Made by a program: the position numbers and the translations under genes
Shown: positions 1 to 64,000 of the stretch, piece after piece
How the letters are laid out: each line of letters opens with the position of its first letter
How positions within the stretch are numbered: position 1 is the stretch's first letter
Assembly (NCBI RefSeq): GCF_037811135.1
Contig: NZ_CP149130.1
Coordinates: 3,282,501-3,346,500 of the forward strand
Reading direction: 5' to 3'
From: Aeromonas rivipollensis
GTDB taxonomy: Bacteria; Pseudomonadota; Gammaproteobacteria; Enterobacterales; Aeromonadaceae
Length of the DNA: 64,000 bases
The notes under the pieces: generated by a model
Database searches by the model: none
Seen by the model: only the letters and a program-made list of their open reading frames with translations
What the model was told of the DNA's origin: nothing

Positions 1-20
1 CCCACCCGGGCCGTTTTTTT
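1..20 (+). terminator. possible right half of an upstream terminator
   Basis: The window opens with a GC-rich arm ending in CCCGGGCCG followed by seven T residues. This looks like the 3' half of a rho-independent terminator for a plus-strand gene left of the window. The matching left arm is outside the window, so the call is tentative. Confidence 0.3.
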
Positions 21-72
21 ATGGGCAAGCCACGGTGCCTGCCCATCTCGCCTTGCAGACCGCGCCTGCCGG

Positions 73-1356
73 CTATCCGTGCTGGTCGACCTTCTGCACG
101 GCGACCGGGTTGGCGAGCACCTCGTTCATCTTCTGCTCGTCGAGCTGATCGCAGTAGCGCGCCACCACCAGAGTTGCCACACCATTGCCGATGAGGTTGG
201 TCAGGGCCCGCGCCTCCGACATGAAGCGGTCTATCCCCAGGATCAGCGCCAGCCCGGCCAGCGGCAGGTGCCCCACCGCCGAGATGGTGGCCGCCAGCAC
301 GATGAAGCCGCTGCCGGTGACCCCGGCCGCCCCCTTGGAGGAGATGAGCAGCACCACCAGCAGGGTGAGCTGCTGGAACAGATCCAGCGGCGTATTGGTC
401 GCCTGGGCGATGAAGACGGCCGCCATGGTCAGGTAGATGGAGGTGCCATCCAGGTTGAAGGAGTAACCGGTCGGGATCACCAGGCCCACCACCGACTTCT
501 TGCAGCCGAGCGCCTCCATCTTCACCAGCATGCGCGGCAATACGGATTCGGAAGAGGAGGTGCCCAGCACGATCAGCAGCTCTTCCCGGATGTAGGAAAT
601 AAAGCGCACTATGCTGAAGCCATTTGCCCTGGCGATGCTGCCCAGCACCATGAAGATAAATAGCAGGCAGGTCACATAGAAGCAGGCAATTAGCTGACCG
701 AGCTGGACCAGCGAGCCGATACCATATTTCCCTATGGTAAAGGCCATGGCACCAAAGGCGCCAACCGGTGCCAATTTCATGATCATGTTGATGATGCCGA
801 AAATAACCTGGGAGAAGCTGTCTATCATATTGAAGACCAATTTCCCCTTCTCGCCGATATGATGCAGGGAGAAGCCAAACAGCACCGCAAACAGCAACAC
901 CTGAAGAATGTTGCCGCTGGCAAAGGCGCCGATCACGCTGCCCGGGATAACATCAAGCAGGAAGGCGATGATGCCCTGCGACTTGGCTTGCTCGGCATAG
1001 GCCGAGATGGCGCTGGCATCCAGCGTGGCAGGATCCACGTTCATGCCTACCCCGGGTTGCAGCAGGTTCACCACGCACAGCCCGATGACCAGGGCGATGC
1101 TGCTCACCACTTCAAAGTAGAGCAGCGCTATGGCACCTGTCTTGCCCACCGCCTTCATGCTCTCCATGCCGGCGATGCCGGTCACTACGGTGCAGAAAAT
1201 AACGGGGGCAATGATCATCTTGATTAATTTCACGAAGCCATCACCCAAAGGCTTCATATCTGCACCAAGGTCGGGATAGACATGTCCCAGAAATACCCCC
1301 AGGGTGATAGCAAGCAGCACTTGGAAATAAAGGCTGCTGAATATTTTCTTGTGCAT
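73..1356 (-). CDS. dctA: C4-dicarboxylate:cation symporter DctA
   Basis: This inner-membrane secondary transporter imports succinate, fumarate, malate and aspartate with cations. The 427-residue protein matches E. coli DctA nearly throughout, including [15 protein letters not shown] near residue 45, the GTSSSES hairpin motif, [11 protein letters not shown], and [15 protein letters not shown] in the last transmembrane region. The start MHKKIFSS is chosen over an in-frame ATG 33 bases upstream because AGGACG lies just before it and homologues begin there. It is a single-gene unit. The roughly 300-base upstream gap fits separate regulation; dctA is known elsewhere to be controlled by CRP and a two-component system. 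Confidence 0.95.
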
Positions 1357-1606
1357 GATTAACGTCCTGTTAATTAATTGGCATCTCATATGGCAGAAAT
1401 AGGCATGCTGGGAGCCGTCACGAGAAAATATCCTTCTCTCGCTGGCGTCATGCTATTTCGTCATCGCAACGGCGCCACTTTCACACGTTATAAGGCGCAA
1501 TTAAGAGACATCAATCACACAACATATTTAACATCATTAACACCACGGCAACCGTGATATAGTTGGTCGGTGATGTATTTAAGACCCTAATGAAAATACT
1601 CTGGAT
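1357..1606 (-). promoter_or_regulatory. dctA upstream region
   Basis: This AT-richer gap between dctA and the kdsA terminator holds no convincing gene. On the minus strand it carries a TGTGATTGATG stretch resembling one half of a CRP site. A weak promoter-like pair overlaps it: TTGATG, then ATAACG 17 bases later (around 1485-1512). No complete CRP palindrome is visible, so the exact promoter is uncertain. Confidence 0.3.
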
Positions 1607-1638
1607 AAAAAAATGCCCCGCATGGCGGGGCACTTTTT
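1607..1638 (-). terminator. kdsA terminator
   Basis: An 8-bp perfect stem (TGCCCCGC at 1614-1621 with GCGGGGCA at 1625-1632) is followed on the minus strand by a run of T (A-run 1607-1613 on plus). It lies just past the kdsA stop and ends the hemA-to-kdsA run. Confidence 0.9.
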
Positions 1639-1660
1639 ATCAAGACCGTCGGCCTGGAGA

Positions 1661-3354
<1,694 letters not shown>

Positions 3355-3365
3355 CGTCGTCATCC

Positions 3366-3749
3366 CTAGCCGAACAGGCTGGCCTGTTTCAGGACAGCAA
3401 GCTTGGCGATAAAGAAGATCCACCCCAGGGCCCCCAGGAAGGCAAACCAGCGGATGCTGTTGCTGCGCGCCAGGCGCAGCGCCATCATGCCGAGGAAGGC
3501 CACCGCCAGCACGGCGCTCAGCTTCTCGCTGAGCCAGGGGATCCCGTTGTTGAGGGGATTGAGATCCAGCACCATGCACAGCAGCACGCCGGAGAGCACC
3601 ACCAGGCCATTGAGCCAGCCGCTGGCCTGCAGCACCCGGCCGTTACGGGCATGAGTGGAGCCGGTTTGGGCCCAGTAAAAGCGCAGCATGAACATCAGCA
3701 CGGCCCCGACAATCAGGGTGAGGTGCAGATGTTTGAGAGCAACATACAT
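3366..3749 (-). CDS. sirB2: SirB2 family integral membrane protein
   Basis: A 127-residue hydrophobic protein with about four predicted transmembrane segments, beginning MYVALKHLHLTLIVGAV, in the SirB2 family. The molecular role is unknown. The start at 3749 is supported by AAGGAAACC eight bases upstream and by the family N-terminus. The longer in-frame ORF would run into prmC. It lies 41 bases after prmC and 11 bases before the sirB1 start, consistent with co-transcription. Confidence 0.85.
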   Translation of the reverse strand: MYVALKHLHLTLIVGAVLMFMLRFYWAQTGSTHARNGRVLQASGWLNGLVVLSGVLLCMVLDLNPLNNGIPWLSEKLSAVLAVAFLGMMALRLARSNSIRWFAFLGALGWIFFIAKLAVLKQASLFG

Positions 3750-3790
3750 ATGGTTTCCTTCACAGGGGCGGACAGCTCCGCCCGTCATCA

Positions 3791-4624
3791 TCACGGCGCC
3801 AGACGACCCAGAGTCACCCGCTCGTTATCCCCATAATCCCGCACTGTTTCCACCTGGCAGTAGCCCTGTTGCAGCAGAAGCTGACGCACCGCTGCCCCCT
3901 GCTCCCAACCGTGCTCCAGCAGCAGCCAGCCCCCCGGGCACAGATGGGCGGGGGCACCGGCGACTATCAGGCGAATGTCCGCCAGCCCCTGCTCGTCTGC
4001 CACCAGGGCGGAGCGGGGCTCGAAGCGCACGTCCCCCTCCTCCAGATGGGGATCCGCCCCGTCGATATAGGGCGGGTTGGAGACGATCATGGCAAAGCGC
4101 GGCGCATCCGACAGGGGCTCGAACCAGCTGCCGTCCCGCACTGCTATGGGCAATCCCAGGGCGGCGCTGTTGGAGCGGGCCAGGGCGGCGGCGTCCGGCA
4201 TCCGATCCACCGCCCATACATCGGCATCGGGCCGCTCGGACTTGAGTGCCAGCGCGATGGCGCCGGTGCCGGTACCCAGATCCAGCAGGGCGCAGGGGCC
4301 GGCTGGCAGACGCGCCAGCGCCTGCTCCACCAGCACCTCGGTGTCGGGGCGCGGGATCAGGGTGGCCGGGCTCACCTTGAGAGGCAGCGACCAGAACTCC
4401 CGCTCGCCGATGAGGTGGGCTATGGGTTCACCGGCCAGCCGACGATCAAGCCAGGCTTGCAGGGTGGCCTGCTGGGCGCCATCGAGCTCGCGCTCCGGCC
4501 AGGTCATCAGGTAGCTGCGCCGGCAACCCAGCAGATGGCAGAGCAGCGCATCGGCGTCGGCGCGGGGGGACTCCCCCCCGGCCAACGTCGCCATGATGTG
4601 GGCACGAGCCTGCTGGATCTGCAT
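3791..4624 (-). CDS. prmC: release factor N5-glutamine methyltransferase PrmC
   Basis: PrmC methylates the glutamine of the GGQ motif of release factors RF1 and RF2 using S-adenosylmethionine. The 277-residue protein has the SAM-binding DLGTGTGAIALALKSE motif near residue 115 and the catalytic NPPY loop (IVSNPPYIDGADPHL) near residue 180. The N-terminal helical domain carries RRLAGEPIAHLIGEREFW. The ATG overlaps the prfA stop as TAATG, so translation is probably coupled to that of its substrate RF1. Confidence 0.96.
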   Translation of the reverse strand: MQIQQARAHIMATLAGGESPRADADALLCHLLGCRRSYLMTWPERELDGAQQATLQAWLDRRLAGEPIAHLIGEREFWSLPLKVSPATLIPRPDTEVLVEQALARLPAGPCALLDLGTGTGAIALALKSERPDADVWAVDRMPDAAALARSNSAALGLPIAVRDGSWFEPLSDAPRFAMIVSNPPYIDGADPHLEEGDVRFEPRSALVADEQGLADIRLIVAGAPAHLCPGGWLLLEHGWEQGAAVRQLLLQQGYCQVETVRDYGDNERVTLGRLAP

Positions 4625-5712
4625 TAATTGCTCTCGGCCAGGGAGGCGAGCTGATCCGCCTGATACTCCTGCACCAGCGGGGTGATGACGCAATCCAGAT
4701 CCCCTTCGAGGATCTCCCCCAGACGATAGAGGGTGAGGTTGATGCGGTGCTCGGAGAGACGCCCCTGGGGGTAGTTGTAGGTACGGATGCGCTCGGAGCG
4801 ATCGCCGGAGCCCACCAGGTTGCGGCGGGTGCTCTGCTCGGCGGCGCGGTGGCGCTCGTCCTCGGCCGCTTGCAACCGGGCGGAGAGCACCGACATCGCC
4901 TTGGCGCGGTTCTTGTGCTGGGAGCGCTCATCCTGGCACTCCACCACCAGGCCGGTGGGCAGGTGGGTGATGCGGATGGCGGAGTCGGTCTTGTTGACGT
5001 GCTGACCACCGGCCCCGGAGGCGCGGAAGGTGTCGATCTTCAGCTCGGAGGGGTTGATCTCGATCTGTTCGGCTTCCGGTACTTCCGGCAGCACGGCCAC
5101 GGTACAGGCGGAGGTGTGCACCCTGCCCTGGGACTCGGTCTCGGGGACCCGCTGCACCCTGTGGCCGCCGGATTCAAACTTGAGGCGGCCGTAGACATGT
5201 TCGCCATCCACCTTGGCGATCACCTCCTTGTAACCGCCGTGCTCGCCGTCGTTGCAGCTGACGATGGAGACGCGCCAACCCTGACGTTCGGCGTAACGGG
5301 AGTACATGCGGAACAGATCCCCCGCGAAGATGGCCGCCTCGTCGCCGCCGGCACCGGCGCGGATCTCCAGGTAGCAGTTGTTGTCATCCTTGGGATCCCG
5401 CGGCAGCAGCATCACCTGCAGCGCCTGCTCCTGCTCCTCGAAGGTCGCCTTGGCGAGCGGCAGCTCCTCCTGCGCCATCTCGCGCAGGTCGGCGTCGTCC
5501 TCTTCCAGCATCAGCTTGGTGGTCTCGAGGTTCTCCTCGGCCTGACGGAAGCGCTGGAAGGCGTGCACTATGTCTTCGAGCTGGGCATATTCCCGGGTCA
5601 GGGCACGGTATCTGTCCTGATCCGAGGCGACCCCGGGCTCGCCGAGCAGGGCCTGTACTTCTTCGTGGCGCTCGATGAGGCCTTCCAGCTTTCTGATCAA
5701 TGACGGGTTCAT
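4624..5712 (-). CDS. prfA: peptide chain release factor 1
   Basis: RF1 recognises UAA and UAG stop codons and triggers peptidyl-tRNA hydrolysis. The 362-residue protein has the GGQ motif in [14 protein letters not shown] near residue 235 and the codon-recognition PxT tripeptide near residue 190. The tripeptide reads PET rather than the PAT of E. coli RF1. [22 protein letters not shown] is the other long family block. It lies 51 bases after hemA and overlaps prmC by one base, the classic hemA-prfA-prmC arrangement. Confidence 0.97.
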
Positions 5713-5763
5713 AAATCTTGTGTTCTCGATGGAGGAAGGGGCAGCCGGCTGGCCACCCCGGAA

Positions 5764-7023
5764 CTATGACTCTTTTGACAACCCCAGCACATGACGCAGT
5801 TGGGACAGCTTGTGGCTGTCCCCCTGGGCTGCGGCCTGGCGCAGGGCCTGGGTCGGTGCGTGGATCAACTTGTTGGTGAGGCGGTGAGCCAGGGCCTTGA
5901 GGGCCTGCTCGGCATTCTCGCCCTGTTGCAGGGCCAGCAGGGCACGCTGCAACTCTTCATCCGCCACCTGCTGGGATTGGTGGCGATAATCGCGAATGAG
6001 ATCGACCGAATGCTGGCTGCGGTACCAGCCCATGAAGTCGTCGCGCTCCTCCTGCACTATGAGCTCGGCCTCGGCGGCCGCCCGCTTGCGGGTCTCGAGG
6101 TTCTGCTCGATGATGCCCTGCAGATCATCCACCGTGTAGAGATAGGCGTCGGAGAGCTCGTCCACCTCGGCTTCGATGTCGCGGGGCACCGCGATGTCCA
6201 CCAGGAACATGGGCCTGAAGCGGCGGGCCTTGAGGGCGCGCTCCACCATGCCCTTGCCGATGATGGGCAGGGGGCTGGCGGTGGAGCTGATGACGATGTC
6301 GGCCTCGTGCAGGTAGTCCGGGATCTCTTCCAGGGTCATCACCTGGGCGCCAAACTCCTCGGCCAGCAGCTGGGCCCGCTGCAGGGTGCGGTTTGCCACC
6401 ATCATGCGGGTGACGCTCTGCTCGCGCAGGTGACGGGCCACCAGTTCGATGGTCTCGCCCGCCCCCACCAGCAGCACCTTGGTCTGGGAGAGATCGGAGA
6501 AGATGCGGCGGGCCAGGCTCACGGCGGCGAAGGCCACCGACACGGCACTGGCGCCGATCTCGGTGTCGGTACGCACCCGTTTCGCCACCGAGAAGGATTT
6601 CTGGAAGAGGCGCTCGAGGGATCCCTTCACCGCTTCCGCCTGCTGGGCGTGGGCGTAGGACTGCTTGATCTGCCCCAGGATCTGCGGCTCTCCCAGCACC
6701 AGGGAGTCGAGCCCGCAGGCGACCCGCATCAGGTGGCGCACCGCCTCCTCGTCGTGGTGCCGGTAGATGGCGGAGAGCACCTCGCTCGCCTCCAGCTCGT
6801 GGAACCGCTGCAGCCAGCTCAGCACCTGCTCCCCCTGCCCTTGCTCCAGGCTGCAGTACAGCTCGGTGCGATTGCAGGTGGAGACGATCACCGCCTCGCT
6901 GACACCGGGCTGCTCCACCAGCTCACGCAAGGCGCGATCGATGCAGTCCGGGCCAAATGCGACCCGCTCCCGCAAGGCGACACTGGCGGTGTTGTGGTTG
7001 ATTCCGAGGGCAAGCAGACTCAT
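5764..7023 (-). CDS. hemA: glutamyl-tRNA reductase HemA
   Basis: HemA reduces glutamyl-tRNA(Glu) to glutamate-1-semialdehyde with NADPH, the first committed step of tetrapyrrole synthesis. The 419-residue protein has the catalytic cysteine at residue 50 in [11 protein letters not shown] and [17 protein letters not shown] near residue 105. The NADPH-binding [16 protein letters not shown] lies near residue 183, and a C-terminal dimerisation helix rich in Glu and Arg follows. The start [10 protein letters not shown] matches homologues; an upstream in-frame ATG is discarded. It is divergent from lolB, as in E. coli. Confidence 0.97.
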
Positions 7024-7089
7024 GGGTGGGTGATGATCGTTTCGTGCACAGGGTATGAAGGCCGACAATTGTACGAGAAAGGGTAAGTC

Positions 7090-7119
7090 TTTAAAAGCAA
7101 TACGGCCGCCCCTTATACT
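7090..7119 (+). promoter_or_regulatory. lolB promoter
   Basis: TTTAAA (7090-7095) and TATACT (7114-7119) are 18 bases apart in the hemA-lolB divergent gap, about 30 bases before the lolB start. This fits a sigma-70 promoter. Confidence 0.55.
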
Positions 7120-7148
7120 GTGGCAAATCTCTTATCCGGAGCACGACC

Positions 7149-7727
7149 TTGTTCTTGCGTATCTTCTCCCTCGCCTGCCTGCTGGTACTGGCCGGCTGTA
7201 CCACCACTCAACCCCAGCGGGATCAGGTCAACTGGCAGCAGGAACGGGCCCGTCTCGAGCAGCTGACCCACTGGGAGCTGTCGGGCAAGATGGCCATCAT
7301 CACGGCCCGCCAGAAGGGTAGCGCCCGCCTCAACTGGCAGCAGAACGGCGATGACTATCGCCTCAACCTCACCAGCCTCATCGGCACCCATATTCTGGAG
7401 CTCTCCCGCAGCAAGGGGGAGATCACCCTGACCGACAACGAAGGCAAGGTGCACCAGAGCCAGGATGCCGAGGCCCTCGTCTATCAGCTCACCGGCTGGA
7501 ATATTCCGGTCACCGGGCTGCCGGAGTGGATCAAGGGACTGCCGGGTGAGGCCGAATTCGAGCTCAACCCCGACGCCAGCCTGGCCTCGGTGCGCGACGG
7601 TCAGTGGCAGATCGTCTATGGGGACTACCGGGATCAGGACAACTACCGGCTGCCCCACCTGCTGACCATGACCGGCCAGGGCAGCCGCCTCAAGTTGCAG
7701 ATCAACCAATGGACCCTGGCGCCATGA
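7149..7727 (+). CDS. lolB: outer-membrane lipoprotein insertase LolB
   Basis: LolB is itself an outer-membrane lipoprotein that receives lipoproteins from the periplasmic carrier LolA and inserts them in the outer membrane. The 192-residue product has a signal peptide ending in the lipobox LAGC (Cys at 17), then a LolA/LolB fold with [11 protein letters not shown] and [20 protein letters not shown], typical of LolB. The start is TTG at 7149, preceded by GGAG nine bases upstream. The stop overlaps the ispE start (ATGATGA), implying translational coupling; lolB-ispE-prs order is widely conserved. Confidence 0.93.
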
Positions 7728-8623
7728 TGAGCCTCCCAGACCAGAGCGCGCCGAAGACGGCGATCCGCTGGCCGGCGCCGGCCAAGCTCAACCTCTTCCT
7801 GCACGTCAACGGCCGCCGTCCCGACGGCTATCACGAGCTGCAGACCCTGTTCATCTTCCTCAATCACGGCGACTGGCTGGAATTCGAGCCGCTCGCCGAT
7901 ACCGACCTGCTCACCCTGAGCCCGGCCATCCCCGGGGTGCCGGATGAACAGAATCTCATCATCCGTGCCGCCCGCCTGTTGCAGGGGAGGCTGCCAAGCC
8001 CGATGGGGGCCCATATCCGGCTGGAGAAGTTGTTGCCCATGGGGGGTGGCATCGGCGGCGGCTCCTCTGACGCCGCCACGACGCTGGTGGCCCTGAATCA
8101 TCTCTGGCAGGCGGGGCTCGGCGAAGACGAGCTGGCGGAACTCGGGGTGCAGCTGGGGGCCGACGTGCCCGTGTTCGTGCGCGGCCGGGCCGCCTTTGCG
8201 GAAGGGGTCGGGGAGAAGCTGCAGCCGGTCGAGCTGCCGAGCGCCTGGTATCTGGTGCTCAAACCCGATTGTCATGTGGCAACGGCGGCAGTTTTTCAGG
8301 ATCCCGAGCTGCCCCGCAACACCCCCAGGATGACATTGCACAACCTGCTGGAAGGGGTGTGGAAAAACGATTGCGAATTGCTGGTGAAAAAGCGCCACCC
8401 CGAGGTTGCCAATGCGCTCGGCTGGTTGCTAGAATACGCGCCGTCAAGAATGACGGGCACTGGCGCCTGCGTCTTTGCTCAATTTGAAGACGAAGTGGCT
8501 GCTCGGAAGGTGTTGGCAAGGGTGCCGGAAGGCTGGGATGGGTTTGTCGCCAAGGGCGAGAACATATCACCACTCTTCGCCACTTTGCAACAAGTCAGTG
8601 ATTGGGGTATCGCCAAGCGGTAA
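7724..8623 (+). CDS. ispE: 4-diphosphocytidyl-2-C-methyl-D-erythritol kinase IspE
   Basis: IspE phosphorylates CDP-methylerythritol in the non-mevalonate isoprenoid pathway. The 299-residue GHMP kinase shows [13 protein letters not shown] near the N-terminus and the ATP loop [18 protein letters not shown] near residue 105. The C-terminal GHMP motif [13 protein letters not shown] follows. The start is ATG 7724 (or the adjacent ATG 7727), overlapping the lolB stop. Oddly, the last seven codons, including the stop, lie inside the tRNA-Gln gene that begins at 8603. The C-terminal tail WGIAKR is therefore encoded by tRNA sequence, while homologues usually end near the preceding SPLFATL region. Confidence 0.94.
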
Positions 8624-8677
8624 GGCAGCGGGTTTTGATCTCGCCATTCCTAGGTTCGAATCCTAGTACCCCAGCCA
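8603..8677 (+). tRNA. tRNA-Gln (TTG)
   Basis: A 75-base cloverleaf with encoded CCA, nearly identical to E. coli tRNA-Gln. Key parts are U1 paired to A72, D-arm GCCAAGCGGTAAGGC, anticodon loop TTTTGAT with anticodon TTG, and T-loop GGTTCGAATCC. It overlaps the last 21 bases of ispE and precedes prs. A tRNA-Gln between ispE and prs occurs in some other gammaproteobacteria. Confidence 0.96.
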
Positions 8678-8703
8678 ACTGGACATTGTTGCGGGTCACA
8701 TCA

Positions 8704-8756
8704 AGAGATTTAGATCTCGTCGATGTGCCTAGGTGCGGATCCTGATACCCTGGCCA
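8704..8756 (+). pseudogene. decayed tRNA-Gln 3' portion
   Basis: Just downstream of the intact tRNA-Gln, this segment keeps a recognisable anticodon-arm-to-CCA half: GATCTCG, then CCTAGGT, GGATCCT, TACCC and GGCCA. Many bases are substituted and it lacks the acceptor 5' half and D-arm. It looks like a degenerate tandem copy. A similar relic at 14938-14988 shares some of its altered bases. Confidence 0.55.
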
Positions 8757-8781
8757 ATCTGACGTGATGGTGCCGAAGGTG

Positions 8782-8818
8782 GTGGCTCTGCCGTCCACCC
8801 GGGTAATCCGGCGCCACC
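8782..8818 (+). repeat. inverted repeat upstream of prs
   Basis: GGTGGTGGC and GCCACCAC form an 8-bp stem around a GC-rich interior between the tRNA relic and prs. There is no T-run, so this is not a clear terminator. It may be a processing or stability structure. Confidence 0.3.
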
Positions 8819-8855
8819 ACAGAGCTTCCAGAGGCCTTGTCCGTTATCTTGATAA

Positions 8856-8875
8856 ATCGTTTGCCCCCAAACGAT
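8856..8875 (+). promoter_or_regulatory. 8+8 palindrome upstream of prs
   Basis: ATCGTTTG-CCCC-CAAACGAT is a perfect dyad 55 bases before the prs start. It contains CGTTTG/CAAACG elements reminiscent of purine-regulator half-sites but in the opposite arrangement to the PurR consensus. It could be an operator or an RNA hairpin; which is not decided by sequence alone. Confidence 0.35.
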
Positions 8876-8929
8876 ACGGGTCTGAATCAGACTCCCCACA
8901 TACTGGATGCAACCCCGAGGTTTCAAACC

Positions 8930-9877
8930 GTGCCTGACATGAAGCTGTTTGCTGGTAACGCAACGCCGGAACTAGCCCAGAAGATCGCAGATCGCCTGTT
9001 TATCAAACTCGGCAATGCTGCCGTAGGTCGCTTTAGCGACGGCGAGATCAGCGTACAGATCAATGAGAATGTACGCGGTGGCGATATCTTCATCATTCAA
9101 TCCACCTGTGCCCCGACCAACGACAATTTGATGGAATTGATCGTCATGGTGGATGCACTGCGTCGTGCTTCAGCTGGCCGTATCACTGCCGTTATTCCCT
9201 ACTTTGGTTATGCCCGTCAGGACCGTCGCGTCCGCTCCGCCCGAGTGCCCATCACCGCCAAGGTCGTCGCCGACTTCCTCTCCAGCGTGGGTGTGGATCG
9301 CGTGCTGACCGTTGACCTGCATGCCGAGCAAATCCAGGGCTTCTTCGATGTCCCCGTAGACAACGTGTTCGGCAGCCCTGTGTTGCTGGAAGACATGCTG
9401 TCCAAGAACCTCGAGTCTCCTGTTGTCGTATCGCCGGACATCGGCGGCGTGGTCCGTGCCCGTGCCATCGCCAAGCTGCTGGACGACACCGACATCGCCA
9501 TCATCGACAAGCGTCGTCCCCGCCCGAACGTCTCCCAGGTCATGCACCTGATCGGCGACGTGGCCGGCCGTGACTGCGTCATCGTCGACGACATGATCGA
9601 TACCGGCGGCACCCTGTGCAAGGCGGCCGAAGCGTTGAAAGAGCGTGGCGCCAAGCGTGTATTCGCCTATGCGACCCACCCTGTCTTCTCCGGCACCGCC
9701 GTGGAAAACATCAAGAACTCGGTCATCGACGAGCTGATCATCACCGACTCTATCCCGCTCACCGCCGAGATGAAGGCCGTCGGCAAGGTCAAGCAGCTGA
9801 CGCTCTCCTCCGTGCTGGCCGAAGCCATACGTCGTATCAGCAACGAAGAGTCCATCTCTGCCATGTTTGAGCATTGA
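8930..9877 (+). CDS. prs: ribose-phosphate pyrophosphokinase (PRPP synthetase)
   Basis: Prs transfers pyrophosphate from ATP to ribose-5-phosphate to make PRPP, the precursor for nucleotides, histidine, tryptophan and NAD. The 315-residue length equals E. coli Prs, and identity is very high. Motifs are [18 protein letters not shown], the catalytic-loop region [29 protein letters not shown], and the PRPP-binding [13 protein letters not shown] near residue 220. The start is GTG at 8930 ([10 protein letters not shown]), with GAGG ten bases upstream. The longer ATG-initiated frame has no family counterpart. Confidence 0.97.
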
Positions 9878-9893
9878 TATGCCCCGTTGTGAC

Positions 9894-9924
9894 AAAAACC
9901 GCCAACTGGCGGTTTTTGTTTTTT
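9894..9924 (+). terminator. prs terminator
   Basis: AAAAACCGCC and GGCGGTTTTT pair around a short AACT loop, followed by TTTTTGTTTTTT. It lies 17 bases past the prs stop. Confidence 0.92.
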
Positions 9925-9973
9925 CAAGCCTGGCCAAAGTAATGCCCTGCCCCCGCAGGTTAAGGATGTCCCC

Positions 9974-11992
9974 ATGAAGTGCTTGCGTCTCCTCACTCTC
10001 CTCCCGCTGTGCGCCCTGCTCTCTGCCTGCCTGACCGGCCAGCAGGATCCGCCCTTCACCCTGACCCTGGCACACATGAACGACACCCACTCCCAGTTCG
10101 ACCCGGTCAACGCCGAGCTGAAGGGGCCTCTCTTCGGCAAGCAGGGGGAAACCGACACCCTCTACACCCGCCTTGGCGGCTATCCCCGCCTGCTCACCAT
10201 GACGAAGGCCTACCAGGCCGAGGCGCTCGCCAAGAACCAGCCGCTGTTGCTGCTGCACGGGGGCGACGCCTGGCAGGGCAGCGGCTACTTCAAGCTCAAC
10301 GAGGGGATGGCCAATGCCGAGTTGCTGAGCCAGTTCGGCTTCGATGCCATGGCCCTTGGCAACCACGAGTTCGATCTCGACAACCAGAAGCTGGCCCGCT
10401 TCATCCAGGGGGTGAACTTCCCGGTGCTGGCCGCCAACCTGGACGGCCGCGACGACCCGGACCTGCGCCAGGCCAGCAACCTCAAGCCCTTCGTGGTCTA
10501 TGCCTTCGATGGCAACCAGAAGAGCCCGGTCACCGATCTCGCCCACCTGCCCGCAGACAAGCAGCTGGTCGCCGTCATCGGGCTGGTGCTGGAGGACATG
10601 GCCAACATCTCCCCCAACGTCGGCAAGCTGCGCTTTGCCAAAGAAGTGGCCTCGGCCCAGGCCACGGTCGACTTGCTGCAGGCCAGGGGGATCAACCGGA
10701 TAGTGGCCCTCACCCACATCGGCAACGCCCGGGATCTCGCGCTGGCGGCCAAGGTGAACGGCCTCGATGCCATAGTCGGCGGCCACTCCCACAGCCTGCT
10801 CGGTGACTTTCGCAACGTCGGCTGGGGCAAGACGGGGGAATACGCCCAGCTGGTCACCAATCCGGACGGCGTGGGTCTGACCTGCGTGGTGCAGGCGGGA
10901 TCCTATGCCCAGGCCATCGGTCTTGCCCGGGTCAGCTTCGACGCCCAGGGCCGGGTCATCGCCTGCAAGGGTCAGAACCAGCTGCTGGCCAGCCGCGACT
11001 TCTTCGCCGATCCAGCCCGCCAGCAGAGGCTGGACAAGACCCGCAGCCAGCAGGCCGGCAAGTTCATCGACGCCCAGCCCAACCTGGTGACGGTGGATGA
11101 AGATCCGCGCCTGCGCGGCCTCATCGACAGCCACTACAAGCCGGCGCTGGAGCAGGCCTACGGCCCCGTCATCGGCACCCTTCCCGAGCCACTGCAAAAT
11201 GCCCGCCGCCCCGGCGACAACGGCAGCGACAACCACGGCTCCGACGTCGCGCCCCTGGTGGCGGAAGGCCAATACGTTTGGGCCAACACCCCGCAGGTGC
11301 AGGCCCTGACCGGCGGCCCGGTCGACTTCGCCCTGCTGGCGGTGGGAGGCGTGCGCGCCGACTTGCCCGCCGGTGAGCTGCGACAGGGGGAGGCGGCCCT
11401 CAGCCTGCTGCCGTTCAAGAACCCGCTCAGCGTACTGACCCTCTCCGGCGCCGAGGTGCGGGCCCTGCTGACCGAAACCATCACGGCCACCCTGCCCGCC
11501 AACGCTCATGCGGGCAAGTTCCCCTATGGCGGCCATCTGCGTTACACCTTCAAGGAGACCGAAGCTGGCAAGGCGGGCCATCTGACCCGGCTGCAGTGGC
11601 AGACGGCCGAGGGTCAGTGGCAGGATCTGGTGAATGGGCGGCGCTACCGGGTGGTGACCAACGCCTACAGCGCCAACGGCAACGACGGCTGGCAGGCCCT
11701 GGCACGGGCGCAGCGTCAGAGTGCCGAAAGCCAGAGTACAGAACGCGTGGATCTCGCCTGGGTGGCGGGCCAGCTGACCGCCTTCCCGGTGCTGGCAGTG
11801 GCAAAGCGCGGCGAGCAGCTCGGCGCCGTCTATGGGCCGGGCGAGGCCCTCGACTGCAAGGCTGCCAACGTGGATTGCGGCACAGATGCGGCCTCGTTCG
11901 TGGACTATGTGCGTTATGCCCGCCCCCTGGTGACCGCCCTGGATGAAGAGACGGTGACTCTGCTGCGTGCCGGTCAAGTCGACGCCCCCTGA
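9974..11992 (+). CDS. 5'-nucleotidase/metallophosphatase lipoprotein (UshA-like)
   Basis: A 672-residue envelope protein with a signal peptide ending in the lipobox LSAC (Cys near 19), so it is probably lipid-anchored. The N-terminal calcineurin-like domain has all metal motifs: MNDTHSQFD, GGDAWQGSGY, GNHEFD, THIGNARD and GGHSHS. The C-terminal 5'-nucleotidase domain carries GGVRADLP, LPFKNPLSVLTLSG and NAYSANGNDGW. It is predicted to hydrolyse nucleotides or nucleotide sugars outside the cytoplasm for salvage. It is related to UshA, but exact substrates are not determined from sequence. It stands alone between two terminators. Confidence 0.9.
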   Translation: MKCLRLLTLLPLCALLSACLTGQQDPPFTLTLAHMNDTHSQFDPVNAELKGPLFGKQGETDTLYTRLGGYPRLLTMTKAYQAEALAKNQPLLLLHGGDAWQGSGYFKLNEGMANAELLSQFGFDAMALGNHEFDLDNQKLARFIQGVNFPVLAANLDGRDDPDLRQASNLKPFVVYAFDGNQKSPVTDLAHLPADKQLVAVIGLVLEDMANISPNVGKLRFAKEVASAQATVDLLQARGINRIVALTHIGNARDLALAAKVNGLDAIVGGHSHSLLGDFRNVGWGKTGEYAQLVTNPDGVGLTCVVQAGSYAQAIGLARVSFDAQGRVIACKGQNQLLASRDFFADPARQQRLDKTRSQQAGKFIDAQPNLVTVDEDPRLRGLIDSHYKPALEQAYGPVIGTLPEPLQNARRPGDNGSDNHGSDVAPLVAEGQYVWANTPQVQALTGGPVDFALLAVGGVRADLPAGELRQGEAALSLLPFKNPLSVLTLSGAEVRALLTETITATLPANAHAGKFPYGGHLRYTFKETEAGKAGHLTRLQWQTAEGQWQDLVNGRRYRVVTNAYSANGNDGWQALARAQRQSAESQSTERVDLAWVAGQLTAFPVLAVAKRGEQLGAVYGPGEALDCKAANVDCGTDAASFVDYVRYARPLVTALDEETVTLLRAGQVDAP

Positions 11993-12002
11993 GCCGCTGC
12001 GC

Positions 12003-12032
12003 AAAAACGGGCCGGGGCGAAGCCCGTTTTTT
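12003..12032 (+). terminator. nucleotidase terminator
   Basis: CGGGC (12008-12012) pairs with GCCCG (12022-12026), flanked by A-rich and T-rich arms and ending in six T residues. It lies just beyond the stop at 11992. Confidence 0.85.
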
Positions 12033-12086
12033 GCGGCAGTTGGCGACCCGTTACCGGGTTATTCCCCCCGGCTTGCCGAGCTTTGG

Positions 12087-12115
12087 TTGAGTGATCGCCA
12101 GTCGGCGGCTAGAAT
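12087..12115 (+). promoter_or_regulatory. pth promoter
   Basis: TTGAGT (12087-12092) and TAGAAT (12110-12115) are exactly 17 bases apart, a good sigma-70 match about 58 bases before the pth start. Confidence 0.65.
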
Positions 12116-12172
12116 ATTGCGTCCCATTGCCCTGGACCCTCTGTTTATGGCAACCAGTAGTGCAAGCAGCGA

Positions 12173-12784
12173 GTGAAGACATCAAGCGTGACGCATCAAA
12201 TCAAACTGATTGTCGGGCTGGGTAATCCCGGCCCCGAATACGCCAAGACCCGCCACAACGCGGGGGCCTGGTATGTGGAGCAACTGGCCCGCTGGCACAA
12301 TGTCAGCCTGCGCGAAGAGCCCAAGTTCTTCGGCCACACCGCCCGCATCCTGGTGGAGGGGCAGGATGTGCGGCTGCTCATCCCGAACACCTACATGAAC
12401 CTCTCCGGCAAGGCGGTGGCGGCGCTGGCCCGCTTCTACCAGATAGTCCCCGAAGAGATACTGGTGGCCCACGACGAACTGGATCTGCCCCCCGGCATCG
12501 CCAAGTTCAAGCAGGGCGGTGGCCACGGCGGCCACAACGGCCTCAAGGACATCATCGCCAGGATGGGCAACAACAATAACTTCTTCCGGCTGCGCCTCGG
12601 GATCGGTCATCCCGGTGCCAAGGAGCTGGTCGCCGGCTTCGTGCTGACCAAGGCGCCCAGCAGTGAACAGAGCCTGATCGAGGCCGCACTGGATGAGTCC
12701 TTGCGCGCCACCGATATCCTGTTCAAGCAGGACATGACCAAGGCCATGAACCGGCTGCACAGCTTCAAGGCTGAAAAAGTATAG
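12173..12784 (+). CDS. pth: peptidyl-tRNA hydrolase
   Basis: Pth releases tRNA from peptidyl-tRNAs that drop off ribosomes. The 203-residue protein has [19 protein letters not shown] with the catalytic His near residue 28, then [11 protein letters not shown] and [21 protein letters not shown] and [11 protein letters not shown] follow. The start is uncertain: GTG at 12173 is annotated, but GTG at 12188 (before [10 protein letters not shown]) is equally plausible and neither has a strong ribosome site. It is followed by ychF, the usual neighbour. Confidence 0.95.
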
Positions 12785-12950
12785 GAATGTTCGATCATGA
12801 GTCGGCTGCACTCAGGGGCGCGTTCAACAACGAGCCCAAGCCTGACATGATCAGTGCCATGAGCGGTTTCATACCGTCTCGACGGCCAAAAAAATATGAC
12901 ATGGGACGCCTGCGCCCCCTCACAGCATCTATCAAGTAAGGTAACAATTC

Positions 12951-14042
12951 ATGGGTTTTAAATGCGGTATCGTGGGCCTGCCCAATGTAGGCAAATCCAC
13001 CCTGTTCAATGCGCTGACCAAGGCCGGCATCGAAGCCGCCAACTTTCCGTTCTGCACCATTGAGCCGAACACGGGTGTGGTCCCCATGCCGGATCCCCGC
13101 CTCGACCAGCTGGCGGCCATCATCAACCCCCAGCGTGTCGTACCGACCACCATGGAATTCGTGGACATCGCCGGCCTGGTGGCGGGTGCCTCCAAGGGTG
13201 AGGGTCTGGGCAACCAGTTCCTGGCCAACATCCGTGAGACCGAAGCCATCGGCCACGTGGTGCGCTGCTTCGAGGACGAGAACATCATCCACGTTGCCGG
13301 CAAGGTCTCCCCGGCCGATGACATCGAGGTGATCAACACCGAGCTGGCCCTGTCGGATCTGGACGCCTGCGAGCGCGCCATCCACCGTCAGTCCAAGCGC
13401 GCCAAGGGCGGCGACAAGGATGCCAAGCTGGAAGTGGAAACCCTGGAAAAGATTCGGGTTGCCCTGGAAAACGGCCAGATGATCCGCGGCATGAAGCTGG
13501 ACAAGGAAGAGCTGGCGGCCGTCAGCCACCTCAACTTCCTGACCTTGAAGCCCACCATGTACATCGCCAACGTGGCGGAAGATGGCTTCGACAACAACCC
13601 CTTCCTCGACAAGGTGCGTGAAATCGCCGCCGCCGAGAACGCCGTTGTGGTCGTGGTCTGCTGCGCCATCGAGGCGGACATCGCCGAGCTGGACGACGCC
13701 GACCGCGCCGAGTTCATGGCCGATCTGGGGATCGAAGAGCCGGGTCTGAACCGGGTGATCCGCTCAGGTTACGAGCTGCTGAACCTGCAGACCTACTTCA
13801 CCGCCGGGGTGAAGGAAGTGCGCGCCTGGACCATTCCGGTCGGCGCCACCGCCCCGCAGGCGGCGGGCAAGATCCACACCGACTTTGAAAAAGGCTTTAT
13901 TCGCGCCCAGACCATCGCCTTCGACGACTTTATCACCTACAAGGGTGAGCAAGGCGCCAAGGAAGCGGGCAAGATGCGCGCCGAAGGGAAAGACTACATC
14001 GTCAAGGATGGCGATATCATGAACTTCCTGTTCAACGTCTAA
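12951..14042 (+). CDS. ychF: redox-regulated ATPase YchF
   Basis: YchF is a conserved Obg-like P-loop ATPase that associates with ribosomes. In E. coli it affects stress responses and leaderless mRNA translation. The 363-residue protein has Walker [10 protein letters not shown] at residues 9-17 and the switch [20 protein letters not shown] near residue 70. At the G4 site it reads NVAE instead of NKxD, the change linked to ATP preference in this family. The C-terminal TGS domain ends in [20 protein letters not shown] precedes the ATG. It lies about 165 bases after pth. Confidence 0.96.
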
Positions 14043-14050
14043 CCCCATGA

Positions 14051-14076
14051 GAGGCCAGCATTTGCTGGCCTCTTTG
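14051..14076 (+). terminator. ychF terminator
   Basis: A perfect 9-bp stem (GAGGCCAGC with GCTGGCCTC, loop ATTT) lies just after the ychF stop. The T-run is short (TTTG), so termination may be partial. Confidence 0.65.
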
Positions 14077-14203
14077 CTATGGGCACAGGTTGCGGATCTG
14101 CTGCCAAATGTCGCAAAAAAAACCAGATTGTTGGGCTTTTGCGCGACAGCGTCCAATAACTCGCCAAACGCACCCAAATTCGGTTTTTCTGGCAAAAAAA
14201 GGG

Positions 14204-14232
14204 TTGACGCCCCAGAGCCAGATACGCATAAT
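14204..14232 (+). promoter_or_regulatory. tRNA operon promoter with GC-rich discriminator
   Basis: TTGACG (14204-14209) and CATAAT (14227-14232) are 17 bases apart, followed by the GC-rich stretch TCCGGCCGC around the likely start point. Such discriminators are typical of stable-RNA promoters under stringent (ppGpp) control. The first tRNA begins 45 bases downstream. Confidence 0.75.
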
Positions 14233-14277
14233 TCCGGCCGCACAGTGACGAGGCAACGACTCACTGGAAGCACGGTT

Positions 14278-14354
14278 GGCTATGTAGCTCAGTTGGTTAG
14301 AGCATCGCACTCATAATGCGAGGGTCACAGGTTCGAATCCCGTCATAGCCACCA
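14278..14354 (+). tRNA. tRNA-Met (CAT), elongator, copy 1
   Basis: A 77-base cloverleaf with encoded CCA, anticodon loop CTCATAA (anticodon CAT) and T-loop GGTTCGAATCC. G1-C72 pairing and close similarity to E. coli elongator tRNA-Met distinguish it from initiator tRNA. It is first in the operon. Confidence 0.95.
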
Positions 14355-14367
14355 TTAATCATTCAGT

Positions 14368-14442
14368 TGGGGTATCGCCAAGCGGTAAGGCAGCGGGTTT
14401 TGATCTCGCCATCCCTAGGTTCGAATCCTAGTACCCCAGCCA
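14368..14442 (+). tRNA. tRNA-Gln (TTG), cluster copy 1
   Basis: A 75-base cloverleaf with anticodon TTG and encoded CCA. It differs from the ispE-linked copy (8603) by one base in the variable region (ATCCC instead of ATTCC). Confidence 0.96.
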
Positions 14443-14489
14443 TTTTTAAAGTTCTTTGCCCGCCATTATTGACGGTTGAGGAGCGCTGT

Positions 14490-14564
14490 TGGGGTATCGC
14501 CAAGCGGTAAGGCAGCGGGTTTTGATCTCGCCATCCCTAGGTTCGAATCCTAGTACCCCAGCCA
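14490..14564 (+). tRNA. tRNA-Gln (TTG), cluster copy 2
   Basis: Identical in sequence to the copy at 14368, 47 bases downstream of it, with anticodon TTG and encoded CCA. Confidence 0.96.
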
Positions 14565-14599
14565 TTTTTACTTGTACACGACAATGTCGGATACAAGAC

Positions 14600-14676
14600 G
14601 GCTATGTAGCTCAGTTGGTTAGAGCATCGCACTCATAATGCGAGGGTCACAGGTTCGAATCCCGTCATAGCCACCA
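14600..14676 (+). tRNA. tRNA-Met (CAT), elongator, copy 2
   Basis: Identical to the tRNA-Met at 14278. It closes the first copy of the duplicated Gln-Gln-Met block. Confidence 0.95.
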
Positions 14677-14693
14677 TTTACAAGTTGTTCAGT

Positions 14694-14768
14694 TGGGGTA
14701 TCGCCAAGCGGTAAGGCAGCGGGTTTTGATCTCGCCATCCCTAGGTTCGAATCCTAGTACCCCAGCCA
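14694..14768 (+). tRNA. tRNA-Gln (TTG), cluster copy 3
   Basis: Identical to the other cluster tRNA-Gln genes. It opens the second copy of the duplicated block. Confidence 0.96.
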
Positions 14769-14815
14769 TTTTTAAAGTTCTTTGCCCGCCATTATTGACG
14801 GTTGAGGAGCGCTGT

Positions 14816-14890
14816 TGGGGTATCGCCAAGCGGTAAGGCAGCGGGTTTTGATCTCGCCATCCCTAGGTTCGAATCCTAGTACCCCAGCCA
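14816..14890 (+). tRNA. tRNA-Gln (TTG), cluster copy 4
   Basis: Identical to the other cluster tRNA-Gln genes, preceded by the same 47-base spacer. A decayed copy follows it. Confidence 0.96.
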
Positions 14891-14937
14891 TTATTGCCTT
14901 TCATCGACCTTGTCGGTGATAGCTGTGGTAAACGTGA

Positions 14938-14988
14938 GAGGTCTTGATCTCGTCAACGTGCCTAGGTCCAAACCCTAGTACCCAGCGA
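14938..14988 (+). pseudogene. decayed tRNA-Gln 3' portion
   Basis: The segment keeps CTTGATCTCG (anticodon region), CCTAGGT, AAACCCTAG and TACCCAGCGA, matching the 3' half of tRNA-Gln with substitutions and a broken CCA. The 5' half is not recognisable. It shares the altered stretch CTCGTC-GTGCCTAGGT with the relic at 8704-8756. Confidence 0.6.
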
Positions 14989-15022
14989 TTTTACTTGTAC
15001 ACGACAATGTCGGATACAAGAC

Positions 15023-15099
15023 GGCTATGTAGCTCAGTTGGTTAGAGCATCGCACTCATAATGCGGGGGTCACAGGTTCGAATCCCGTCATAGCCACCA
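15023..15099 (+). tRNA. tRNA-Met (CAT), elongator, copy 3
   Basis: Same as the other tRNA-Met copies except for one A-to-G change just 3' of the anticodon stem (GCGGGGG instead of GCGAGGG). Anticodon is CAT and CCA is encoded. Confidence 0.95.
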
Positions 15100-15107
15100 T
15101 TAATATT

Positions 15108-15191
15108 GCGGAAGTGGCGAAATTGGTAGACGCACCAGATTTAGGTTCTGGCGCCCTAGGCGTGAGAGTTCGAGTCTCTCCTTCCGCACCA
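15108..15191 (+). tRNA. tRNA-Leu (TAG)
   Basis: An 84-base class II tRNA with a long variable arm (GCGCCCTAGGCGTG), anticodon loop TTTAGGT (anticodon TAG) and encoded CCA. It closely resembles E. coli leuW and is the last tRNA of the operon. Confidence 0.95.
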
Positions 15192-15210
15192 TCAAGGCAG
15201 TACCAAACAG

Positions 15211-15232
15211 ACCAGCTCATGCTGGTTTTTTT
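15211..15232 (+). terminator. tRNA operon terminator
   Basis: ACCAGC-TCAT-GCTGGT stem-loop followed by seven T residues, 20 bases after tRNA-Leu. Confidence 0.92.
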
Positions 15233-15336
15233 GTGCCTGGATTTCGGCCCTTGCCTCCTCTCCTTCCCTGCCGTTCTCTCTGCTCACTGGCTTGTCAGCC
15301 CAGGACCTCATCCCACAGCGTCGGGATATATGGTCA

Positions 15337-15360
15337 ATAAAAAGCGGCCCGCAGGCCGCT
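15337..15360 (-). terminator. SLC13 permease terminator
   Basis: AGCGGCC-CGCA-GGCCGCT stem, followed on the minus strand by TTTTTATT. It lies just after the permease stop at 15387. Confidence 0.85.
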
Positions 15361-15386
15361 TGTGTTTCTCCCCTGATCAAAGCTGC

Positions 15387-17219
15387 TCAGAACGGGAAGA
15401 ACCAGGGAATGGCGATGACGCTCACCACCATCACCAGCAGGGTAAAAGGCACCCCCACGCGGATGAAGTCCATGAACTTGTAGTTGCCGGGCCCCAGCAC
15501 CAGGGTGTTGACCGGTGAGGAGACGGGCGTCATGAAGGCCGCCGAGGCGGCGATGGCGATGGTCATGGCGAAGGGATAGGGAGAGACCCCCATCTGCTGT
15601 GCCGTACCCAGCGCAATGGGTGCCATCAGCACAGCGGTGGCGGTGTTGGAGATAAAGAGCCCGATGACCGCGCAGAGCACGAACAGGCTGGCCAGCATGA
15701 CACGGGGCCCCATCTCCCCCACCGCCGAGATCAGCCCGCCGACGATGAGATCCACCCCGCCGGTCTTCTGCAACGCCAGGGCAAAGGGCAGCATGCCGAC
15801 GATCAGGATCAGGGTCGGCCAGTGGATGGACTTGTAGGCGCTCTCCATGTCGATGCAGCGGAACTTGCCCATCAGCAGGCAGGCGATGAGCGCCGCTATG
15901 ACGTTGGGCACGGGATCCGTCACCATCAGCACTATCATGACCGCGAGGGCGATCAGGGCGTGGATGGCCTGGCTGCGAGCCGGCGCCATCTCGTCCACCT
16001 CGGCGGGCAGGCCGAGCAGCAGGAAGTCCCTGTGGTGGGTCTGCAACTGGCGAATGAGGCTCCAGTTGCCCACCACCAGCAGGCTGTCTCCCATCAACAG
16101 CGGCTCATCCACCAGCTTGCCGGTGAGCTCCTCACCGTTGCGGCGGATCCCGACCACGCTCAGGCCGTAGCGGGAACGAAAGGCCACCTCGCGGATGCTC
16201 TTGCCAAGCAGACGGGATTCCGGAATGAGGGACACCTCGGCCATGCCCACCTCCCGCGCCTGATCCGAGAAATACTCCCCGCGCAATATCATGGGTTCGA
16301 GTCGCGCCTCGGCACAGAACTCCCGCACATCCACCTCGGGGTCGGACATGTCGATGAGCAGCACGTCCTTGGCCTGGAACTCGGTGACGCCGGAGACGGT
16401 CACCATCACCCGCCGAAACTTGCGCCAGCGCTCCAGCCCGATGATGTTGGCCCCAAAGCGGGCACGCAGTTGCAGCTCGTCCAGGGTCTGGCCGATCAGC
16501 GGAGAATCGGGGCGGATCGCCAGGCGGCGAGCCCGGCCGGCCAGGCGATAATCGCGGATGAGGTCGCGCATGGTGCTGCGCCCCGCCTGTTTACCCTTGC
16601 CCTCTTCCCCCTCACGCACCAGACGGTGACGCATCAACAGCATGTAGAGGATCCCCATCCCCAGAATGATGACCCCCATGGGGGTGAAGCCGAAGAAGCC
16701 GAAGCCCTGGATGTCGTGGCGCATCAGCTCGCTGTTGACCACCATGTTGGGCGGCGTGGCCACCAGCGTCATCATGCCGCTGATGAGACCGGCGAAGCCC
16801 AGCGGCATCATCAGCCGTCCCGCCGGGATCCCCATCCGGTTCGCCACGCTCAGCACCACCGGGATGAAGATGGCCACCACCCCTGTGCTGCTCATCACGG
16901 CTCCCAGGGTCGCCACCGCCACCATCAGCAGCACCAGCAGCCGGGTCTCGCTGCTGCCTGCCACCTTCACCAGGGCATCCCCCACCTGATAGGCGATGCC
17001 GGTGCGCACCAGCCCCTCCCCCACCACGAACAGGGCGGCGATCAGGATGACGTTGGGATCGCTGAACCCCGCCAGCGCCTGTGGCAGGGTCAGGGTGCCG
17101 CTCAACACGAACAGAATGATGATCAACAAGGCCACCACATCCATGCGTACCCTGTTGGTAATAAACAGGAAGATGGCGCCCACCAGCATGCTGAGCACCC
17201 AGATCAACTCGGAATTCAC
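15387..17219 (-). CDS. SLC13 family permease with central TrkA-C (RCK_C) domains
   Basis: A 610-residue inner-membrane protein of the divalent-anion:Na+ symporter superfamily. N-terminal membrane segments (residues 5-190) include [12 protein letters not shown] and [13 protein letters not shown]. Two soluble RCK_C-like domains span about residues 235-400 ([31 protein letters not shown]). More membrane segments follow, with [14 protein letters not shown] and [15 protein letters not shown]. This architecture matches E. coli YfbS and sulfate or organic-anion permeases. The substrate cannot be told from sequence. The start is GTG at 17219, with AAGGAG well placed upstream. Confidence 0.88.
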
Positions 17220-17499
17220 ACTCGCTCCTTTCGTTCATGTCCGCCGGGCGGGGAACCGCGCCAGACGCCATCAGACCACAGCCAGTCCCTCTCCATTTTG
17301 TTACATATCAAGAAAGAGGAGCCCACATCATCGCACATTCGGGTTCACTTGCAGCCACTTTGCAGGGCAGAGCAAGCGCGCCAACCCACGCCACCCGCAC
17401 ATCCGGGCGAAAAGTGCTGCGCGCCCTCCCCGGCACTCCTAGAATGGGCAGCCTCGGGCTGATCCGGCCCCTGCCCACCCCTTGTCCTTCGGAGAGAAA

Positions 17500-17832
17500 A
17501 TGTCAGTTCACACCCCAACCTACCCGGAATTCACCTTCTTCGGCCGCTTCGTCGCCGACATCCAGTCCGGCCGCAAGACCATCACCATCCGCGACGAGAG
17601 CGAGGCCAACTGGCAGCCCGGCCAGCGGCTCGCGCTCTTCACCAATCCGGAGCACCAGCCCTTTGGCACCATGGAGGTGCTCTCGGTTACGCCCCTGGCC
17701 TTCGATGACCTGACCGACGAGCACGCCCGCCAGGAGAACATGACCCTCGCCGAGCTCCAGACCGTCATCCGGGACATCTACCCCGCGCTGCCACCGCTCT
17801 ATGTGATTGAATTCAAACTGATTGAAGCCTGA
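17500..17832 (+). CDS. yqfB: ASCH-domain N4-acetylcytidine amidohydrolase (YqfB-like)
   Basis: This 110-residue protein aligns along its length with E. coli YqfB, shown to hydrolyse N4-acetylcytidine. Shared blocks are FFGRFVADIQSGRKTITIRDESE near residue 15, DEHARQENMTLAEL near residue 75, and the C-terminal YVIEFKLIE. The putative catalytic Lys and Thr lie in GRKTITIRD. The start at 17500 (MSVHTPTY) is preferred because GGAGA lies just upstream. It appears monocistronic. Confidence 0.85.
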   Translation: MSVHTPTYPEFTFFGRFVADIQSGRKTITIRDESEANWQPGQRLALFTNPEHQPFGTMEVLSVTPLAFDDLTDEHARQENMTLAELQTVIRDIYPALPPLYVIEFKLIEA

Positions 17833-17919
17833 TTTTGTGAGCTGCCTCAACTAACGCCGGTTGCGATTTCAGACCAGAAGCGCACAATACCTGTTTTTAT
17901 ATACAGTTATTGGTGCGTT

Positions 17920-18840
17920 ATGGAAGAACAACTCGAACCGGCCATCGCGGCCATGGTGGCGGAATTTGTTGCCGCTGGCAGACCCAGGGCAAGCGAGATG
18001 AGCTGGCAGGCGCGGCGGGAGGGCTATCTTTCCTCTGCCGTATTGGGCGGTGAGCGGGAAGAGGTGGGCGCCATCGAAGAGTGGCAGGCCGATCACTACG
18101 CCATCCGCCGTTACCAACCCCTGGACATGCCGGATCCCGCTTATCCGGTGTTGATCTACTTCCACGGCGGCTGTTTCGTCAGCGGGGATTTCGAGACCCA
18201 CGATCGCCAGATGCGGATGCTGTGCAACAGTGCCAATGCCCTGGTGTTTGCCGTCCACACACGCCTCGCCCCCGAGCATAGCTATCCTGCCGCCCATGAC
18301 GATGCGCTGGCCGCGACCCTCGCCATCATGGCCGCGCTGCCGCAGTGGCGCGGCGATCCGGGGCGGGTCGCACTCGCAGGCGACAGCGCCGGTGGCCACC
18401 TCGCCCTGATCACCACCTTGCGACTCAAGGAGGCGGGAGCGGCACTGCCCGCCGCCCAGATCCTCATCTATCCCATGCTCGATGCCCTGGGAGAAAGCCA
18501 GAGCTATCGCGACCTTGGCGACGACTACCTCATCACCCGTGACATGCTGCTCAGCGGGTTTCAGGCCTATCTGGGCAGGCTGCCCGCCAGCCATCCCGAG
18601 GCGAGCCCGCTGCACCATCCTGATCTTGCTGGACTGCCGCCCACCCATATCCTCACGGCCGAGTGGGATCCCCTGCGTGACGAGGGAGAGGCCCTCTATG
18701 GCAAACTGCTGCAAGCCGGTGTTGCCGCCACCTGTCAGCGGCAGCTCGGGGTGATCCACGGTTTCTTCCAGCTGGTGGGCATCAGCCCTGCGGCCCGTCA
18801 TGCCATCGCGCAGGTCGCCATGCTGCTCAAGGGGCTCTGA
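17920..18840 (+). CDS. alpha/beta hydrolase, hormone-sensitive-lipase (type IV esterase) family
   Basis: A 306-residue cytosolic esterase-type hydrolase. It has the nucleophile elbow GDSAGG near residue 155, and Asp in EWDPLRDEGE and His in GVIHGFFQL complete the triad. The oxyanion-hole motif, HGGG in the family, reads HGGC here (YFHGGCFVSGDFETHD). AVHTRLAPEHSYPAAHDDAL is another HSL signature. The natural ester substrate is unknown. It is a single gene, about 88 bases after yqfB. Confidence 0.85.
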   Translation: MEEQLEPAIAAMVAEFVAAGRPRASEMSWQARREGYLSSAVLGGEREEVGAIEEWQADHYAIRRYQPLDMPDPAYPVLIYFHGGCFVSGDFETHDRQMRMLCNSANALVFAVHTRLAPEHSYPAAHDDALAATLAIMAALPQWRGDPGRVALAGDSAGGHLALITTLRLKEAGAALPAAQILIYPMLDALGESQSYRDLGDDYLITRDMLLSGFQAYLGRLPASHPEASPLHHPDLAGLPPTHILTAEWDPLRDEGEALYGKLLQAGVAATCQRQLGVIHGFFQLVGISPAARHAIAQVAMLLKGL

Positions 18841-18901
18841 GTTGGCTCCGGCCCCCATGCCGTGTTAAAAGTGTCTCTTTTGAATCAGGGAGGTGACCCT
18901 A

Positions 18902-19282
18902 GTGTTTGAGATAGCAAGCCTGAAAGAGGGCATGATGCACGGGGTCGAGCTGTTCCAGCTGCTGCTGGAGATCATCTCCATCGCCTGCGTGGTGATAGGA
19001 CTTGGCAAGACCCTCTGGCTGGCGGCGCGGGTGCGGGATCACCAGCCCGGCTTTCCGCGCATTCGTCTCTGCTTCGGTAGCTGGCTCATCCTGGCGCTGG
19101 AGTTCCAGCTCGCCGCCGATATCCTGGCCACCACAGTGGCGCCGAGCAAGGAGGAGCTGATCCGCCTCGCCATCATCGCGGTGATCCGCACCTTCCTTAA
19201 CTACTTCCTCGGCAAGGAGCTGGACGCCCAGGCCGAACGCCAGCAGACACCCGGCGCCGAACAGCCCGAGGCGACCCGATAA
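18902..19282 (+). CDS. DUF1622 family membrane protein
   Basis: A 126-residue protein with about three hydrophobic segments (LLLEIISIACVVIGLGKTLWL, the LILALEFQLAADILATTV region, and LIRLAIIAVIRTFLNYFLG). The AADI and RTFLNYFLGKEL motifs are typical of DUF1622, whose function is unknown. GTG at 18902 is chosen as start because GGAGGTGA lies at ideal spacing; an in-frame GTG at 18893 overlaps that ribosome site. Confidence 0.8.
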   Translation: MFEIASLKEGMMHGVELFQLLLEIISIACVVIGLGKTLWLAARVRDHQPGFPRIRLCFGSWLILALEFQLAADILATTVAPSKEELIRLAIIAVIRTFLNYFLGKELDAQAERQQTPGAEQPEATR

Positions 19283-19313
19283 GGGCCACGCCGGCGGGCA
19301 TGTGAGTACACCG

Positions 19314-19350
19314 CCATCCCGACCACGCCCTGGTCGGGATGGTGGCTTTG
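19314..19350 (+). terminator. DUF1622 gene terminator-like hairpin
   Basis: CCATCCCGACCA and TGGTCGGGATGG form a perfect 12-bp stem with a CGCCC loop, followed by TGGCTTTG. The T-run is poor, but the position just after the gene suggests termination. Confidence 0.55.
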
Positions 19351-19473
19351 TGACCCTGCCCGCAGTTTTGGCTATCAGCCAACAATGGAACCCTTTTCAA
19401 GGCCCACCTCACCCTGTTGACCCCGGCTCCCACTGAGTAACATGGCGGGACCACTTCACCACCGGCCACGCTG

Positions 19474-21113
19474 ATGCATCCTCACCCCACCCTCACTCTC
19501 GATCAGTGCGTTATCTACCAGATCTACCCCATGAGCTTTCAGGACAGCGACGGCGATGGCATGGGGGACATCAACGGCATCCGCCAGCGCCTGGACCACC
19601 TGGCGACCCTCGGAGTGGACCTGCTCTGGCTCACCCCCGTCTACCCTTCCCCCAGACGGGACAACGGCTACGACGTGGCGGATTACCGCGCCATCGACCC
19701 CGCCTTCGGCACCCTGGCCGAGATGGACTCGCTCATTGCCGAGGCGGGAGCGCGCGGCATGGGCATCATGATGGACATAGTCGCCAACCACACCTCCACC
19801 GAACATGCGTGGTTCAGGCAGGCGCTGGCCGGGGATCCCCGCTACCAGACCTATTACGTCTTTCGGGACCAGACCTTCGTCGATACCCACCCGCTGGACT
19901 CCATCTTCGGCGGCAGTGCCTGGGAATACGTGCCGGCGCTTGATCGCTACTACCTGCACAACTTCGATGCGAGCCAGGCCGATCTCGACTGGGACAATCC
20001 GGCGGTGCGGGCCGAGATGGCGGAGGTGATCAACTTCTGGCTGGCCAGGGGCATCAAGGGGTTTCGCTTCGATGTGATCGACATGGTGAGCAAGGAGTGG
20101 TCGCCCATTGCCATGAGCAACGGCCCCCGCCTGCACGACTATATCCGCGAGCTGAGTGGCGCCAGCTTCGGCGGCAAGGGGATCATCACTGTCGGTGAGA
20201 CCTGGGGGGCAGATCTGGCCCATATGCGGCGCTATTCGAACCCGGATGACAGCGAGTTCAGCATGGTGTTCACTTCGCCTTCAAGGACGCCATGGCCCGC
20301 CACCAGAGCGGGCTGCACGGCCAAGGCTGGAACAGCCTGTTTCTGGGTAACCACGACCTGCCCCGCGCCGTCTCCCGCTTCGGCGACGACAGCCCCGAGT
20401 GGCGCGAGCTGAGTGCCAAGCAGTGGGCCCTGGTGCTGCACATGATGCAGGGCACTCCCTTCATCTATCAGGGGGAGGAGCTTGGCATGACCAACCGCCG
20501 CTGGCAGCCAGAGGAGCTGCGCGATCTGGAGGCCATCAACTACAGCGCCAGCCAGCCGGGACTGGACCCCGCCGAGCTCGCCCGCCGCCTCGATGCCATT
20601 GGCCGCGACAACGCCCGCACGCCGATGCAGTGGGACTCGGGCCCCCGGGCCGGTTTCAGCACGGCAGAGCCCTGGATAGCGCTCAACGACAACTATATGG
20701 AGATCAACGCCGCCGAGCAGCTGGCCCGCCCCGACTCCCTGTTTCACTGCTATCGCCAGCTCATCGCCCTGCGCAAGGCCCACCCCGTCATTCGCCATGG
20801 CGACTTCGAGCTGCTGGATGAGGGCGATCCCCTGTGCATCAGCTACCGCCGCAGCTGGCGGGATCCGGCCACCGGCCAGACGCAAACTCTGCTGCTGCTC
20901 GCCAATCTCACCGCAGGCCTCTTGCCCATGCCCCATTTCGACAAGCTAGCCAGCGACGCCAGCTTGCTGATGGGCAACTACCCCGGCCAGCCAGGGCCCT
21001 GCTTTGCCCCCTACCAGACGGCGGTTTGGCTTCTTGTGGAGCCCGCCATGGCGCTCGCGCCAGGCACGCATAGAACCGACCGGAGTAGGCCAGTTCAGGG
21101 GCGAGCGGGTTGA
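19474..21113 (+). pseudogene. GH13 alpha-glucosidase (oligo-1,6-glucosidase/TreC-like), frameshifted
   Basis: The 5' frame (19474 to about 20271) encodes the N-terminal TIM-barrel half of a family-13 glucosidase: YQIYPMSFQDSDGDGMGD, MDIVANHTS, the nucleophile region GFRFDVIDM, and the acid/base VGETWG. The rest, with FLGNHDLPRAVSRFG (third carboxylate), GTPFIYQGEELGMTN and TPMQWDSG, is in another frame from about 20274. One missing base (a C would restore a codon for His) at 20271-20274 explains the break. Joined, it would be about 546 residues, normal for the family. It is either a recent pseudogene or a sequencing error. No clear ribosome site precedes 19474. Confidence 0.85.
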
Positions 21114-21169
21114 CTGTCCCCCGGAATCTGCGTATTTTGCGTCCAGATTTCATGTTGGACTGCTCTGCA

Positions 21170-21260
21170 ATGTTGTACATCCTGTTCAAATGTTCTGTCA
21201 GGAGGCTGTGCTCCGTGCACTAACACGATGAAGTGTTGCCCGGAGCCACATCTCTTCTGA
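21170..21260 (+). other. short upstream ORFs in the ABC-F operon leader
   Basis: Three short frames overlap in the leader. One at 21170-21223 encodes MLYILFKCSVRRLCSVH. One at 21190-21231 encodes MFCQEAVLRALTR. One at 21228-21260 encodes MKCCPEPHLF and overlaps the second by ATGA. A perfect AGGAGG (21200-21205) stands nine bases before a GTG-CAC-TAA minimal ORF. No single frame has both a clear ribosome site and a good start, so which is translated, if any, is unknown. Confidence 0.35.
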
Positions 21261-21365
21261 ATCTTCATCAGATAGCGCTTGCGCCCTCCATAGAGGGAGG
21301 CGACCCCGCATCTGATGAGAACAGGAGAAAGGCCGGCGAGATGCTTCATCGCCGGCCTTTTTGTT
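21227..21365 (+). promoter_or_regulatory. candidate attenuator of the ABC-F/MFS operon
   Basis: A strong intrinsic terminator (AAAGGCCGGCGA at 21328-21339 with TCGCCGGCCTTT at 21349-21360, then T-rich) stands 94 bases before the ABC-F start, with no intact gene upstream to end except the broken glucosidase. Before it, TCATCAGAT (21265-21273) pairs perfectly with ATCTGATGA (21310-21318) around an inner CCCTC/GAGGG hairpin. GATGAAG (21227-21233) can instead pair with CTTCATC at 21263-21269, or, as CGATGAAG, with CTTCATCG at 21344-21351 inside the terminator. Such exclusive pairings suggest attenuation. Confidence 0.5.
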
Positions 21366-21398
21366 TCTGATCTTCAGGACAAAGTTTCAATATTGCGT

Positions 21399-21436
21399 GA
21401 AACGGGGGCCGGTACGCCAAGTACCGCCCCCGTTTC
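21399..21436 (+). promoter_or_regulatory. 16-bp hairpin directly upstream of the ABC-F start
   Basis: GAAACGGGGG-C-CGGTAC pairs with GTACCG-CCCCCGTTTC around a GCCAA loop with one bulged base, ending 17 bases before the ABC-F ATG. It is followed by TTTATGG only, so it is a weak terminator, but it is long enough to affect ribosome loading or transcription. Confidence 0.6.
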
Positions 21437-21453
21437 TTTATGGATATAGCACC

Positions 21454-23013
21454 ATGAGTCTGCTCAGCATTCACCATCTGACCTGTCACCTCGGTGACAA
21501 GACACTGTACCAGGACGCCAGCTTCACCCTGCTTCCCCGCGAACATATCTGCATCACGGGCAGGAACGGCGTCGGCAAAAGCACCCTGCTCAAGCTGCTC
21601 CAGGGGGAGCGCCAGCCTGACGCCGGGGATATCCTCTGGCAGCCCGGTCTTGACCGGGGTTACCTCGACCAGCATGCCGAGCTGGACGGGCAACTGACGA
21701 TACGGGCATATCTGCAAACGGCCTTTGCCCCCCTCTATCGGGCCGAGGCGGAGATGATGACCATCTATGCCAGCCCGGCGCGCTGTGCCCAGCCCCATCA
21801 GCTGGCCCTGGCCGCCAGCCTCCAGACCACCTTGGAGAGCCAGTCGTTTTACCAGATAGAGAGCCGGATCGACGAGGTAGCCGCCGGCCTTGGCCTCACC
21901 CAGCTTGGCATGCAGACCCGGCTGGCCAATCTGAGCGGCGGCCAGCGCCACAAGGTGATGCTGGCCGGCTTGCTGCTGCGCTCGCCGGATCTGCTGCTGC
22001 TCGATGAGCCGACCAACTACCTGGACAGCACCCACGTGGCCTGGTTGGCAAGCTACCTGGACGGCTTCGCGGGCGCCTTCCTGGTGGTCTCCCACGACAG
22101 GGATTTCGTCAACCACATCGCCACCGGCATCTGCGATATCGATCGCCTGCAGCTTCGCAAATACCAGGGCAACCTCGACAAGGCCATGGCCCAGAAGGCC
22201 GCGAATGATGCCGCTCACGCCCGGCAATACCAGGCGCAGCAGAGGCAGATCGACAAGCTGGAGCTGTTCATCGCCAAGAACGGCGCCGGGGTCAACGCCA
22301 GCATCGCCAACGGCCGCAAGAAGCAGCTGGCGCGCATCGAGCGCCTGTCCAACCCGGAGCGGGACAAGGGGGTCTCCCTCGCGTTTCGCAGCGTCGGGGG
22401 CGGCGGCCAGCAGGTGCTCGCCGCCTCTGAACTGGTCATCGGCCATGATCGCGCGCTGCTGGCGCCCCTGACCCTGACCCTGAGCCGGGGGGAGAAGGTG
22501 GTGATCGCCGGTTTCAACGGCGTCGGCAAGTCCACCCTGCTCAAGACACTGGCGGGCGATCTGGCCCCCCTGCGCGGTCGGCTCAGCCTCTCCCCCGGGG
22601 TCAAGGCGGGCTACTTCGAACAGGCGCTGCACTGGCCCCATCCGGATGCCACCCCACTGGCCCTGGTGAAAGCCGCCTGCCCCGCCCTCGATGACAAGGG
22701 CGCCAGGCTGCATCTGGCCCGGGTCGGCATCAGGGGCAAGCTGGCACTGCAACCGATCGCCGCCCTGAGTGGCGGGGAGCAGACCAAGGTGAAGCTGTGC
22801 CGACTGGCCCTGCAACCCAGCAACCTGCTGATCCTGGACGAGCCGACCACCCATCTGGATGCCGCCGTCAAGGCGGCCCTGCAACAGGCGTTGCAGGACT
22901 ATGCCGGGACTGTGGTGGTGGTCTGCCACGAGCAGGCCTTCGTGGCAGACTGGCCGGATCGGGTGCTGGACATTCACTCCCTCGCGGCCACCGGCTCGGT
23001 ATCACATCCTTAA
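21454..23013 (+). CDS. ABC-F family ATP-binding protein
   Basis: A 519-residue soluble protein with two ABC ATPase domains and no membrane segments, the ABC-F layout. Domain 1 has GRNGVGKST, LSGGQRHKV and LLLLDEPTN; domain 2 has GFNGVGKST, LSGGEQTKV and LLILDEPTT. A charged linker, roughly residues 225-320, joins them. ABC-F proteins act on the ribosome, either as translation factors or as antibiotic-protection factors, and sequence alone does not say which. The start MSLLSIHHL is chosen at 21454; a longer in-frame ATG reads through the hairpins. It is followed 10 bases later by an MFS exporter, and the pairing with a drug-type exporter and an attenuator-like leader favours a resistance role (inference). 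Confidence 0.9.
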   Translation: MSLLSIHHLTCHLGDKTLYQDASFTLLPREHICITGRNGVGKSTLLKLLQGERQPDAGDILWQPGLDRGYLDQHAELDGQLTIRAYLQTAFAPLYRAEAEMMTIYASPARCAQPHQLALAASLQTTLESQSFYQIESRIDEVAAGLGLTQLGMQTRLANLSGGQRHKVMLAGLLLRSPDLLLLDEPTNYLDSTHVAWLASYLDGFAGAFLVVSHDRDFVNHIATGICDIDRLQLRKYQGNLDKAMAQKAANDAAHARQYQAQQRQIDKLELFIAKNGAGVNASIANGRKKQLARIERLSNPERDKGVSLAFRSVGGGGQQVLAASELVIGHDRALLAPLTLTLSRGEKVVIAGFNGVGKSTLLKTLAGDLAPLRGRLSLSPGVKAGYFEQALHWPHPDATPLALVKAACPALDDKGARLHLARVGIRGKLALQPIAALSGGEQTKVKLCRLALQPSNLLILDEPTTHLDAAVKAALQQALQDYAGTVVVVCHEQAFVADWPDRVLDIHSLAATGSVSHP

Positions 23014-23023
23014 GGTGAACATC

Positions 23024-24163
23024 ATGTTATTGAAAGTATTGCTCTTTTTAATTGCATTTCTGGTAGGTGCCGATGAGCTGATGCTGGGCCCCCTGCTGAC
23101 CCCCATAGGCCGGGAGCTGGGGGTGCAGCCCGAGCGGGTCACGCTGTTTATCACCGCCTACAGCCTGGCGCTGGCGCTGATCGCCCCCCTGCTCGGCAGC
23201 CTCTCGGATCGCCTCGGCAGGGTGAGGATCATGCTGCCCGCCGCCTTGCTGTTCGGGGCCGCCTCCATCGCTACCGGCCTGGTCGATAGCTTCGAGTGGG
23301 GGCTGGCAAGCCGGGTGCTCACCGGTCTCGCCAGTGCCGGCATGCTGCCCATCGCCTTTGCCCTGGCGGCAGACGGCACGGGGAAAGATGCCATGAAGCG
23401 CATTGCCTGGGTGCAGTCCGGCCTGACGCTGGGCATGATAGCGAGCCCGGCCCTGGGGGCGCTGCTCGCTCAGTGGCACTCCTGGCGCGCCGCCTTTATC
23501 CTCCTCGGCCTCTGTGCCTGGGGGGTGGCGGCGGCCCTGGCCCTGCTGCCCGCCGGCAGTCCTTCGGCAGACAGATCGGCGGCGCAGCAGGAGGAGAAGG
23601 GCGTCCGTCTGCTGGCCATACCGGGTGCGGTCGGCGCCCTGCTGGCCATGTGCCTGGGCCTGGGCGGCGGCATTGGCCTCTTCAACCTGGTCGGCCAGCA
23701 CCTGCGCGACACCCAGGACCTGTCGATGGGGTCTGTGGGGCTCCTCTATGGGGCCCTCGGCATCATCAGCGTCATCGGCAACCTGCTGATGCCCCGCTTG
23801 TCTGGCCGGGTCGAGAGCGGGCGCGTCCTGATGCGCCTGGCCCTGGTGGTCTGCGTGCCTGCCAGCGTCGGCTTCTATCTCTCTCCCGCCTCACTGCCTG
23901 CCCTGCTGCTGCCGCTCGGGCTGTGGGCGCTGGCGGGCGGCATAGGATCCCCCGCCCTGCAGGGCCACATTGCCGGGCTCTCGTCAGCCCACAGGGGCAT
24001 GCTGATGTCGCTGGCGATGACCATGATGCACCTCGGGGTGGCGCTCTGGTCCGCCGTCGCCGGGTTTGCCTACAGTGCGGGGCCTGTGGCCCTGGCGCTG
24101 CTGGCCATGGCGCTCTTTGGCGGGGCTATTGCCGCCCTGCGCCCCATCCGCCTCGGGGCCTGA
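23024..24163 (+). CDS. MFS transporter (DHA1-type drug exporter family)
   Basis: A 379-residue membrane protein with about 12 hydrophobic segments. It carries the MFS motif A region GSLSDRLGRVRIM near residue 55 and begins MLLKVLLFLIAFLVGADELM. It probably exports small molecules by proton antiport; the substrate is unknown. AAGGTGA overlapping the ABC-F stop serves as ribosome site, so it is almost certainly co-transcribed with the ABC-F gene. A terminator follows. Confidence 0.85.
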   Translation: MLLKVLLFLIAFLVGADELMLGPLLTPIGRELGVQPERVTLFITAYSLALALIAPLLGSLSDRLGRVRIMLPAALLFGAASIATGLVDSFEWGLASRVLTGLASAGMLPIAFALAADGTGKDAMKRIAWVQSGLTLGMIASPALGALLAQWHSWRAAFILLGLCAWGVAAALALLPAGSPSADRSAAQQEEKGVRLLAIPGAVGALLAMCLGLGGGIGLFNLVGQHLRDTQDLSMGSVGLLYGALGIISVIGNLLMPRLSGRVESGRVLMRLALVVCVPASVGFYLSPASLPALLLPLGLWALAGGIGSPALQGHIAGLSSAHRGMLMSLAMTMMHLGVALWSAVAGFAYSAGPVALALLAMALFGGAIAALRPIRLGA

Positions 24164-24191
24164 TGGGCAGATCCGCACTAGTACACGCAAC

Positions 24192-24218
24192 AAGGGCTCC
24201 CTCGGGAGCCCTTTTTTG
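24192..24218 (+). terminator. ABC-F/MFS operon terminator
   Basis: GGGCTCC-CTC-GGGAGCCC stem followed by TTTTTT. It lies between convergent genes; the A-rich left arm is too short to judge use by the minus-strand gene. Confidence 0.85.
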
Positions 24219-24233
24219 TGTCAAGGAAGCGTA

Positions 24234-25598
24234 TCAGGCCGGGATGCTGGCCAGCTCGTGGCGCTTCAACGCCAGCAGCGTGACCAGCAGGGCGGCGCTG
24301 GCGATCAGCGCCATGCCCACATAGGTGGCGCTGAAACCCGGGGCCAGCTCGGCGGGGCTCAGGCTGGCCAGGTTGTGGCTGGTCCCGGCCGGCAGGGCCC
24401 CGTGGAACAGCACGGCGCAGATAGCCACCCCGACCGCGCCCCCCAGCTCACGGCCGAAGTTGAACAGGGACATGCCGATGCCGCGATCTTCCCGCGGCAA
24501 GGCGTTTTGCACCACCACCGAGAGCGCCGGCAGCACCAGCCCGAGCCCCAGACCGGCGAAGCCCAGCCCCAGATTGGCAAAGAGATCGACGTGAATCTGC
24601 CACAGAGCCAGCGCCGCCAGGGCAAAGCCCGCCACCACAAAGCGCTTGTAGTAACCGGTGCGACCTATGAGCTTGCCGCCGACGAAGGCCCCCGCCGTGA
24701 TGCAGACCATGAAGATCACCATGTAGAGGCCGCTCTCGCTGGCCCCCATCCCCTTCTGCCACTGCATCTGAAGGGGCAGGTAGACCAGCACGGCAAACAT
24801 CAGCAGTTGCGAGGCCAGCGCCAGCAGCACGCTCACCAGATAACCGGGCAAGCGGGCCAGATGGGCGGGCAGTATGGGATCCTGGGCGCGTCGCTCCACC
24901 AGGATGAGCAGCAGCAGGGACAGGGCCAGCCCCGCCGCCAGCCAGATGGCGGACAGCGTGGTTTCCGGCGAGAGCAGTAGCAGGGAGAGGGTAGTGACAG
25001 TGATGAGCAGCCCCGCCCCCTGCCAGTCGAAGCGGCTGCGGCGGCGCAGGTTGAGGTGACCCAGGTTGCGGTTCACCAGCCAGAGCGCCAGGGCACCGAG
25101 GGGCAGGTTGATCCAGAAGATCCAGCGCCAGCTCAGCTGTTCGGTGAAGTAGCCGCCGAGCAGGGGCCCGGCGATGCTGGAGACCGCATAGACGGCCGAG
25201 ATATACCCCTGATACTTGCCCACCTCGCGCGGGGGAATACAGTCGGCGATAACGGTGAAGGCCAGCGCGATCAGGCCGCCGCCCCCCAGCCCTTGCAGCA
25301 CGCGGGCTGCCAGCAGGGTCGGCAGATCCTGGGCCAGGGCGCAGGCCACCGACCCCGCCAGAAACAGGCCTATGCCGATGTTGAGCATCCGCACCCGGCC
25401 GAACATGTCGCTCAGCTTGCCGTAGATGGGCAGGGCCGCGGTGGCCGCCAGCAGGTAGGCGGTGACCACCCAGGTGAGGGCGGCGCCGGCGTTCAGCTCG
25501 GCGCCTATGATGGGCAAGGGGGTGGTGACTATGCTCTTCTCCAGTGAGCCCAGGGCGATCACCAGAGCCACGCTTGAGAAGACGGTTTTTGGGGACAT
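24234..25598 (-). CDS. MFS transporter, DHA2 (EmrB/QacA-like) family
   Basis: A 454-residue inner-membrane protein with about 14 hydrophobic segments. It has the DHA2 signatures IVTTPLPIIGAELNA near residue 23 and GKLSDMFGRVRML (motif A) near residue 60. GLGGGGLIALAFTVIAD, the motif C-like GPLLGGYFTEQLSWRWIFWINLP, and GRELGGAVGVAICAVLF follow. It is likely a proton-driven multidrug exporter; the substrate is unknown. It is convergent with the ABC-F/MFS operon. No local regulator gene is adjacent. Confidence 0.88.
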   Translation of the reverse strand: MSPKTVFSSVALVIALGSLEKSIVTTPLPIIGAELNAGAALTWVVTAYLLAATAALPIYGKLSDMFGRVRMLNIGIGLFLAGSVACALAQDLPTLLAARVLQGLGGGGLIALAFTVIADCIPPREVGKYQGYISAVYAVSSIAGPLLGGYFTEQLSWRWIFWINLPLGALALWLVNRNLGHLNLRRRSRFDWQGAGLLITVTTLSLLLLSPETTLSAIWLAAGLALSLLLLILVERRAQDPILPAHLARLPGYLVSVLLALASQLLMFAVLVYLPLQMQWQKGMGASESGLYMVIFMVCITAGAFVGGKLIGRTGYYKRFVVAGFALAALALWQIHVDLFANLGLGFAGLGLGLVLPALSVVVQNALPREDRGIGMSLFNFGRELGGAVGVAICAVLFHGALPAGTSHNLASLSPAELAPGFSATYVGMALIASAALLVTLLALKRHELASIPA

Positions 25599-25768
25599 AG
25601 AGAGGCTCGCTACTGTGAGATGCCGGCACCCGAGGCGCAGAGCGCATTAGTGTCTCATAAATCAGCAGCCCATGGTCACACCCGCTGCCTCCCCGACCAT
25701 GACGGCGGTCGCGGCATAGGGGGAGCGGATCTGGTAGTGTGCTCTTTTGGCCGAGGAGGAAGTACCCC

Positions 25769-26365
25769 ATGTCCGAGCAGTTCCAGTTTGAGCAATACGA
25801 CGCCCTGATCTTCGATATGGACGGCACCCTGGTGGACTCCATGCCCCTGCATCTGGATGCCTGGGAGGCAACCAGCGCCGAGTTCGGTCTGCCGTTTGAT
25901 CGGGCACGGCTCAATGAATACGGCGGCATACCCACCCGCAAGATAGTCGCCATCCTGGCCGAGCAGCATGGGCTGGAGATCGATGTGGATGCCTTCACCC
26001 GACGCAAGGTGGCGCTCTATCTGGAGCATATCGACCGGGTTCGCGTCTTTGCGCCCATGTGGGAGCTGGTCAAGCGCTGCCACGGCAAGGTGCCCATGGG
26101 CATAGGCACGGGCTCATCGCGGGATCATGCGCAGCGCATTTTGAAAAATACCGGCCTGGATGCCTATATCTCTGTGCTGGTCAGCGCCGACGACATCGAC
26201 AACCACAAGCCCCACCCGGACACCTTCCTGAAAGTGGCCGAGCTGCTCGGCGCCAACCCCGCCAACTGCCTGGTGTTTGAAGATACCCGGATAGGTATTC
26301 AGGCGGGCCGCGCCGCCGGGATGGCCACCTTGCTGGCCACCGAAGGGGCGCTGCAGCGGGTGTGA
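25769..26365 (+). CDS. yqaB: HAD-superfamily sugar phosphatase (YqaB/beta-phosphoglucomutase-like)
   Basis: A 198-residue cytosolic HAD hydrolase. Motif I is DMDGTLVDSMPLHL (nucleophile Asp near residue 14), motif II is GTGSS, motif III is the Lys in NHKPHPDTFLKVAE, and motif IV is VFEDTRIGIQAGRAAGM. It resembles E. coli YqaB, which dephosphorylates fructose-1-phosphate, but beta-phosphoglucomutase activity cannot be excluded. The start MSEQFQFEQ is preferred because GAGGAGGAAGTA lies upstream. It may relate to the nearby glucosidase remnant, though they are not adjacent. Confidence 0.8.
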   Translation: MSEQFQFEQYDALIFDMDGTLVDSMPLHLDAWEATSAEFGLPFDRARLNEYGGIPTRKIVAILAEQHGLEIDVDAFTRRKVALYLEHIDRVRVFAPMWELVKRCHGKVPMGIGTGSSRDHAQRILKNTGLDAYISVLVSADDIDNHKPHPDTFLKVAELLGANPANCLVFEDTRIGIQAGRAAGMATLLATEGALQRV

Positions 26366-26372
26366 CAGGCAC

Positions 26373-26401
26373 GCCTCCCGGCCCACCCAGAGGGGGGAGG
26401 C
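26373..26401 (+). repeat. GC-rich inverted repeat after yqaB
   Basis: GCCTCCC and GGGAGGC pair around a C-rich loop just past the yqaB stop. There is no T-run. The remaining bases up to 26570 show no gene. Confidence 0.35.
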
Positions 26402-26570
26402 ATCGGTCGGCGCAGCCCCCTTCTCTCCCCTGCCATCCACCGACAGGGGGTCGGTCGGGCCTCGATCTGGATACCGCGCAGCGGCTTGGGTGGGAGCATG
26501 CCAGCGACAAAGGGCGGTTTCGGGGGGCAAGGACGGCGCAGAGGCACCAGAATCCGGCACAGAACGCCAT

Positions 26571-26596
26571 AAAAAAACGCCCCATCTGGGGCGTTT
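26571..26596 (-). terminator. DUF1338 gene terminator
   Basis: ACGCCCC-ATCT-GGGGCGT stem followed on the minus strand by seven T residues, 16 bases past the DUF1338 stop. It probably also ends the ast operon. Confidence 0.9.
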
Positions 26597-26612
26597 CTAC
26601 CAACCACCGCCA

Positions 26613-27410
26613 TTACATGGCGTTGGTGGATTCGAAGATCTTGTCGGCGGACGCTTCGACAAAGCCCGGGTAGAGCACGCCGTCCGGCTGCGGGTAGCGC
26701 CGGGCAAACTCGTAGAAGCAGCTCGGGATGGCGCGCACGCCGTCGCTGAAGGCAACCTCGGCCTTGTCCGCCATGGTGGAGGACTGCTCCAGCATCACCT
26801 GCGGGTCCCCTTTCACCTCGCCGCCGACGGTATTGAGCACGAAACCCGCCGCCTTCAGGGCAGAGTTGACCTCTTCTATGGTCTCAAAATCGCTCAGGCG
26901 GTTGATATTGACCGTGAAGTGGTTGGCACGATAACCCCAGGCAGCCATCCAGGCTGCGTACTCGCTCTCCGCCAGCAGGGTCTGGTAATCGCTCCAGGAG
27001 ACCTGCCAGGGCGCCCCTGTGTAGAGGAAGGCCGGGGTATCGGTCAGGTGATCGGGCACCTGATCCACCAGCTTGTGGATAATGGCCTGGGCGCCTGCGG
27101 AGAGCTCTTCCACCTTCAGCTCGCTGATGAACACCTTGGGGGCGTCCGGGTCTGAGTGCTCGAAGTGCTTGGCATAGAGCTTCTTGGCCTTGAATACGTA
27201 CTCGCCCTTCTCCTCGTACCCCAGGGCACGGAAGTGTGCCGCCAGTTTCTCCAGCCCCAGCTTGGGCAGGTTGTAGGTCCGAAACGCCACGTGATCGTTG
27301 ATGATGGGGGCGCCGCCCCCCAGCAGTTGGTGAACCTTGTGGGCGCTGGGGGTGACTTGAATGTAGTTGTCCCACAGATGGCCAAACAGGGTCTCGATAT
27401 CCTTTTGCAT
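26613..27410 (-). CDS. DUF1338 family protein (2-oxoadipate dioxygenase/decarboxylase-like)
   Basis: A 265-residue protein of the DUF1338 family, whose characterised member HglS converts 2-oxoadipate to D-2-hydroxyglutarate with iron and O2. Candidate metal ligands are His in INDHVAFRTYN (near residue 40), His in YRANHFTVNINRL (near residue 165) and a Glu in the C-terminal half. SCFYEFARRYP is a further family block. It lies downstream of and in line with astC-astA-astD, suggesting a role near arginine or lysine catabolism (inference). AAGGAAAGAG precedes the ATG. Confidence 0.8.
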   Translation of the reverse strand: MQKDIETLFGHLWDNYIQVTPSAHKVHQLLGGGAPIINDHVAFRTYNLPKLGLEKLAAHFRALGYEEKGEYVFKAKKLYAKHFEHSDPDAPKVFISELKVEELSAGAQAIIHKLVDQVPDHLTDTPAFLYTGAPWQVSWSDYQTLLAESEYAAWMAAWGYRANHFTVNINRLSDFETIEEVNSALKAAGFVLNTVGGEVKGDPQVMLEQSSTMADKAEVAFSDGVRAIPSCFYEFARRYPQPDGVLYPGFVEASADKIFESTNAM

Positions 27411-27479
27411 CTCTCTTTCCTTTGATTGCGGGTACAGACAAGGGCACCTGTTCAGTGCCCCTCTTTTATTTTCTTGTTA

Positions 27480-27575
27480 TCAGAAGGTCAGACCGGGAGA
27501 CAGCTGATCCGGCATGCTCGCCTTGCTGTCTTCGACGGAGGCAACCGGGCAATGGGTACAGTAGTCGGCCAGCAC
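27480..27575 (-). pseudogene. remnant of a second astD 3' end
   Basis: Read on the minus strand, this segment encodes [17 protein letters not shown] then [13 protein letters not shown] and a stop. That nearly matches the last ~30 residues of the adjacent intact AstD ([29 protein letters not shown]), with a one-codon insertion. An in-frame stop just upstream and the absence of the rest of the enzyme show it is a fragment. It sits between DUF1338 and the intact astD. Confidence 0.8.
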
Positions 27576-27600
27576 CTACCTGTTCATATCTGCCTCTTTC

Positions 27601-30155
<2,555 letters not shown>

Positions 30156-30230
30156 AAATGACAACTCCCTTTCATTGACGACAGGTGGGGTCCCGGCTCC
30201 TGCCGGGAGGGCTCCCCACCTCAATTTGGA

Positions 30231-31460
<1,230 letters not shown>

Positions 31461-31518
31461 CTATATCGCGGCAGAATAATCCACCGCCCAAAAGTTAAAT
31501 CCGTGTAAACGTGGCGGA

Positions 31519-31527
31519 ATTATCACA
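31519..31527 (-). promoter_or_regulatory. possible extended -10 of the ast operon
   Basis: On the minus strand TGTGATAAT matches the extended -10 pattern (TG-N-TATAAT with GATAAT), about 70 bases before astC, behind a T-rich stretch. No clean -35 is visible. No convincing ArgR box or sigma-54 site was found in 31449-31726. Confidence 0.35.
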
Positions 31528-31726
31528 GAAAAAAAGTAAAAAGTCTGTAACTTAACCGCCAATGAGGAACAATGTTCGATTGCCCGTGAGATTTTAGGCA
31601 ACCGCATTGCATAACGGCTCAGGGGGTGTTGGCAAGAGATAATTTGGGCAGGAAGCAGGGTGAATAAAGTGTCAGGGAAAATTTTTTTGGCCTCATTTCG
31701 ATTATGAGATGAGGATCACGATTTTT

Positions 31727-32308
31727 TCAGGAAACGGCCAAAAAGTTGGCCAGCAACTGGTGCCCCTGCTCACTCAAAATGCTTTCCGGGTGGAACTGAA
31801 CGCCCTCCAGTGCCAGTGTTTTATGCCGCAGCCCCATGATCTCGTCCATGGAGCCATCGGCGTGTTCGCTCCAGGCGGTAACCTCGAAGCAATCGGGCAG
31901 GGTTTCCCGTTCCACGATGAGCGAATGGTAGCGGGTAACCCGCAGCGGATCCTTGAGCCCCTTGAACACCCCCTCCCCACGATGGCGGATGAGGGAGGTC
32001 TTGCCGTGCATCACCTGGCGGGCACGGACCACCCGGGCCCCGAACGCCTGGGCCAGGGACTGGTGGCCGAGGCAGACGCCGAGGATGGGGATCTCGCCGG
32101 CAAAACGGGAGATGGCAGCCAGAGAGATGCCCGCCTCGTTCGGCGTACAGGGACCGGGGGAGATCACCAGATGACTGGGGGCAAGCCTGGCTATCTCGTC
32201 CAGGCTGAGCTCATCGTTGCGCTTGACCACCACCTCTTGCCCCAGGGCGCCAAAATATTGCACCAGGTTCCAGGTAAAGGAGTCGTAGTTGTCGATGAGT
32301 AGCAGCAT
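31727..32308 (-). CDS. pabA: aminodeoxychorismate/anthranilate synthase glutamine amidotransferase
   Basis: A 193-residue class I glutamine amidotransferase. It has the nucleophile Cys in [16 protein letters not shown] near residue 79, and the triad His-Glu in [13 protein letters not shown] near the C-terminus. It supplies ammonia to PabB for p-aminobenzoate (folate) synthesis. It could also act with TrpE, but a lone gene next to astC/argD favours PabA, as in enterobacteria. The start [12 protein letters not shown] at 32308 matches homologues; the upstream extension is non-homologous. Confidence 0.92.
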
Positions 32309-32652
32309 GAGAGAGCCCTGGGAATGGAACAGAGACGGTGATCGGACTGCGTATGCCAGCCGTCCACGGACAAACGCCGCGCATTCTGGCATGTCTGCCC
32401 CCGTTAATAAACCGCTGAGGGGCTATGCGCTGGTATGGATGGCGGCCTCAATTCTGCAAGACCCACTCTCTGCCATCTCGATGGCATTTCCCCATGCAAC
32501 CCATGCCCTTTAGCAGGGAAGCGAACGAGAGCAGGCAGAAGACGCCGGATAGCCCATGACTGGGCAGGGGAACAGACGAAGCAAGGCGCAAGGGCCGAAA
32601 GCGGGGTGTGAAATGGCGGCCCATCGGCAGATGGGCAGAACCCGGGAGCGCT
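32309..32652. other. intergenic region without recognised gene
   Basis: These 344 bases between pabA and the Hha-like gene hold no ORF with family resemblance and no strong terminator. Only short GC-rich repeats are seen (such as CATCGGCAGATG). It should include the pabA promoter, but no good -35/-10 pair was identified. Confidence 0.5.
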
Positions 32653-32868
32653 TCAGCGATCCAGATAACGCCCCTGCTCCAGCTCGCGCTCGCGCTGGCA
32701 TTCGGCCAGATAGATGGCGGCGGCGATGGCCGGAGTCTTGTGGTGCTTGTCGATGGCATTGGAGACCATCAGCTGCAGGGTGTTGAGGTTCTTGGCCTTG
32801 CGGAACTTGCGCAGCCAGTGGCCCTTGTCACTCAGTTCTTCAATCATTGCATTTGATTCGACAGACAT
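32653..32868 (-). CDS. small Hha/YmoA-like regulatory protein
   Basis: A 71-residue protein starting MSVESNAMIEELS. Its core WLRKFRKAKNLNTLQLMVSN and AAIYLAECQRERELEQGRYLD align by eye with Hha/YmoA ([35 protein letters not shown]). Those are small H-NS partners that modulate silencing of virulence and horizontally acquired genes. The level of match is modest, so the family call is an inference. AAGAGAAAG precedes the ATG. It lies about 123 bases downstream of trpS on the same strand. Confidence 0.55.
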   Translation of the reverse strand: MSVESNAMIEELSDKGHWLRKFRKAKNLNTLQLMVSNAIDKHHKTPAIAAAIYLAECQRERELEQGRYLDR

Positions 32869-32991
32869 GCTTTCTCTTGGGGCAAGCGCCCGCGTTTGAC
32901 ATTGGAAGAGGAGATGACGAACCAGGGGTCGGGTAAAACAAAGAAAGCCAGGCAAATACCCAGCTCTCTACAACTACACCTTCCCAGTATG

Positions 32992-33996
32992 TCAGGCTCG
33001 AGGAACGAAGCCGACAACATCATATACGCTGATCAGGGTTTTTTCAGCCCTTTCCCGCGCCTTTTGTGCGCCAGCCGCCAAAATTGCCTGCAGATGAGTC
33101 TCATCCTGACGCAACTCGCGGAAGCGGGCCTGGATGGGTTCCAGCAGGGCGACCACGGCATCGGCCGTCTCGCTCTTGAGGTGGCCATACATCTTGCCCT
33201 CGAAGTGCTGCTCGAGCTCGGGGATGGAGCGACCTGTCACACCGGACATCAGGGTCAGCAGGTTGGAGACCCCCGGCTTGTTCTCGGGATCGAAGCGCAC
33301 CACGGCCGGCTCGTCGGAGTCGGTCATCGCCCGCTTGATCTTCTTGACGATCTGCTTGGGATCTTCCAGCAGGCCGATGAAGTTCGCCTCGTTGTCGTCG
33401 GACTTGGACATCTTCTTGGTGGGATCCTGCAGGCTCATCACCCGGGCTCCGTCGGTCGGGATGAAGGGCTCAGGCAGGGTGAACACCTCGCCGTAGAGGT
33501 TGTTGAACCGGGTGCAGATGTCGCGGGTCAGCTCCAGATGCTGCTTCTGGTCGTTGCCGACCGGCACCTGATTGGCCTGATAGAGCAGGATGTCCGCCGC
33601 CATCAGCACCGGATAGCCGAACAGGCCGACGTTGACGTTGTTCTCGAAACGGGCGGACTTGTCCTTGAACTGGGTCATGCGCGACAGCTCGCCCATCTGG
33701 GTGTAGCAGTTCAGGATCCAGCCCAGCTCGGCGTGCTGGGGCACATGGGACTGGATGAAGACGGTGCTCTTGGCCGGATCGATGCCGACCGCCAGATAGA
33801 GGGCGGCGGCATCCAGGCACGCCTTGCGCAGAGCGGCAGGCTCCTGGCGGGTGGTGATGGCGTGCAGATCGACGATGCAGTAGAGGCAGTCGAAGTCATC
33901 CTGCATGTTGACCCACTGACGCAAGGCGCCCATGTAGTTGCCTATGGTCAGCTGGCCCGAGGGTTGGGCCCCGCTCAATACGATTGGTTTAGCCAT
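32992..33996 (-). CDS. trpS: tryptophanyl-tRNA synthetase
   Basis: TrpS charges tRNA(Trp) with tryptophan using ATP. The 334-residue class I synthetase has the HIGH-equivalent [13 protein letters not shown] near residue 15 and the KMSKS loop in [13 protein letters not shown] near residue 195. [21 protein letters not shown] forms the tryptophan site. It is 17 bases downstream of gph, in the conserved order damX-dam-rpe-gph-trpS. Confidence 0.97.
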
Positions 33997-34013
33997 GAAT
34001 GTGTTGATCCTTG

Positions 34014-34679
34014 TTATTCAGCCAAGAGGGCATCGAGCTCTGCAAACTGCTCGCATACCCAGTCAGGGCGGGAATCTGCGATGGGACGGCCATAGTTGTA
34101 GCCGTAGGTGAGCCCCACCACCTTCATGCCGGCAGCCTGGGCGGCCAGCACATCATTTTCGGAGTCTCCCACCATCAGGGTGCGCGACGGGCTGACACCC
34201 AACTCGTGGCAGGCCAGCAGCAGCGGATCCGGGCTCGGCTTCTTGACGGGCACGCAGTTGCCCCCCAGCCAGAGCGCGAAGCAGTCGCCGATACCGAGGG
34301 CATCCAGAATGGGCTGCACGAAGTGACTCGGCTTGTTGGTCACTACGGCCTGGCGGTAACCGAGCGCCTGCAGGCGGCGCAGGCTCTGCTCCACCCCGTC
34401 ATACATGGCCAGCCCTTGCAGCAGGCAGGCCTGATAGTGCTGGTCAAACAGGGGGCGGGCCTTGGCAAATTGCTCGGGCGCCTCGCGATAATCCAGCGCG
34501 CGCTGGATCAGCTTGTCGGCACCGTTGCCGACCCAGGTGCGCACCACGGCCTCGTCGGCCTCGGGCAGCCCCAGATCGGTCAGGGTGCGGTTGACCGCCA
34601 GCGCCAGCTGGGAGGCGCTGTCAATCAGGGTGCCATCCAGATCGAACAGCACCAGATCGAAGGGACGTTCAACGGACAT
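34014..34679 (-). CDS. gph: phosphoglycolate phosphatase
   Basis: A 221-residue HAD phosphatase that hydrolyses 2-phosphoglycolate, produced during DNA 3'-end repair. Motif I is [15 protein letters not shown] (nucleophile Asp near residue 12), motif II is VVTNKP, motif III is the Lys in [13 protein letters not shown], and motif IV is [17 protein letters not shown]. The start overlaps the rpe stop by 11 bases, implying translational coupling. Confidence 0.94.
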
Positions 34680-35340
34680 GAGCCAGCTCCGCCCGCATCT
34701 GGTCGATCACCGCCTTGTAATCTGGCTTGCCGAAGATGGCGGAGCCCGCCACGAACATGTCAGCCCCGGCGGCGGCGATGTCGCGGATGTTCTCCACCTT
34801 GACGCCACCGTCGATCTCGAGGCGAATGTCACGGCCGCTCTCGTCGATCAGACGGCGCACCTGGCGCAGCTTGTCGAGGGTACCAGGGATGAAGCTCTGA
34901 CCACCAAAGCCCGGGTTGACCGACATCAGCAGGATCACGTCCAGCTTGTCCATCACGTACTCCAGGCAGGTAAGCGGCGTGGCCGGGTTCAGCACCAGAC
35001 CGGCCTGGCAACCCTGCTCCTTGATGAGACCCAGGGTACGGTCCACGTGATCGGAGGCTTCCGGGTGGAAGGTGATCAGGTTGGCACCCGCCTTGGCGAA
35101 ATCGGGGACGATGCGATCCACCGGCTTGACCATCAGGTGCACATCGATGGGGGCCTCGATGCCGTAGTCACGCAGGGCCTGACAGACCATGGGGCCTATG
35201 GTCAGGTTGGGGACATAGTGGTTGTCCATCACGTCGAAGTGCACCACGTCGGCCCCGGCGGCCAGCACCTTGGCCACATCCTCGCCCAGGCGGGCAAAGT
35301 CGGCGGAGAGGATAGAGGGGGCAATCAGAAAGTCTTTCAT
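34669..35340 (-). CDS. rpe: ribulose-phosphate 3-epimerase
   Basis: Rpe interconverts ribulose-5-phosphate and xylulose-5-phosphate in the pentose phosphate pathway. The 223-residue TIM-barrel protein shows [15 protein letters not shown] at the start and [17 protein letters not shown] near residue 35. [15 protein letters not shown] lies near residue 140, and [11 protein letters not shown] near residue 175. The start at 35340 (MKDFLIAPS) fits the family; an ATG three codons upstream is also in frame. Confidence 0.96.
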
Positions 35341-35500
35341 CAGCGTCATCCATTGGCAGCGTGGCAGAAAAAGCGGCGCAATTTTATCGCAAATGGGCGA
35401 TGAAAACGACCCGCACGTACAGGGAATGCGGACCGCAGGTGCAGAAGACGCGGGCCTTGCACTTGCCCGACCAGACAGGCGCCGTGCCTGGGCAGAAACG

Positions 35501-35526
35501 ACAACGGTCCCCGCAGGGACCGTTCA
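35501..35526 (-). terminator. hairpin after dam
   Basis: AACGGTCCC and GGGACCGTT form a 9-bp stem just past the dam stop on the minus strand, followed only by GTCGTTT. It may be a weak terminator or processing site between dam and rpe. Confidence 0.5.
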
Positions 35527-35530
35527 TGAC

Positions 35531-36403
35531 TCAACCGACAGAGACCAGTTCGGCCTCGCCGGGATAGTAGCCCTGCTCGGGGGCTATGCCGGGCGGGTAG
35601 AGCGCCAGCAGCTCGGCCACCTTGTTGCGGCTGCCTCCGTTGCGGCTGATGGTGCGCTTGACCAGGATCTCGTCCAGCCGGGCCCCGCGATAGAGTTCCC
35701 GGGTCAGCTCGATGTCGTGGTTGCTGATGAGCACGGGCACCCCCTTGTGGGCGGCGGTATGTCGGGCCAGCCTGGCCAGCAGGGCCTGGTCATCCAGGGT
35801 GAAGCCGCCTGCCGAGTAGGTGGTGAAGCTCGCCGTGGTGGAGAGCGGCGCATAGGGGGGATCGCAGTAGATCACCCAGTCTTCCTCCGCCCTGGCCATG
35901 GCATCGGCATAACTCTCGCAGATGAAGGTGGCCTTCTGGGCCTTCTCGGCGAAGGCCCACAGCTCTTTCTCCGGGAAATAGGGCTTCTTGTATGAGCCGA
36001 ACGGCACGTTGAAGCCGCCCTTTTTGTTGTAGCGGCACAGGCCGTTGAACCCGTGGCGATTCAGAAACAGGAACAGCTGGGCCCGTTCGAACCCGGCTTC
36101 GGTCTGGTTGAACTGGGTGCGCAGCCGATAATAGGCGGTCTTGTGGTTGTGCTCGGCCACAAACAGCTTGCGCGCCTCGCGGATGAAGTTGTCCGGCTGC
36201 CGCTTGAGGTGATTGTAGAGACCGATCAGATCCGGATTGATGTCGTTGAGCACATAGGCATCGTAATCCGTGTTGAGAAACACTGAGCCCGCTCCGACGA
36301 AGGGCTCCAGCAACACACGCCCGGCCGGCAAGCGCTCGGCAATCTCTTCGACCAGGGAGTATTTTCCCCCGGCCCATTTTAAAAACGCGCGTGTTTTTTT
36401 CAT
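35531..36403 (-). CDS. dam: DNA adenine methylase Dam
   Basis: Dam methylates adenine in GATC, which directs mismatch repair and times replication initiation. The 290-residue alpha-class methylase has the SAM motif FLKWAGGKYSLVEEI at the start, LLEPFVGAGSVFLN near residue 31, and the catalytic DPPY in IYCDPPYAPLSTTASFTTY near residue 180. It lies 70 bases downstream of damX, as in enterobacteria. In Aeromonas, Dam levels are reported to affect virulence. Confidence 0.96.
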   Translation of the reverse strand: MKKTRAFLKWAGGKYSLVEEIAERLPAGRVLLEPFVGAGSVFLNTDYDAYVLNDINPDLIGLYNHLKRQPDNFIREARKLFVAEHNHKTAYYRLRTQFNQTEAGFERAQLFLFLNRHGFNGLCRYNKKGGFNVPFGSYKKPYFPEKELWAFAEKAQKATFICESYADAMARAEEDWVIYCDPPYAPLSTTASFTTYSAGGFTLDDQALLARLARHTAAHKGVPVLISNHDIELTRELYRGARLDEILVKRTISRNGGSRNKVAELLALYPPGIAPEQGYYPGEAELVSVG

Positions 36404-36473
36404 GGAAGTCCGGTGTTAAGAAGGCAATGCCCAAAAAAGGGGGACGATTCTACCCCCTTCCCCGGGCGACTGG

Positions 36474-38012
36474 CTATTGCTTCAATTCTTTTTGTATCTG
36501 GGCAAACGACTTGGGCCAGGGTTGTCCCTTGAGCAAGGCAGGGGACAGCTTGCGGATCGCCGCCTTGGCCTGGGTGCTGTTGGCATAATCGCCCTGCACC
36601 ACCACGTACCAGGGACTGCCACGGAAGCGGGTCTTGTAGACCCAGACCTTGCCCGCCAGCCCATGCTCGGCCACGAAGCTGTCGACCGCCTGGGTGTTGC
36701 TCGCCCCCATCAGCTGGATGCTGTAGTGGTTCCTCGCCTTCTTGTTGAGGGTCGCCACCGGCGTCAGGGCCACCTTGGGTGCCGGCGCCGCGGCGGGCGC
36801 AGTCGCGGCTGGAGTGGGCGTCGCCTTGGCAACAGGCGCAGTGCTCTGTGCCTGTGCCGCCGCCCCGGTCGGGGCCGCGCGGGAACTCCCTCCGACCAGC
36901 TCGTCCACCACCGCCGTCGGCAGGGCACCGCTGACGTTGGGCTGTGTCATCAGTTTCTCAACCACTTCATCGGAGATGACGACCCGGCGCCCCTCGTAAT
37001 TGCTCGACTCGGTGGTGACCGTCTCGCTCTCGACCTTCTTGGGCAAGGTCTTGGCATCGGGCTGCCAATCCCGGGCGACCTGGTTGCTTGAGGAGCTGGC
37101 ATCGGCACCACTGCTCGCCTGGCTCCCCTGGGCCCCGCTCGCCGCACCGACGCTCAGCGGATCGGTCGCGACGGGGTCGGGCAACGCCATCCCCTGGGTC
37201 GAGGCCGGGGGCTGTTCCTTGCCAGCCTCCTCGAACAGGGGGAGATAACTCAGGGCCAGCAAACCGGCGGCCGCCAGGGCCAGCACGGTCGCAATTTTCT
37301 TGACGGGCAACTCGGCCTGACGTTTCTTGGGCCTTCTGTCGGTCATGACATCCTCCAATGACTGCATGATGGCGGACGGGTGTCCCCCCGCCCCCTTCAG
37401 GATCTCTTCCACTTTCGGCTTGGGCAAGAGGGCCGCCGGGATCTTCAGCTCCTTGGCCTTCTCATACAGGAAGATGCGTTGTTCAGGCGCGCTCAGTGGC
37501 GCGACTTCCAACTCGAGCGCGGGCATGGCCCGCCCCTTGAGGGCACTCTTCTGATCGCGACACCAGACGTCACTGCCCGAGAGCAGGATGGCCAGTTTAT
37601 GGGGAGAGGCCAGGGTATCGTTATGGCGACAGAGCGCCCACAGCTCCCCCACCAGTTCGGCGGGCAGGGTGTCGGCGCGCTCGATCATGAGCAGCAGGGT
37701 GGAAGGTTTGCCCTCCAGCATGCGGAAGAAGCTGTCGGCCAGCGCATCCTGCGCATTGAACAGGGGGCGTGCCACCACCTGCTGAAGCAGCAACTGGCGC
37801 ACGTCCGCCATCTTCATGGCCGGGCTGCCAATGAGGCTCACCACCCGAACCGAGTCAGGCAGTTGGGCAAGCAGGGATTCACACAGGGTGCCACGGCCGC
37901 TGCCGGGCTTGCCTGAGAGAAAAATAAAGGGGTGATTGAACTCAATCAGATGCAGCAGCCGGTCAACCAGCTGCCGCTGGGAAGGCAGTTTCAGCAATTT
38001 GTTATTGGTCAC
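36474..38012 (-). CDS. damX: SPOR-domain cell-division protein DamX
   Basis: A 512-residue inner-membrane protein. The N-terminal cytoplasmic AAA-like domain carries a P-loop ([17 protein letters not shown] near residue 32). It is followed by one transmembrane segment ([20 protein letters not shown] near residue 240) and a long Ala/Pro/Ser-rich periplasmic linker. A C-terminal SPOR domain ([11 protein letters not shown] to [19 protein letters not shown]) binds denuded septal peptidoglycan. An ATPase-like N-terminus is typical of Vibrio and Aeromonas DamX. It overlaps the aroB stop by 11 bases. Confidence 0.92.
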
Positions 38013-39084
38013 GACCAGACTCGATCACCGCCATCAACTGCGCATCCGTCACATCGGCCACCACCTGGGCCTGCCCGATCCCAATCGGCAACACCAGCCG
38101 CAGCTTGCCTTCCAGCACCTTCTTGTCACGGCGCATATGGCGAATGAAGGCGGCAAAGTCCATCTCGGACGGCGCCAGCACCGGCAGGTCCGCCGCCAGC
38201 AGCAAGTCGCGGACTCGTGCAACCTCTTGCGTCGTCATGTCGCCACGGGCCAGGGCCGTTTCGGCCGCCAGCATCATGCCCGCCGCCACCGCCTCCCCAT
38301 GGAGCCAGTTGCCATAGCCCTTCTCGGCCTCGATGGCATGGCCGAAGGTGTGACCCAGGTTCAGCAGGGCGCGCACGCCATGCTCGGTCTCGTCCTGGCC
38401 GACCACGTCGGCCTTGATTTCACAGCAACGACGAATGGCGTAGGAAAGGGCTTCGGCGTCAAGGCGTTGCAGCCGCGCCATGTTGACTTCGAGCCAAGCA
38501 AAGAAGGCCGCATCCCAGATGATGCCGTACTTGATCACTTCGGCCATGCCGGCGGCAAATTCCCGCGCAGGCAGGGTCTTGAGGCAGTCGGTGTCGATGA
38601 TCACATGCTTGGGCTGATAGAAGGCGCCCACCATGTTTTTGCCAAGAGGGTGATTGACGGCGGTCTTGCCGCCGACGGAGGAGTCAACCTGGGAAAGCAG
38701 TGTGGTAGGCACCTGAATGAACGGAATGCCTCGTTGATAGCTTGCCGCAGCAAAGCCGACAACGTCGCCTATCACGCCGCCCCCCAGGGCGATGAGGGTG
38801 GTGTCACGGCCATGACTGGTTTCCAGCAGAGCAGACATGATCCGCTCGAAGGTAGCCAGGGTCTTGTAGGCCTCGCCATCCGGCAGTATCAGGTGTTCAA
38901 CCTGAAAACCGGGCAGCAACTGAATGATCTGCTCAAGATACAAGGGGGCGACGACGGTGTTGGTCACTATCATGACCCGCTTGCCCTTGATCGTCTGTGC
39001 CAGCACCTCGGGGCGTTGCAACAGACCAGCAGCTATCTCAATCGGGTAGCTGCGCTCACCCAGTTCGACCTTCAACCTTTCCAT
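38002..39084 (-). CDS. aroB: 3-dehydroquinate synthase AroB
   Basis: AroB cyclises DAHP to 3-dehydroquinate, the second step of the shikimate pathway. The 360-residue protein has [10 protein letters not shown] near residue 68 and the NAD-binding [41 protein letters not shown] follows, then the metal ligands Glu ([11 protein letters not shown]), His ([13 protein letters not shown]) and His ([11 protein letters not shown]). It starts 16 bases after aroK. Confidence 0.97.
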
Positions 39085-39100
39085 GGACGTCCTCTATTGA

Positions 39101-39619
39101 TTACATACCAATCAACTTAACGATTTGATTAGCTACAACTTTTGCACTTTGATCATCCGTCTGGATGACAAAGTCCGCGACTTCTTCATACAGGGCGTTG
39201 CGCTCTTGAGCCAGACGCTCCAGCACTTCGCGGGGCGGCTCTTCGGTTTGCAACAAGGGGCGACGCTTGTCTCTCTGGGTACGCGCCAGTTGCTTTTCAA
39301 TGGTGGTTTCGAGGTAGACCACGATGCCGCGCGCAGAGAGTTTGTTGCGGGTTTCACGGCTCTTGATGGCGCCGCCGCCCGTTGCCAGCACGATACCCTG
39401 CTGCTCGGCGAGTTCACCGATCACCTTCTCTTCGCGGATCCGGAAACCCTCTTCGCCTTCAACATCGAACACCCAGCCGATATCGGCACCACTGCGGCGC
39501 TCAATCTCATGATCTGAGTCGAAAAACTCCATGTGCAGTTGTTCTGCCAGATGTCTACCTATGGTGCTCTTGCCCGCACCCATGGGACCTATCAGGAAAA
39601 TATTGCGTTTCTCAGCCAT
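39101..39619 (-). CDS. aroK: shikimate kinase I
   Basis: AroK phosphorylates shikimate with ATP. The 172-residue P-loop protein has Walker [16 protein letters not shown] at residues 11-25, the shikimate-binding [20 protein letters not shown], and [11 protein letters not shown] near residue 80. The Arg-rich lid [10 protein letters not shown] follows. It heads the aroK-aroB-damX-dam-rpe-gph-trpS run and follows pilQ by 191 bases, the usual gammaproteobacterial order. Confidence 0.97.
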
Positions 39620-39650
39620 GTCTTTTCGTTAGTAATTACAAACTGTATGG

Positions 39651-39673
39651 CCCCGGTAAATACTCGACCGGGG
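39651..39673 (-). repeat. hairpin in aroK leader
   Basis: CCCCGGT and ACCGGGG pair perfectly around a 9-base AT-rich loop, about 32 bases before the aroK start. It may be part of the aroK 5' leader; no T-run suggests termination. Confidence 0.4.
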
Positions 39674-39747
39674 TACCTATGAACCTTATCTTGCGATGGA
39701 TCAGGAGGGGGATTATCTCAATAGAAACCAGGACTGGCAACCGCAGC

Positions 39748-39777
39748 CCTTACGCCCCAGCCTCATCGGGGCGTAAG
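39748..39777 (-). repeat. hairpin after pilQ
   Basis: CCTTACGCCCC and GGGGCGTAAGG form a perfect 11-bp stem downstream of the pilQ stop on the minus strand. No T-run follows on the minus strand, so partial read-through to aroK is possible. Confidence 0.55.
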
Positions 39778-39810
39778 GTTATATGTGTTTTACCCTCACA
39801 TGTAAAGTTT

Positions 39811-42030
39811 TCAGAGGGCGTCGGTGACTATCCTCGGGGTCACGAAGATCAGCAGTTCACGCTTCTTGTTCTCGCTGGTGGTTTTCTTGAACAGGTAACC
39901 CAGGCCGGGAATATCCCCCAGCAGCGGCACCTTGCTGACGTCGCTCTTGATGGTCTGCTGATAGATGCCGCCCAGCACCAGGGTCTCGCCGTTGTTGACC
40001 AGCACCTGGGTGGTGATGGACTGGGCGTTGATGGAGACCGCATCCCCGGTACCGGTCGGGACGGTTTCCCCCTTGGTATCCTGGGTCACGGTCAGATCCA
40101 GAATCACCCTGTTGTCCGGGGTGATCTGGGGCGTGACCTTGAGACTCAGCACCGCCTTCTTGAAGGTGACCGAGGTCGCCCCGCTGGACGAGGACTCCAC
40201 ATAGGGGATCTCTGTCCCCTGCTCGATCAGGGCCGGCTTCTGGTTCGCCGTGGTGACGCGAGGGCTCGCAATGATCTCGGCCTTGCTCTCCTTCTCCAGG
40301 GCGGAGAGTTCGAGATCCAGCAGAGTGCCATTGGCCAGACGGGCGACCTGGAAGGCCAGGGTGCCGGCGGCATTGGTCACCGGCAGGTTGACGTTGAGCC
40401 TGTCTTCCACGTCGGGGCGAGTGATGGTGGAACTGCCATCATTATTGCCAGCGCCATCATTGCCCTCTATGGTGCCCGAGGTGCCGTTGCCATGGCCATC
40501 CGTCTTGGTCACCCCCCAACGCACCCCCAGGGCCTCGTCGAAGCCGTCGTCTATGGTCACCATGCGCGCCTCGATCACCACCTGCTTGACCGGGATATCG
40601 AGGATATCCAGCATCCGCTTGACGTTGCCGATGACATCCGCCGTGTCCTTGACCACCAGCACGTTGGTACGTTCATCCACACTCACTGCCCCTCTGGGAG
40701 AGAGCAGCTTGGTGCTCTCGGAGGAGAGCAGGGCCGCCACTTCGGATGCCTTGGCATAGTTGATCTGCAGGTACTCGGTATAGAGTGGCGCGAGATCGGC
40801 TACCTGGTTGCGGCTCTCCAGCTGCTGTTTCTCTCGTGCGGCAATCTCGTCCGCCGGGGCCACCAGCAGGATGTTGTTGTCCAGCCGCTTGTCGAGCCCT
40901 CTGACCTTGAGGATGATGTCGAGCGCTTGCTCCCAGGGCACACCATCGAGACGCAGCGTGATATTGCCGGAGACGGAATCAGTGGTCACCAGATTGAGGT
41001 TGTTGAAGTCGGCGATGATCTGCAGCACTGTCCGAACAGGAATATCCTGGAAGTTCAACGAGATTGGCTTGCCCTGATATTGTTTCGCTGTCGTGGTCGC
41101 GACCCGCTTCTTCACCTCTATGATGAACATCTTGTCGGCCTGGTCGTAGCGATAATCAAACTGGCCGTTGACCGAGAGCTCAAACAAGGTGTCATTGCCC
41201 TGGCGGAACACCTCCACCTGGGAGACCGGGGTCGCAAAATCCTGCACATTGATAAGGTTCAGCTGATCATCCGGGATCCGGGTACCGTGGAACTTGGCTA
41301 GCACCTTCTGGCCGCGGCTGCTCACATCCACTGCCGCCGAGCTGTTGTCCAGGGTGACAAGAAACTCCCCCTGTCCCTCCTTGCCACGGCGAAAATCCAC
41401 CCCCTTGACCGAGTTGAAATAAGCACCACCTGTATTCGCCTGCGAGACGGACAACACAGGTTTGCTGGCAGCAACAGGGGCGGGAGCCGCCATGGGAGAG
41501 GAGACAGCCGCGGGCTGGTACTGAGACTGGTTCTGGGCGACCCGCTGGGTATCAATCAGTGCAGACTGGGTCACAGGCTGACTCCTGACAAGCGCCGACG
41601 GACTGGCAGCAGGGGAGACCGCAGTCGCAGCCACCGGCTGGCCGGCCTTCTCTCCCAATGACACCAGCAATTTGTTGCCCTGTTGATGGACCTGATAAGG
41701 GGTCAGCTGATCGAGGGCTATCTTGATATCCAGCCCCTCTCCCTTGCCCTCCACCTTGAGGTTGTCCACCCCCTGCTGCTTGATGGGCAGCGGGTTGACC
41801 GTCAGCGCCCCTATGGCGCCGGGCACGTGCAGCAGGAGCTGATTGGGTTCATACGACAGTCTGTCGGTAAATCCGCTCACTGGCTCGCTGAAGCTCAGCT
41901 CCAGCAAGAGTTGATCGGCCAGCAGCGGATTCACCTTGACCTCTTGCAACGCCGGCACCGCCCACACCTGAGTGCATACGCCCAGCCACATCAGCGCCAC
42001 ACCCCTCATCCTTCTTATTGTTGTTCTCAT
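39811..42030 (-). CDS. pilQ: type IV pilus secretin PilQ
   Basis: PilQ forms the outer-membrane pore for type IV pili. The 739-residue protein has a signal peptide ending VWA, two AMIN domains (about 30-120 and 205-310) for peptidoglycan binding, and a Pro/Ala/Ser/Gln-rich linker. STN/N1 domains (ISLNFQDIPVRTVLQIIADFNNLN split around residue 330) precede the C-terminal secretin domain, with VPLLGDIPGLGYLFKK near the end. A Gly/Asn/Asp-rich insert (DGHGNGTSG to NNDGSS) lies just before the secretin core. It is last of pilMNOPQ; in A. hydrophila this system is tied to the Tap pilus. Confidence 0.95.
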   Translation of the reverse strand: MRTTIRRMRGVALMWLGVCTQVWAVPALQEVKVNPLLADQLLLELSFSEPVSGFTDRLSYEPNQLLLHVPGAIGALTVNPLPIKQQGVDNLKVEGKGEGLDIKIALDQLTPYQVHQQGNKLLVSLGEKAGQPVAATAVSPAASPSALVRSQPVTQSALIDTQRVAQNQSQYQPAAVSSPMAAPAPVAASKPVLSVSQANTGGAYFNSVKGVDFRRGKEGQGEFLVTLDNSSAAVDVSSRGQKVLAKFHGTRIPDDQLNLINVQDFATPVSQVEVFRQGNDTLFELSVNGQFDYRYDQADKMFIIEVKKRVATTTAKQYQGKPISLNFQDIPVRTVLQIIADFNNLNLVTTDSVSGNITLRLDGVPWEQALDIILKVRGLDKRLDNNILLVAPADEIAAREKQQLESRNQVADLAPLYTEYLQINYAKASEVAALLSSESTKLLSPRGAVSVDERTNVLVVKDTADVIGNVKRMLDILDIPVKQVVIEARMVTIDDGFDEALGVRWGVTKTDGHGNGTSGTIEGNDGAGNNDGSSTITRPDVEDRLNVNLPVTNAAGTLAFQVARLANGTLLDLELSALEKESKAEIIASPRVTTANQKPALIEQGTEIPYVESSSSGATSVTFKKAVLSLKVTPQITPDNRVILDLTVTQDTKGETVPTGTGDAVSINAQSITTQVLVNNGETLVLGGIYQQTIKSDVSKVPLLGDIPGLGYLFKKTTSENKKRELLIFVTPRIVTDAL

Positions 42031-42046
42031 CTCTGCTCATCCCTGA

Positions 42047-42580
42047 TCATAGTTTTGCGTCGAGATTGGCCATGGCCAGCTGAGTTTCTCGGGTGACCCA
42101 GCATCCTTTGCCATCCGGTACCGTTTCCATCAAGTCAACATGGGTGTTCGTTATCTTGATGACTCTTCCCTGATCCAGCCCCATGTACTGATTGAGCCCC
42201 ACACGCACGGCTTGCCCGTCCGGGGTCCTGATCAGTGCCCACAACTGTCCCTGTTTGCCGATGGATCCCTTCATGCTCAAGCTGGCCAGCGAGTAGCGTT
42301 CCAGCACCTCCTTCTCCCGACTGGCCACTATCTGGGCGCAGTCCGGCTTGGTCTTGGCATCCACCCTGGAGCTGGTCTCTGGTTGCGGTTCAATGAAGGG
42401 GCTGCGTTGATCACTGCGCTGATAGGCCATGGGGGAGAATGGTTTTATCTCCGGCAGGGGCTCGATCGGGATGGGTTTTCTCGCCTTGGTTTGTTGTACG
42501 TACTCGTCCATGTCCTCCTGCCCGCCACAGGCCGTCAACAACAGCACCGGCAAGAGGAGTCCGATCACTCTCATGCTCAT
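42047..42580 (-). CDS. pilP: type IV pilus lipoprotein PilP
   Basis: PilP is an inner-membrane lipoprotein linking the PilMNO alignment complex to the PilQ secretin. The 177-residue product has a lipobox LTAC (Cys near 18) and a flexible Pro-rich region (PIPIEPLPEIKPFSPMAY). A C-terminal beta domain (LASLSMKGSIGKQGQLWALI, VRVGLNQYMG) follows. It overlaps pilO by 4 bases and ends 16 bases before pilQ. Confidence 0.93.
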   Translation of the reverse strand: MSMRVIGLLLPVLLLTACGGQEDMDEYVQQTKARKPIPIEPLPEIKPFSPMAYQRSDQRSPFIEPQPETSSRVDAKTKPDCAQIVASREKEVLERYSLASLSMKGSIGKQGQLWALIRTPDGQAVRVGLNQYMGLDQGRVIKITNTHVDLMETVPDGKGCWVTRETQLAMANLDAKL

Positions 42581-43176
42581 GGCTTCTGCTCCAGGGTTTT
42601 GCCGTTGTACTTGTAGGTCTTGGCCTGCATCGACATGCCTATCAACTCGTCCTGGCCCCGGCCTTGATTGAGCTGAAACGACTCCAGGATAACGATGCGC
42701 GGCAACGCGGCCATGTCTGCCGTGAACTTGCCGAGCTCGTGATAGGTGCCCACCACCTCGATGCGCATGGGCAATTCGGTCGAGAATTCGTGTTTGACCT
42801 CTGCCTCCCAGTTGATCCTGTTCAATTTGAGCCCGTTATCGGTGGCAATGAAGCTGATGTCATCCAGCAGCCCCGCCACTTCATGGGTATTGGGCAACTG
42901 CTTGAGCTGGGTATCCACCAGATGTTCAAGCTGCACCATCTGCTTTCTGTATGCCTCCAGGTTGGCGGCCAGCATGGCCTTGCTCTCGAATTGGGCCTTC
43001 AGCTCCTGCTCTTTAGCCGCCTCCTGCCGCAAGGCCGTCAGGGAGTTGGCAATCACATAGTAGTAAATGGCGCCCCCCAGCAAGGCACAGCAAAAAAGGA
43101 TGAAGATCCCCTTGGCAACATTCGGCCAGCGCGCGATGTCATTGAGATCCAGGTCATTGAGTTGTTGCAGGTTCAT
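42577..43176 (-). CDS. pilO: type IV pilus inner-membrane protein PilO
   Basis: A 199-residue bitopic inner-membrane protein. It has an N-terminal cytoplasmic stretch (MNLQQLNDLDLNDIARWP), one transmembrane helix (GIFILFCCALLGGAIYYYVI), a coiled coil (about 55-95), then a ferredoxin-like domain with GTYHELGKFTADMAALPRIV. PilO pairs with PilN in the alignment complex. It overlaps pilN and pilP by 4 bases each. Confidence 0.94.
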   Translation of the reverse strand: MNLQQLNDLDLNDIARWPNVAKGIFILFCCALLGGAIYYYVIANSLTALRQEAAKEQELKAQFESKAMLAANLEAYRKQMVQLEHLVDTQLKQLPNTHEVAGLLDDISFIATDNGLKLNRINWEAEVKHEFSTELPMRIEVVGTYHELGKFTADMAALPRIVILESFQLNQGRGQDELIGMSMQAKTYKYNGKTLEQKP

Positions 43177-43742
43177 TGTTGCCCCTTAGTCGCGACCGGA
43201 GCGACGCCGGCGATCTGGAACATCATGGAGAACTGGCTGAGGGCCACGGGCGCCACATCTGCCGTGAAGATGGTGCTGAGCTGAGACTGTCCCAGCCAGC
43301 CAGACCCATCGATGCGCCTCATCATGCTGGCAACCCGGCCATAGGCTTCGGCCTTGCCGTTGACATCGATTCTGTTGGCCTGCAAGGCCAGGGTATTAAG
43401 ATAGACCCCATTGGGCACCAGCACCGGTAGCTGGTTGAACAGGCGCACCGGTATGTTGCGCCTTGTCTGCAACTGCTCGATAAGCTGCATCCGATCGATC
43501 AGCTCCTTGCGGCGCTCCTTGAGCAGCCGGATCTCGCCGAGCTGGGTATCGAGTGTGGCCATCTCCTGCTGCAGACGCTGGTTGCGCTGCTGCTGATAGC
43601 CGATCTGCTGCTGCACCAGCCAGTCGACGGCAAAGGCAAGGGAGGCGGTGGCCGCCAGAAAAAGGCCGATCATGATGCCAAACTGCTTCTTCTGGCGCTG
43701 AGCCCTGGCCAGCCGCCAGGGCAGGAGGTTTATATTTGACAT
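43173..43742 (-). CDS. pilN: type IV pilus inner-membrane protein PilN
   Basis: A 189-residue bitopic protein starting with the INLLPWR motif that binds PilM. A transmembrane helix (about 22-42), a coiled coil (QQQRNQRLQQEMATLDTQL), and a periplasmic ferredoxin-like domain with NLLPVLVPNGVYL-type sequence (NQLPVLVPNGVYLNTLAL) follow. The start overlaps pilM by 13 bases. Confidence 0.94.
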   Translation of the reverse strand: MSNINLLPWRLARAQRQKKQFGIMIGLFLAATASLAFAVDWLVQQQIGYQQQRNQRLQQEMATLDTQLGEIRLLKERRKELIDRMQLIEQLQTRRNIPVRLFNQLPVLVPNGVYLNTLALQANRIDVNGKAEAYGRVASMMRRIDGSGWLGQSQLSTIFTADVAPVALSQFSMMFQIAGVAPVATKGQQ

Positions 43743-44791
43743 GGTGTGAAGCTCCGCAGTGCCAGACCGAATGCCGCCATGTATTTGGCCCCATGGATGA
43801 GGCCACCTTCCCCCCTGGGTTTGCCAAACAAGGCGAAGGGGTCGGGATGCAGCACTTCACAGTTGAGCTCGCTGCCTAGCTGCCCGGCGAGACCCGGCAG
43901 CAGGCTGCCCCCTCCCGTCAACACCAGTTTTGACAACTCCTTGTTGCCGGACGAGCTGCAAAAGAGCTGCACATTGCGCCTGACCTGCAACACCAGCGTG
44001 CTGAGGTGGGGCAACAACACATCCACCTCATGGTCGGCAGGCAAGCTGCCCTGAACCTTGGCAAGCTCCGCCTCTTCCAGACTCATGCTGTAAAAAGAGG
44101 CCAGGGCCTGGCTGTATTGATCTCCACCGAAGTTCTGCAGACGGGAATAGACGACCTCCCCCCTGAGCAGGGCGGCAAAGGTCATGGCACTGGCGCCTAT
44201 GTCGACGATGCCGACCGGCTTGTCCCAGGTTTGCAGCTCGGGCAGACAGGCCAGCACGGCACGTCCCAGCGCATGGGCTCCCACGTCCACCACCATGGTA
44301 TTCATGCCAGCCTCCGTCAGCGCACTGACCCGGCCGTTGACGCTCTCGGTGCGCGCCGCGCTCAGCAGCACCTCCTGACGGCTCTCGTCGGCCGTCAGAC
44401 CGAGGATCTCGAAATCCAGGCTGACCTCATCGAGGGGGAAGGGAATGAGCTGTTCTGCCTCCAGGTGAACCTGGTTCTCCAGCTCGTTCTCGTTGATGTT
44501 GGCATCAACCTGAATGACCTTGGTGATGACATTGGAGCCTGTCACGGCCGTGGCAACCTGCTGACAATCCCCTTGAATGAGTCGCTTGAGCGACTTGAGG
44601 GACTGGCTGACCCGTTCAATGTCCTGCAGTTGATAATCGACCAGAGTGCCCTTGGGCATGGCTATCTCGGCAACCGATTCGAGATGCACCTTGCCAGGAC
44701 GTCCGCTGAGGGTGACGGCCTTGATGGTTTGACTGCCAAAATCAATGCCCGCCAAGGAGAGGAGGGATCCCTTACTTAATAGCCCAAACAT
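43730..44791 (-). CDS. pilM: type IV pilus assembly ATPase-like PilM
   Basis: A 353-residue cytoplasmic actin-fold (FtsA-like) protein that binds the PilN N-terminus. Phosphate-1 motif AGIDFGSQTIKAVTL lies near residue 15, VGIVDIGASAMTFA near residue 200 and VLTGGGSLLPGLAG near residue 295. The start at 44791 (MFGLLSKGSLL) is preferred to an ATG four codons upstream because GGATGTG gives suitable spacing. It heads pilMNOPQ, divergent from mrcA. Confidence 0.94.
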   Translation of the reverse strand: MFGLLSKGSLLSLAGIDFGSQTIKAVTLSGRPGKVHLESVAEIAMPKGTLVDYQLQDIERVSQSLKSLKRLIQGDCQQVATAVTGSNVITKVIQVDANINENELENQVHLEAEQLIPFPLDEVSLDFEILGLTADESRQEVLLSAARTESVNGRVSALTEAGMNTMVVDVGAHALGRAVLACLPELQTWDKPVGIVDIGASAMTFAALLRGEVVYSRLQNFGGDQYSQALASFYSMSLEEAELAKVQGSLPADHEVDVLLPHLSTLVLQVRRNVQLFCSSSGNKELSKLVLTGGGSLLPGLAGQLGSELNCEVLHPDPFALFGKPRGEGGLIHGAKYMAAFGLALRSFTPCQI

Positions 44792-45088
44792 ATACACATC
44801 CATGCGTTATTGGGTTTTAGGACTTATTGTAGGACAGCGCATCACGAGGTGATGACTTAACTCAATATAATGCTCTAACTATCAATGTCATAAAGTTTAT
44901 GTCAAAAGTTGACGCTGCTCTCCTTTTGGCCTTGATTGCGGCCCCCTTGGTAATTGCGTCCTGGAATGCTACCCTCCCGCCTCTTCTCGAGGTCGATGTC
45001 CCCGGACAGGAAAACCTCGAATCCGCGAGGGTAAAAAGGCTATACTCTGCGCCCGTTGGCTAATTTTAAGACGATTGGTAGTTCTTCC
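44792..45088. promoter_or_regulatory. divergent pilM/mrcA promoter region
   Basis: For mrcA, TCGAAT (45017-45022) and TATACT (45041-45046) are 18 bases apart, about 43 bases before the start. For pilM, an exact TTGACA occurs on the minus strand (44905-44900) in an AT-rich stretch with weaker -10 candidates. No gene lies in the gap. Confidence 0.5.
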
Positions 45089-47578
45089 ATGCTGAAATGG
45101 CTCGTTCGCCTGTTTATTGTCATGATGCTGGGTGCAGTGCTGGGTGTTGCCAGCCTCATCGGTATCTACTTCTACATCAAGCCCCAGTTGCCGGATGTGA
45201 GCGCCCTGCGCGATGTCAAACTGGCCACCCCGATGAAGGTGTACAGCCGGGATGGGGAGTTGATCTCCCAATTTGGCGAAATTCGTCGTATCCCGCTGCG
45301 GCTGGATGAAATTCCCCAGTCCATGATAGATGCCGTGCTCGCCACCGAAGATGCCCGCTTCTATGAGCACCCGGGCATAGACCCCATCGGCATCATCCGG
45401 GCCGCCACCGTCTGGGCTGTCTCCGGCCAGGCCCGCCAGGGCGCCAGTACCATCACCCAGCAAGTTGCGCGCAACTTCTTCCTGAGCAACGAGAAGACAC
45501 TGGTGCGAAAGATAAAGGAAGTCTTCCTGGCCTGGCGCATCGAGCAGAATCTCTCCAAGGATGAGATCCTCACCCTTTATCTCAACAAGATACCCCTGGG
45601 TTACCGGGCATTCGGGGTCGGCGCCGCCGCCCAGGTCTACTTCGGCAAAGACGTCAAGGATCTGACCCTGGACGAGATCGCCATCATCGCCGGGTTGCCG
45701 AAAGCCCCCTCCATGCTGAACCCCATACGTTCGCCGGAGCGCGCCTTTGCGCGCCGCAACGTGGTGCTGGGCCGCATGCTGGAGACTGGCAAGATCACCC
45801 AGGCCCAGTTTGATGAGGCCTCCAAGATGCCGGTCAAGGCCCGTTATCACGGTGCCGAGACGACCCTCAATGCACCTTACCTGAGCGAGATGGTGCGCCA
45901 GAAGATGGTGGAGCAGTTTGGTGAAGATGCCTACACCATGGGGCTGCACGTCTACACCACTGTCACCGCCAAGCGCCAGCGCGCCGCCCACCAGGCGCTG
46001 CTGGACGGCGTCTTTGACTATGACACCCGCCACGGCTATCGCGGCCCGACCGCCCTGCTGTGGAAGGCCGGGGAAGCGGCCTGGGACTATGACCAGATCA
46101 TGGCCCACCTGGCCAAGCAACCGACCTATCAGCCGCTGATGGCCGCCGTGGTCACCAAGGTCGGTGACAAGAGCGCCACCCTGGTGCTGAAGAATGGCAA
46201 GCAGGCCGAACTGGGCTGGAACGGCATCAAGTGGGCCCGAACTTTCATCACCGACGATCGCCAGACCTATCCACCTAAATCGGCACGGGATGTGCTCAAA
46301 GTCGGTGCCCAGATCTGGGTGCGGGAGAAAGGAGAAGAGCTGCTGCTCTCCCAGATCCCTGACGTCAACGCCGCCCTGGTCGCCATGAACCCGCAGGACG
46401 GTGCCATCGAGGCCCTGGTCGGCGGCTTCAGCTTCGAGATCTCCAAGTTCAACCGGGTCGATCAGGCTCGCCGCCAGGTCGGCTCCAACATCAAGCCCTT
46501 CCTCTATGCCACCGCACTGGAGCAGGGTTATACCCTGGCGTCCCTCATCAACGACGCCCCGATCAACCAGTGGGACCCCGCTAAGGGCCCCATGTGGCAA
46601 CCAAAGAACTCGCCGGCCATCTATGAGGGCCCGACCACACTGCGCCTTGGCCTCGCCAAGTCCAAGAACGTGATGTCGGTCCGGCTGATGCGCGCCATCG
46701 GGCTGGATACCTATATCGATGGCCTGACCCGCTTCGGCTTCGCCCGCGAGCACATCTCCGCCAACGAATCCCTGGCCCTGGGGGCCGCCGAGTTCACCCC
46801 GCTGGAAGTGGTGCGCGGCTACTCGGTGCTGGCCAATGGCGGCTTCCAGGTGACCCCGTACTTCATCACCGAAGTGACCGACAGCTTTGGCACTCCCCTG
46901 TATCAGGCCAACCCGGCCGCCGCCTGCCGCGACTGCGGTGTGCTGGCCGCCGCCGGGCTCGACAGCGCCGATGCCTACGCCAATACCGTCCCTGACTGGA
47001 AAGCTCAGTGCCCGATTGACCCTGTGGTGCCCAACAACATGGCGCCCCAGACCATCAGTGCCCAGAGCGCCTTCCTGATCACCGACACCCTGACCACCGC
47101 CATCTGGGGTGGCAATGGCTGGCGTGGTACTGGCTGGCGCGCGGCCCGTGACCTCAAGCGTCACGACATCTCGGGCAAGACCGGAACCACCAACGAATCG
47201 AGGGATGCCTGGTTCTCCGGTTACACCCCGAATCTGGTGGCCACCTCCTGGATAGGTTTTGACAACCACCAGCGCGGTCTTGGCCGGGCCGAATTCGGTG
47301 GCGGCGCAGCCCAGCCCATCTGGATCGACTTCATGAAGACGGCCCTGCAGCAAGTGCCGGAGCGCAAGATGCCGGTTCCCGAAGGGATCATGCAGGTACG
47401 CATCGATCGGGAGACAGGTCTGCTGACCAACCGTACCGATGGCGCCAGCATGGAGGAGTTCTTCAAGGAAGGAACTGAACCGACCCGTTATGCGAGCCAG
47501 CTCTCCGATGGCAATGAGGTCTACGGCGGCGATGGCTCCAGCAGCGATGGCCCCGTCTCCACCGACGACATCTTCTAA
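45089..47578 (+). CDS. mrcA: penicillin-binding protein 1A
   Basis: A bifunctional class A PBP (829 residues) that polymerises and cross-links peptidoglycan. It has an N-terminal membrane anchor (about 5-30). The glycosyltransferase domain carries ATEDARFYEHPGIDPIGI and GASTITQQVARNFFL. An OB-like insert and a transpeptidase domain follow, with SNIK (nucleophile Ser, in RRQVGSNIKPFLYATAL), SKN (LAKSKNVMSVRLM) and KTG (HDISGKTGTTNESRDAWF). An acidic, Ser/Gly-rich tail follows. The ATG at 45089 fits homologues; an ATG 11 codons upstream is discarded. Divergence from pilM is a widely conserved arrangement. Confidence 0.96.
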   Translation: MLKWLVRLFIVMMLGAVLGVASLIGIYFYIKPQLPDVSALRDVKLATPMKVYSRDGELISQFGEIRRIPLRLDEIPQSMIDAVLATEDARFYEHPGIDPIGIIRAATVWAVSGQARQGASTITQQVARNFFLSNEKTLVRKIKEVFLAWRIEQNLSKDEILTLYLNKIPLGYRAFGVGAAAQVYFGKDVKDLTLDEIAIIAGLPKAPSMLNPIRSPERAFARRNVVLGRMLETGKITQAQFDEASKMPVKARYHGAETTLNAPYLSEMVRQKMVEQFGEDAYTMGLHVYTTVTAKRQRAAHQALLDGVFDYDTRHGYRGPTALLWKAGEAAWDYDQIMAHLAKQPTYQPLMAAVVTKVGDKSATLVLKNGKQAELGWNGIKWARTFITDDRQTYPPKSARDVLKVGAQIWVREKGEELLLSQIPDVNAALVAMNPQDGAIEALVGGFSFEISKFNRVDQARRQVGSNIKPFLYATALEQGYTLASLINDAPINQWDPAKGPMWQPKNSPAIYEGPTTLRLGLAKSKNVMSVRLMRAIGLDTYIDGLTRFGFAREHISANESLALGAAEFTPLEVVRGYSVLANGGFQVTPYFITEVTDSFGTPLYQANPAAACRDCGVLAAAGLDSADAYANTVPDWKAQCPIDPVVPNNMAPQTISAQSAFLITDTLTTAIWGGNGWRGTGWRAARDLKRHDISGKTGTTNESRDAWFSGYTPNLVATSWIGFDNHQRGLGRAEFGGGAAQPIWIDFMKTALQQVPERKMPVPEGIMQVRIDRETGLLTNRTDGASMEEFFKEGTEPTRYASQLSDGNEVYGGDGSSSDGPVSTDDIF

Positions 47579-47593
47579 GCTGCCCGATGCGGC

Positions 47594-47627
47594 AAAAAAA
47601 ACCGGCGCCAGGGCGCCGGTTTTTTTA
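47594..47627 (+). terminator. bidirectional terminator between mrcA and oxyR
   Basis: ACCGGCGCC and GGCGCCGGT stem flanked by AAAAAAA and TTTTTTT, usable by both converging genes. Confidence 0.92.
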
Positions 47628-47636
47628 TCTGTCTCC

Positions 47637-48533
47637 TCAGCCGAGCAGCCCCTTCATCAGGGCTGAGATGCGGGCCGCCAGCTCATTGAAGCAGGGGCGA
47701 CGCACCGAGTAGTGGCGATAGAGCAGGGAGATGGTGCGCCCCGGCACAGGGTCTATCACCGGGCGATAGCTGACGCCCCCCTCCTCGGCGTTGGCGGGCA
47801 CCGCCAGCCTGGGCACCAGCGTCATGCCGCTGCCGGCCGCCACCATGTTGCGCAGGGTCTCGAGACTGGTGCCCTTGAAGCGCTGATCCTCACCTATGCC
47901 GGCGGCAAAACAGAAGCCCAGCGCCTGCTCCCGCAGACAGTGGCCATCGGCCAGCATCAGCAATTTCTTGCCCTTGAGGTTGTGCAGCGGCACAGCCCGG
48001 GCACTGGCTTCCGGATGGTGCTGGGGCACCGCCAGCCACATGGGCTCCTGATAGAGAGGGATGGAGCCAAAGCCGTCCATGCCCTCCAGCTCGGCGAGCA
48101 CCAGGCAATCCAGCTCCCCCTCCTCCAGCCGCTTGAGCAGCACCTGGGTCTGCTCCTCGTAGAGATAGAACTCCAGCTTGGGAAAGTGTTCCCGCAGATC
48201 CTGAATGATGTGGGGCAAGAGATAGGGGCCCACTGTGGGAATGAAGCCGATGTGGATCTCGCCGGACATGGGCTCGGCGAAGTGCTGGCCTATGCTCTTG
48301 AGCTCGCGCACCTCTTTCAGTACCTTGCGGGCCTGCAGGGCCATGGCATCGCCGGCCGGGGTAAACAACACCTTGCGGGAGGTGCGCTCGATCAGGATCA
48401 CCCCCAGCTCATCTTCCAGCTTGCGCAGCTGGCCGCTCAGGGTCGGCTGGCTGACGAAGCAGCGCTCCGCCGCCTTGCGAAAATGTTTCTCCTCTTCCAG
48501 CGCTACCAGGTACTCGAGATCGCGAAGGTTCAT
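47637..48533 (-). CDS. oxyR: LysR-family peroxide sensor OxyR
   Basis: OxyR activates catalase, peroxiredoxin and related genes when H2O2 forms a disulfide in it. The 298-residue protein has an N-terminal winged HTH (HFRKAAERCFVSQPTLSGQL). Both redox cysteines lie in LMLADGHCLREQALGFCFAAG, equivalent to Cys199 and Cys208 of E. coli. The start MNLRDLEYLVAL at 48533 matches homologues. It converges on mrcA; a thioredoxin-fold gene lies 166 bases upstream on the same strand. Confidence 0.95.
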   Translation of the reverse strand: MNLRDLEYLVALEEEKHFRKAAERCFVSQPTLSGQLRKLEDELGVILIERTSRKVLFTPAGDAMALQARKVLKEVRELKSIGQHFAEPMSGEIHIGFIPTVGPYLLPHIIQDLREHFPKLEFYLYEEQTQVLLKRLEEGELDCLVLAELEGMDGFGSIPLYQEPMWLAVPQHHPEASARAVPLHNLKGKKLLMLADGHCLREQALGFCFAAGIGEDQRFKGTSLETLRNMVAAGSGMTLVPRLAVPANAEEGGVSYRPVIDPVPGRTISLLYRHYSVRRPCFNELAARISALMKGLLG

Positions 48534-48699
48534 AGGTACTGCATCCTGCCAATCTAAAGAGGCCGTTAGCATGCCCAAGAACGGTGCGGGGGACAAGGGA
48601 AGCCCGAAACGGGGAGTGACCTCCCCCACCCCGCCAACCCGGTCTGCCCCGCTGACCTGACCCCAGGGGCCGATGCGGCAGACCCGGGCATGGCCAGGA

Positions 48700-49335
48700 T
48701 CAGGCCGTCATCAGGGCGGCGAGATGGCTCGCGAAGGCTTGCGGCTCCCCCAAGAATGAGGAGACGGGCAGCGGGATGAGGCTTCCTCCCCGCATCAGCC
48801 CGAGGGTCGGGAATCCCTGTCCGCCGAGCCGGCGCAGCCAGCCCTGGCTTTGGGCCAGATGCCCGGCGAGATCCACCTGCTGGCAGGCCTTGGCGAACGC
48901 CTCCGCCGTGATGCCCTGCTCCTGCGCCAGCAGCGCGAGATGGGCCTGATCGCCGACCCACTGACCGTCAAGGTAATGGGACTGCTGAATGCGATGCAGC
49001 AGGCTCAAACCATCGCCACCCAGTTCGGTGACCGCCAATATGGCCCGGATGGGGGGTTCGGAGTCGAGGAAGAGGCCGTCGCTGAGCAAGAGCTCGTTGA
49101 AGTAGCGCTCACCGAAAGGCTGGCCGGTCAGGGCCTGGATCCGCTCGTCATGGGGGCGGACATGGTCCCGCAGGGCCTGGCCCATCTGCTGGCGGCGCGG
49201 GCCCAGCCAGAGGCCGCCCGCATGCAGCGCTATCTGCAAATCCGGGATCCCGGCCGCGGCCTCGAGCAGGGGGGCGGCGCCATAGCACCAGCCACAGAGG
49301 GGGTCATATACATAGTGCAGTGTGGTGTCGTTCAT
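48700..49335 (-). CDS. DsbA-family oxidoreductase with CGWC motif
   Basis: A 211-residue thioredoxin-fold protein with the motif YDPLCGWCYGAAP near residue 10 and a DsbA-type helical insertion. The cis-Pro loop is GGQGFPTLGLMRGG near residue 175. No signal peptide is seen, so it is probably cytoplasmic, like the FrnE/DsbA-like group. The substrate is unknown. The start at 49335 (MNDTTLHYVYD) has GAGGAG upstream. Its place next to oxyR suggests, but does not prove, a thiol-stress role. Confidence 0.8.
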   Translation of the reverse strand: MNDTTLHYVYDPLCGWCYGAAPLLEAAAGIPDLQIALHAGGLWLGPRRQQMGQALRDHVRPHDERIQALTGQPFGERYFNELLLSDGLFLDSEPPIRAILAVTELGGDGLSLLHRIQQSHYLDGQWVGDQAHLALLAQEQGITAEAFAKACQQVDLAGHLAQSQGWLRRLGGQGFPTLGLMRGGSLIPLPVSSFLGEPQAFASHLAALMTA

Positions 49336-49414
49336 CTGCGTGCTCCTCGGCAATTGATCAAAAAACCGGGCAATCAATGCCCGGCAAAAAACACAGGGGA
49401 AAGGACTCAGGCCA

Positions 49415-50272
49415 TTACCACTTCATCTCGCCCATGTTGACCTTGGCACCGATGGCCAGGCCATCGTCCACCGGCAGGGACGGGAACGCCTTCTTCAGGC
49501 CATCGATCAGCTGATCGCTGTTCTTGGCGGTGGCCAGCTCCTGTTCGAAGCGCTGGACGTAGTCACGGGTAAAGGTCACTGCCTGGGTGCCCTTGGGCTC
49601 GGTCCCCAGGAAATGCCCCGGGATGACCCGCTCAGGCTGGAGGGCCAGCATGCCGTCGAGGGCCTGCATCCACTGTGCCCGCGCCGCCTTGGTCTGGCTG
49701 TCCGCCATCCAGACGTGCACCCCGCTGTAGACCGGCACGCCGCCAAACGCCGTCTTGATGGAAGGAGCCCAGAGATAGGCACTCGGCGTGTTCATCTCCT
49801 TGATCTCGATCTTCTCGCCATCCAGGGTCAGGTGGGAGGCCGTCATCACCTGCGGCACTATCAGGGTCTTGGGTGCCTGCCCGGCGAGGATGGGGCCCCA
49901 ATAGGCCAGCTTGGCATCCTTGGTCTGCTTGATGTGATCGACCACGTGCTGGCTGGCCAGGATCTTGACGTCGGGGAAGGCCGCCTTGATGGGTTCCAGC
50001 CCGAAGTAGAAGTCGGGATCCCCGCCACTGATGTAGACGGTGGTCAGTCGCTTGCCGCTCTGCTTGATCAGATCCACCAGCGCCTTGCCGTCATTGACCC
50101 CGAACTGGGCGTCGATGAGGATGGCCTCCTTGTCGCCGGTCACCAGCTCGGAGGAGACGGGGAAGATGGCCTTGTCGCCTGGGTTGTAGACGGTCACTGT
50201 CAGGGGGCTCGCCAAGGCGGCGCCACCGAGCAGGGTGGTGGTCAAGGTCAAGGTGCGAAGTACTGTGTTCAT
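49415..50272 (-). CDS. MBL-fold periplasmic protein with altered metal site
   Basis: A 285-residue protein with a signal peptide (MNTVLRTLTLTTTLLGGAALA). Its metallo-beta-lactamase-like fold reads SSELVTGDKEAILIDAQFG, then TTVYISGGDPDFYFGLEPIK, ASQHVVDHIKQT, SGVHVWMADSQ and VIPGHFLG. In active MBL enzymes the second block would read HxHxDH; here the first two His positions are Ser/Gly and Gly/Asp and the last is Phe. Catalysis may thus differ or be lost. The upstream neighbour is a divergent LysR regulator, a common pairing for regulated genes. Confidence 0.8.
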   Translation of the reverse strand: MNTVLRTLTLTTTLLGGAALASPLTVTVYNPGDKAIFPVSSELVTGDKEAILIDAQFGVNDGKALVDLIKQSGKRLTTVYISGGDPDFYFGLEPIKAAFPDVKILASQHVVDHIKQTKDAKLAYWGPILAGQAPKTLIVPQVMTASHLTLDGEKIEIKEMNTPSAYLWAPSIKTAFGGVPVYSGVHVWMADSQTKAARAQWMQALDGMLALQPERVIPGHFLGTEPKGTQAVTFTRDYVQRFEQELATAKNSDQLIDGLKKAFPSLPVDDGLAIGAKVNMGEMKW

Positions 50273-50342
50273 GGGTATGCCTCGTGGGTAAGTGGTCATC
50301 GAATGGACACAGTTTATTGCAAACTTTTCAGCACAAATACCG

Positions 50343-50348
50343 TATAAT
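50343..50348 (+). promoter_or_regulatory. -10 element of the LysR gene
   Basis: An exact TATAAT lies 46 bases before the LysR start in the 121-base divergent gap. The matching -35 is not clear. LysR binding sites (T-N11-A) are expected here. Confidence 0.45.
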
Positions 50349-50393
50349 AAGCGCATCACTGTTGCACAAATCGAGCATATAGAGGTGCTGAAC

Positions 50394-51296
50394 ATGGACC
50401 GACTGACCGCATTGCGAGTCTTCGTCTGCGTGGTCGAACAGGGCAGCCTGAGCGGCGCCGGAGAGAAACTGGATATGTCCCGCGCCATGGTCTCGCGCTA
50501 TCTGGCCGAGCTGGAGCGCTGGATGGGGGCCAGATTGCTGCACCGCACCACCCGTCGGCTCAGCCTGACCGGGCCGGGGGAAGAGGCACTGAACCGGGCC
50601 AGGGCCATGCTGGCGCTGGGAGAAGAGATGGAGCACCTGGCCATTCGCAGTGACGAGGCCCCCAAGGGGCAACTGCGCATCACCAGCAGCTACTCCCTCT
50701 CCGAAGCCCTGCTGGTCCAGGCGGCGGACGACTACCTGGCTCGCTACCCCGGTACGGCCATCGACATCCTGCTGCTGGACAGAACCGTCAACCTGGTGGA
50801 GGAGCGCATCGATCTCGCTGTGCGCATCACCAACGATCTGGATCCCAACCTGGTGGCCCGCAGGCTTGGCACCTGCCACTCGGTAGTGTGCGCCAGCCCT
50901 GCCTATCTGGCCCGTCATGCGCCTTTGCAGCAGGTGCAGGATCTGGCCCTGCACAACTGCCTCACCTACACCTATTTCGGTAAGAGCCTGTGGGAATTTC
51001 AGGGGCCCGATGGCCCCGAATCCGTGCCGGTGAGCGGCAACCTCAGCGCCAACATCTCCAACCTGCTGCTGGCGGCGACCCTGGATGGGGCGGGGATCAG
51101 CCTGCAGCCACGCTACTCGGTGCAGGCCCACCTGGAGAGCGGCGCCCTGGTGCCTCTGCTGACCCAGTGGCAGCCCAAGCAGCTTGGCGTCTATGCCGTC
51201 TATGGCACCCGCAAGCAGATGTCCCCCCTGCTGCGCAGCTTCCTCGACTTCCTGATCGCGCGCATGGCGGACGATCCCCTGTGGCAGGCCCGCTGA
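50394..51296 (+). CDS. LysR-family transcriptional regulator
   Basis: A 300-residue regulator with an N-terminal HTH (FVCVVEQGSLSGAGEKLDMSRAMVSRYLAELE, residues 8-40, here given in parts: GSLSGAGEKLDMSRAMVSRY) and a C-terminal substrate-binding domain with RLGTCHSVVCASPAYL. It resembles the AaeR/DhcR-like group of LysR proteins acting on neighbouring genes. The start MDRLTALRVF at 50394 has GAGGTG upstream. It is divergent from the MBL-fold gene, its most likely target (inference). The ligand is unknown. Confidence 0.85.
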   Translation: MDRLTALRVFVCVVEQGSLSGAGEKLDMSRAMVSRYLAELERWMGARLLHRTTRRLSLTGPGEEALNRARAMLALGEEMEHLAIRSDEAPKGQLRITSSYSLSEALLVQAADDYLARYPGTAIDILLLDRTVNLVEERIDLAVRITNDLDPNLVARRLGTCHSVVCASPAYLARHAPLQQVQDLALHNCLTYTYFGKSLWEFQGPDGPESVPVSGNLSANISNLLLAATLDGAGISLQPRYSVQAHLESGALVPLLTQWQPKQLGVYAVYGTRKQMSPLLRSFLDFLIARMADDPLWQAR

Positions 51297-51304
51297 AGGC
51301 CCAT

Positions 51305-51327
51305 GAAAAAGGGGCCTGTCGGCCCCT
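51305..51327 (-). terminator. terminator of the BPSS1780-type gene
   Basis: GGGGCC-TGTC-GGCCCC stem, followed on the minus strand by TTTTTC. It lies between convergent genes just past the stop at 51345. Confidence 0.8.
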
Positions 51328-51344
51328 GTCATTCCTGTGTCGGC

Positions 51345-52130
51345 TTATGCCTCGAAGCCAAATGCCTTGACCGGCGACTCGCCGTCGTCGGCAGCCTCCT
51401 CGTCTACATAGATGTCCCGATAGGCGGCGTAGATGGAGTAGTTGATGGCCGGCAGCACCACCAGCAGACCCACCAGCATCAAAAGCGCACCAAAGAAAAT
51501 CAGCACTGCCCCCAGCAGCCCCCACCAGAGGAAGGGCCACATGTTGCACAGACAGCCCTTGAAACTGAGCCGGGCCGCCTGCCAGGCCCCCACGCCATGG
51601 AAGAAGATGAGGGCGGGAGCGAAGGTGATGGCCATCAGCACGGGCACCAGCAAGGCCAGCCCCAGCAACAGGCAGAGCAGGAACCCCTGTGCCTGTTCCG
51701 GCGTCAGGGTCAGGGTTTCCGGATCCTGGGAGAGCAGGCCGGTCAGGCCCCACTGATGCAACATGAAGGCGCAGATGAGCAGTATCCCCATGAACAGGGC
51801 GAGCACCATCAGCCCCCCCAGCATCAGCGGGGTCAGCCGATGACGAAAACCGGCGAAGAAGTCGGCAAACTGCAGGGGGTGACCCTCATAGCCCCGGCGG
51901 GCCACCGCCACCCAACCGGCACCCCATACCATGTAGAGCAACTGGGAGATGAAGCCCCCTGCCGGCAGCTGTTCCAGCAACATGCCCACCAGGAACCAGA
52001 TCACTATCATGGCCACGCTGGCGCCCATGCCCTTGTTGAAGATGTCGAACCCGGTGCGGATCCAGATCCAGCCCTGCCCTATGGTGTGGCGTCTGGGTTC
52101 GCGGCGCAGGGCGCTGTCACTGTTCATCAT
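51345..52130 (-). CDS. BPSS1780-type integral membrane protein
   Basis: A 261-residue protein with about six transmembrane segments (for example ASVAMIVIWFLVGMLL and LMLGGLMVLALFMGILLICA) and short polar ends. GWIWIRTGFDIFNKGMG at the start and PALIFFHGVGAWQAARLSFKG are typical of the BPSS1780 membrane family, of unknown function. It begins 36 bases after the fimbrial adhesin gene on the same strand, so it may be read from the fimbrial operon or from its own promoter. Confidence 0.78.
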   Translation of the reverse strand: MMNSDSALRREPRRHTIGQGWIWIRTGFDIFNKGMGASVAMIVIWFLVGMLLEQLPAGGFISQLLYMVWGAGWVAVARRGYEGHPLQFADFFAGFRHRLTPLMLGGLMVLALFMGILLICAFMLHQWGLTGLLSQDPETLTLTPEQAQGFLLCLLLGLALLVPVLMAITFAPALIFFHGVGAWQAARLSFKGCLCNMWPFLWWGLLGAVLIFFGALLMLVGLLVVLPAINYSIYAAYRDIYVDEEAADDGESPVKAFGFEA

Positions 52131-52166
52131 TGACCTCGTCGAAAATAGGGGCAGAAAACCCTGTCA

Positions 52167-53201
52167 TCAGGGCACGCTCACCGTGACCATAATGGTGCCC
52201 GTGTAAGCACCGGGGCGCACCACCTGACCCGGCAACCGGGTCGGATACAGCCTCACCTGATATTGGGTGTTGTGGCTGGCCGCCGAGTAGGGTACCGCGA
52301 TGGCAGTATCAAATGGAATAGGGGTCAGCGTATCCTGCTCGACCATGCCCACCCCGACCCCGGCCAGGCTGGTGGTGACGAAGCGATTCTGGCTGCTGAG
52401 CGCCCCACCGAAGCTGTATTGCAGCGGCACCAGGTAGTCACTCGGGATCTGGCTGCAGGTCACGCTCACATTGACGCTGCGCGGGGCATAGCCCCTGGGG
52501 ATCTCTCCCTCGACGAAGGCACTCTGCGCCACGGCGCCGAGATCGATGGGAATGCTGGTGCCGGCGGGGAACTGGCAGGTCGGCGTCGAGGTGACGCTGA
52601 TGTTCATCGTCAGGGTGCTGAAGGCATTGACCGGGCTGGTGTCCGGTGCACTGGCTCGGCGCACGAAGAGGTGGGCGACAGTGCCGCTGAAGGTCTGGGT
52701 ACCCGTGACCCCCTTGAGCAGTTTCAGGGTATAGCGGCCGCCGTTAACATCAATCCCGCCCAAGGCCAGATTCAACACGTTACCGATGCAGACGGCCAAC
52801 AACCCGCTGGTGGTCGCATTGAAAGGTATAGTCCGGTAACCCCCCGCCGCATTGAACTCGACCTTGAGGCCGAAATAGGGGTTGAGCTTGATGAGGGTCC
52901 CCAGGGGATCGGTGACGGTGGGCAGGCTGGTGGTGCCCTGGTAATAGACGGTCACAAGCAGCCCCACCGAGATACCGGTGCAATTACAGGTGGCCGTGCC
53001 CGTGGTCGAGAAGGGGGTGGGACCGTTGGTCCCCCCGGGCTGATAGAGACCGCTATCGGCGGTGATGGCGCCGGTCGCCACGAAGGGACTGGTGCACTGG
53101 CCATTGACAGCCTGCACCTCGCCAGCCCACAAGCCCCCCAGCAACAGCAACGCCGCCACCAGCAAGGAAGGCAGGCCCAGCTTTCTGACGCCGTCACTCA
53201 T
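52167..53201 (-). CDS. fimbrial tip adhesin-like protein
   Basis: A 344-residue secreted protein with a signal peptide (LLVAALLLLGGLWAGEVQA). An N-terminal domain (about 27-200, with paired Cys in TATCNCTG) is followed by a pilin domain (TPTCQFPAGTSIPIDLGAV near residue 210 to IMVTVSVP). Two-domain layout and last place in the operon fit a tip adhesin. The receptor is unknown. The start at 53201 (MSDGVRKLG) has GGAG upstream; ATGs at 53216 and 53258 are in frame. It overlaps the chaperone stop by 8 bases. Confidence 0.8.
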   Translation of the reverse strand: MSDGVRKLGLPSLLVAALLLLGGLWAGEVQAVNGQCTSPFVATGAITADSGLYQPGGTNGPTPFSTTGTATCNCTGISVGLLVTVYYQGTTSLPTVTDPLGTLIKLNPYFGLKVEFNAAGGYRTIPFNATTSGLLAVCIGNVLNLALGGIDVNGGRYTLKLLKGVTGTQTFSGTVAHLFVRRASAPDTSPVNAFSTLTMNISVTSTPTCQFPAGTSIPIDLGAVAQSAFVEGEIPRGYAPRSVNVSVTCSQIPSDYLVPLQYSFGGALSSQNRFVTTSLAGVGVGMVEQDTLTPIPFDTAIAVPYSAASHNTQYQVRLYPTRLPGQVVRPGAYTGTIMVTVSVP

Positions 53202-53907
53202 CCCGCTCCCCTCCATGTTGGCCCAGAACAAATTCCTGCTCATGATAATTGCCATCATCGTCTATCCAGCGCAGCCGCCCGCGGGCCTCCACCGGTACTG
53301 TGCCCGCCATGGGAAGAGAGAGGGAACCGTAAGGCGGCAGCACCCCGCCCTCGCGCCAGGCGAGGTGCGGCCCGCTCAGCAACACCTCGCTCAGGCTGAT
53401 GTGAAAGGGGCCAGGATTGCTGACCCTAAGCCCGCCCCCCGCCTGCCCCTGCCAGCCAAGCCGGCTAACCGCCTCGACCGGGGAGCCCGCCAATCCGGCC
53501 GGCCGATAGAACAGCTTGATGCGGGTGCGATAAGCCAGTTGCACGCTCCCCTGCGAGGCTTGCATCTTGGGGGGCAATCCGAGGACATTGAGCCAGAACA
53601 GGGACTCCCTGTCCCGGGGGAGCCGGCCCAGATCCGCGCCCAGGATGCGCAGCACTTGCCCCCTCTGCGGCCCCAGCCGCATCATGGGCGGCACCACCAG
53701 AAAGGGGGTCGAGACATCAGCCGGACCCTGCTGCTCATTGCCGCCATCGACCCAGGCCTGCAGCAGGCTGGGCTCGCTGCCGTCGTTGTGCACCACCAGC
53801 CTGGCCTCGGTGCCCCCCTCATAGATCACCCGGGTACGCATCAGGTTCAGGGCGGCTTCGCTGCCTGAGCACCACAGCAGGGAGCCCAGCGCCAACCATG
53901 ACAACAT
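53194..53907 (-). CDS. periplasmic fimbrial chaperone (second)
   Basis: A 237-residue PapD-like chaperone that donates a strand to pilin subunits in the periplasm. It has a signal peptide (MLSWLALGSLLWCSGSEA), then MRTRVIYEGGTEARLVVHN. The subunit-binding strand region PPMMRLGPQRGQVLRI, the conserved RESLFWLNVLGLPPK and the Ig-like C-terminal SLPMAGTVPVEARGRLRWI follow. AAGGA seven bases before the ATG at 53907 decides the start. It lies between the usher and adhesin genes. Confidence 0.88.
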   Translation of the reverse strand: MLSWLALGSLLWCSGSEAALNLMRTRVIYEGGTEARLVVHNDGSEPSLLQAWVDGGNEQQGPADVSTPFLVVPPMMRLGPQRGQVLRILGADLGRLPRDRESLFWLNVLGLPPKMQASQGSVQLAYRTRIKLFYRPAGLAGSPVEAVSRLGWQGQAGGGLRVSNPGPFHISLSEVLLSGPHLAWREGGVLPPYGSLSLPMAGTVPVEARGRLRWIDDDGNYHEQEFVLGQHGGERDE

Positions 53908-53957
53908 GGCGTATCCTTCCAGGGTCCGGCGCCAGCCATGGCAATCAAGGGTGCCTC

Positions 53958-56510
53958 TCATGAACTTGCTCCCGGAGTGAGACAGCGGGCAGCGACCTGC
54001 TGATAGGGCATGGCAGGATCCGGCCGAGGGACCCGATAATCGAGCCGGCATCGCTCATCCCCCTCCTTGCCCCACTGGACATGGAGGGTTCCCTGCTCGC
54101 CACGCACGAAGATGAGCCCCCCCTGGCCGACCACGGCCACGGCGTCGCCGCGGCCATCGACCACCTCGGCACCAAAGGGCGGCGCACTGCCATCCTGACG
54201 CACGGCCTTGAGCAGCAAGGGCTGGCCGACATGGGTCTCATACGCCAGCTTGACGATGGCCCCCCGGCGCGGGGCCACCATCTGGGCGCTGCCATCTATC
54301 TCCACATCCAGCGGCAAGCCGCCGGGATCCAGGCCTATGATGTTGGTGCGATAGGGGTTGAGCCCGGCCAGCACGGCATAACCATCCCCATCCACCTCGC
54401 TGCCGATCCCGTGACTGACCCTGGCCCCCTGGGCTCCCTTGGCCTCCACCAGCGCCATTGTCTCCCCTTGCGTCTGCCCCAGCACCCAGCCCTCCTCATG
54501 GACCAGCAGGGTTCCCTTAGCCGAGGCCACATACTGGGCGTAACCCTCCCCCTGACTGGTGCTCAACCCCAGCTGGGTGGCCGCCGTCTGATACTGCAGG
54601 TTGGCACCATAGCTCAGGGCCGAGTTGCCACTTCCCCGGCTCTGATTGCCATAGACACCATAATAGAAGCGCCCGTCCCGGGAGCCCCCGTTGAGATCCA
54701 GCCTGGCGCTGGCCCCCTGCCCCTCCTGATAGGAGAGGGTGCTGCCAAGACGCGGCGCCCCCAGCTTGTCCCCTATGGGGATGCTGAGGCTCAGCACGTA
54801 TTGATCCCCGACACCCTCCTCCAGGGAGTGGCTGGCCGACAGGGTCAGGCTGCCCCAGTCAAACCCCCGGTTGTAACCGAGCTGGAAGCTGCTGCTCTCC
54901 CCCTGCCCCCCCCAGTAGTCGCGGCGAATGCCGTTGAAGTAGAGATCCCCCCACTCCCCCACCGGCTGGTTGATGTTGAGCTGGAAGCGATTGCGCTCCC
55001 GCTGCAACCTGTCCAGCGCCTGGGCCTGTATCGCCGCCACGTCGTTGAGGTCGAGATAGCCTTCGCTGGAGAAGCGATAGGCGGCCAGGGTGAAGTAGGT
55101 CTGGGTCCTCTCCATCTGCTTGCTGTAAGTGAGGCGATAGCTCTGACCGGCGAGGGAGTCCGGCACATTCGCGCTGGCAGGCAACGCCCGCGCCCAGGAG
55201 CCGGTCACATCCAGGGCCAGGGCACCGTAGTCCGAGCCCATGGCCGCGCCCCCCAGCAGGGCGCCGTAATCCTCGGCCGCTATGGTTCCGCCATACAGGG
55301 TCAGGGCATCCGAGAAGCCGCGCCTGTAGGTGCCTTGCAGAAAATCCGGGCCATCGGGCCCCGCATCATTGCGATAGCGTCCCAGGGTCAGGCTGAAGCG
55401 GGAGATGTCGTCACGCAACATCTGCACCACGGAGGAAAAGGGCAGAGTGAAGCTGCGCTCGCTGCCATCCGCCTCCGTGATAGTCACATCCAGATCACCG
55501 GCAAAGCTGGTGGCGTAAAGATCGTCGATGGCAAAGGCACCGGGGGCGACCTGGGTCTCATAGATGAGGGCGCTGCCCTGCCGTATGGTGACCCTGGCAT
55601 TGCTCTGGGCCACCCCGCGCACCACGGGGGCGAAGCCCCGCTCGAAATCCGGCAGCATGGCGTCGTCGCTGGCGAGCTGCACGCCGGTGAAGGGCACGCT
55701 GTCGAAGCTGTCGCCTGGGGTGAAGTACTCCCCCAGGGTCAGCTGGGCTTTGCGGGAGGTGACATCCCGCTGCGCATAGCTGTTGAGGGGTTGATAGCCA
55801 CCCCCCTGGTTGCCCTGCCAGGAGCCGTTGTGACGCAGACGCCAGGCACCTAGGTTAATACCGGTGTTGAGGTTGATGCTGCTGCTCAATGGCTCCCCTA
55901 TGCTCTCCTGTTCGCTGTAATAGAGGTTGGCGTTATAGCCGACGAAGGCCGCATTGATCCCCTGCACCCACTGCTCAGGCCCCACATAGTCACGTCTGAT
56001 CTGACCAAGATAAGCCTGGGGCAGGCTGAGTGTCCCGCTCAGGCTGGCCAGATCGAAGGTGAAGCTGGCCCCCGGCACCAGGGCTCCTACCTCGATGCAG
56101 TCGCCCTGGAGTTGCTGCCGCGCCGACGCCTGATTGGGGAGTTTGTCGACCAAGAGCCCCCACTGCGTCAGCTGATCAGGATGAAAGCAGAACAGGGGCG
56201 TCCCGGGCTCCTGCCCCGCTCTCACCTCCACCTGCTGGCTTATTCTCTCCTTGCCATTGATGGTGATGTCGAGCTGGTAGCGCCCGGGAGGGATGAAATC
56301 GGCACGGGAGAAGCGCGCCAGGTCGATGTTGATCCCCAGGCTGTCGAGCAGGCGGCTGTCAAATTCGATGTCAGCGGGTGGACTGACCGCTTGTCCGGCC
56401 ACCTCTTCCCCCATGGCAAGGGCGCACCAGAGCAACAGGGAGAAGCCGCAGCCGGCGTGCCAGGGAGCTGGGCCATGAAGGCAGCAAGAGAGGGGCATTC
56501 TGGCTGTCAC
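53958..56510 (-). CDS. outer-membrane fimbrial usher
   Basis: An 850-residue FimD/PapC-like usher that assembles and secretes pilus subunits. It has the N-terminal substrate domain (IEFDSRLLDSLGINIDLARF, GRYQLDITINGKER) and a 24-strand barrel with plug (YETQVAPGAFAIDDLYATSF). The C-terminal domains end in a Cys pair (GDERCRLDY, AARC). GTG at 56510 is chosen as start because GGGGAGG lies six bases upstream; an ATG at 56498 lacks a ribosome site. It lies between two chaperone genes. Confidence 0.92.
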   Translation of the reverse strand: MTARMPLSCCLHGPAPWHAGCGFSLLLWCALAMGEEVAGQAVSPPADIEFDSRLLDSLGINIDLARFSRADFIPPGRYQLDITINGKERISQQVEVRAGQEPGTPLFCFHPDQLTQWGLLVDKLPNQASARQQLQGDCIEVGALVPGASFTFDLASLSGTLSLPQAYLGQIRRDYVGPEQWVQGINAAFVGYNANLYYSEQESIGEPLSSSINLNTGINLGAWRLRHNGSWQGNQGGGYQPLNSYAQRDVTSRKAQLTLGEYFTPGDSFDSVPFTGVQLASDDAMLPDFERGFAPVVRGVAQSNARVTIRQGSALIYETQVAPGAFAIDDLYATSFAGDLDVTITEADGSERSFTLPFSSVVQMLRDDISRFSLTLGRYRNDAGPDGPDFLQGTYRRGFSDALTLYGGTIAAEDYGALLGGAAMGSDYGALALDVTGSWARALPASANVPDSLAGQSYRLTYSKQMERTQTYFTLAAYRFSSEGYLDLNDVAAIQAQALDRLQRERNRFQLNINQPVGEWGDLYFNGIRRDYWGGQGESSSFQLGYNRGFDWGSLTLSASHSLEEGVGDQYVLSLSIPIGDKLGAPRLGSTLSYQEGQGASARLDLNGGSRDGRFYYGVYGNQSRGSGNSALSYGANLQYQTAATQLGLSTSQGEGYAQYVASAKGTLLVHEEGWVLGQTQGETMALVEAKGAQGARVSHGIGSEVDGDGYAVLAGLNPYRTNIIGLDPGGLPLDVEIDGSAQMVAPRRGAIVKLAYETHVGQPLLLKAVRQDGSAPPFGAEVVDGRGDAVAVVGQGGLIFVRGEQGTLHVQWGKEGDERCRLDYRVPRPDPAMPYQQVAARCLTPGASS

Positions 56511-56586
56511 GGCATACCTCCCCCTCAGCGTCGGCCTGTACACCGGGAGCGCCGAACCCTGGGTCCCGCTCCGGCATCTTCCGGGA

Positions 56587-57336
56587 TCAATTGAAGACGA
56601 ATTGGCCCACCTCGCGGGCACCATAGTCGTTGAGCCAATAGAAGGTCACGGTCTTGGCATGGACGGCCCCGGACAGCTGCTCAAGAGGAAAATCGAAGCT
56701 GCCCCCCGGCGCCACCATGCCGCCACTTGAGTTGCTGTAGCGCTTCGACGCCGTCGCCTGCAGCTCCAGATTGCTGATGCTGACGTGATAGAGGCTGGGG
56801 TTGCTGGCGCGCAGTGCGTAACCGCTTCCCTGCCGGATCAGGCGCCAGCTCAACTGCTGGGCGGAGCGCTCGACATTGCCAGGCAGCCCGGATGGCCGGT
56901 AGAACATCTTGATCCGGGAGCGGAAGGCGAGCTGCACCAGGTTCTGCCCCGCCTGGGTTGACTTCACGCTCGGCGGCACCTCCAGCACGTTCAGCCAGAA
57001 CACCGATTCACGATCCTGGGGCAAACCCTGCCCCACGTAGGCCAGACGCAGGGACTGGCCACGCTGAGCCTCGATTCGGGTGATGGGGGGCGTTACCAGG
57101 AAGGGGAGTGCCTCGGCGCCGGGCCGGATGCGGCGATCGCCCGCATCTATCCACACCTGTACCAACGAGGGGGTGCTCCCCTTGTTGGTCAGCTCCAGGG
57201 TGACCTCACGGGCGTTGGCCGGGTAGATGACACGGGTGCCCGAGATCTGGACATGGCCCCAGGTCTGCCAGGGCAGGAGCAGCACGCACCAGAGCATGAG
57301 GTTCAGCCCTAGCCGATGGATACGAAGCGCCTTCAT
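56587..57336 (-). CDS. periplasmic fimbrial chaperone (first)
   Basis: A 249-residue PapD-like chaperone with a signal peptide ending QTWG. HVQISGTRVIYPANAREVTLEL is split over the G1/A1 region. TPPITRIEAQRGQSLRL, RESVFWLNVLEVPPSVK and FRSRIKMFYRPSGLPG are family blocks. It lies 10 bases after the major pilin and 76 bases before the usher start. It is similar in outline to, but clearly diverged from, the second chaperone. Its ribosome site is weak. Confidence 0.88.
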   Translation of the reverse strand: MKALRIHRLGLNLMLWCVLLLPWQTWGHVQISGTRVIYPANAREVTLELTNKGSTPSLVQVWIDAGDRRIRPGAEALPFLVTPPITRIEAQRGQSLRLAYVGQGLPQDRESVFWLNVLEVPPSVKSTQAGQNLVQLAFRSRIKMFYRPSGLPGNVERSAQQLSWRLIRQGSGYALRASNPSLYHVSISNLELQATASKRYSNSSGGMVAPGGSFDFPLEQLSGAVHAKTVTFYWLNDYGAREVGQFVFN

Positions 57337-57346
57337 GACTGAGCGC

Positions 57347-57886
57347 TCAGTGGTAGTCCAGGGAGTAGATGAGATCCGCCGAGACCAGACCGGCACCGAC
57401 GGCACCTGTGGCTATGTACTGGGCGCTGTAGTAGAGGGTTGCCCCCCCGGTGGCACTGAAGTTGACCAGCACGTTGTTGCCTGTGTTGGTCCTCAGATCG
57501 ATGGGGGTGCTGTTGGCCGAGAGGATCTGCACCTCCACGTTCTGGGCCGGGTTCTTGCCGCCCGAGGCGACGGCCTTGTTGCTGAGGTTGCCCGTGGTCT
57601 GCTCCACCCCGATGTTTTCGAAGTAGGCCCGCACCGACCCCGTGGTCGGGCAGCTGGTGAGGGCGAGGTTGAAGCCTGTCGCCCCCGCTGTCTGGCCTAT
57701 GCTGCCGAGCGCATTGGTGCTGACGGTCGGCAGGGTCACGGTCGCCGACGCCGTACCACCGTTGACCGCGATGGCACAGGTCCCGGCCGTCACCTCGCCA
57801 TTGATGGTAATGACCCCGTTGAAGGCGGCAACGGGTGCCGACATCCCCATGGTGAGTCCGAGTATCAAGAGAGCCTTCGTCTTCAT
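57347..57886 (-). CDS. major fimbrial subunit (pilin)
   Basis: A 179-residue secreted chaperone-usher pilin with a signal peptide ending APVAA. It has a disulfide pair (VTAGTCAIAV and LALTSCPTTG), an N-terminal donor-strand region (GVITINGEVTAGTC) and a C-terminal beta-zipper tail ending in Tyr (LIYSLDYH). The start at 57886 has GGAGG six bases upstream. It is first in the operon, as expected for the major subunit. Confidence 0.9.
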   Translation of the reverse strand: MKTKALLILGLTMGMSAPVAAFNGVITINGEVTAGTCAIAVNGGTASATVTLPTVSTNALGSIGQTAGATGFNLALTSCPTTGSVRAYFENIGVEQTTGNLSNKAVASGGKNPAQNVEVQILSANSTPIDLRTNTGNNVLVNFSATGGATLYYSAQYIATGAVGAGLVSADLIYSLDYH

Positions 57887-57980
57887 CACAACCTCCACCT
57901 GTCCCTGGATGTCGCTGGCGACTGCTTTTCTCCTGCCAGTACCTTACTGCCTGCCGCCATAGGTGCCATTCAAAGACACC

Positions 57981-57999
57981 ATTAGTAACACATTAGTAA
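57981..57999 (-). promoter_or_regulatory. 11-base-spaced direct repeats upstream of the fimbrial operon
   Basis: ATTAGTAA occurs at 57981-57988 and 57992-57999, an 11-base period close to one helical turn, about 95 bases before the pilin start. Such an arrangement is typical of regulator binding sites. No clear -35/-10 pair was identified nearby. Confidence 0.4.
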
Positions 58000-58134
58000 A
58001 TAGCACAGGATTCTCAATCCCGCCGCCGCACTACTCCCCTTCCTGCGCCATGGCCCGAGGTGACGGACAGCCGGGCAAGAATGTGGCATCATTTTCCCCC
58101 TTTTGATCTCACCGCCTTATTCGATGGAGCCACC

Positions 58135-58962
58135 ATGCGCCGCCTGTTCTTCCTCCTTCTGCTGCTCGGCAGCGCCTCCCTTCATGCCGAACCCGGCTTC
58201 ATCAGCCGCCTGCTCAACCACCCGGTGCCGGGGGGCGTGGCCGTGGTGCCGCTGGGGGATGGGCCCAAGGCGCCCGCTGCTCGCTATCTGGACAAACCTG
58301 TGCTGGTGGTGCGCGAGGAGGGACGGCACTGGATTGCCATCGTCGGCATTCCGCTCAAGAGCCAGACTGGCCCCCATCAGCTGCAGGTGAGCGATGGCCG
58401 CACCCTGGGTTTCACTGTCGGCAGCAAGCACTATCGCGAGCAGCACATCAAGCTGAAGAACAGCCGCCAGGTCAATCCGCTGGCCGAGGACATGGCGCGC
58501 ATCAACCGTGAGCTGGCCGAACAAAACAAGGCCTACCAGACCTTCAGCCCCACCCAGCCCAGCAACCTGCTGTTCGACAAACCGGTCAACGGCCCGCTCT
58601 CCAGCCCCTTCGGGCTGCGCCGCTTCTTCAACGGCGAGGAGCGCAACCCCCACTCCGGCCTCGACTTCGCGGTCGGTGCCGGCACCCCCATCAAGGCACC
58701 GGCCGCTGGCAAGGTGATCCTGATCGGCAACTACTTCTTCAACGGCAATACGGTGTTCGTCGATCACGGCCAGGGGCTCATCAGCATGTTCTGCCACATG
58801 TCGAAAATCGATGTGACCCTGGGCCAGAGCCTGCCAAGGGGCGGCATCGTCGGCCGGGTCGGTGCCACCGGCCGCGCCACCGGCCCCCACATGCACTGGA
58901 ACGTCAGCCTCAACGACGCCCGCGTCGACCCCGCCATCTTCATCGGGGCCTTCAAGCACTGA
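58135..58962 (+). CDS. M23 (LytM) family metallopeptidase
   Basis: A 275-residue exported protein with a signal peptide (MRRLFFLLLLLGSASLHA), a beta-rich middle and a C-terminal LytM domain. Zinc ligands appear in NPHSGLDFAVGAGTP (HxxxD) and GPHMHWNVSLND (HxH), so the enzyme site is intact. It probably cuts peptidoglycan cross-bridge peptides. GGAG before 58135 decides the start. It is divergent from the fimbrial operon. Confidence 0.9.
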   Translation: MRRLFFLLLLLGSASLHAEPGFISRLLNHPVPGGVAVVPLGDGPKAPAARYLDKPVLVVREEGRHWIAIVGIPLKSQTGPHQLQVSDGRTLGFTVGSKHYREQHIKLKNSRQVNPLAEDMARINRELAEQNKAYQTFSPTQPSNLLFDKPVNGPLSSPFGLRRFFNGEERNPHSGLDFAVGAGTPIKAPAAGKVILIGNYFFNGNTVFVDHGQGLISMFCHMSKIDVTLGQSLPRGGIVGRVGATGRATGPHMHWNVSLNDARVDPAIFIGAFKH

Positions 58963-58978
58963 TCCGGGCAACACGAAA

Positions 58979-59011
58979 CGACAAAGGCAGCCTCGGCTGC
59001 CTTTGTCGTTC
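58979..59011 (+). terminator. bidirectional terminator between M23 and MATE genes
   Basis: CGACAAAGGCAGCC and GGCTGCCTTTGTCG form a 14-bp stem with a two-base centre. T-rich arms are built into the stem. It lies between convergent genes. Confidence 0.75.
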
Positions 59012-59029
59012 ATGGAGAGAGGGCGTTAA

Positions 59030-60367
59030 TCACGGGGCTGCGGCATGCTGCCTGGCTTCCTTGCCCATGGCCCGCCACATCACCAATACCAGCACAGTGC
59101 TGCAGGTGGGCAACGCCAGCCAAACCCCGGCCACTCCCCACAGGGAGGAGAAGCCCCACAGGAAGCCACCGATCAGTACCAGCTTGCCGCCGGTGAGCAG
59201 GGAGGCGATGCGAGCCCGGTTGATGGCCTGGAAGTAGGTCGCCCCTACCAGCAGCAGCCCCTCCATCGGCAGGCCCCAGAAGTAGAGCCAGATGCCGAGG
59301 GTCGCCACCGGCAGCAGGGCAGTGTTGTCCCCGGCAAACAGATAAACCACTGCCTCTGGCCACAGATAGAGCGGGATCATACCGCACAGCGCCACCGCCA
59401 GGGTCACCCCCAACGCCAGATTGCGCACCCGCAGCACCCGCTGCCAGTTGCCCGCCCCGGCGTTGAAGCTGGCGATGGGCTGGATGCCCATGGCGATCCC
59501 CTCGAAGATGAGATAGAAGAAGGCCTCGCTATAGCTGATGACCCCGTAGGCGGCCACGTGCAGGGAGCTGCCGACCGACAGCAGCGCCTTGTTGTGCAGC
59601 GCCAGCACCACAGACAGATAGAGGTACATCAGGAAGCTCGACACCCCGAGTCGCAGGGTCTCACCCATCAGCCGCCAGTCCGGCACCAGGGTATCCAGAC
59701 GGATGCGCAGCTGGCTGCGGGGGGTGAAGAAGTGCCACAGGCACAGGCCCCCGGTCACCGCCTGGGAGAGCATGGTGGCGATGGCCGCCCCCGCCAGCCC
59801 CCAGGGGATCACCGCCATCAGCAGGTAGTCGAGCAGCACGTTGAGCACACCGCCCCCCACCAGGATCCAGGTGGTGAGGCCGGGTCGCCCGTCGTTGCGC
59901 AGCAGGGCGGTGAACGCCATGGAGAGCACCGCAAAGACTCCGAGCCAGGCGTACCACTGCAGGTAGGCGAAACCGGCGTCGAAGATGACCCCCTCGGCCC
60001 CCATCCAGGTCAGCATGGTATCCCCATAATTGATGCCGATGAAGGCGAGCACGGCGGAGGCGATGAGCACCATCACCAGCGCATTGCCGACTATGTGGCG
60101 CGCCTTTGCCTGCTCCCCCTTGCCCAGATAGAACGAGGCGAGCGACGAGGAGCCCATGCCAATCAGCGCCCCCACCGCATAGAGCACGGCGCAGATGGGG
60201 TAGGCCAGCATCATGCCCGCCAGGCCGTCCTGACCCAGGATATGGCCGACGAAGATGCCGTCTATGGTGACATAGACGCCGGTGACCAACATGGCGGCCA
60301 CCGTCGGGGTGACGTAACGCAGGAAGAGGCGAGAGAGGGGGGCCGTGCCCAGATCGACAGTGGACAT
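59030..60367 (-). CDS. MATE family efflux transporter
   Basis: A 445-residue inner-membrane protein with about 12 hydrophobic segments in two repeats. Features include FLRYVTPTVAAMLVTGVYVTIDGIFVG near the start, GMGSSSLASFYLGKGEQAKA near residue 70, and the second-repeat GIAMGIQPIASFNAGAGNW near residue 285. It is likely a cation-coupled drug or metabolite exporter; the substrate is unknown. The nearest upstream gene is divergent, mscM. Confidence 0.9.
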   Translation of the reverse strand: MSTVDLGTAPLSRLFLRYVTPTVAAMLVTGVYVTIDGIFVGHILGQDGLAGMMLAYPICAVLYAVGALIGMGSSSLASFYLGKGEQAKARHIVGNALVMVLIASAVLAFIGINYGDTMLTWMGAEGVIFDAGFAYLQWYAWLGVFAVLSMAFTALLRNDGRPGLTTWILVGGGVLNVLLDYLLMAVIPWGLAGAAIATMLSQAVTGGLCLWHFFTPRSQLRIRLDTLVPDWRLMGETLRLGVSSFLMYLYLSVVLALHNKALLSVGSSLHVAAYGVISYSEAFFYLIFEGIAMGIQPIASFNAGAGNWQRVLRVRNLALGVTLAVALCGMIPLYLWPEAVVYLFAGDNTALLPVATLGIWLYFWGLPMEGLLLVGATYFQAINRARIASLLTGGKLVLIGGFLWGFSSLWGVAGVWLALPTCSTVLVLVMWRAMGKEARQHAAAP

Positions 60368-60520
60368 AAATTGCTCAAGGGAGGGGAACGGCCAGAATAA
60401 TAGCCAAACAAGACCCGGATCACCCGTTATTTATGTTGCAGATCATTAATATGGAAGGCTTTACCCACCCCTGCCCCTGCTTTAGGCTAAGGCGACTTCT
60501 CATGAACGGAAACGTGCGCC

Positions 60521-63500
60521 ATGTTGCAACGCCTGCTCTGCCTGATGCTCTGTCTCAGCCTGCTCCCCTTCTCCGCTGCCCAGGCCGATGATGCCGTCAC
60601 TCAGGTGGAAGAGTTGCTGCAAAGCGTCCCCAAGACCGACAGCCCCGAGAACCAGCAACTGCGGGAGAGCTATCAGCAGGCGCTGCAGTACGCCAGGGAT
60701 GCCCAGCGCTATCGGGAGCAGGGCAAGGCCTATCAGCAGATCCTCATCGACTACCCCAAGGAGTCGGCCCGTCTCAAGGAGAGCCTGCACAACTATCAGC
60801 CCCAGTCCCGCCCGCCTCTCTCCTCCCTCAAAGAAGAGGCGCTGCGCCAGGCCATTGGCCTGAGCAGCAACCGCCAGATCAACCTGCGCAAGGAGCGCCA
60901 GGCGGTGACCGACAGCCTCAACCAGCTGGAGAGCACGGGCCAGGAGTACCATGTGCGGGTCGACGAGCTGCGCAAGCAGTTGCTGCAGACCCGCTCCCAG
61001 CTCGATCGCTTGAGCTTCAGCAACGAGTCGGATCGCCTGCAGGAGGCCCAGCAACTGGCCACCCGCCTCAAGGAGCAGAGCCTCTCCGACCGGATCCAGA
61101 TGCTGGAGTTGGAACAGCTCTCCGCCCAGCAGCGCAACGATCTGGGCAAGCTGAAGCTGCAGGAGCTCAACCTCGCCATCACTGACGAGGACGAGTGGCA
61201 GACCAGCCTGCTCAACCAGCAAAACCAGCTGCGGCGGGAGAAGACCGAGCTTGCGCTGGCCGAGAGTGAACGGCTGCGCAGGCAGCTCACCTCGGATCTG
61301 CCCCTGCTGCAGGAGCAGCAACAGCAGAACCAGGCGCTCTCCCTGCAACTGGGCGCCCTGGAGGATCAGATAGAGCGGGTACAGGACGAGCAGCGCGGCA
61401 TCGACACCTCCCTGTCAGGGCTGAGCGATCTGGTCAACTCGGTGCGCGAGCAGCTGGAGTGGCTGCAGATAAGCAACGCCTACGGCGAAAACCTGCGCAG
61501 CAAGCTGGCCGATCTGCCCGCCTACTTCCCCCTGGAGAAGCTGGAGTCAGACATCGTCAAGGCGCGCATGGCGAAGTACCAGTACGAGACCGAACAGGAT
61601 GCCTTGAAGGATACAGTGCAGATCCGCAACAACCTGCTCAGCGGGGATGAGATCACCCTGGACAGGGCCCAGCAGGCCGTGCTCGACAACCTGCTCAAGG
61701 CCAGACGGCAACTGCTGACCCGGCTCAACGACGCCTCAGATACCCTCATTCAGGAGCAGACCCGGCTCAAGCTGCTCTACAGCCGCCAGAACAGCAAGAT
61801 CGACGAGATCCGCGAGATCAGCGCCAGCCACCTGTTCTGGATGCCGGATGTGCGCCCGCTCACCCCGGCCGTCCTGCTCGGCGTGCCCACCGCGCTGAGC
61901 CTGCTGCTCGATCCCGTCAACTGGCTGCAACTGCCCAGGGCCATAGTGGAGAACAACCCCATGACCCTGACCCTGGCGGGGCTCGGCCTGCTGGTGCTGG
62001 CCTGGTGCTGGGCCAAGCTGGGGCGCCACCTGGTGCAGTACAGCCACTACATAGCCCCGCGCATCGGCAAGGTGACCCAGGACAAGTTCAGCCTCACCAG
62101 CCGGCTGCTGGTGCGCTCCCTGCTCGCGGCCCTGCCGCTGCCCGCCATGGTGCTGATGATGCGCGGCCTGCTGGATGGCGCCTGGCAATACCCCTTCGCG
62201 GTGGCCGTGGCCCGGGGCCTTGGCGAGATCTGGTTCCTGCTGCTGGCGCTGCTGGTCGCCCGCCATCTGACCCTGGAGAAGGGGATCCTCATCCTCCATT
62301 TCCGTTGGCCAAAGGAGTCGGTGCAGCGGGTCTGGGGTCAGTTCCGCACCCTGCTGCTGGTGCTGATCCCCAGTTTCTTCGTGCAGGGCATGGCCAACAG
62401 CTATCAGGAGCACGCCTTCTACGACTCCCTCGGCCGCCTCGCCTTCGTGGTCGGCGCCCTCTGGCTGCTGCTGTTCTTCGCCCGCCTCAACCGGGAGAAA
62501 CTGCCCCTCACCTGGGGCCAGGCGGACATGACCAAGCCCCACCTGCTGCACCACTTCATCTGGAACAGCCTGATGCTGGCCCCCCTGCTGGCGGTGCTGG
62601 GCTCCCTGTTTGGCTACTTCTATACCTCCCGCATCCTGCTGCGCCAGCTGGAGCTGAGCCTGCTGGCGGGGCTCGGCTGCCTGCTGGTCTACTATCTGGC
62701 CCATCGCTGGATGCTGATCCAGCGCCGTCGCCTCGCCTTCGATCGCGCCAAGAGCAAGCGGGCCGAGATCCTGGCCCAGCGGGAGCGTGACGAGGACGAT
62801 CTCAGCTCCGAGATCCCGGACGTGGTGGAGGAGCCCGAGCTGGATCTGGACACCATCAGCGCCCAGTCCCTCGGCCTGGTGCGCACCCTGCTGATGCTGG
62901 GCTTCACCATGCTGGTGGTGGTGCAATGGTCGGATCTCAACTCGGCCTTCAGCTTCCTCAGCAGCATCGAGGTGTGGCAGGTGAGCAGCAAGGTGGCCGG
63001 CATAGAGCAGCTCTCCGCCATCACCTTGCAGGATCTGATGCTGACCGCCTTCGCCTTCATCCTGACCGTGGTCACTGCCCGCAACCTGCCGGGGCTGATG
63101 GAGCTCACCCTACTCCAGCACCTGAGTCTCTCCCCCGGCACCGGCTTCGCCCTGACCACGGTCAGCAAGTATCTGGTGATCCTCATCGGCGCCCTCACCG
63201 GCTTCTCCATGCTCGGTATCGACTGGTCCAAGACCCAGTGGCTGGTGGCGGCGCTCTCGGTGGGCCTGGGCTTCGGTCTGCAGGAGATCTTCGCGAACTT
63301 CGTCTCCGGCCTCATCATCCTGTTCGAGAAGCCGATCCGGCTCGGCGATACCGTCACCATTCGCGATCTGACCGGCACCGTCACCAAGATCAAGACCCGC
63401 GCCACCACTATCGTGGACTGGGACAGGAAGGAGATCATAGTCCCCAACAAGGCCTTCATCACCGAGCAGTTCATCAACTGGTCCCTGTCCGACGCCATCA

Positions 63501-63796
63501 CCCGGGTCAAGCTGCGCATCCGCATCGGCCTGACCCAGGAGCCCAAGCGGGTGCAGCAGTTGCTGGAGCAGTGCGTGCAGGAGTCCACCCTGGTGCTGGA
63601 TACCCCCACCCCCGAGGTGTTCCTGATCGAGTTCACCGACTCGGCCCTCATCTACGAGATCCGGCTCTATGTGAACAACATGGATCACCGGATGCCGATC
63701 ACTCATGAGGTCCACTCGCTGATCCTGGAGAAACTCAACCAGCTCGGCATGCCTCTGCCCCACCAGCAGATCGATATCAGGATGAGTCGGGGATGA
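60521..63796 (+). CDS. large MscS-family mechanosensitive channel (MscM/YjeP-like)
   Basis: A 1091-residue channel of the KefA/MscM type. It has a signal peptide ending AQA and a long periplasmic coiled-coil domain rich in Gln, Leu and Glu (about 25-440). A bundle of transmembrane helices (about 460-900) leads to the MscS core, with pore helix and vestibule LVAALSVGLGFGLQEIFANF and ILFEKPIRLGDTVTI. It opens under membrane tension to release solutes. YjeP/MscM is favoured over MscK by length and by its neighbour set, but this is not certain. Confidence 0.88.
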   Translation: MLQRLLCLMLCLSLLPFSAAQADDAVTQVEELLQSVPKTDSPENQQLRESYQQALQYARDAQRYREQGKAYQQILIDYPKESARLKESLHNYQPQSRPPLSSLKEEALRQAIGLSSNRQINLRKERQAVTDSLNQLESTGQEYHVRVDELRKQLLQTRSQLDRLSFSNESDRLQEAQQLATRLKEQSLSDRIQMLELEQLSAQQRNDLGKLKLQELNLAITDEDEWQTSLLNQQNQLRREKTELALAESERLRRQLTSDLPLLQEQQQQNQALSLQLGALEDQIERVQDEQRGIDTSLSGLSDLVNSVREQLEWLQISNAYGENLRSKLADLPAYFPLEKLESDIVKARMAKYQYETEQDALKDTVQIRNNLLSGDEITLDRAQQAVLDNLLKARRQLLTRLNDASDTLIQEQTRLKLLYSRQNSKIDEIREISASHLFWMPDVRPLTPAVLLGVPTALSLLLDPVNWLQLPRAIVENNPMTLTLAGLGLLVLAWCWAKLGRHLVQYSHYIAPRIGKVTQDKFSLTSRLLVRSLLAALPLPAMVLMMRGLLDGAWQYPFAVAVARGLGEIWFLLLALLVARHLTLEKGILILHFRWPKESVQRVWGQFRTLLLVLIPSFFVQGMANSYQEHAFYDSLGRLAFVVGALWLLLFFARLNREKLPLTWGQADMTKPHLLHHFIWNSLMLAPLLAVLGSLFGYFYTSRILLRQLELSLLAGLGCLLVYYLAHRWMLIQRRRLAFDRAKSKRAEILAQRERDEDDLSSEIPDVVEEPELDLDTISAQSLGLVRTLLMLGFTMLVVVQWSDLNSAFSFLSSIEVWQVSSKVAGIEQLSAITLQDLMLTAFAFILTVVTARNLPGLMELTLLQHLSLSPGTGFALTTVSKYLVILIGALTGFSMLGIDWSKTQWLVAALSVGLGFGLQEIFANFVSGLIILFEKPIRLGDTVTIRDLTGTVTKIKTRATTIVDWDRKEIIVPNKAFITEQFINWSLSDAITRVKLRIRIGLTQEPKRVQQLLEQCVQESTLVLDTPTPEVFLIEFTDSALIYEIRLYVNNMDHRMPITHEVHSLILEKLNQLGMPLPHQQIDIRMSRG

Positions 63797-63904
63797 TATG
63801 GATAGCGGTGTAATTCACGTTGTTCATCGCACCCTGCGGGGCTGGTAGGGTGTAACAAGCGCAGCGCCGTGCACCAACACCAACACCAACAACAGGAGCC
63901 AATC
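63797..63904 (+). other. intergenic gap with CAC-CAA repeats
   Basis: The gap before the GDPD gene has a short tandem run (ACCAACACCAACACCAACA) directly before the ribosome site AGGAG. No hairpin or promoter was clearly seen. Confidence 0.4.
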
Positions 63905-64000
63905 ATGCAGATCATTGCCCATCGCGGTGCCAGCAAGCTGGCGCCGGAGAACACCCTCAAGGCGATGGAGATAGCCATCGCACTCGGAGTCGGCGCCATC
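63905..64000 (+). CDS. glycerophosphodiester phosphodiesterase, 5' end (cut by window)
   Basis: The first 32 codons read MQIIAHRGASKLAPENTLKA then MEIAIALGVGAI, the GDPD N-terminal motif with metal-binding HRG and Glu-Asn-Thr (PENT). GDPDs hydrolyse deacylated phospholipids to glycerol-3-phosphate and an alcohol. AGGAG precedes the ATG. The gene runs off the right edge. It could be UgpQ-like (cytosolic), since no signal peptide is present. Confidence 0.85.
   Translation, partial: MQIIAHRGASKLAPENTLKAMEIAIALGVGAI

Follow-up and report, generated by a model that had tools for sequence, protein, structure and literature searches.

The leader (21110-21453) of a two-gene operon in Aeromonas rivipollensis, encoding an ABC-F protein (21454-23013) and an MFS protein (23024-24163), is best explained as a ribosome-mediated transcription attenuator resembling that of vmlR, with a long conserved peptide as its sensor; we put the probability of this reading at about two in three. 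It is favored because its parts stand in a vmlR-like order, i.e. a uORF within a candidate anti-antiterminator, followed by a candidate antiterminator and a terminator. Comparison of homologous leaders supports translation of the uORF, the reality of a hairpin assigned to uup RNA, and a complementarity of the alternative pairing partners beyond that expected by chance. Coordinates (Table 1) are those of the window, i.e. the whole stretch of 64,000 nucleotides that was analyzed.

Table 1. Features of the leader and operon, in window coordinates.
Feature	Positions	Strand	Basis or detail
Sigma-70-like promoter, TTGACT-17-TATTTT	21110-21138	+	promoter-like site by pattern scan
Leader peptide ORF MLYILFKCSVRRLCSVH followed by a stop codon, proposed sensor uORF	21170-21223	+	coding signature, conserved frame
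uup RNA, RF03060	21201-21246	+	arm 1 21210-21219, loop 21220-21236, arm 2 21237-21246
Element a, GATGAAG, in the uup loop	21227-21233	+	complementary to a' and to terminator 1
Element a', CTTCATC, candidate pseudoknot partner of the uup loop	21263-21269	+	loop:a' helix comparison
Element a'', ATCTGATGA	21310-21318	+	pairs with 21265-21273 (overlapping a'), competing with the uup loop
Intrinsic terminator T1	21328-21361	+	core 21331-21357; hairpin then T tract; apex complementary to uup loop and arm 2
Second terminator-like hairpin T2, then TTT, just 5' of the ABC-F start	21399-21436	+	folding, by eye
ABC-F gene, ribosome-protection-like kind, 519 aa	21454-23013	+	NF000355 359.6 bits, below cut-off 380; Pfam
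MFS efflux-type gene, 10 bp 3' of the ABC-F gene	23024-24163	+	Pfam MFS_1 150 bits

The uup RNA and the genes behind it

The original source of uup RNA is probably Weinberg 2017. Its Rfam family (RF03060) was the sole one matched above threshold in the leader, with 54.7 bits against the Rfam cut-off of 36.8 and with all of model positions 1-48 covered; weaker matches to other Rfam families in the window (mir-650, Thr_leader and ar35) fell short of the curated scores and were discarded. The hairpin lies 207 nt from the start of the ABC-F gene (21454), which fits the position described for the motif. The relevant passages of one review, on C. difficile riboswitches, place uup in Bacillota and Gammaproteobacteria, upstream of an ABC-type ATPase gene, and group it with motifs similar to riboswitches (PMC11477304). 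No published mechanism for uup was found in the open-licence literature. An earlier note on this DNA had supposed that attenuation of this kind would be new in a gammaproteobacterium, which is not quite so: RF03060 is already in Rfam, its occurrence in Gammaproteobacteria stands in the review passage cited above (PMC11477304), and the published passages on E. coli toiL offer a precedent (PMC12121999). What would be new is a mechanism for an orphan motif, and not a principle.

Searches with RF03060, whose genome samples overlap one another, matched 19 of 37 genomes of the window's genus (18 above the cut-off), 18 of 150 in one family of its order, 12 of 247 in the order, and 2 of 369 sampled in the class, where the one match above the cut-off was the window's own genome. 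Beyond this lineage, the class to which a genome titled Ruminiclostridium belongs gave 10 matches in 291 genomes (9 above the cut-off), the family of one of these gave 2 in 13, and the class that includes a genome titled Cohnella gave 6 in 250. One of six individually chosen genomes also matched, below the cut-off, and none of the 14 control genomes did so in any search. Of 27 records that matched ABC-F, eight were retrieved, and in three of these, from Photobacterium sp. GJ3, Vibrio nigripulchritudo and Salinivibrio proteolyticus, uup precedes an ABC-F gene; loci resembling these three are here called Vibrionaceae-type. In the other five, Firmicutes ABC-F relatives from plasmid-collection records, uup was absent within 1.2 kb, and a loose exact-pattern scan of contigs gave no convincing uup hairpin, as judged by eye, in the 80 stretches listed of 120. 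Two further candidates, L150 (29.9 bits) and L154 (32.1 bits), were under the cut-off and unconvincing by eye, and were set aside.

The 54 loci collected were reduced to 52 by removing a decayed locus (L020) and a short, partly masked twin of L158 (L157), and then to 26 clusters, which span Aeromonas-type and Vibrionaceae-type gammaproteobacteria, Clostridia and Bacilli. Based on ORFs inspected by eye, the next gene was ABC-F-like in 16 clusters (9 gammaproteobacterial, 2 from Clostridia, 5 from Bacilli), MATE in three, MFS in one (L180) and SAM-methyltransferase-like in six. When five representatives of these target genes were run through NCBIfam, two MATE proteins scored above the cut-off, and two ABC-F pieces and the methyltransferase scored below. 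The methyltransferase-like gene (MSQNIYD...DLGCGYGW) stands behind a second type of uup leader (L019, L021-L029 and L153). L180 is a second uup copy within one genome, with an insertion of about 160-170 nt between the hairpin and a'; by eye, an MFS-like gene resembling that of the window lies directly behind this leader, with no ABC-F gene between them.

The promoter-like site in Table 1 was the only one detected by pattern scan on either strand of 20600-22000 (0.3 expected from shuffles), and when 22 upstream stretches were inspected by eye, many showed similar TTGAC and TAnnnT hexamers at about that distance 5' of the uORF, some being unclear. The ABC-F protein contains ABC_tran in two stretches and ABC_tran_Xtn at residues 227-305 (Pfam), i.e. 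the two ABC domains with an interdomain linker expected of antibiotic-resistance ABC-F (ARE) proteins. It reached no curated cut-off of a named resistance family among the NCBIfam matches listed (NF000355 included; Table 1), and named resistance families among the matches listed scored far under their cut-offs; its relatives of solved structure were, best first, YheS, Uup, EttA and YbiT, followed by ExpZ-named chains and PoxtA. The NCBIfam family nearest to the MFS protein was Cmx/CmrA (83.9 vs. a cut-off of 400). Another MFS gene (24234-25598), best matched by OtrB, Tcr3 and EmrB, all under cut-off, is convergent to the operon. Upstream, a gene for an alpha-glucosidase similar to trehalose-6-phosphate hydrolase (19474-21113) is divided between two reading frames (19474-20412 and 20292-21113), and since a single frame is open across the first 1500 bases of this locus in a relative of the same species (L002), the copy in the window looks frameshifted or carries a sequencing error.

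A conserved leader peptide that runs into the hairpin

The uORF that uup overlaps in all 26 clusters encodes a conserved peptide, whose consensus is roughly M.YI...K..VR[RK][LV].S[VA][QH], and in the window the last codons of this uORF form arm 1 of the hairpin. Among type A leaders (24 loci, 20 distinct sequences), the synonymous fraction of pairwise codon differences was 0.53 in this frame vs. 0.07 and 0.14 in the other two, a value reached in none of 500 column permutations; the methyltransferase type gave 48% vs. 7% and 29%, a value that 6 of 500 permutations attained. An ATG-started ORF beginning at -40 to -20 and open to arm 1 was present in this frame in 24 of the 26 clusters (2 and 0 in the other frames), and when GTG starts were allowed, an ORF with the recognizable common peptide ran into or through the hairpin in all 26. 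The start lay 14 codons 5' of a conserved Ser codon in 21 clusters, as chosen by a script which, where several starts were possible, favored ATG and then the start closest to that spacing. No Shine-Dalgarno sequence was seen on inspection before the uORF of the window. Past Ser-x-Gln/His the ORF stops in the window and continues elsewhere in frames that depend on the group, and the uup loop and arm 2 mostly retain their letters where these frames diverge, suggesting that the front of the uORF is conserved as a peptide and its back as RNA. In the methyltransferase type, the leader peptide of L022 (MTLYASDQRVTRVNSVQMRTMKRCPEPVEA, followed by a stop codon) spans the entire uup hairpin, and by eye several loci place the stop codon within the loop of a further hairpin, whose stem shows compensating changes (GAGGC..GCCTC, AAAGC..GCTTT).

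These results uphold, on comparative grounds, part of the attenuator reading of the earlier note, namely a promoter-like site upstream of 21170, a coding uORF, predicted mutually exclusive pairings and a terminator before the ABC-F/MFS operon, and they change the uORF concerned. The overlapping ORFs that the note had named, at 21190-21231 and 21228-21260, do exist but show no conservation as a pair: of 27 type A loci, only 8 share the ATG at 21190, and 3 have GTG in place of the ATG at 21228. By its coding signature, the real uORF is that at 21170-21223.

An attenuator responding to slow decoding of rare Arg codons, to low charged Arg-tRNA or to general translation stress, rather than to drug-dependent arrest by the nascent peptide, is the best-surviving of the alternatives, if an unlikely one. 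It is consistent with the two adjacent Arg codons (21200-21205 in the window): every one of the 24 type A loci listed uses AGA, AGG or CGA at both, compared with a share of 12% for these three codons among the Arg codons in ten long ORFs of the window. It is also consistent with the use of CGA at both conserved Arg sites in 8 of the 10 methyltransferase-type loci listed. Against it, conservation of the peptide reaches past Arg (YI, K, VRR[LV] and Ser), the Firmicutes leaders mostly retain a single Arg or Lys at this site among differing neighbors (L163 has neither), and the target genes are of resistance type instead of belonging to arginine metabolism.

Alternative pairings and two terminator-like hairpins in series

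A 311-nt segment of the leader folded at -146.7 kcal/mol (z = -8.7; none of 100 shuffles was as stable). Each pairing element named in the earlier note was found on reading the sequence where it had been placed: GATGAAG, CTTCATC, CTTCATCG (21344-21351, a candidate GATGAAG partner in T1), TCATCAGAT (overlapping a', at 21265-21273) and ATCTGATGA. The strong terminator proposed for 21328-21365 corresponds to a hairpin at 21328-21361 that runs into a T tract. The pattern scanner flagged neither terminator, T1 being recognized by folding and T2 by folding and by eye.

Across 26 sequences, 91% of the cells of the uup stem were paired, and 5 of its 10 pairs showed double changes. The helix between the uup loop and a' was the best one, 7-31 nt after uup, in 23 of the 26 clusters (the exceptions being L024, L174 and L180); 77% of its cells were paired and 4 of its 11 pairs carried double changes. 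The number of double-changed cells in this helix was 19 vs. 8.8 in shuffles (0 of 500 shuffles reached 19), and the number of double-changed pairs was not above that of shuffles (325 of 500 reached 4). When compared with dinucleotide-shuffled downstream DNA, loop:a' complementarity gave a combined Fisher p of 2e-9 over the 26 clusters, with single-cluster p values from 0.002 to 0.99; relatedness among the sequences inflates this and the other combined p values. GATGAAG:CTTCATC was nearly invariant among 17 gammaproteobacterial leaders, the double changes arising between groups. The check on stem covariation that had been proposed came out positive for two stems: in 17 type A leaders, both the TCATCAGAT/ATCTGATGA stem (GC:8/AU:8, columns 75-122) and the T1 stem (CG:9/UA:8, columns 158-172) covary, in a fold from which L175 and L180 were excluded and whose rows are not one per cluster. 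The alignment (A1) consisted of 25 clusters and the window row, L180 being left out for its insertion.

A small-ligand riboswitch, in which the hairpin would bind a metabolite or drug directly and the uORF would be incidental, is improbable. The motif is catalogued as a cis-regulatory structured RNA, the letters of its loop and arms are strongly conserved, and the passage in the C. difficile review sets it beside riboswitch-like motifs; but an ORF with a recognizable common peptide meets the hairpin in every cluster (in 24 of 26 with ATG starts only), and the conservation of the loop is otherwise explained by its complementarity to a' and T1.

Evidence for the latter pairing came from hairpin-preserving permutations. 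The uup:T1 duplex was predicted at -23.0 kcal/mol vs. -20.2 kcal/mol for T1 itself (calculated for L011, whose T1 and uup letters used equal those of the window). Among 20 leaders of ABC-F, MFS and MATE genes, the uup loop and arm 2 were complementary to T1 at p <= 0.05 in 18 (combined Fisher 6e-18, a value inflated by related sequences), and the duplex was either more stable than T1 itself or less so by no more than about 4 kcal/mol. In methyltransferase-type leaders, clear complementarity was missing (0 of 7 at p <= 0.05; Fisher 0.047). These 27 leaders comprised 25 clusters (L027 excluded) and, from the L022 cluster, the additional loci L025 and L028. Exchange of T1 among 28 loci was significant overall (14 of 2000), and exchange within groups was not (type A 1462, methyltransferase 1212, Clostridia 252 and Bacilli 617 of 2000). 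The T1 strings were chosen by eye from the sequence, the terminator finder having missed or misplaced several of these hairpins. Of 22 leaders scored, 11 showed complementarity between the 3' arm of T1 and the 5' arm of T2 at p <= 0.05 (combined Fisher 5e-12, related rows included); the T2 strings were finder output here, the one returned for L163 lying probably inside the gene, and manual copies in the folds through T2 described below, and L011 and L016 were scored in place of the window, whose T2 the finder missed.

The effect of a ribosome was modeled by masking a footprint that extends 12 nt upstream and 14 nt downstream of the P-site codon's first base. The probability of the uup hairpin in the window fell from 0.85 to 0.71 with the ribosome at codon 10, to 0.14 at the first Arg codon (21200, codon 11) and to 0.00 from the second Arg codon (codon 12) onward. 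At equilibrium T1 of the window was closed throughout, whether the ribosome was absent or placed at any of the 18 codons. In a set of 24 leaders that includes several members of one cluster, masking of arm 1 alone caused T1 to yield to the alternative pairing in 5, vs. 0 of 24 when only upstream sequence was masked; T1 remained closed in the other 19, including the window (P 0.98 and 1.00 in two calculations). Of 480 trials with permuted T1s, 20 led to opening, and 18 of these came from L163 (10 of 20) and L166 (8 of 20), so these two leaders count for little. When folding was extended through T2, the terminated state was more stable by 4.8 to 22.5 kcal/mol in all 16 leaders, and in 6 of 16 the best terminator-free structure was without uup:T1 pairing. 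A simple switch by equilibrium folding therefore does not hold for the window, and since equilibrium favors termination, the proposed antitermination would have to be kinetic and co-transcriptional.

The same closed terminators are compatible with a regulation that is mainly translational or Rho-dependent, in which T1 and T2 would be partly passed by default, and for which the toiL-topAI passages offer a precedent within the gammaproteobacteria (PMC12121999). Two strong terminator-like hairpins in series, the stem of the first covarying, speak against this account, which is still less probable than a riboswitch. That the leader is a constitutive insulator (promoter and double terminator) or a decayed regulator, with inherited and non-functional conservation, is scarcely credible in view of the covariation of several helices, the coding signature and the spread over two phyla, even if such leaders can survive as remnants, as L020 indicates. 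This decayed copy, carried by one genome of the genus, has lost conserved residues of the peptide, its T1 is broken, and no intact ABC-F gene lies behind it.

Proposed mechanism, known systems and meaning

Under the ribosome-mediated attenuation that we favor, RNA polymerase would start near 21145, as judged from the promoter-like site, and the 17-codon leader peptide would be translated, its conserved Arg-Arg-Leu region being read as the ribosome reaches arm 1. With normal or absent translation, arm 1 and arm 2 would form the uup hairpin, accompanied by the loop:a' pseudoknot or the a':a'' stem, T1 and T2 would then form and the operon would be off. A ribosome stalled on the peptide, most likely by a ribosome-targeting drug, would cover arm 1, so that the uup loop and arm 2 could instead base-pair with the T1 apex; if this pairing outcompetes the terminator during transcription, the freed 3' arm of T1 could in turn pair with the 5' arm of T2, and transcription would enter the ABC-F and MFS genes.

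The window is a member of RF03060, the Rfam model of which is limited to the 48-nt hairpin; the overlap with a leader peptide and the complementarity to a' and to the terminator are added here. The closest regulatory logic, in the passages compared, is that of B. subtilis vmlR, where a ribosome on the uORF blocks the anti-antiterminator, the antiterminator forms and the ABCF gene is read (PMC9226507). The likeness is in the order of parts: the vmlR uORF has three residues (MIN) and those of uup leaders about 17 to 46 codons, the hairpin is a different one, and the genes behind uup are of several kinds. The msrD/MsrDL and mefA/MefAL systems, as far as described in the passages compared, share an operon of ABC-F and MefA efflux genes, stalling on a leader peptide and an intrinsic terminator; MsrDL (MYLIFM) stalls at its stop codon, the stalled ribosome itself obstructing the terminator, and the MLYILF start of the window's peptide is only loosely similar (PMC10314930). 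Leaders of C. difficile cplR and other ARE-ABCF genes likewise combine a conserved short uORF and a terminator, with transcription and translation attenuation operating together in cplR, and none of the uORFs given there (MR[I/M], MIN, MK[L/Q] and MAGN) resembles the uup leader peptide (PMC10201436). E. coli toiL-topAI has an antibiotic-sensing uORF in a gammaproteobacterium and differs, according to its published passages, in the proposed masking of a ribosome-binding site, in premature Rho-dependent termination and in its target (PMC12121999). In the passage on uORFC-6-1, before the ribosome-rescue gene hflX, a structured RNA candidate likewise goes with a conserved Arg-containing leader peptide, with an Arg-Leu-Arg motif, another gene and another RNA (PMC8632094). 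Judged against these literature passages, the uup leader peptide may be an arrest-type peptide of a kind that they do not describe.

We tentatively propose, at somewhat less than even odds, that uup is a portable drug-sensing module present in two phyla, in which one conserved arrest-type peptide would be coupled to a strand that swaps between hairpin, pseudoknot and terminator apex and to a T1-T2 relay, the same module standing before at least three to four unrelated resistance-type genes (ABC-F, MFS, MATE and methyltransferase). Should this be so, all target genes would answer one translation inhibitor or one kind thereof. Relative to vmlR as described in the passages compared, such a module would be distinguished by its long conserved peptide, a catalogued hairpin found across two phyla and several kinds of target.

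The reading offers a testable mechanism for uup, an Rfam family for which none was found in the open-licence literature, and a sequence-based prediction of which genes, in which bacteria, may respond to a ribosome-targeting compound. Identification of the inducer for one leader peptide could point to a substrate common to these ABC-F, MATE, MFS and methyltransferase genes, which are otherwise unassigned, and a new class of drug-dependent ribosome arrest might thereby be defined.
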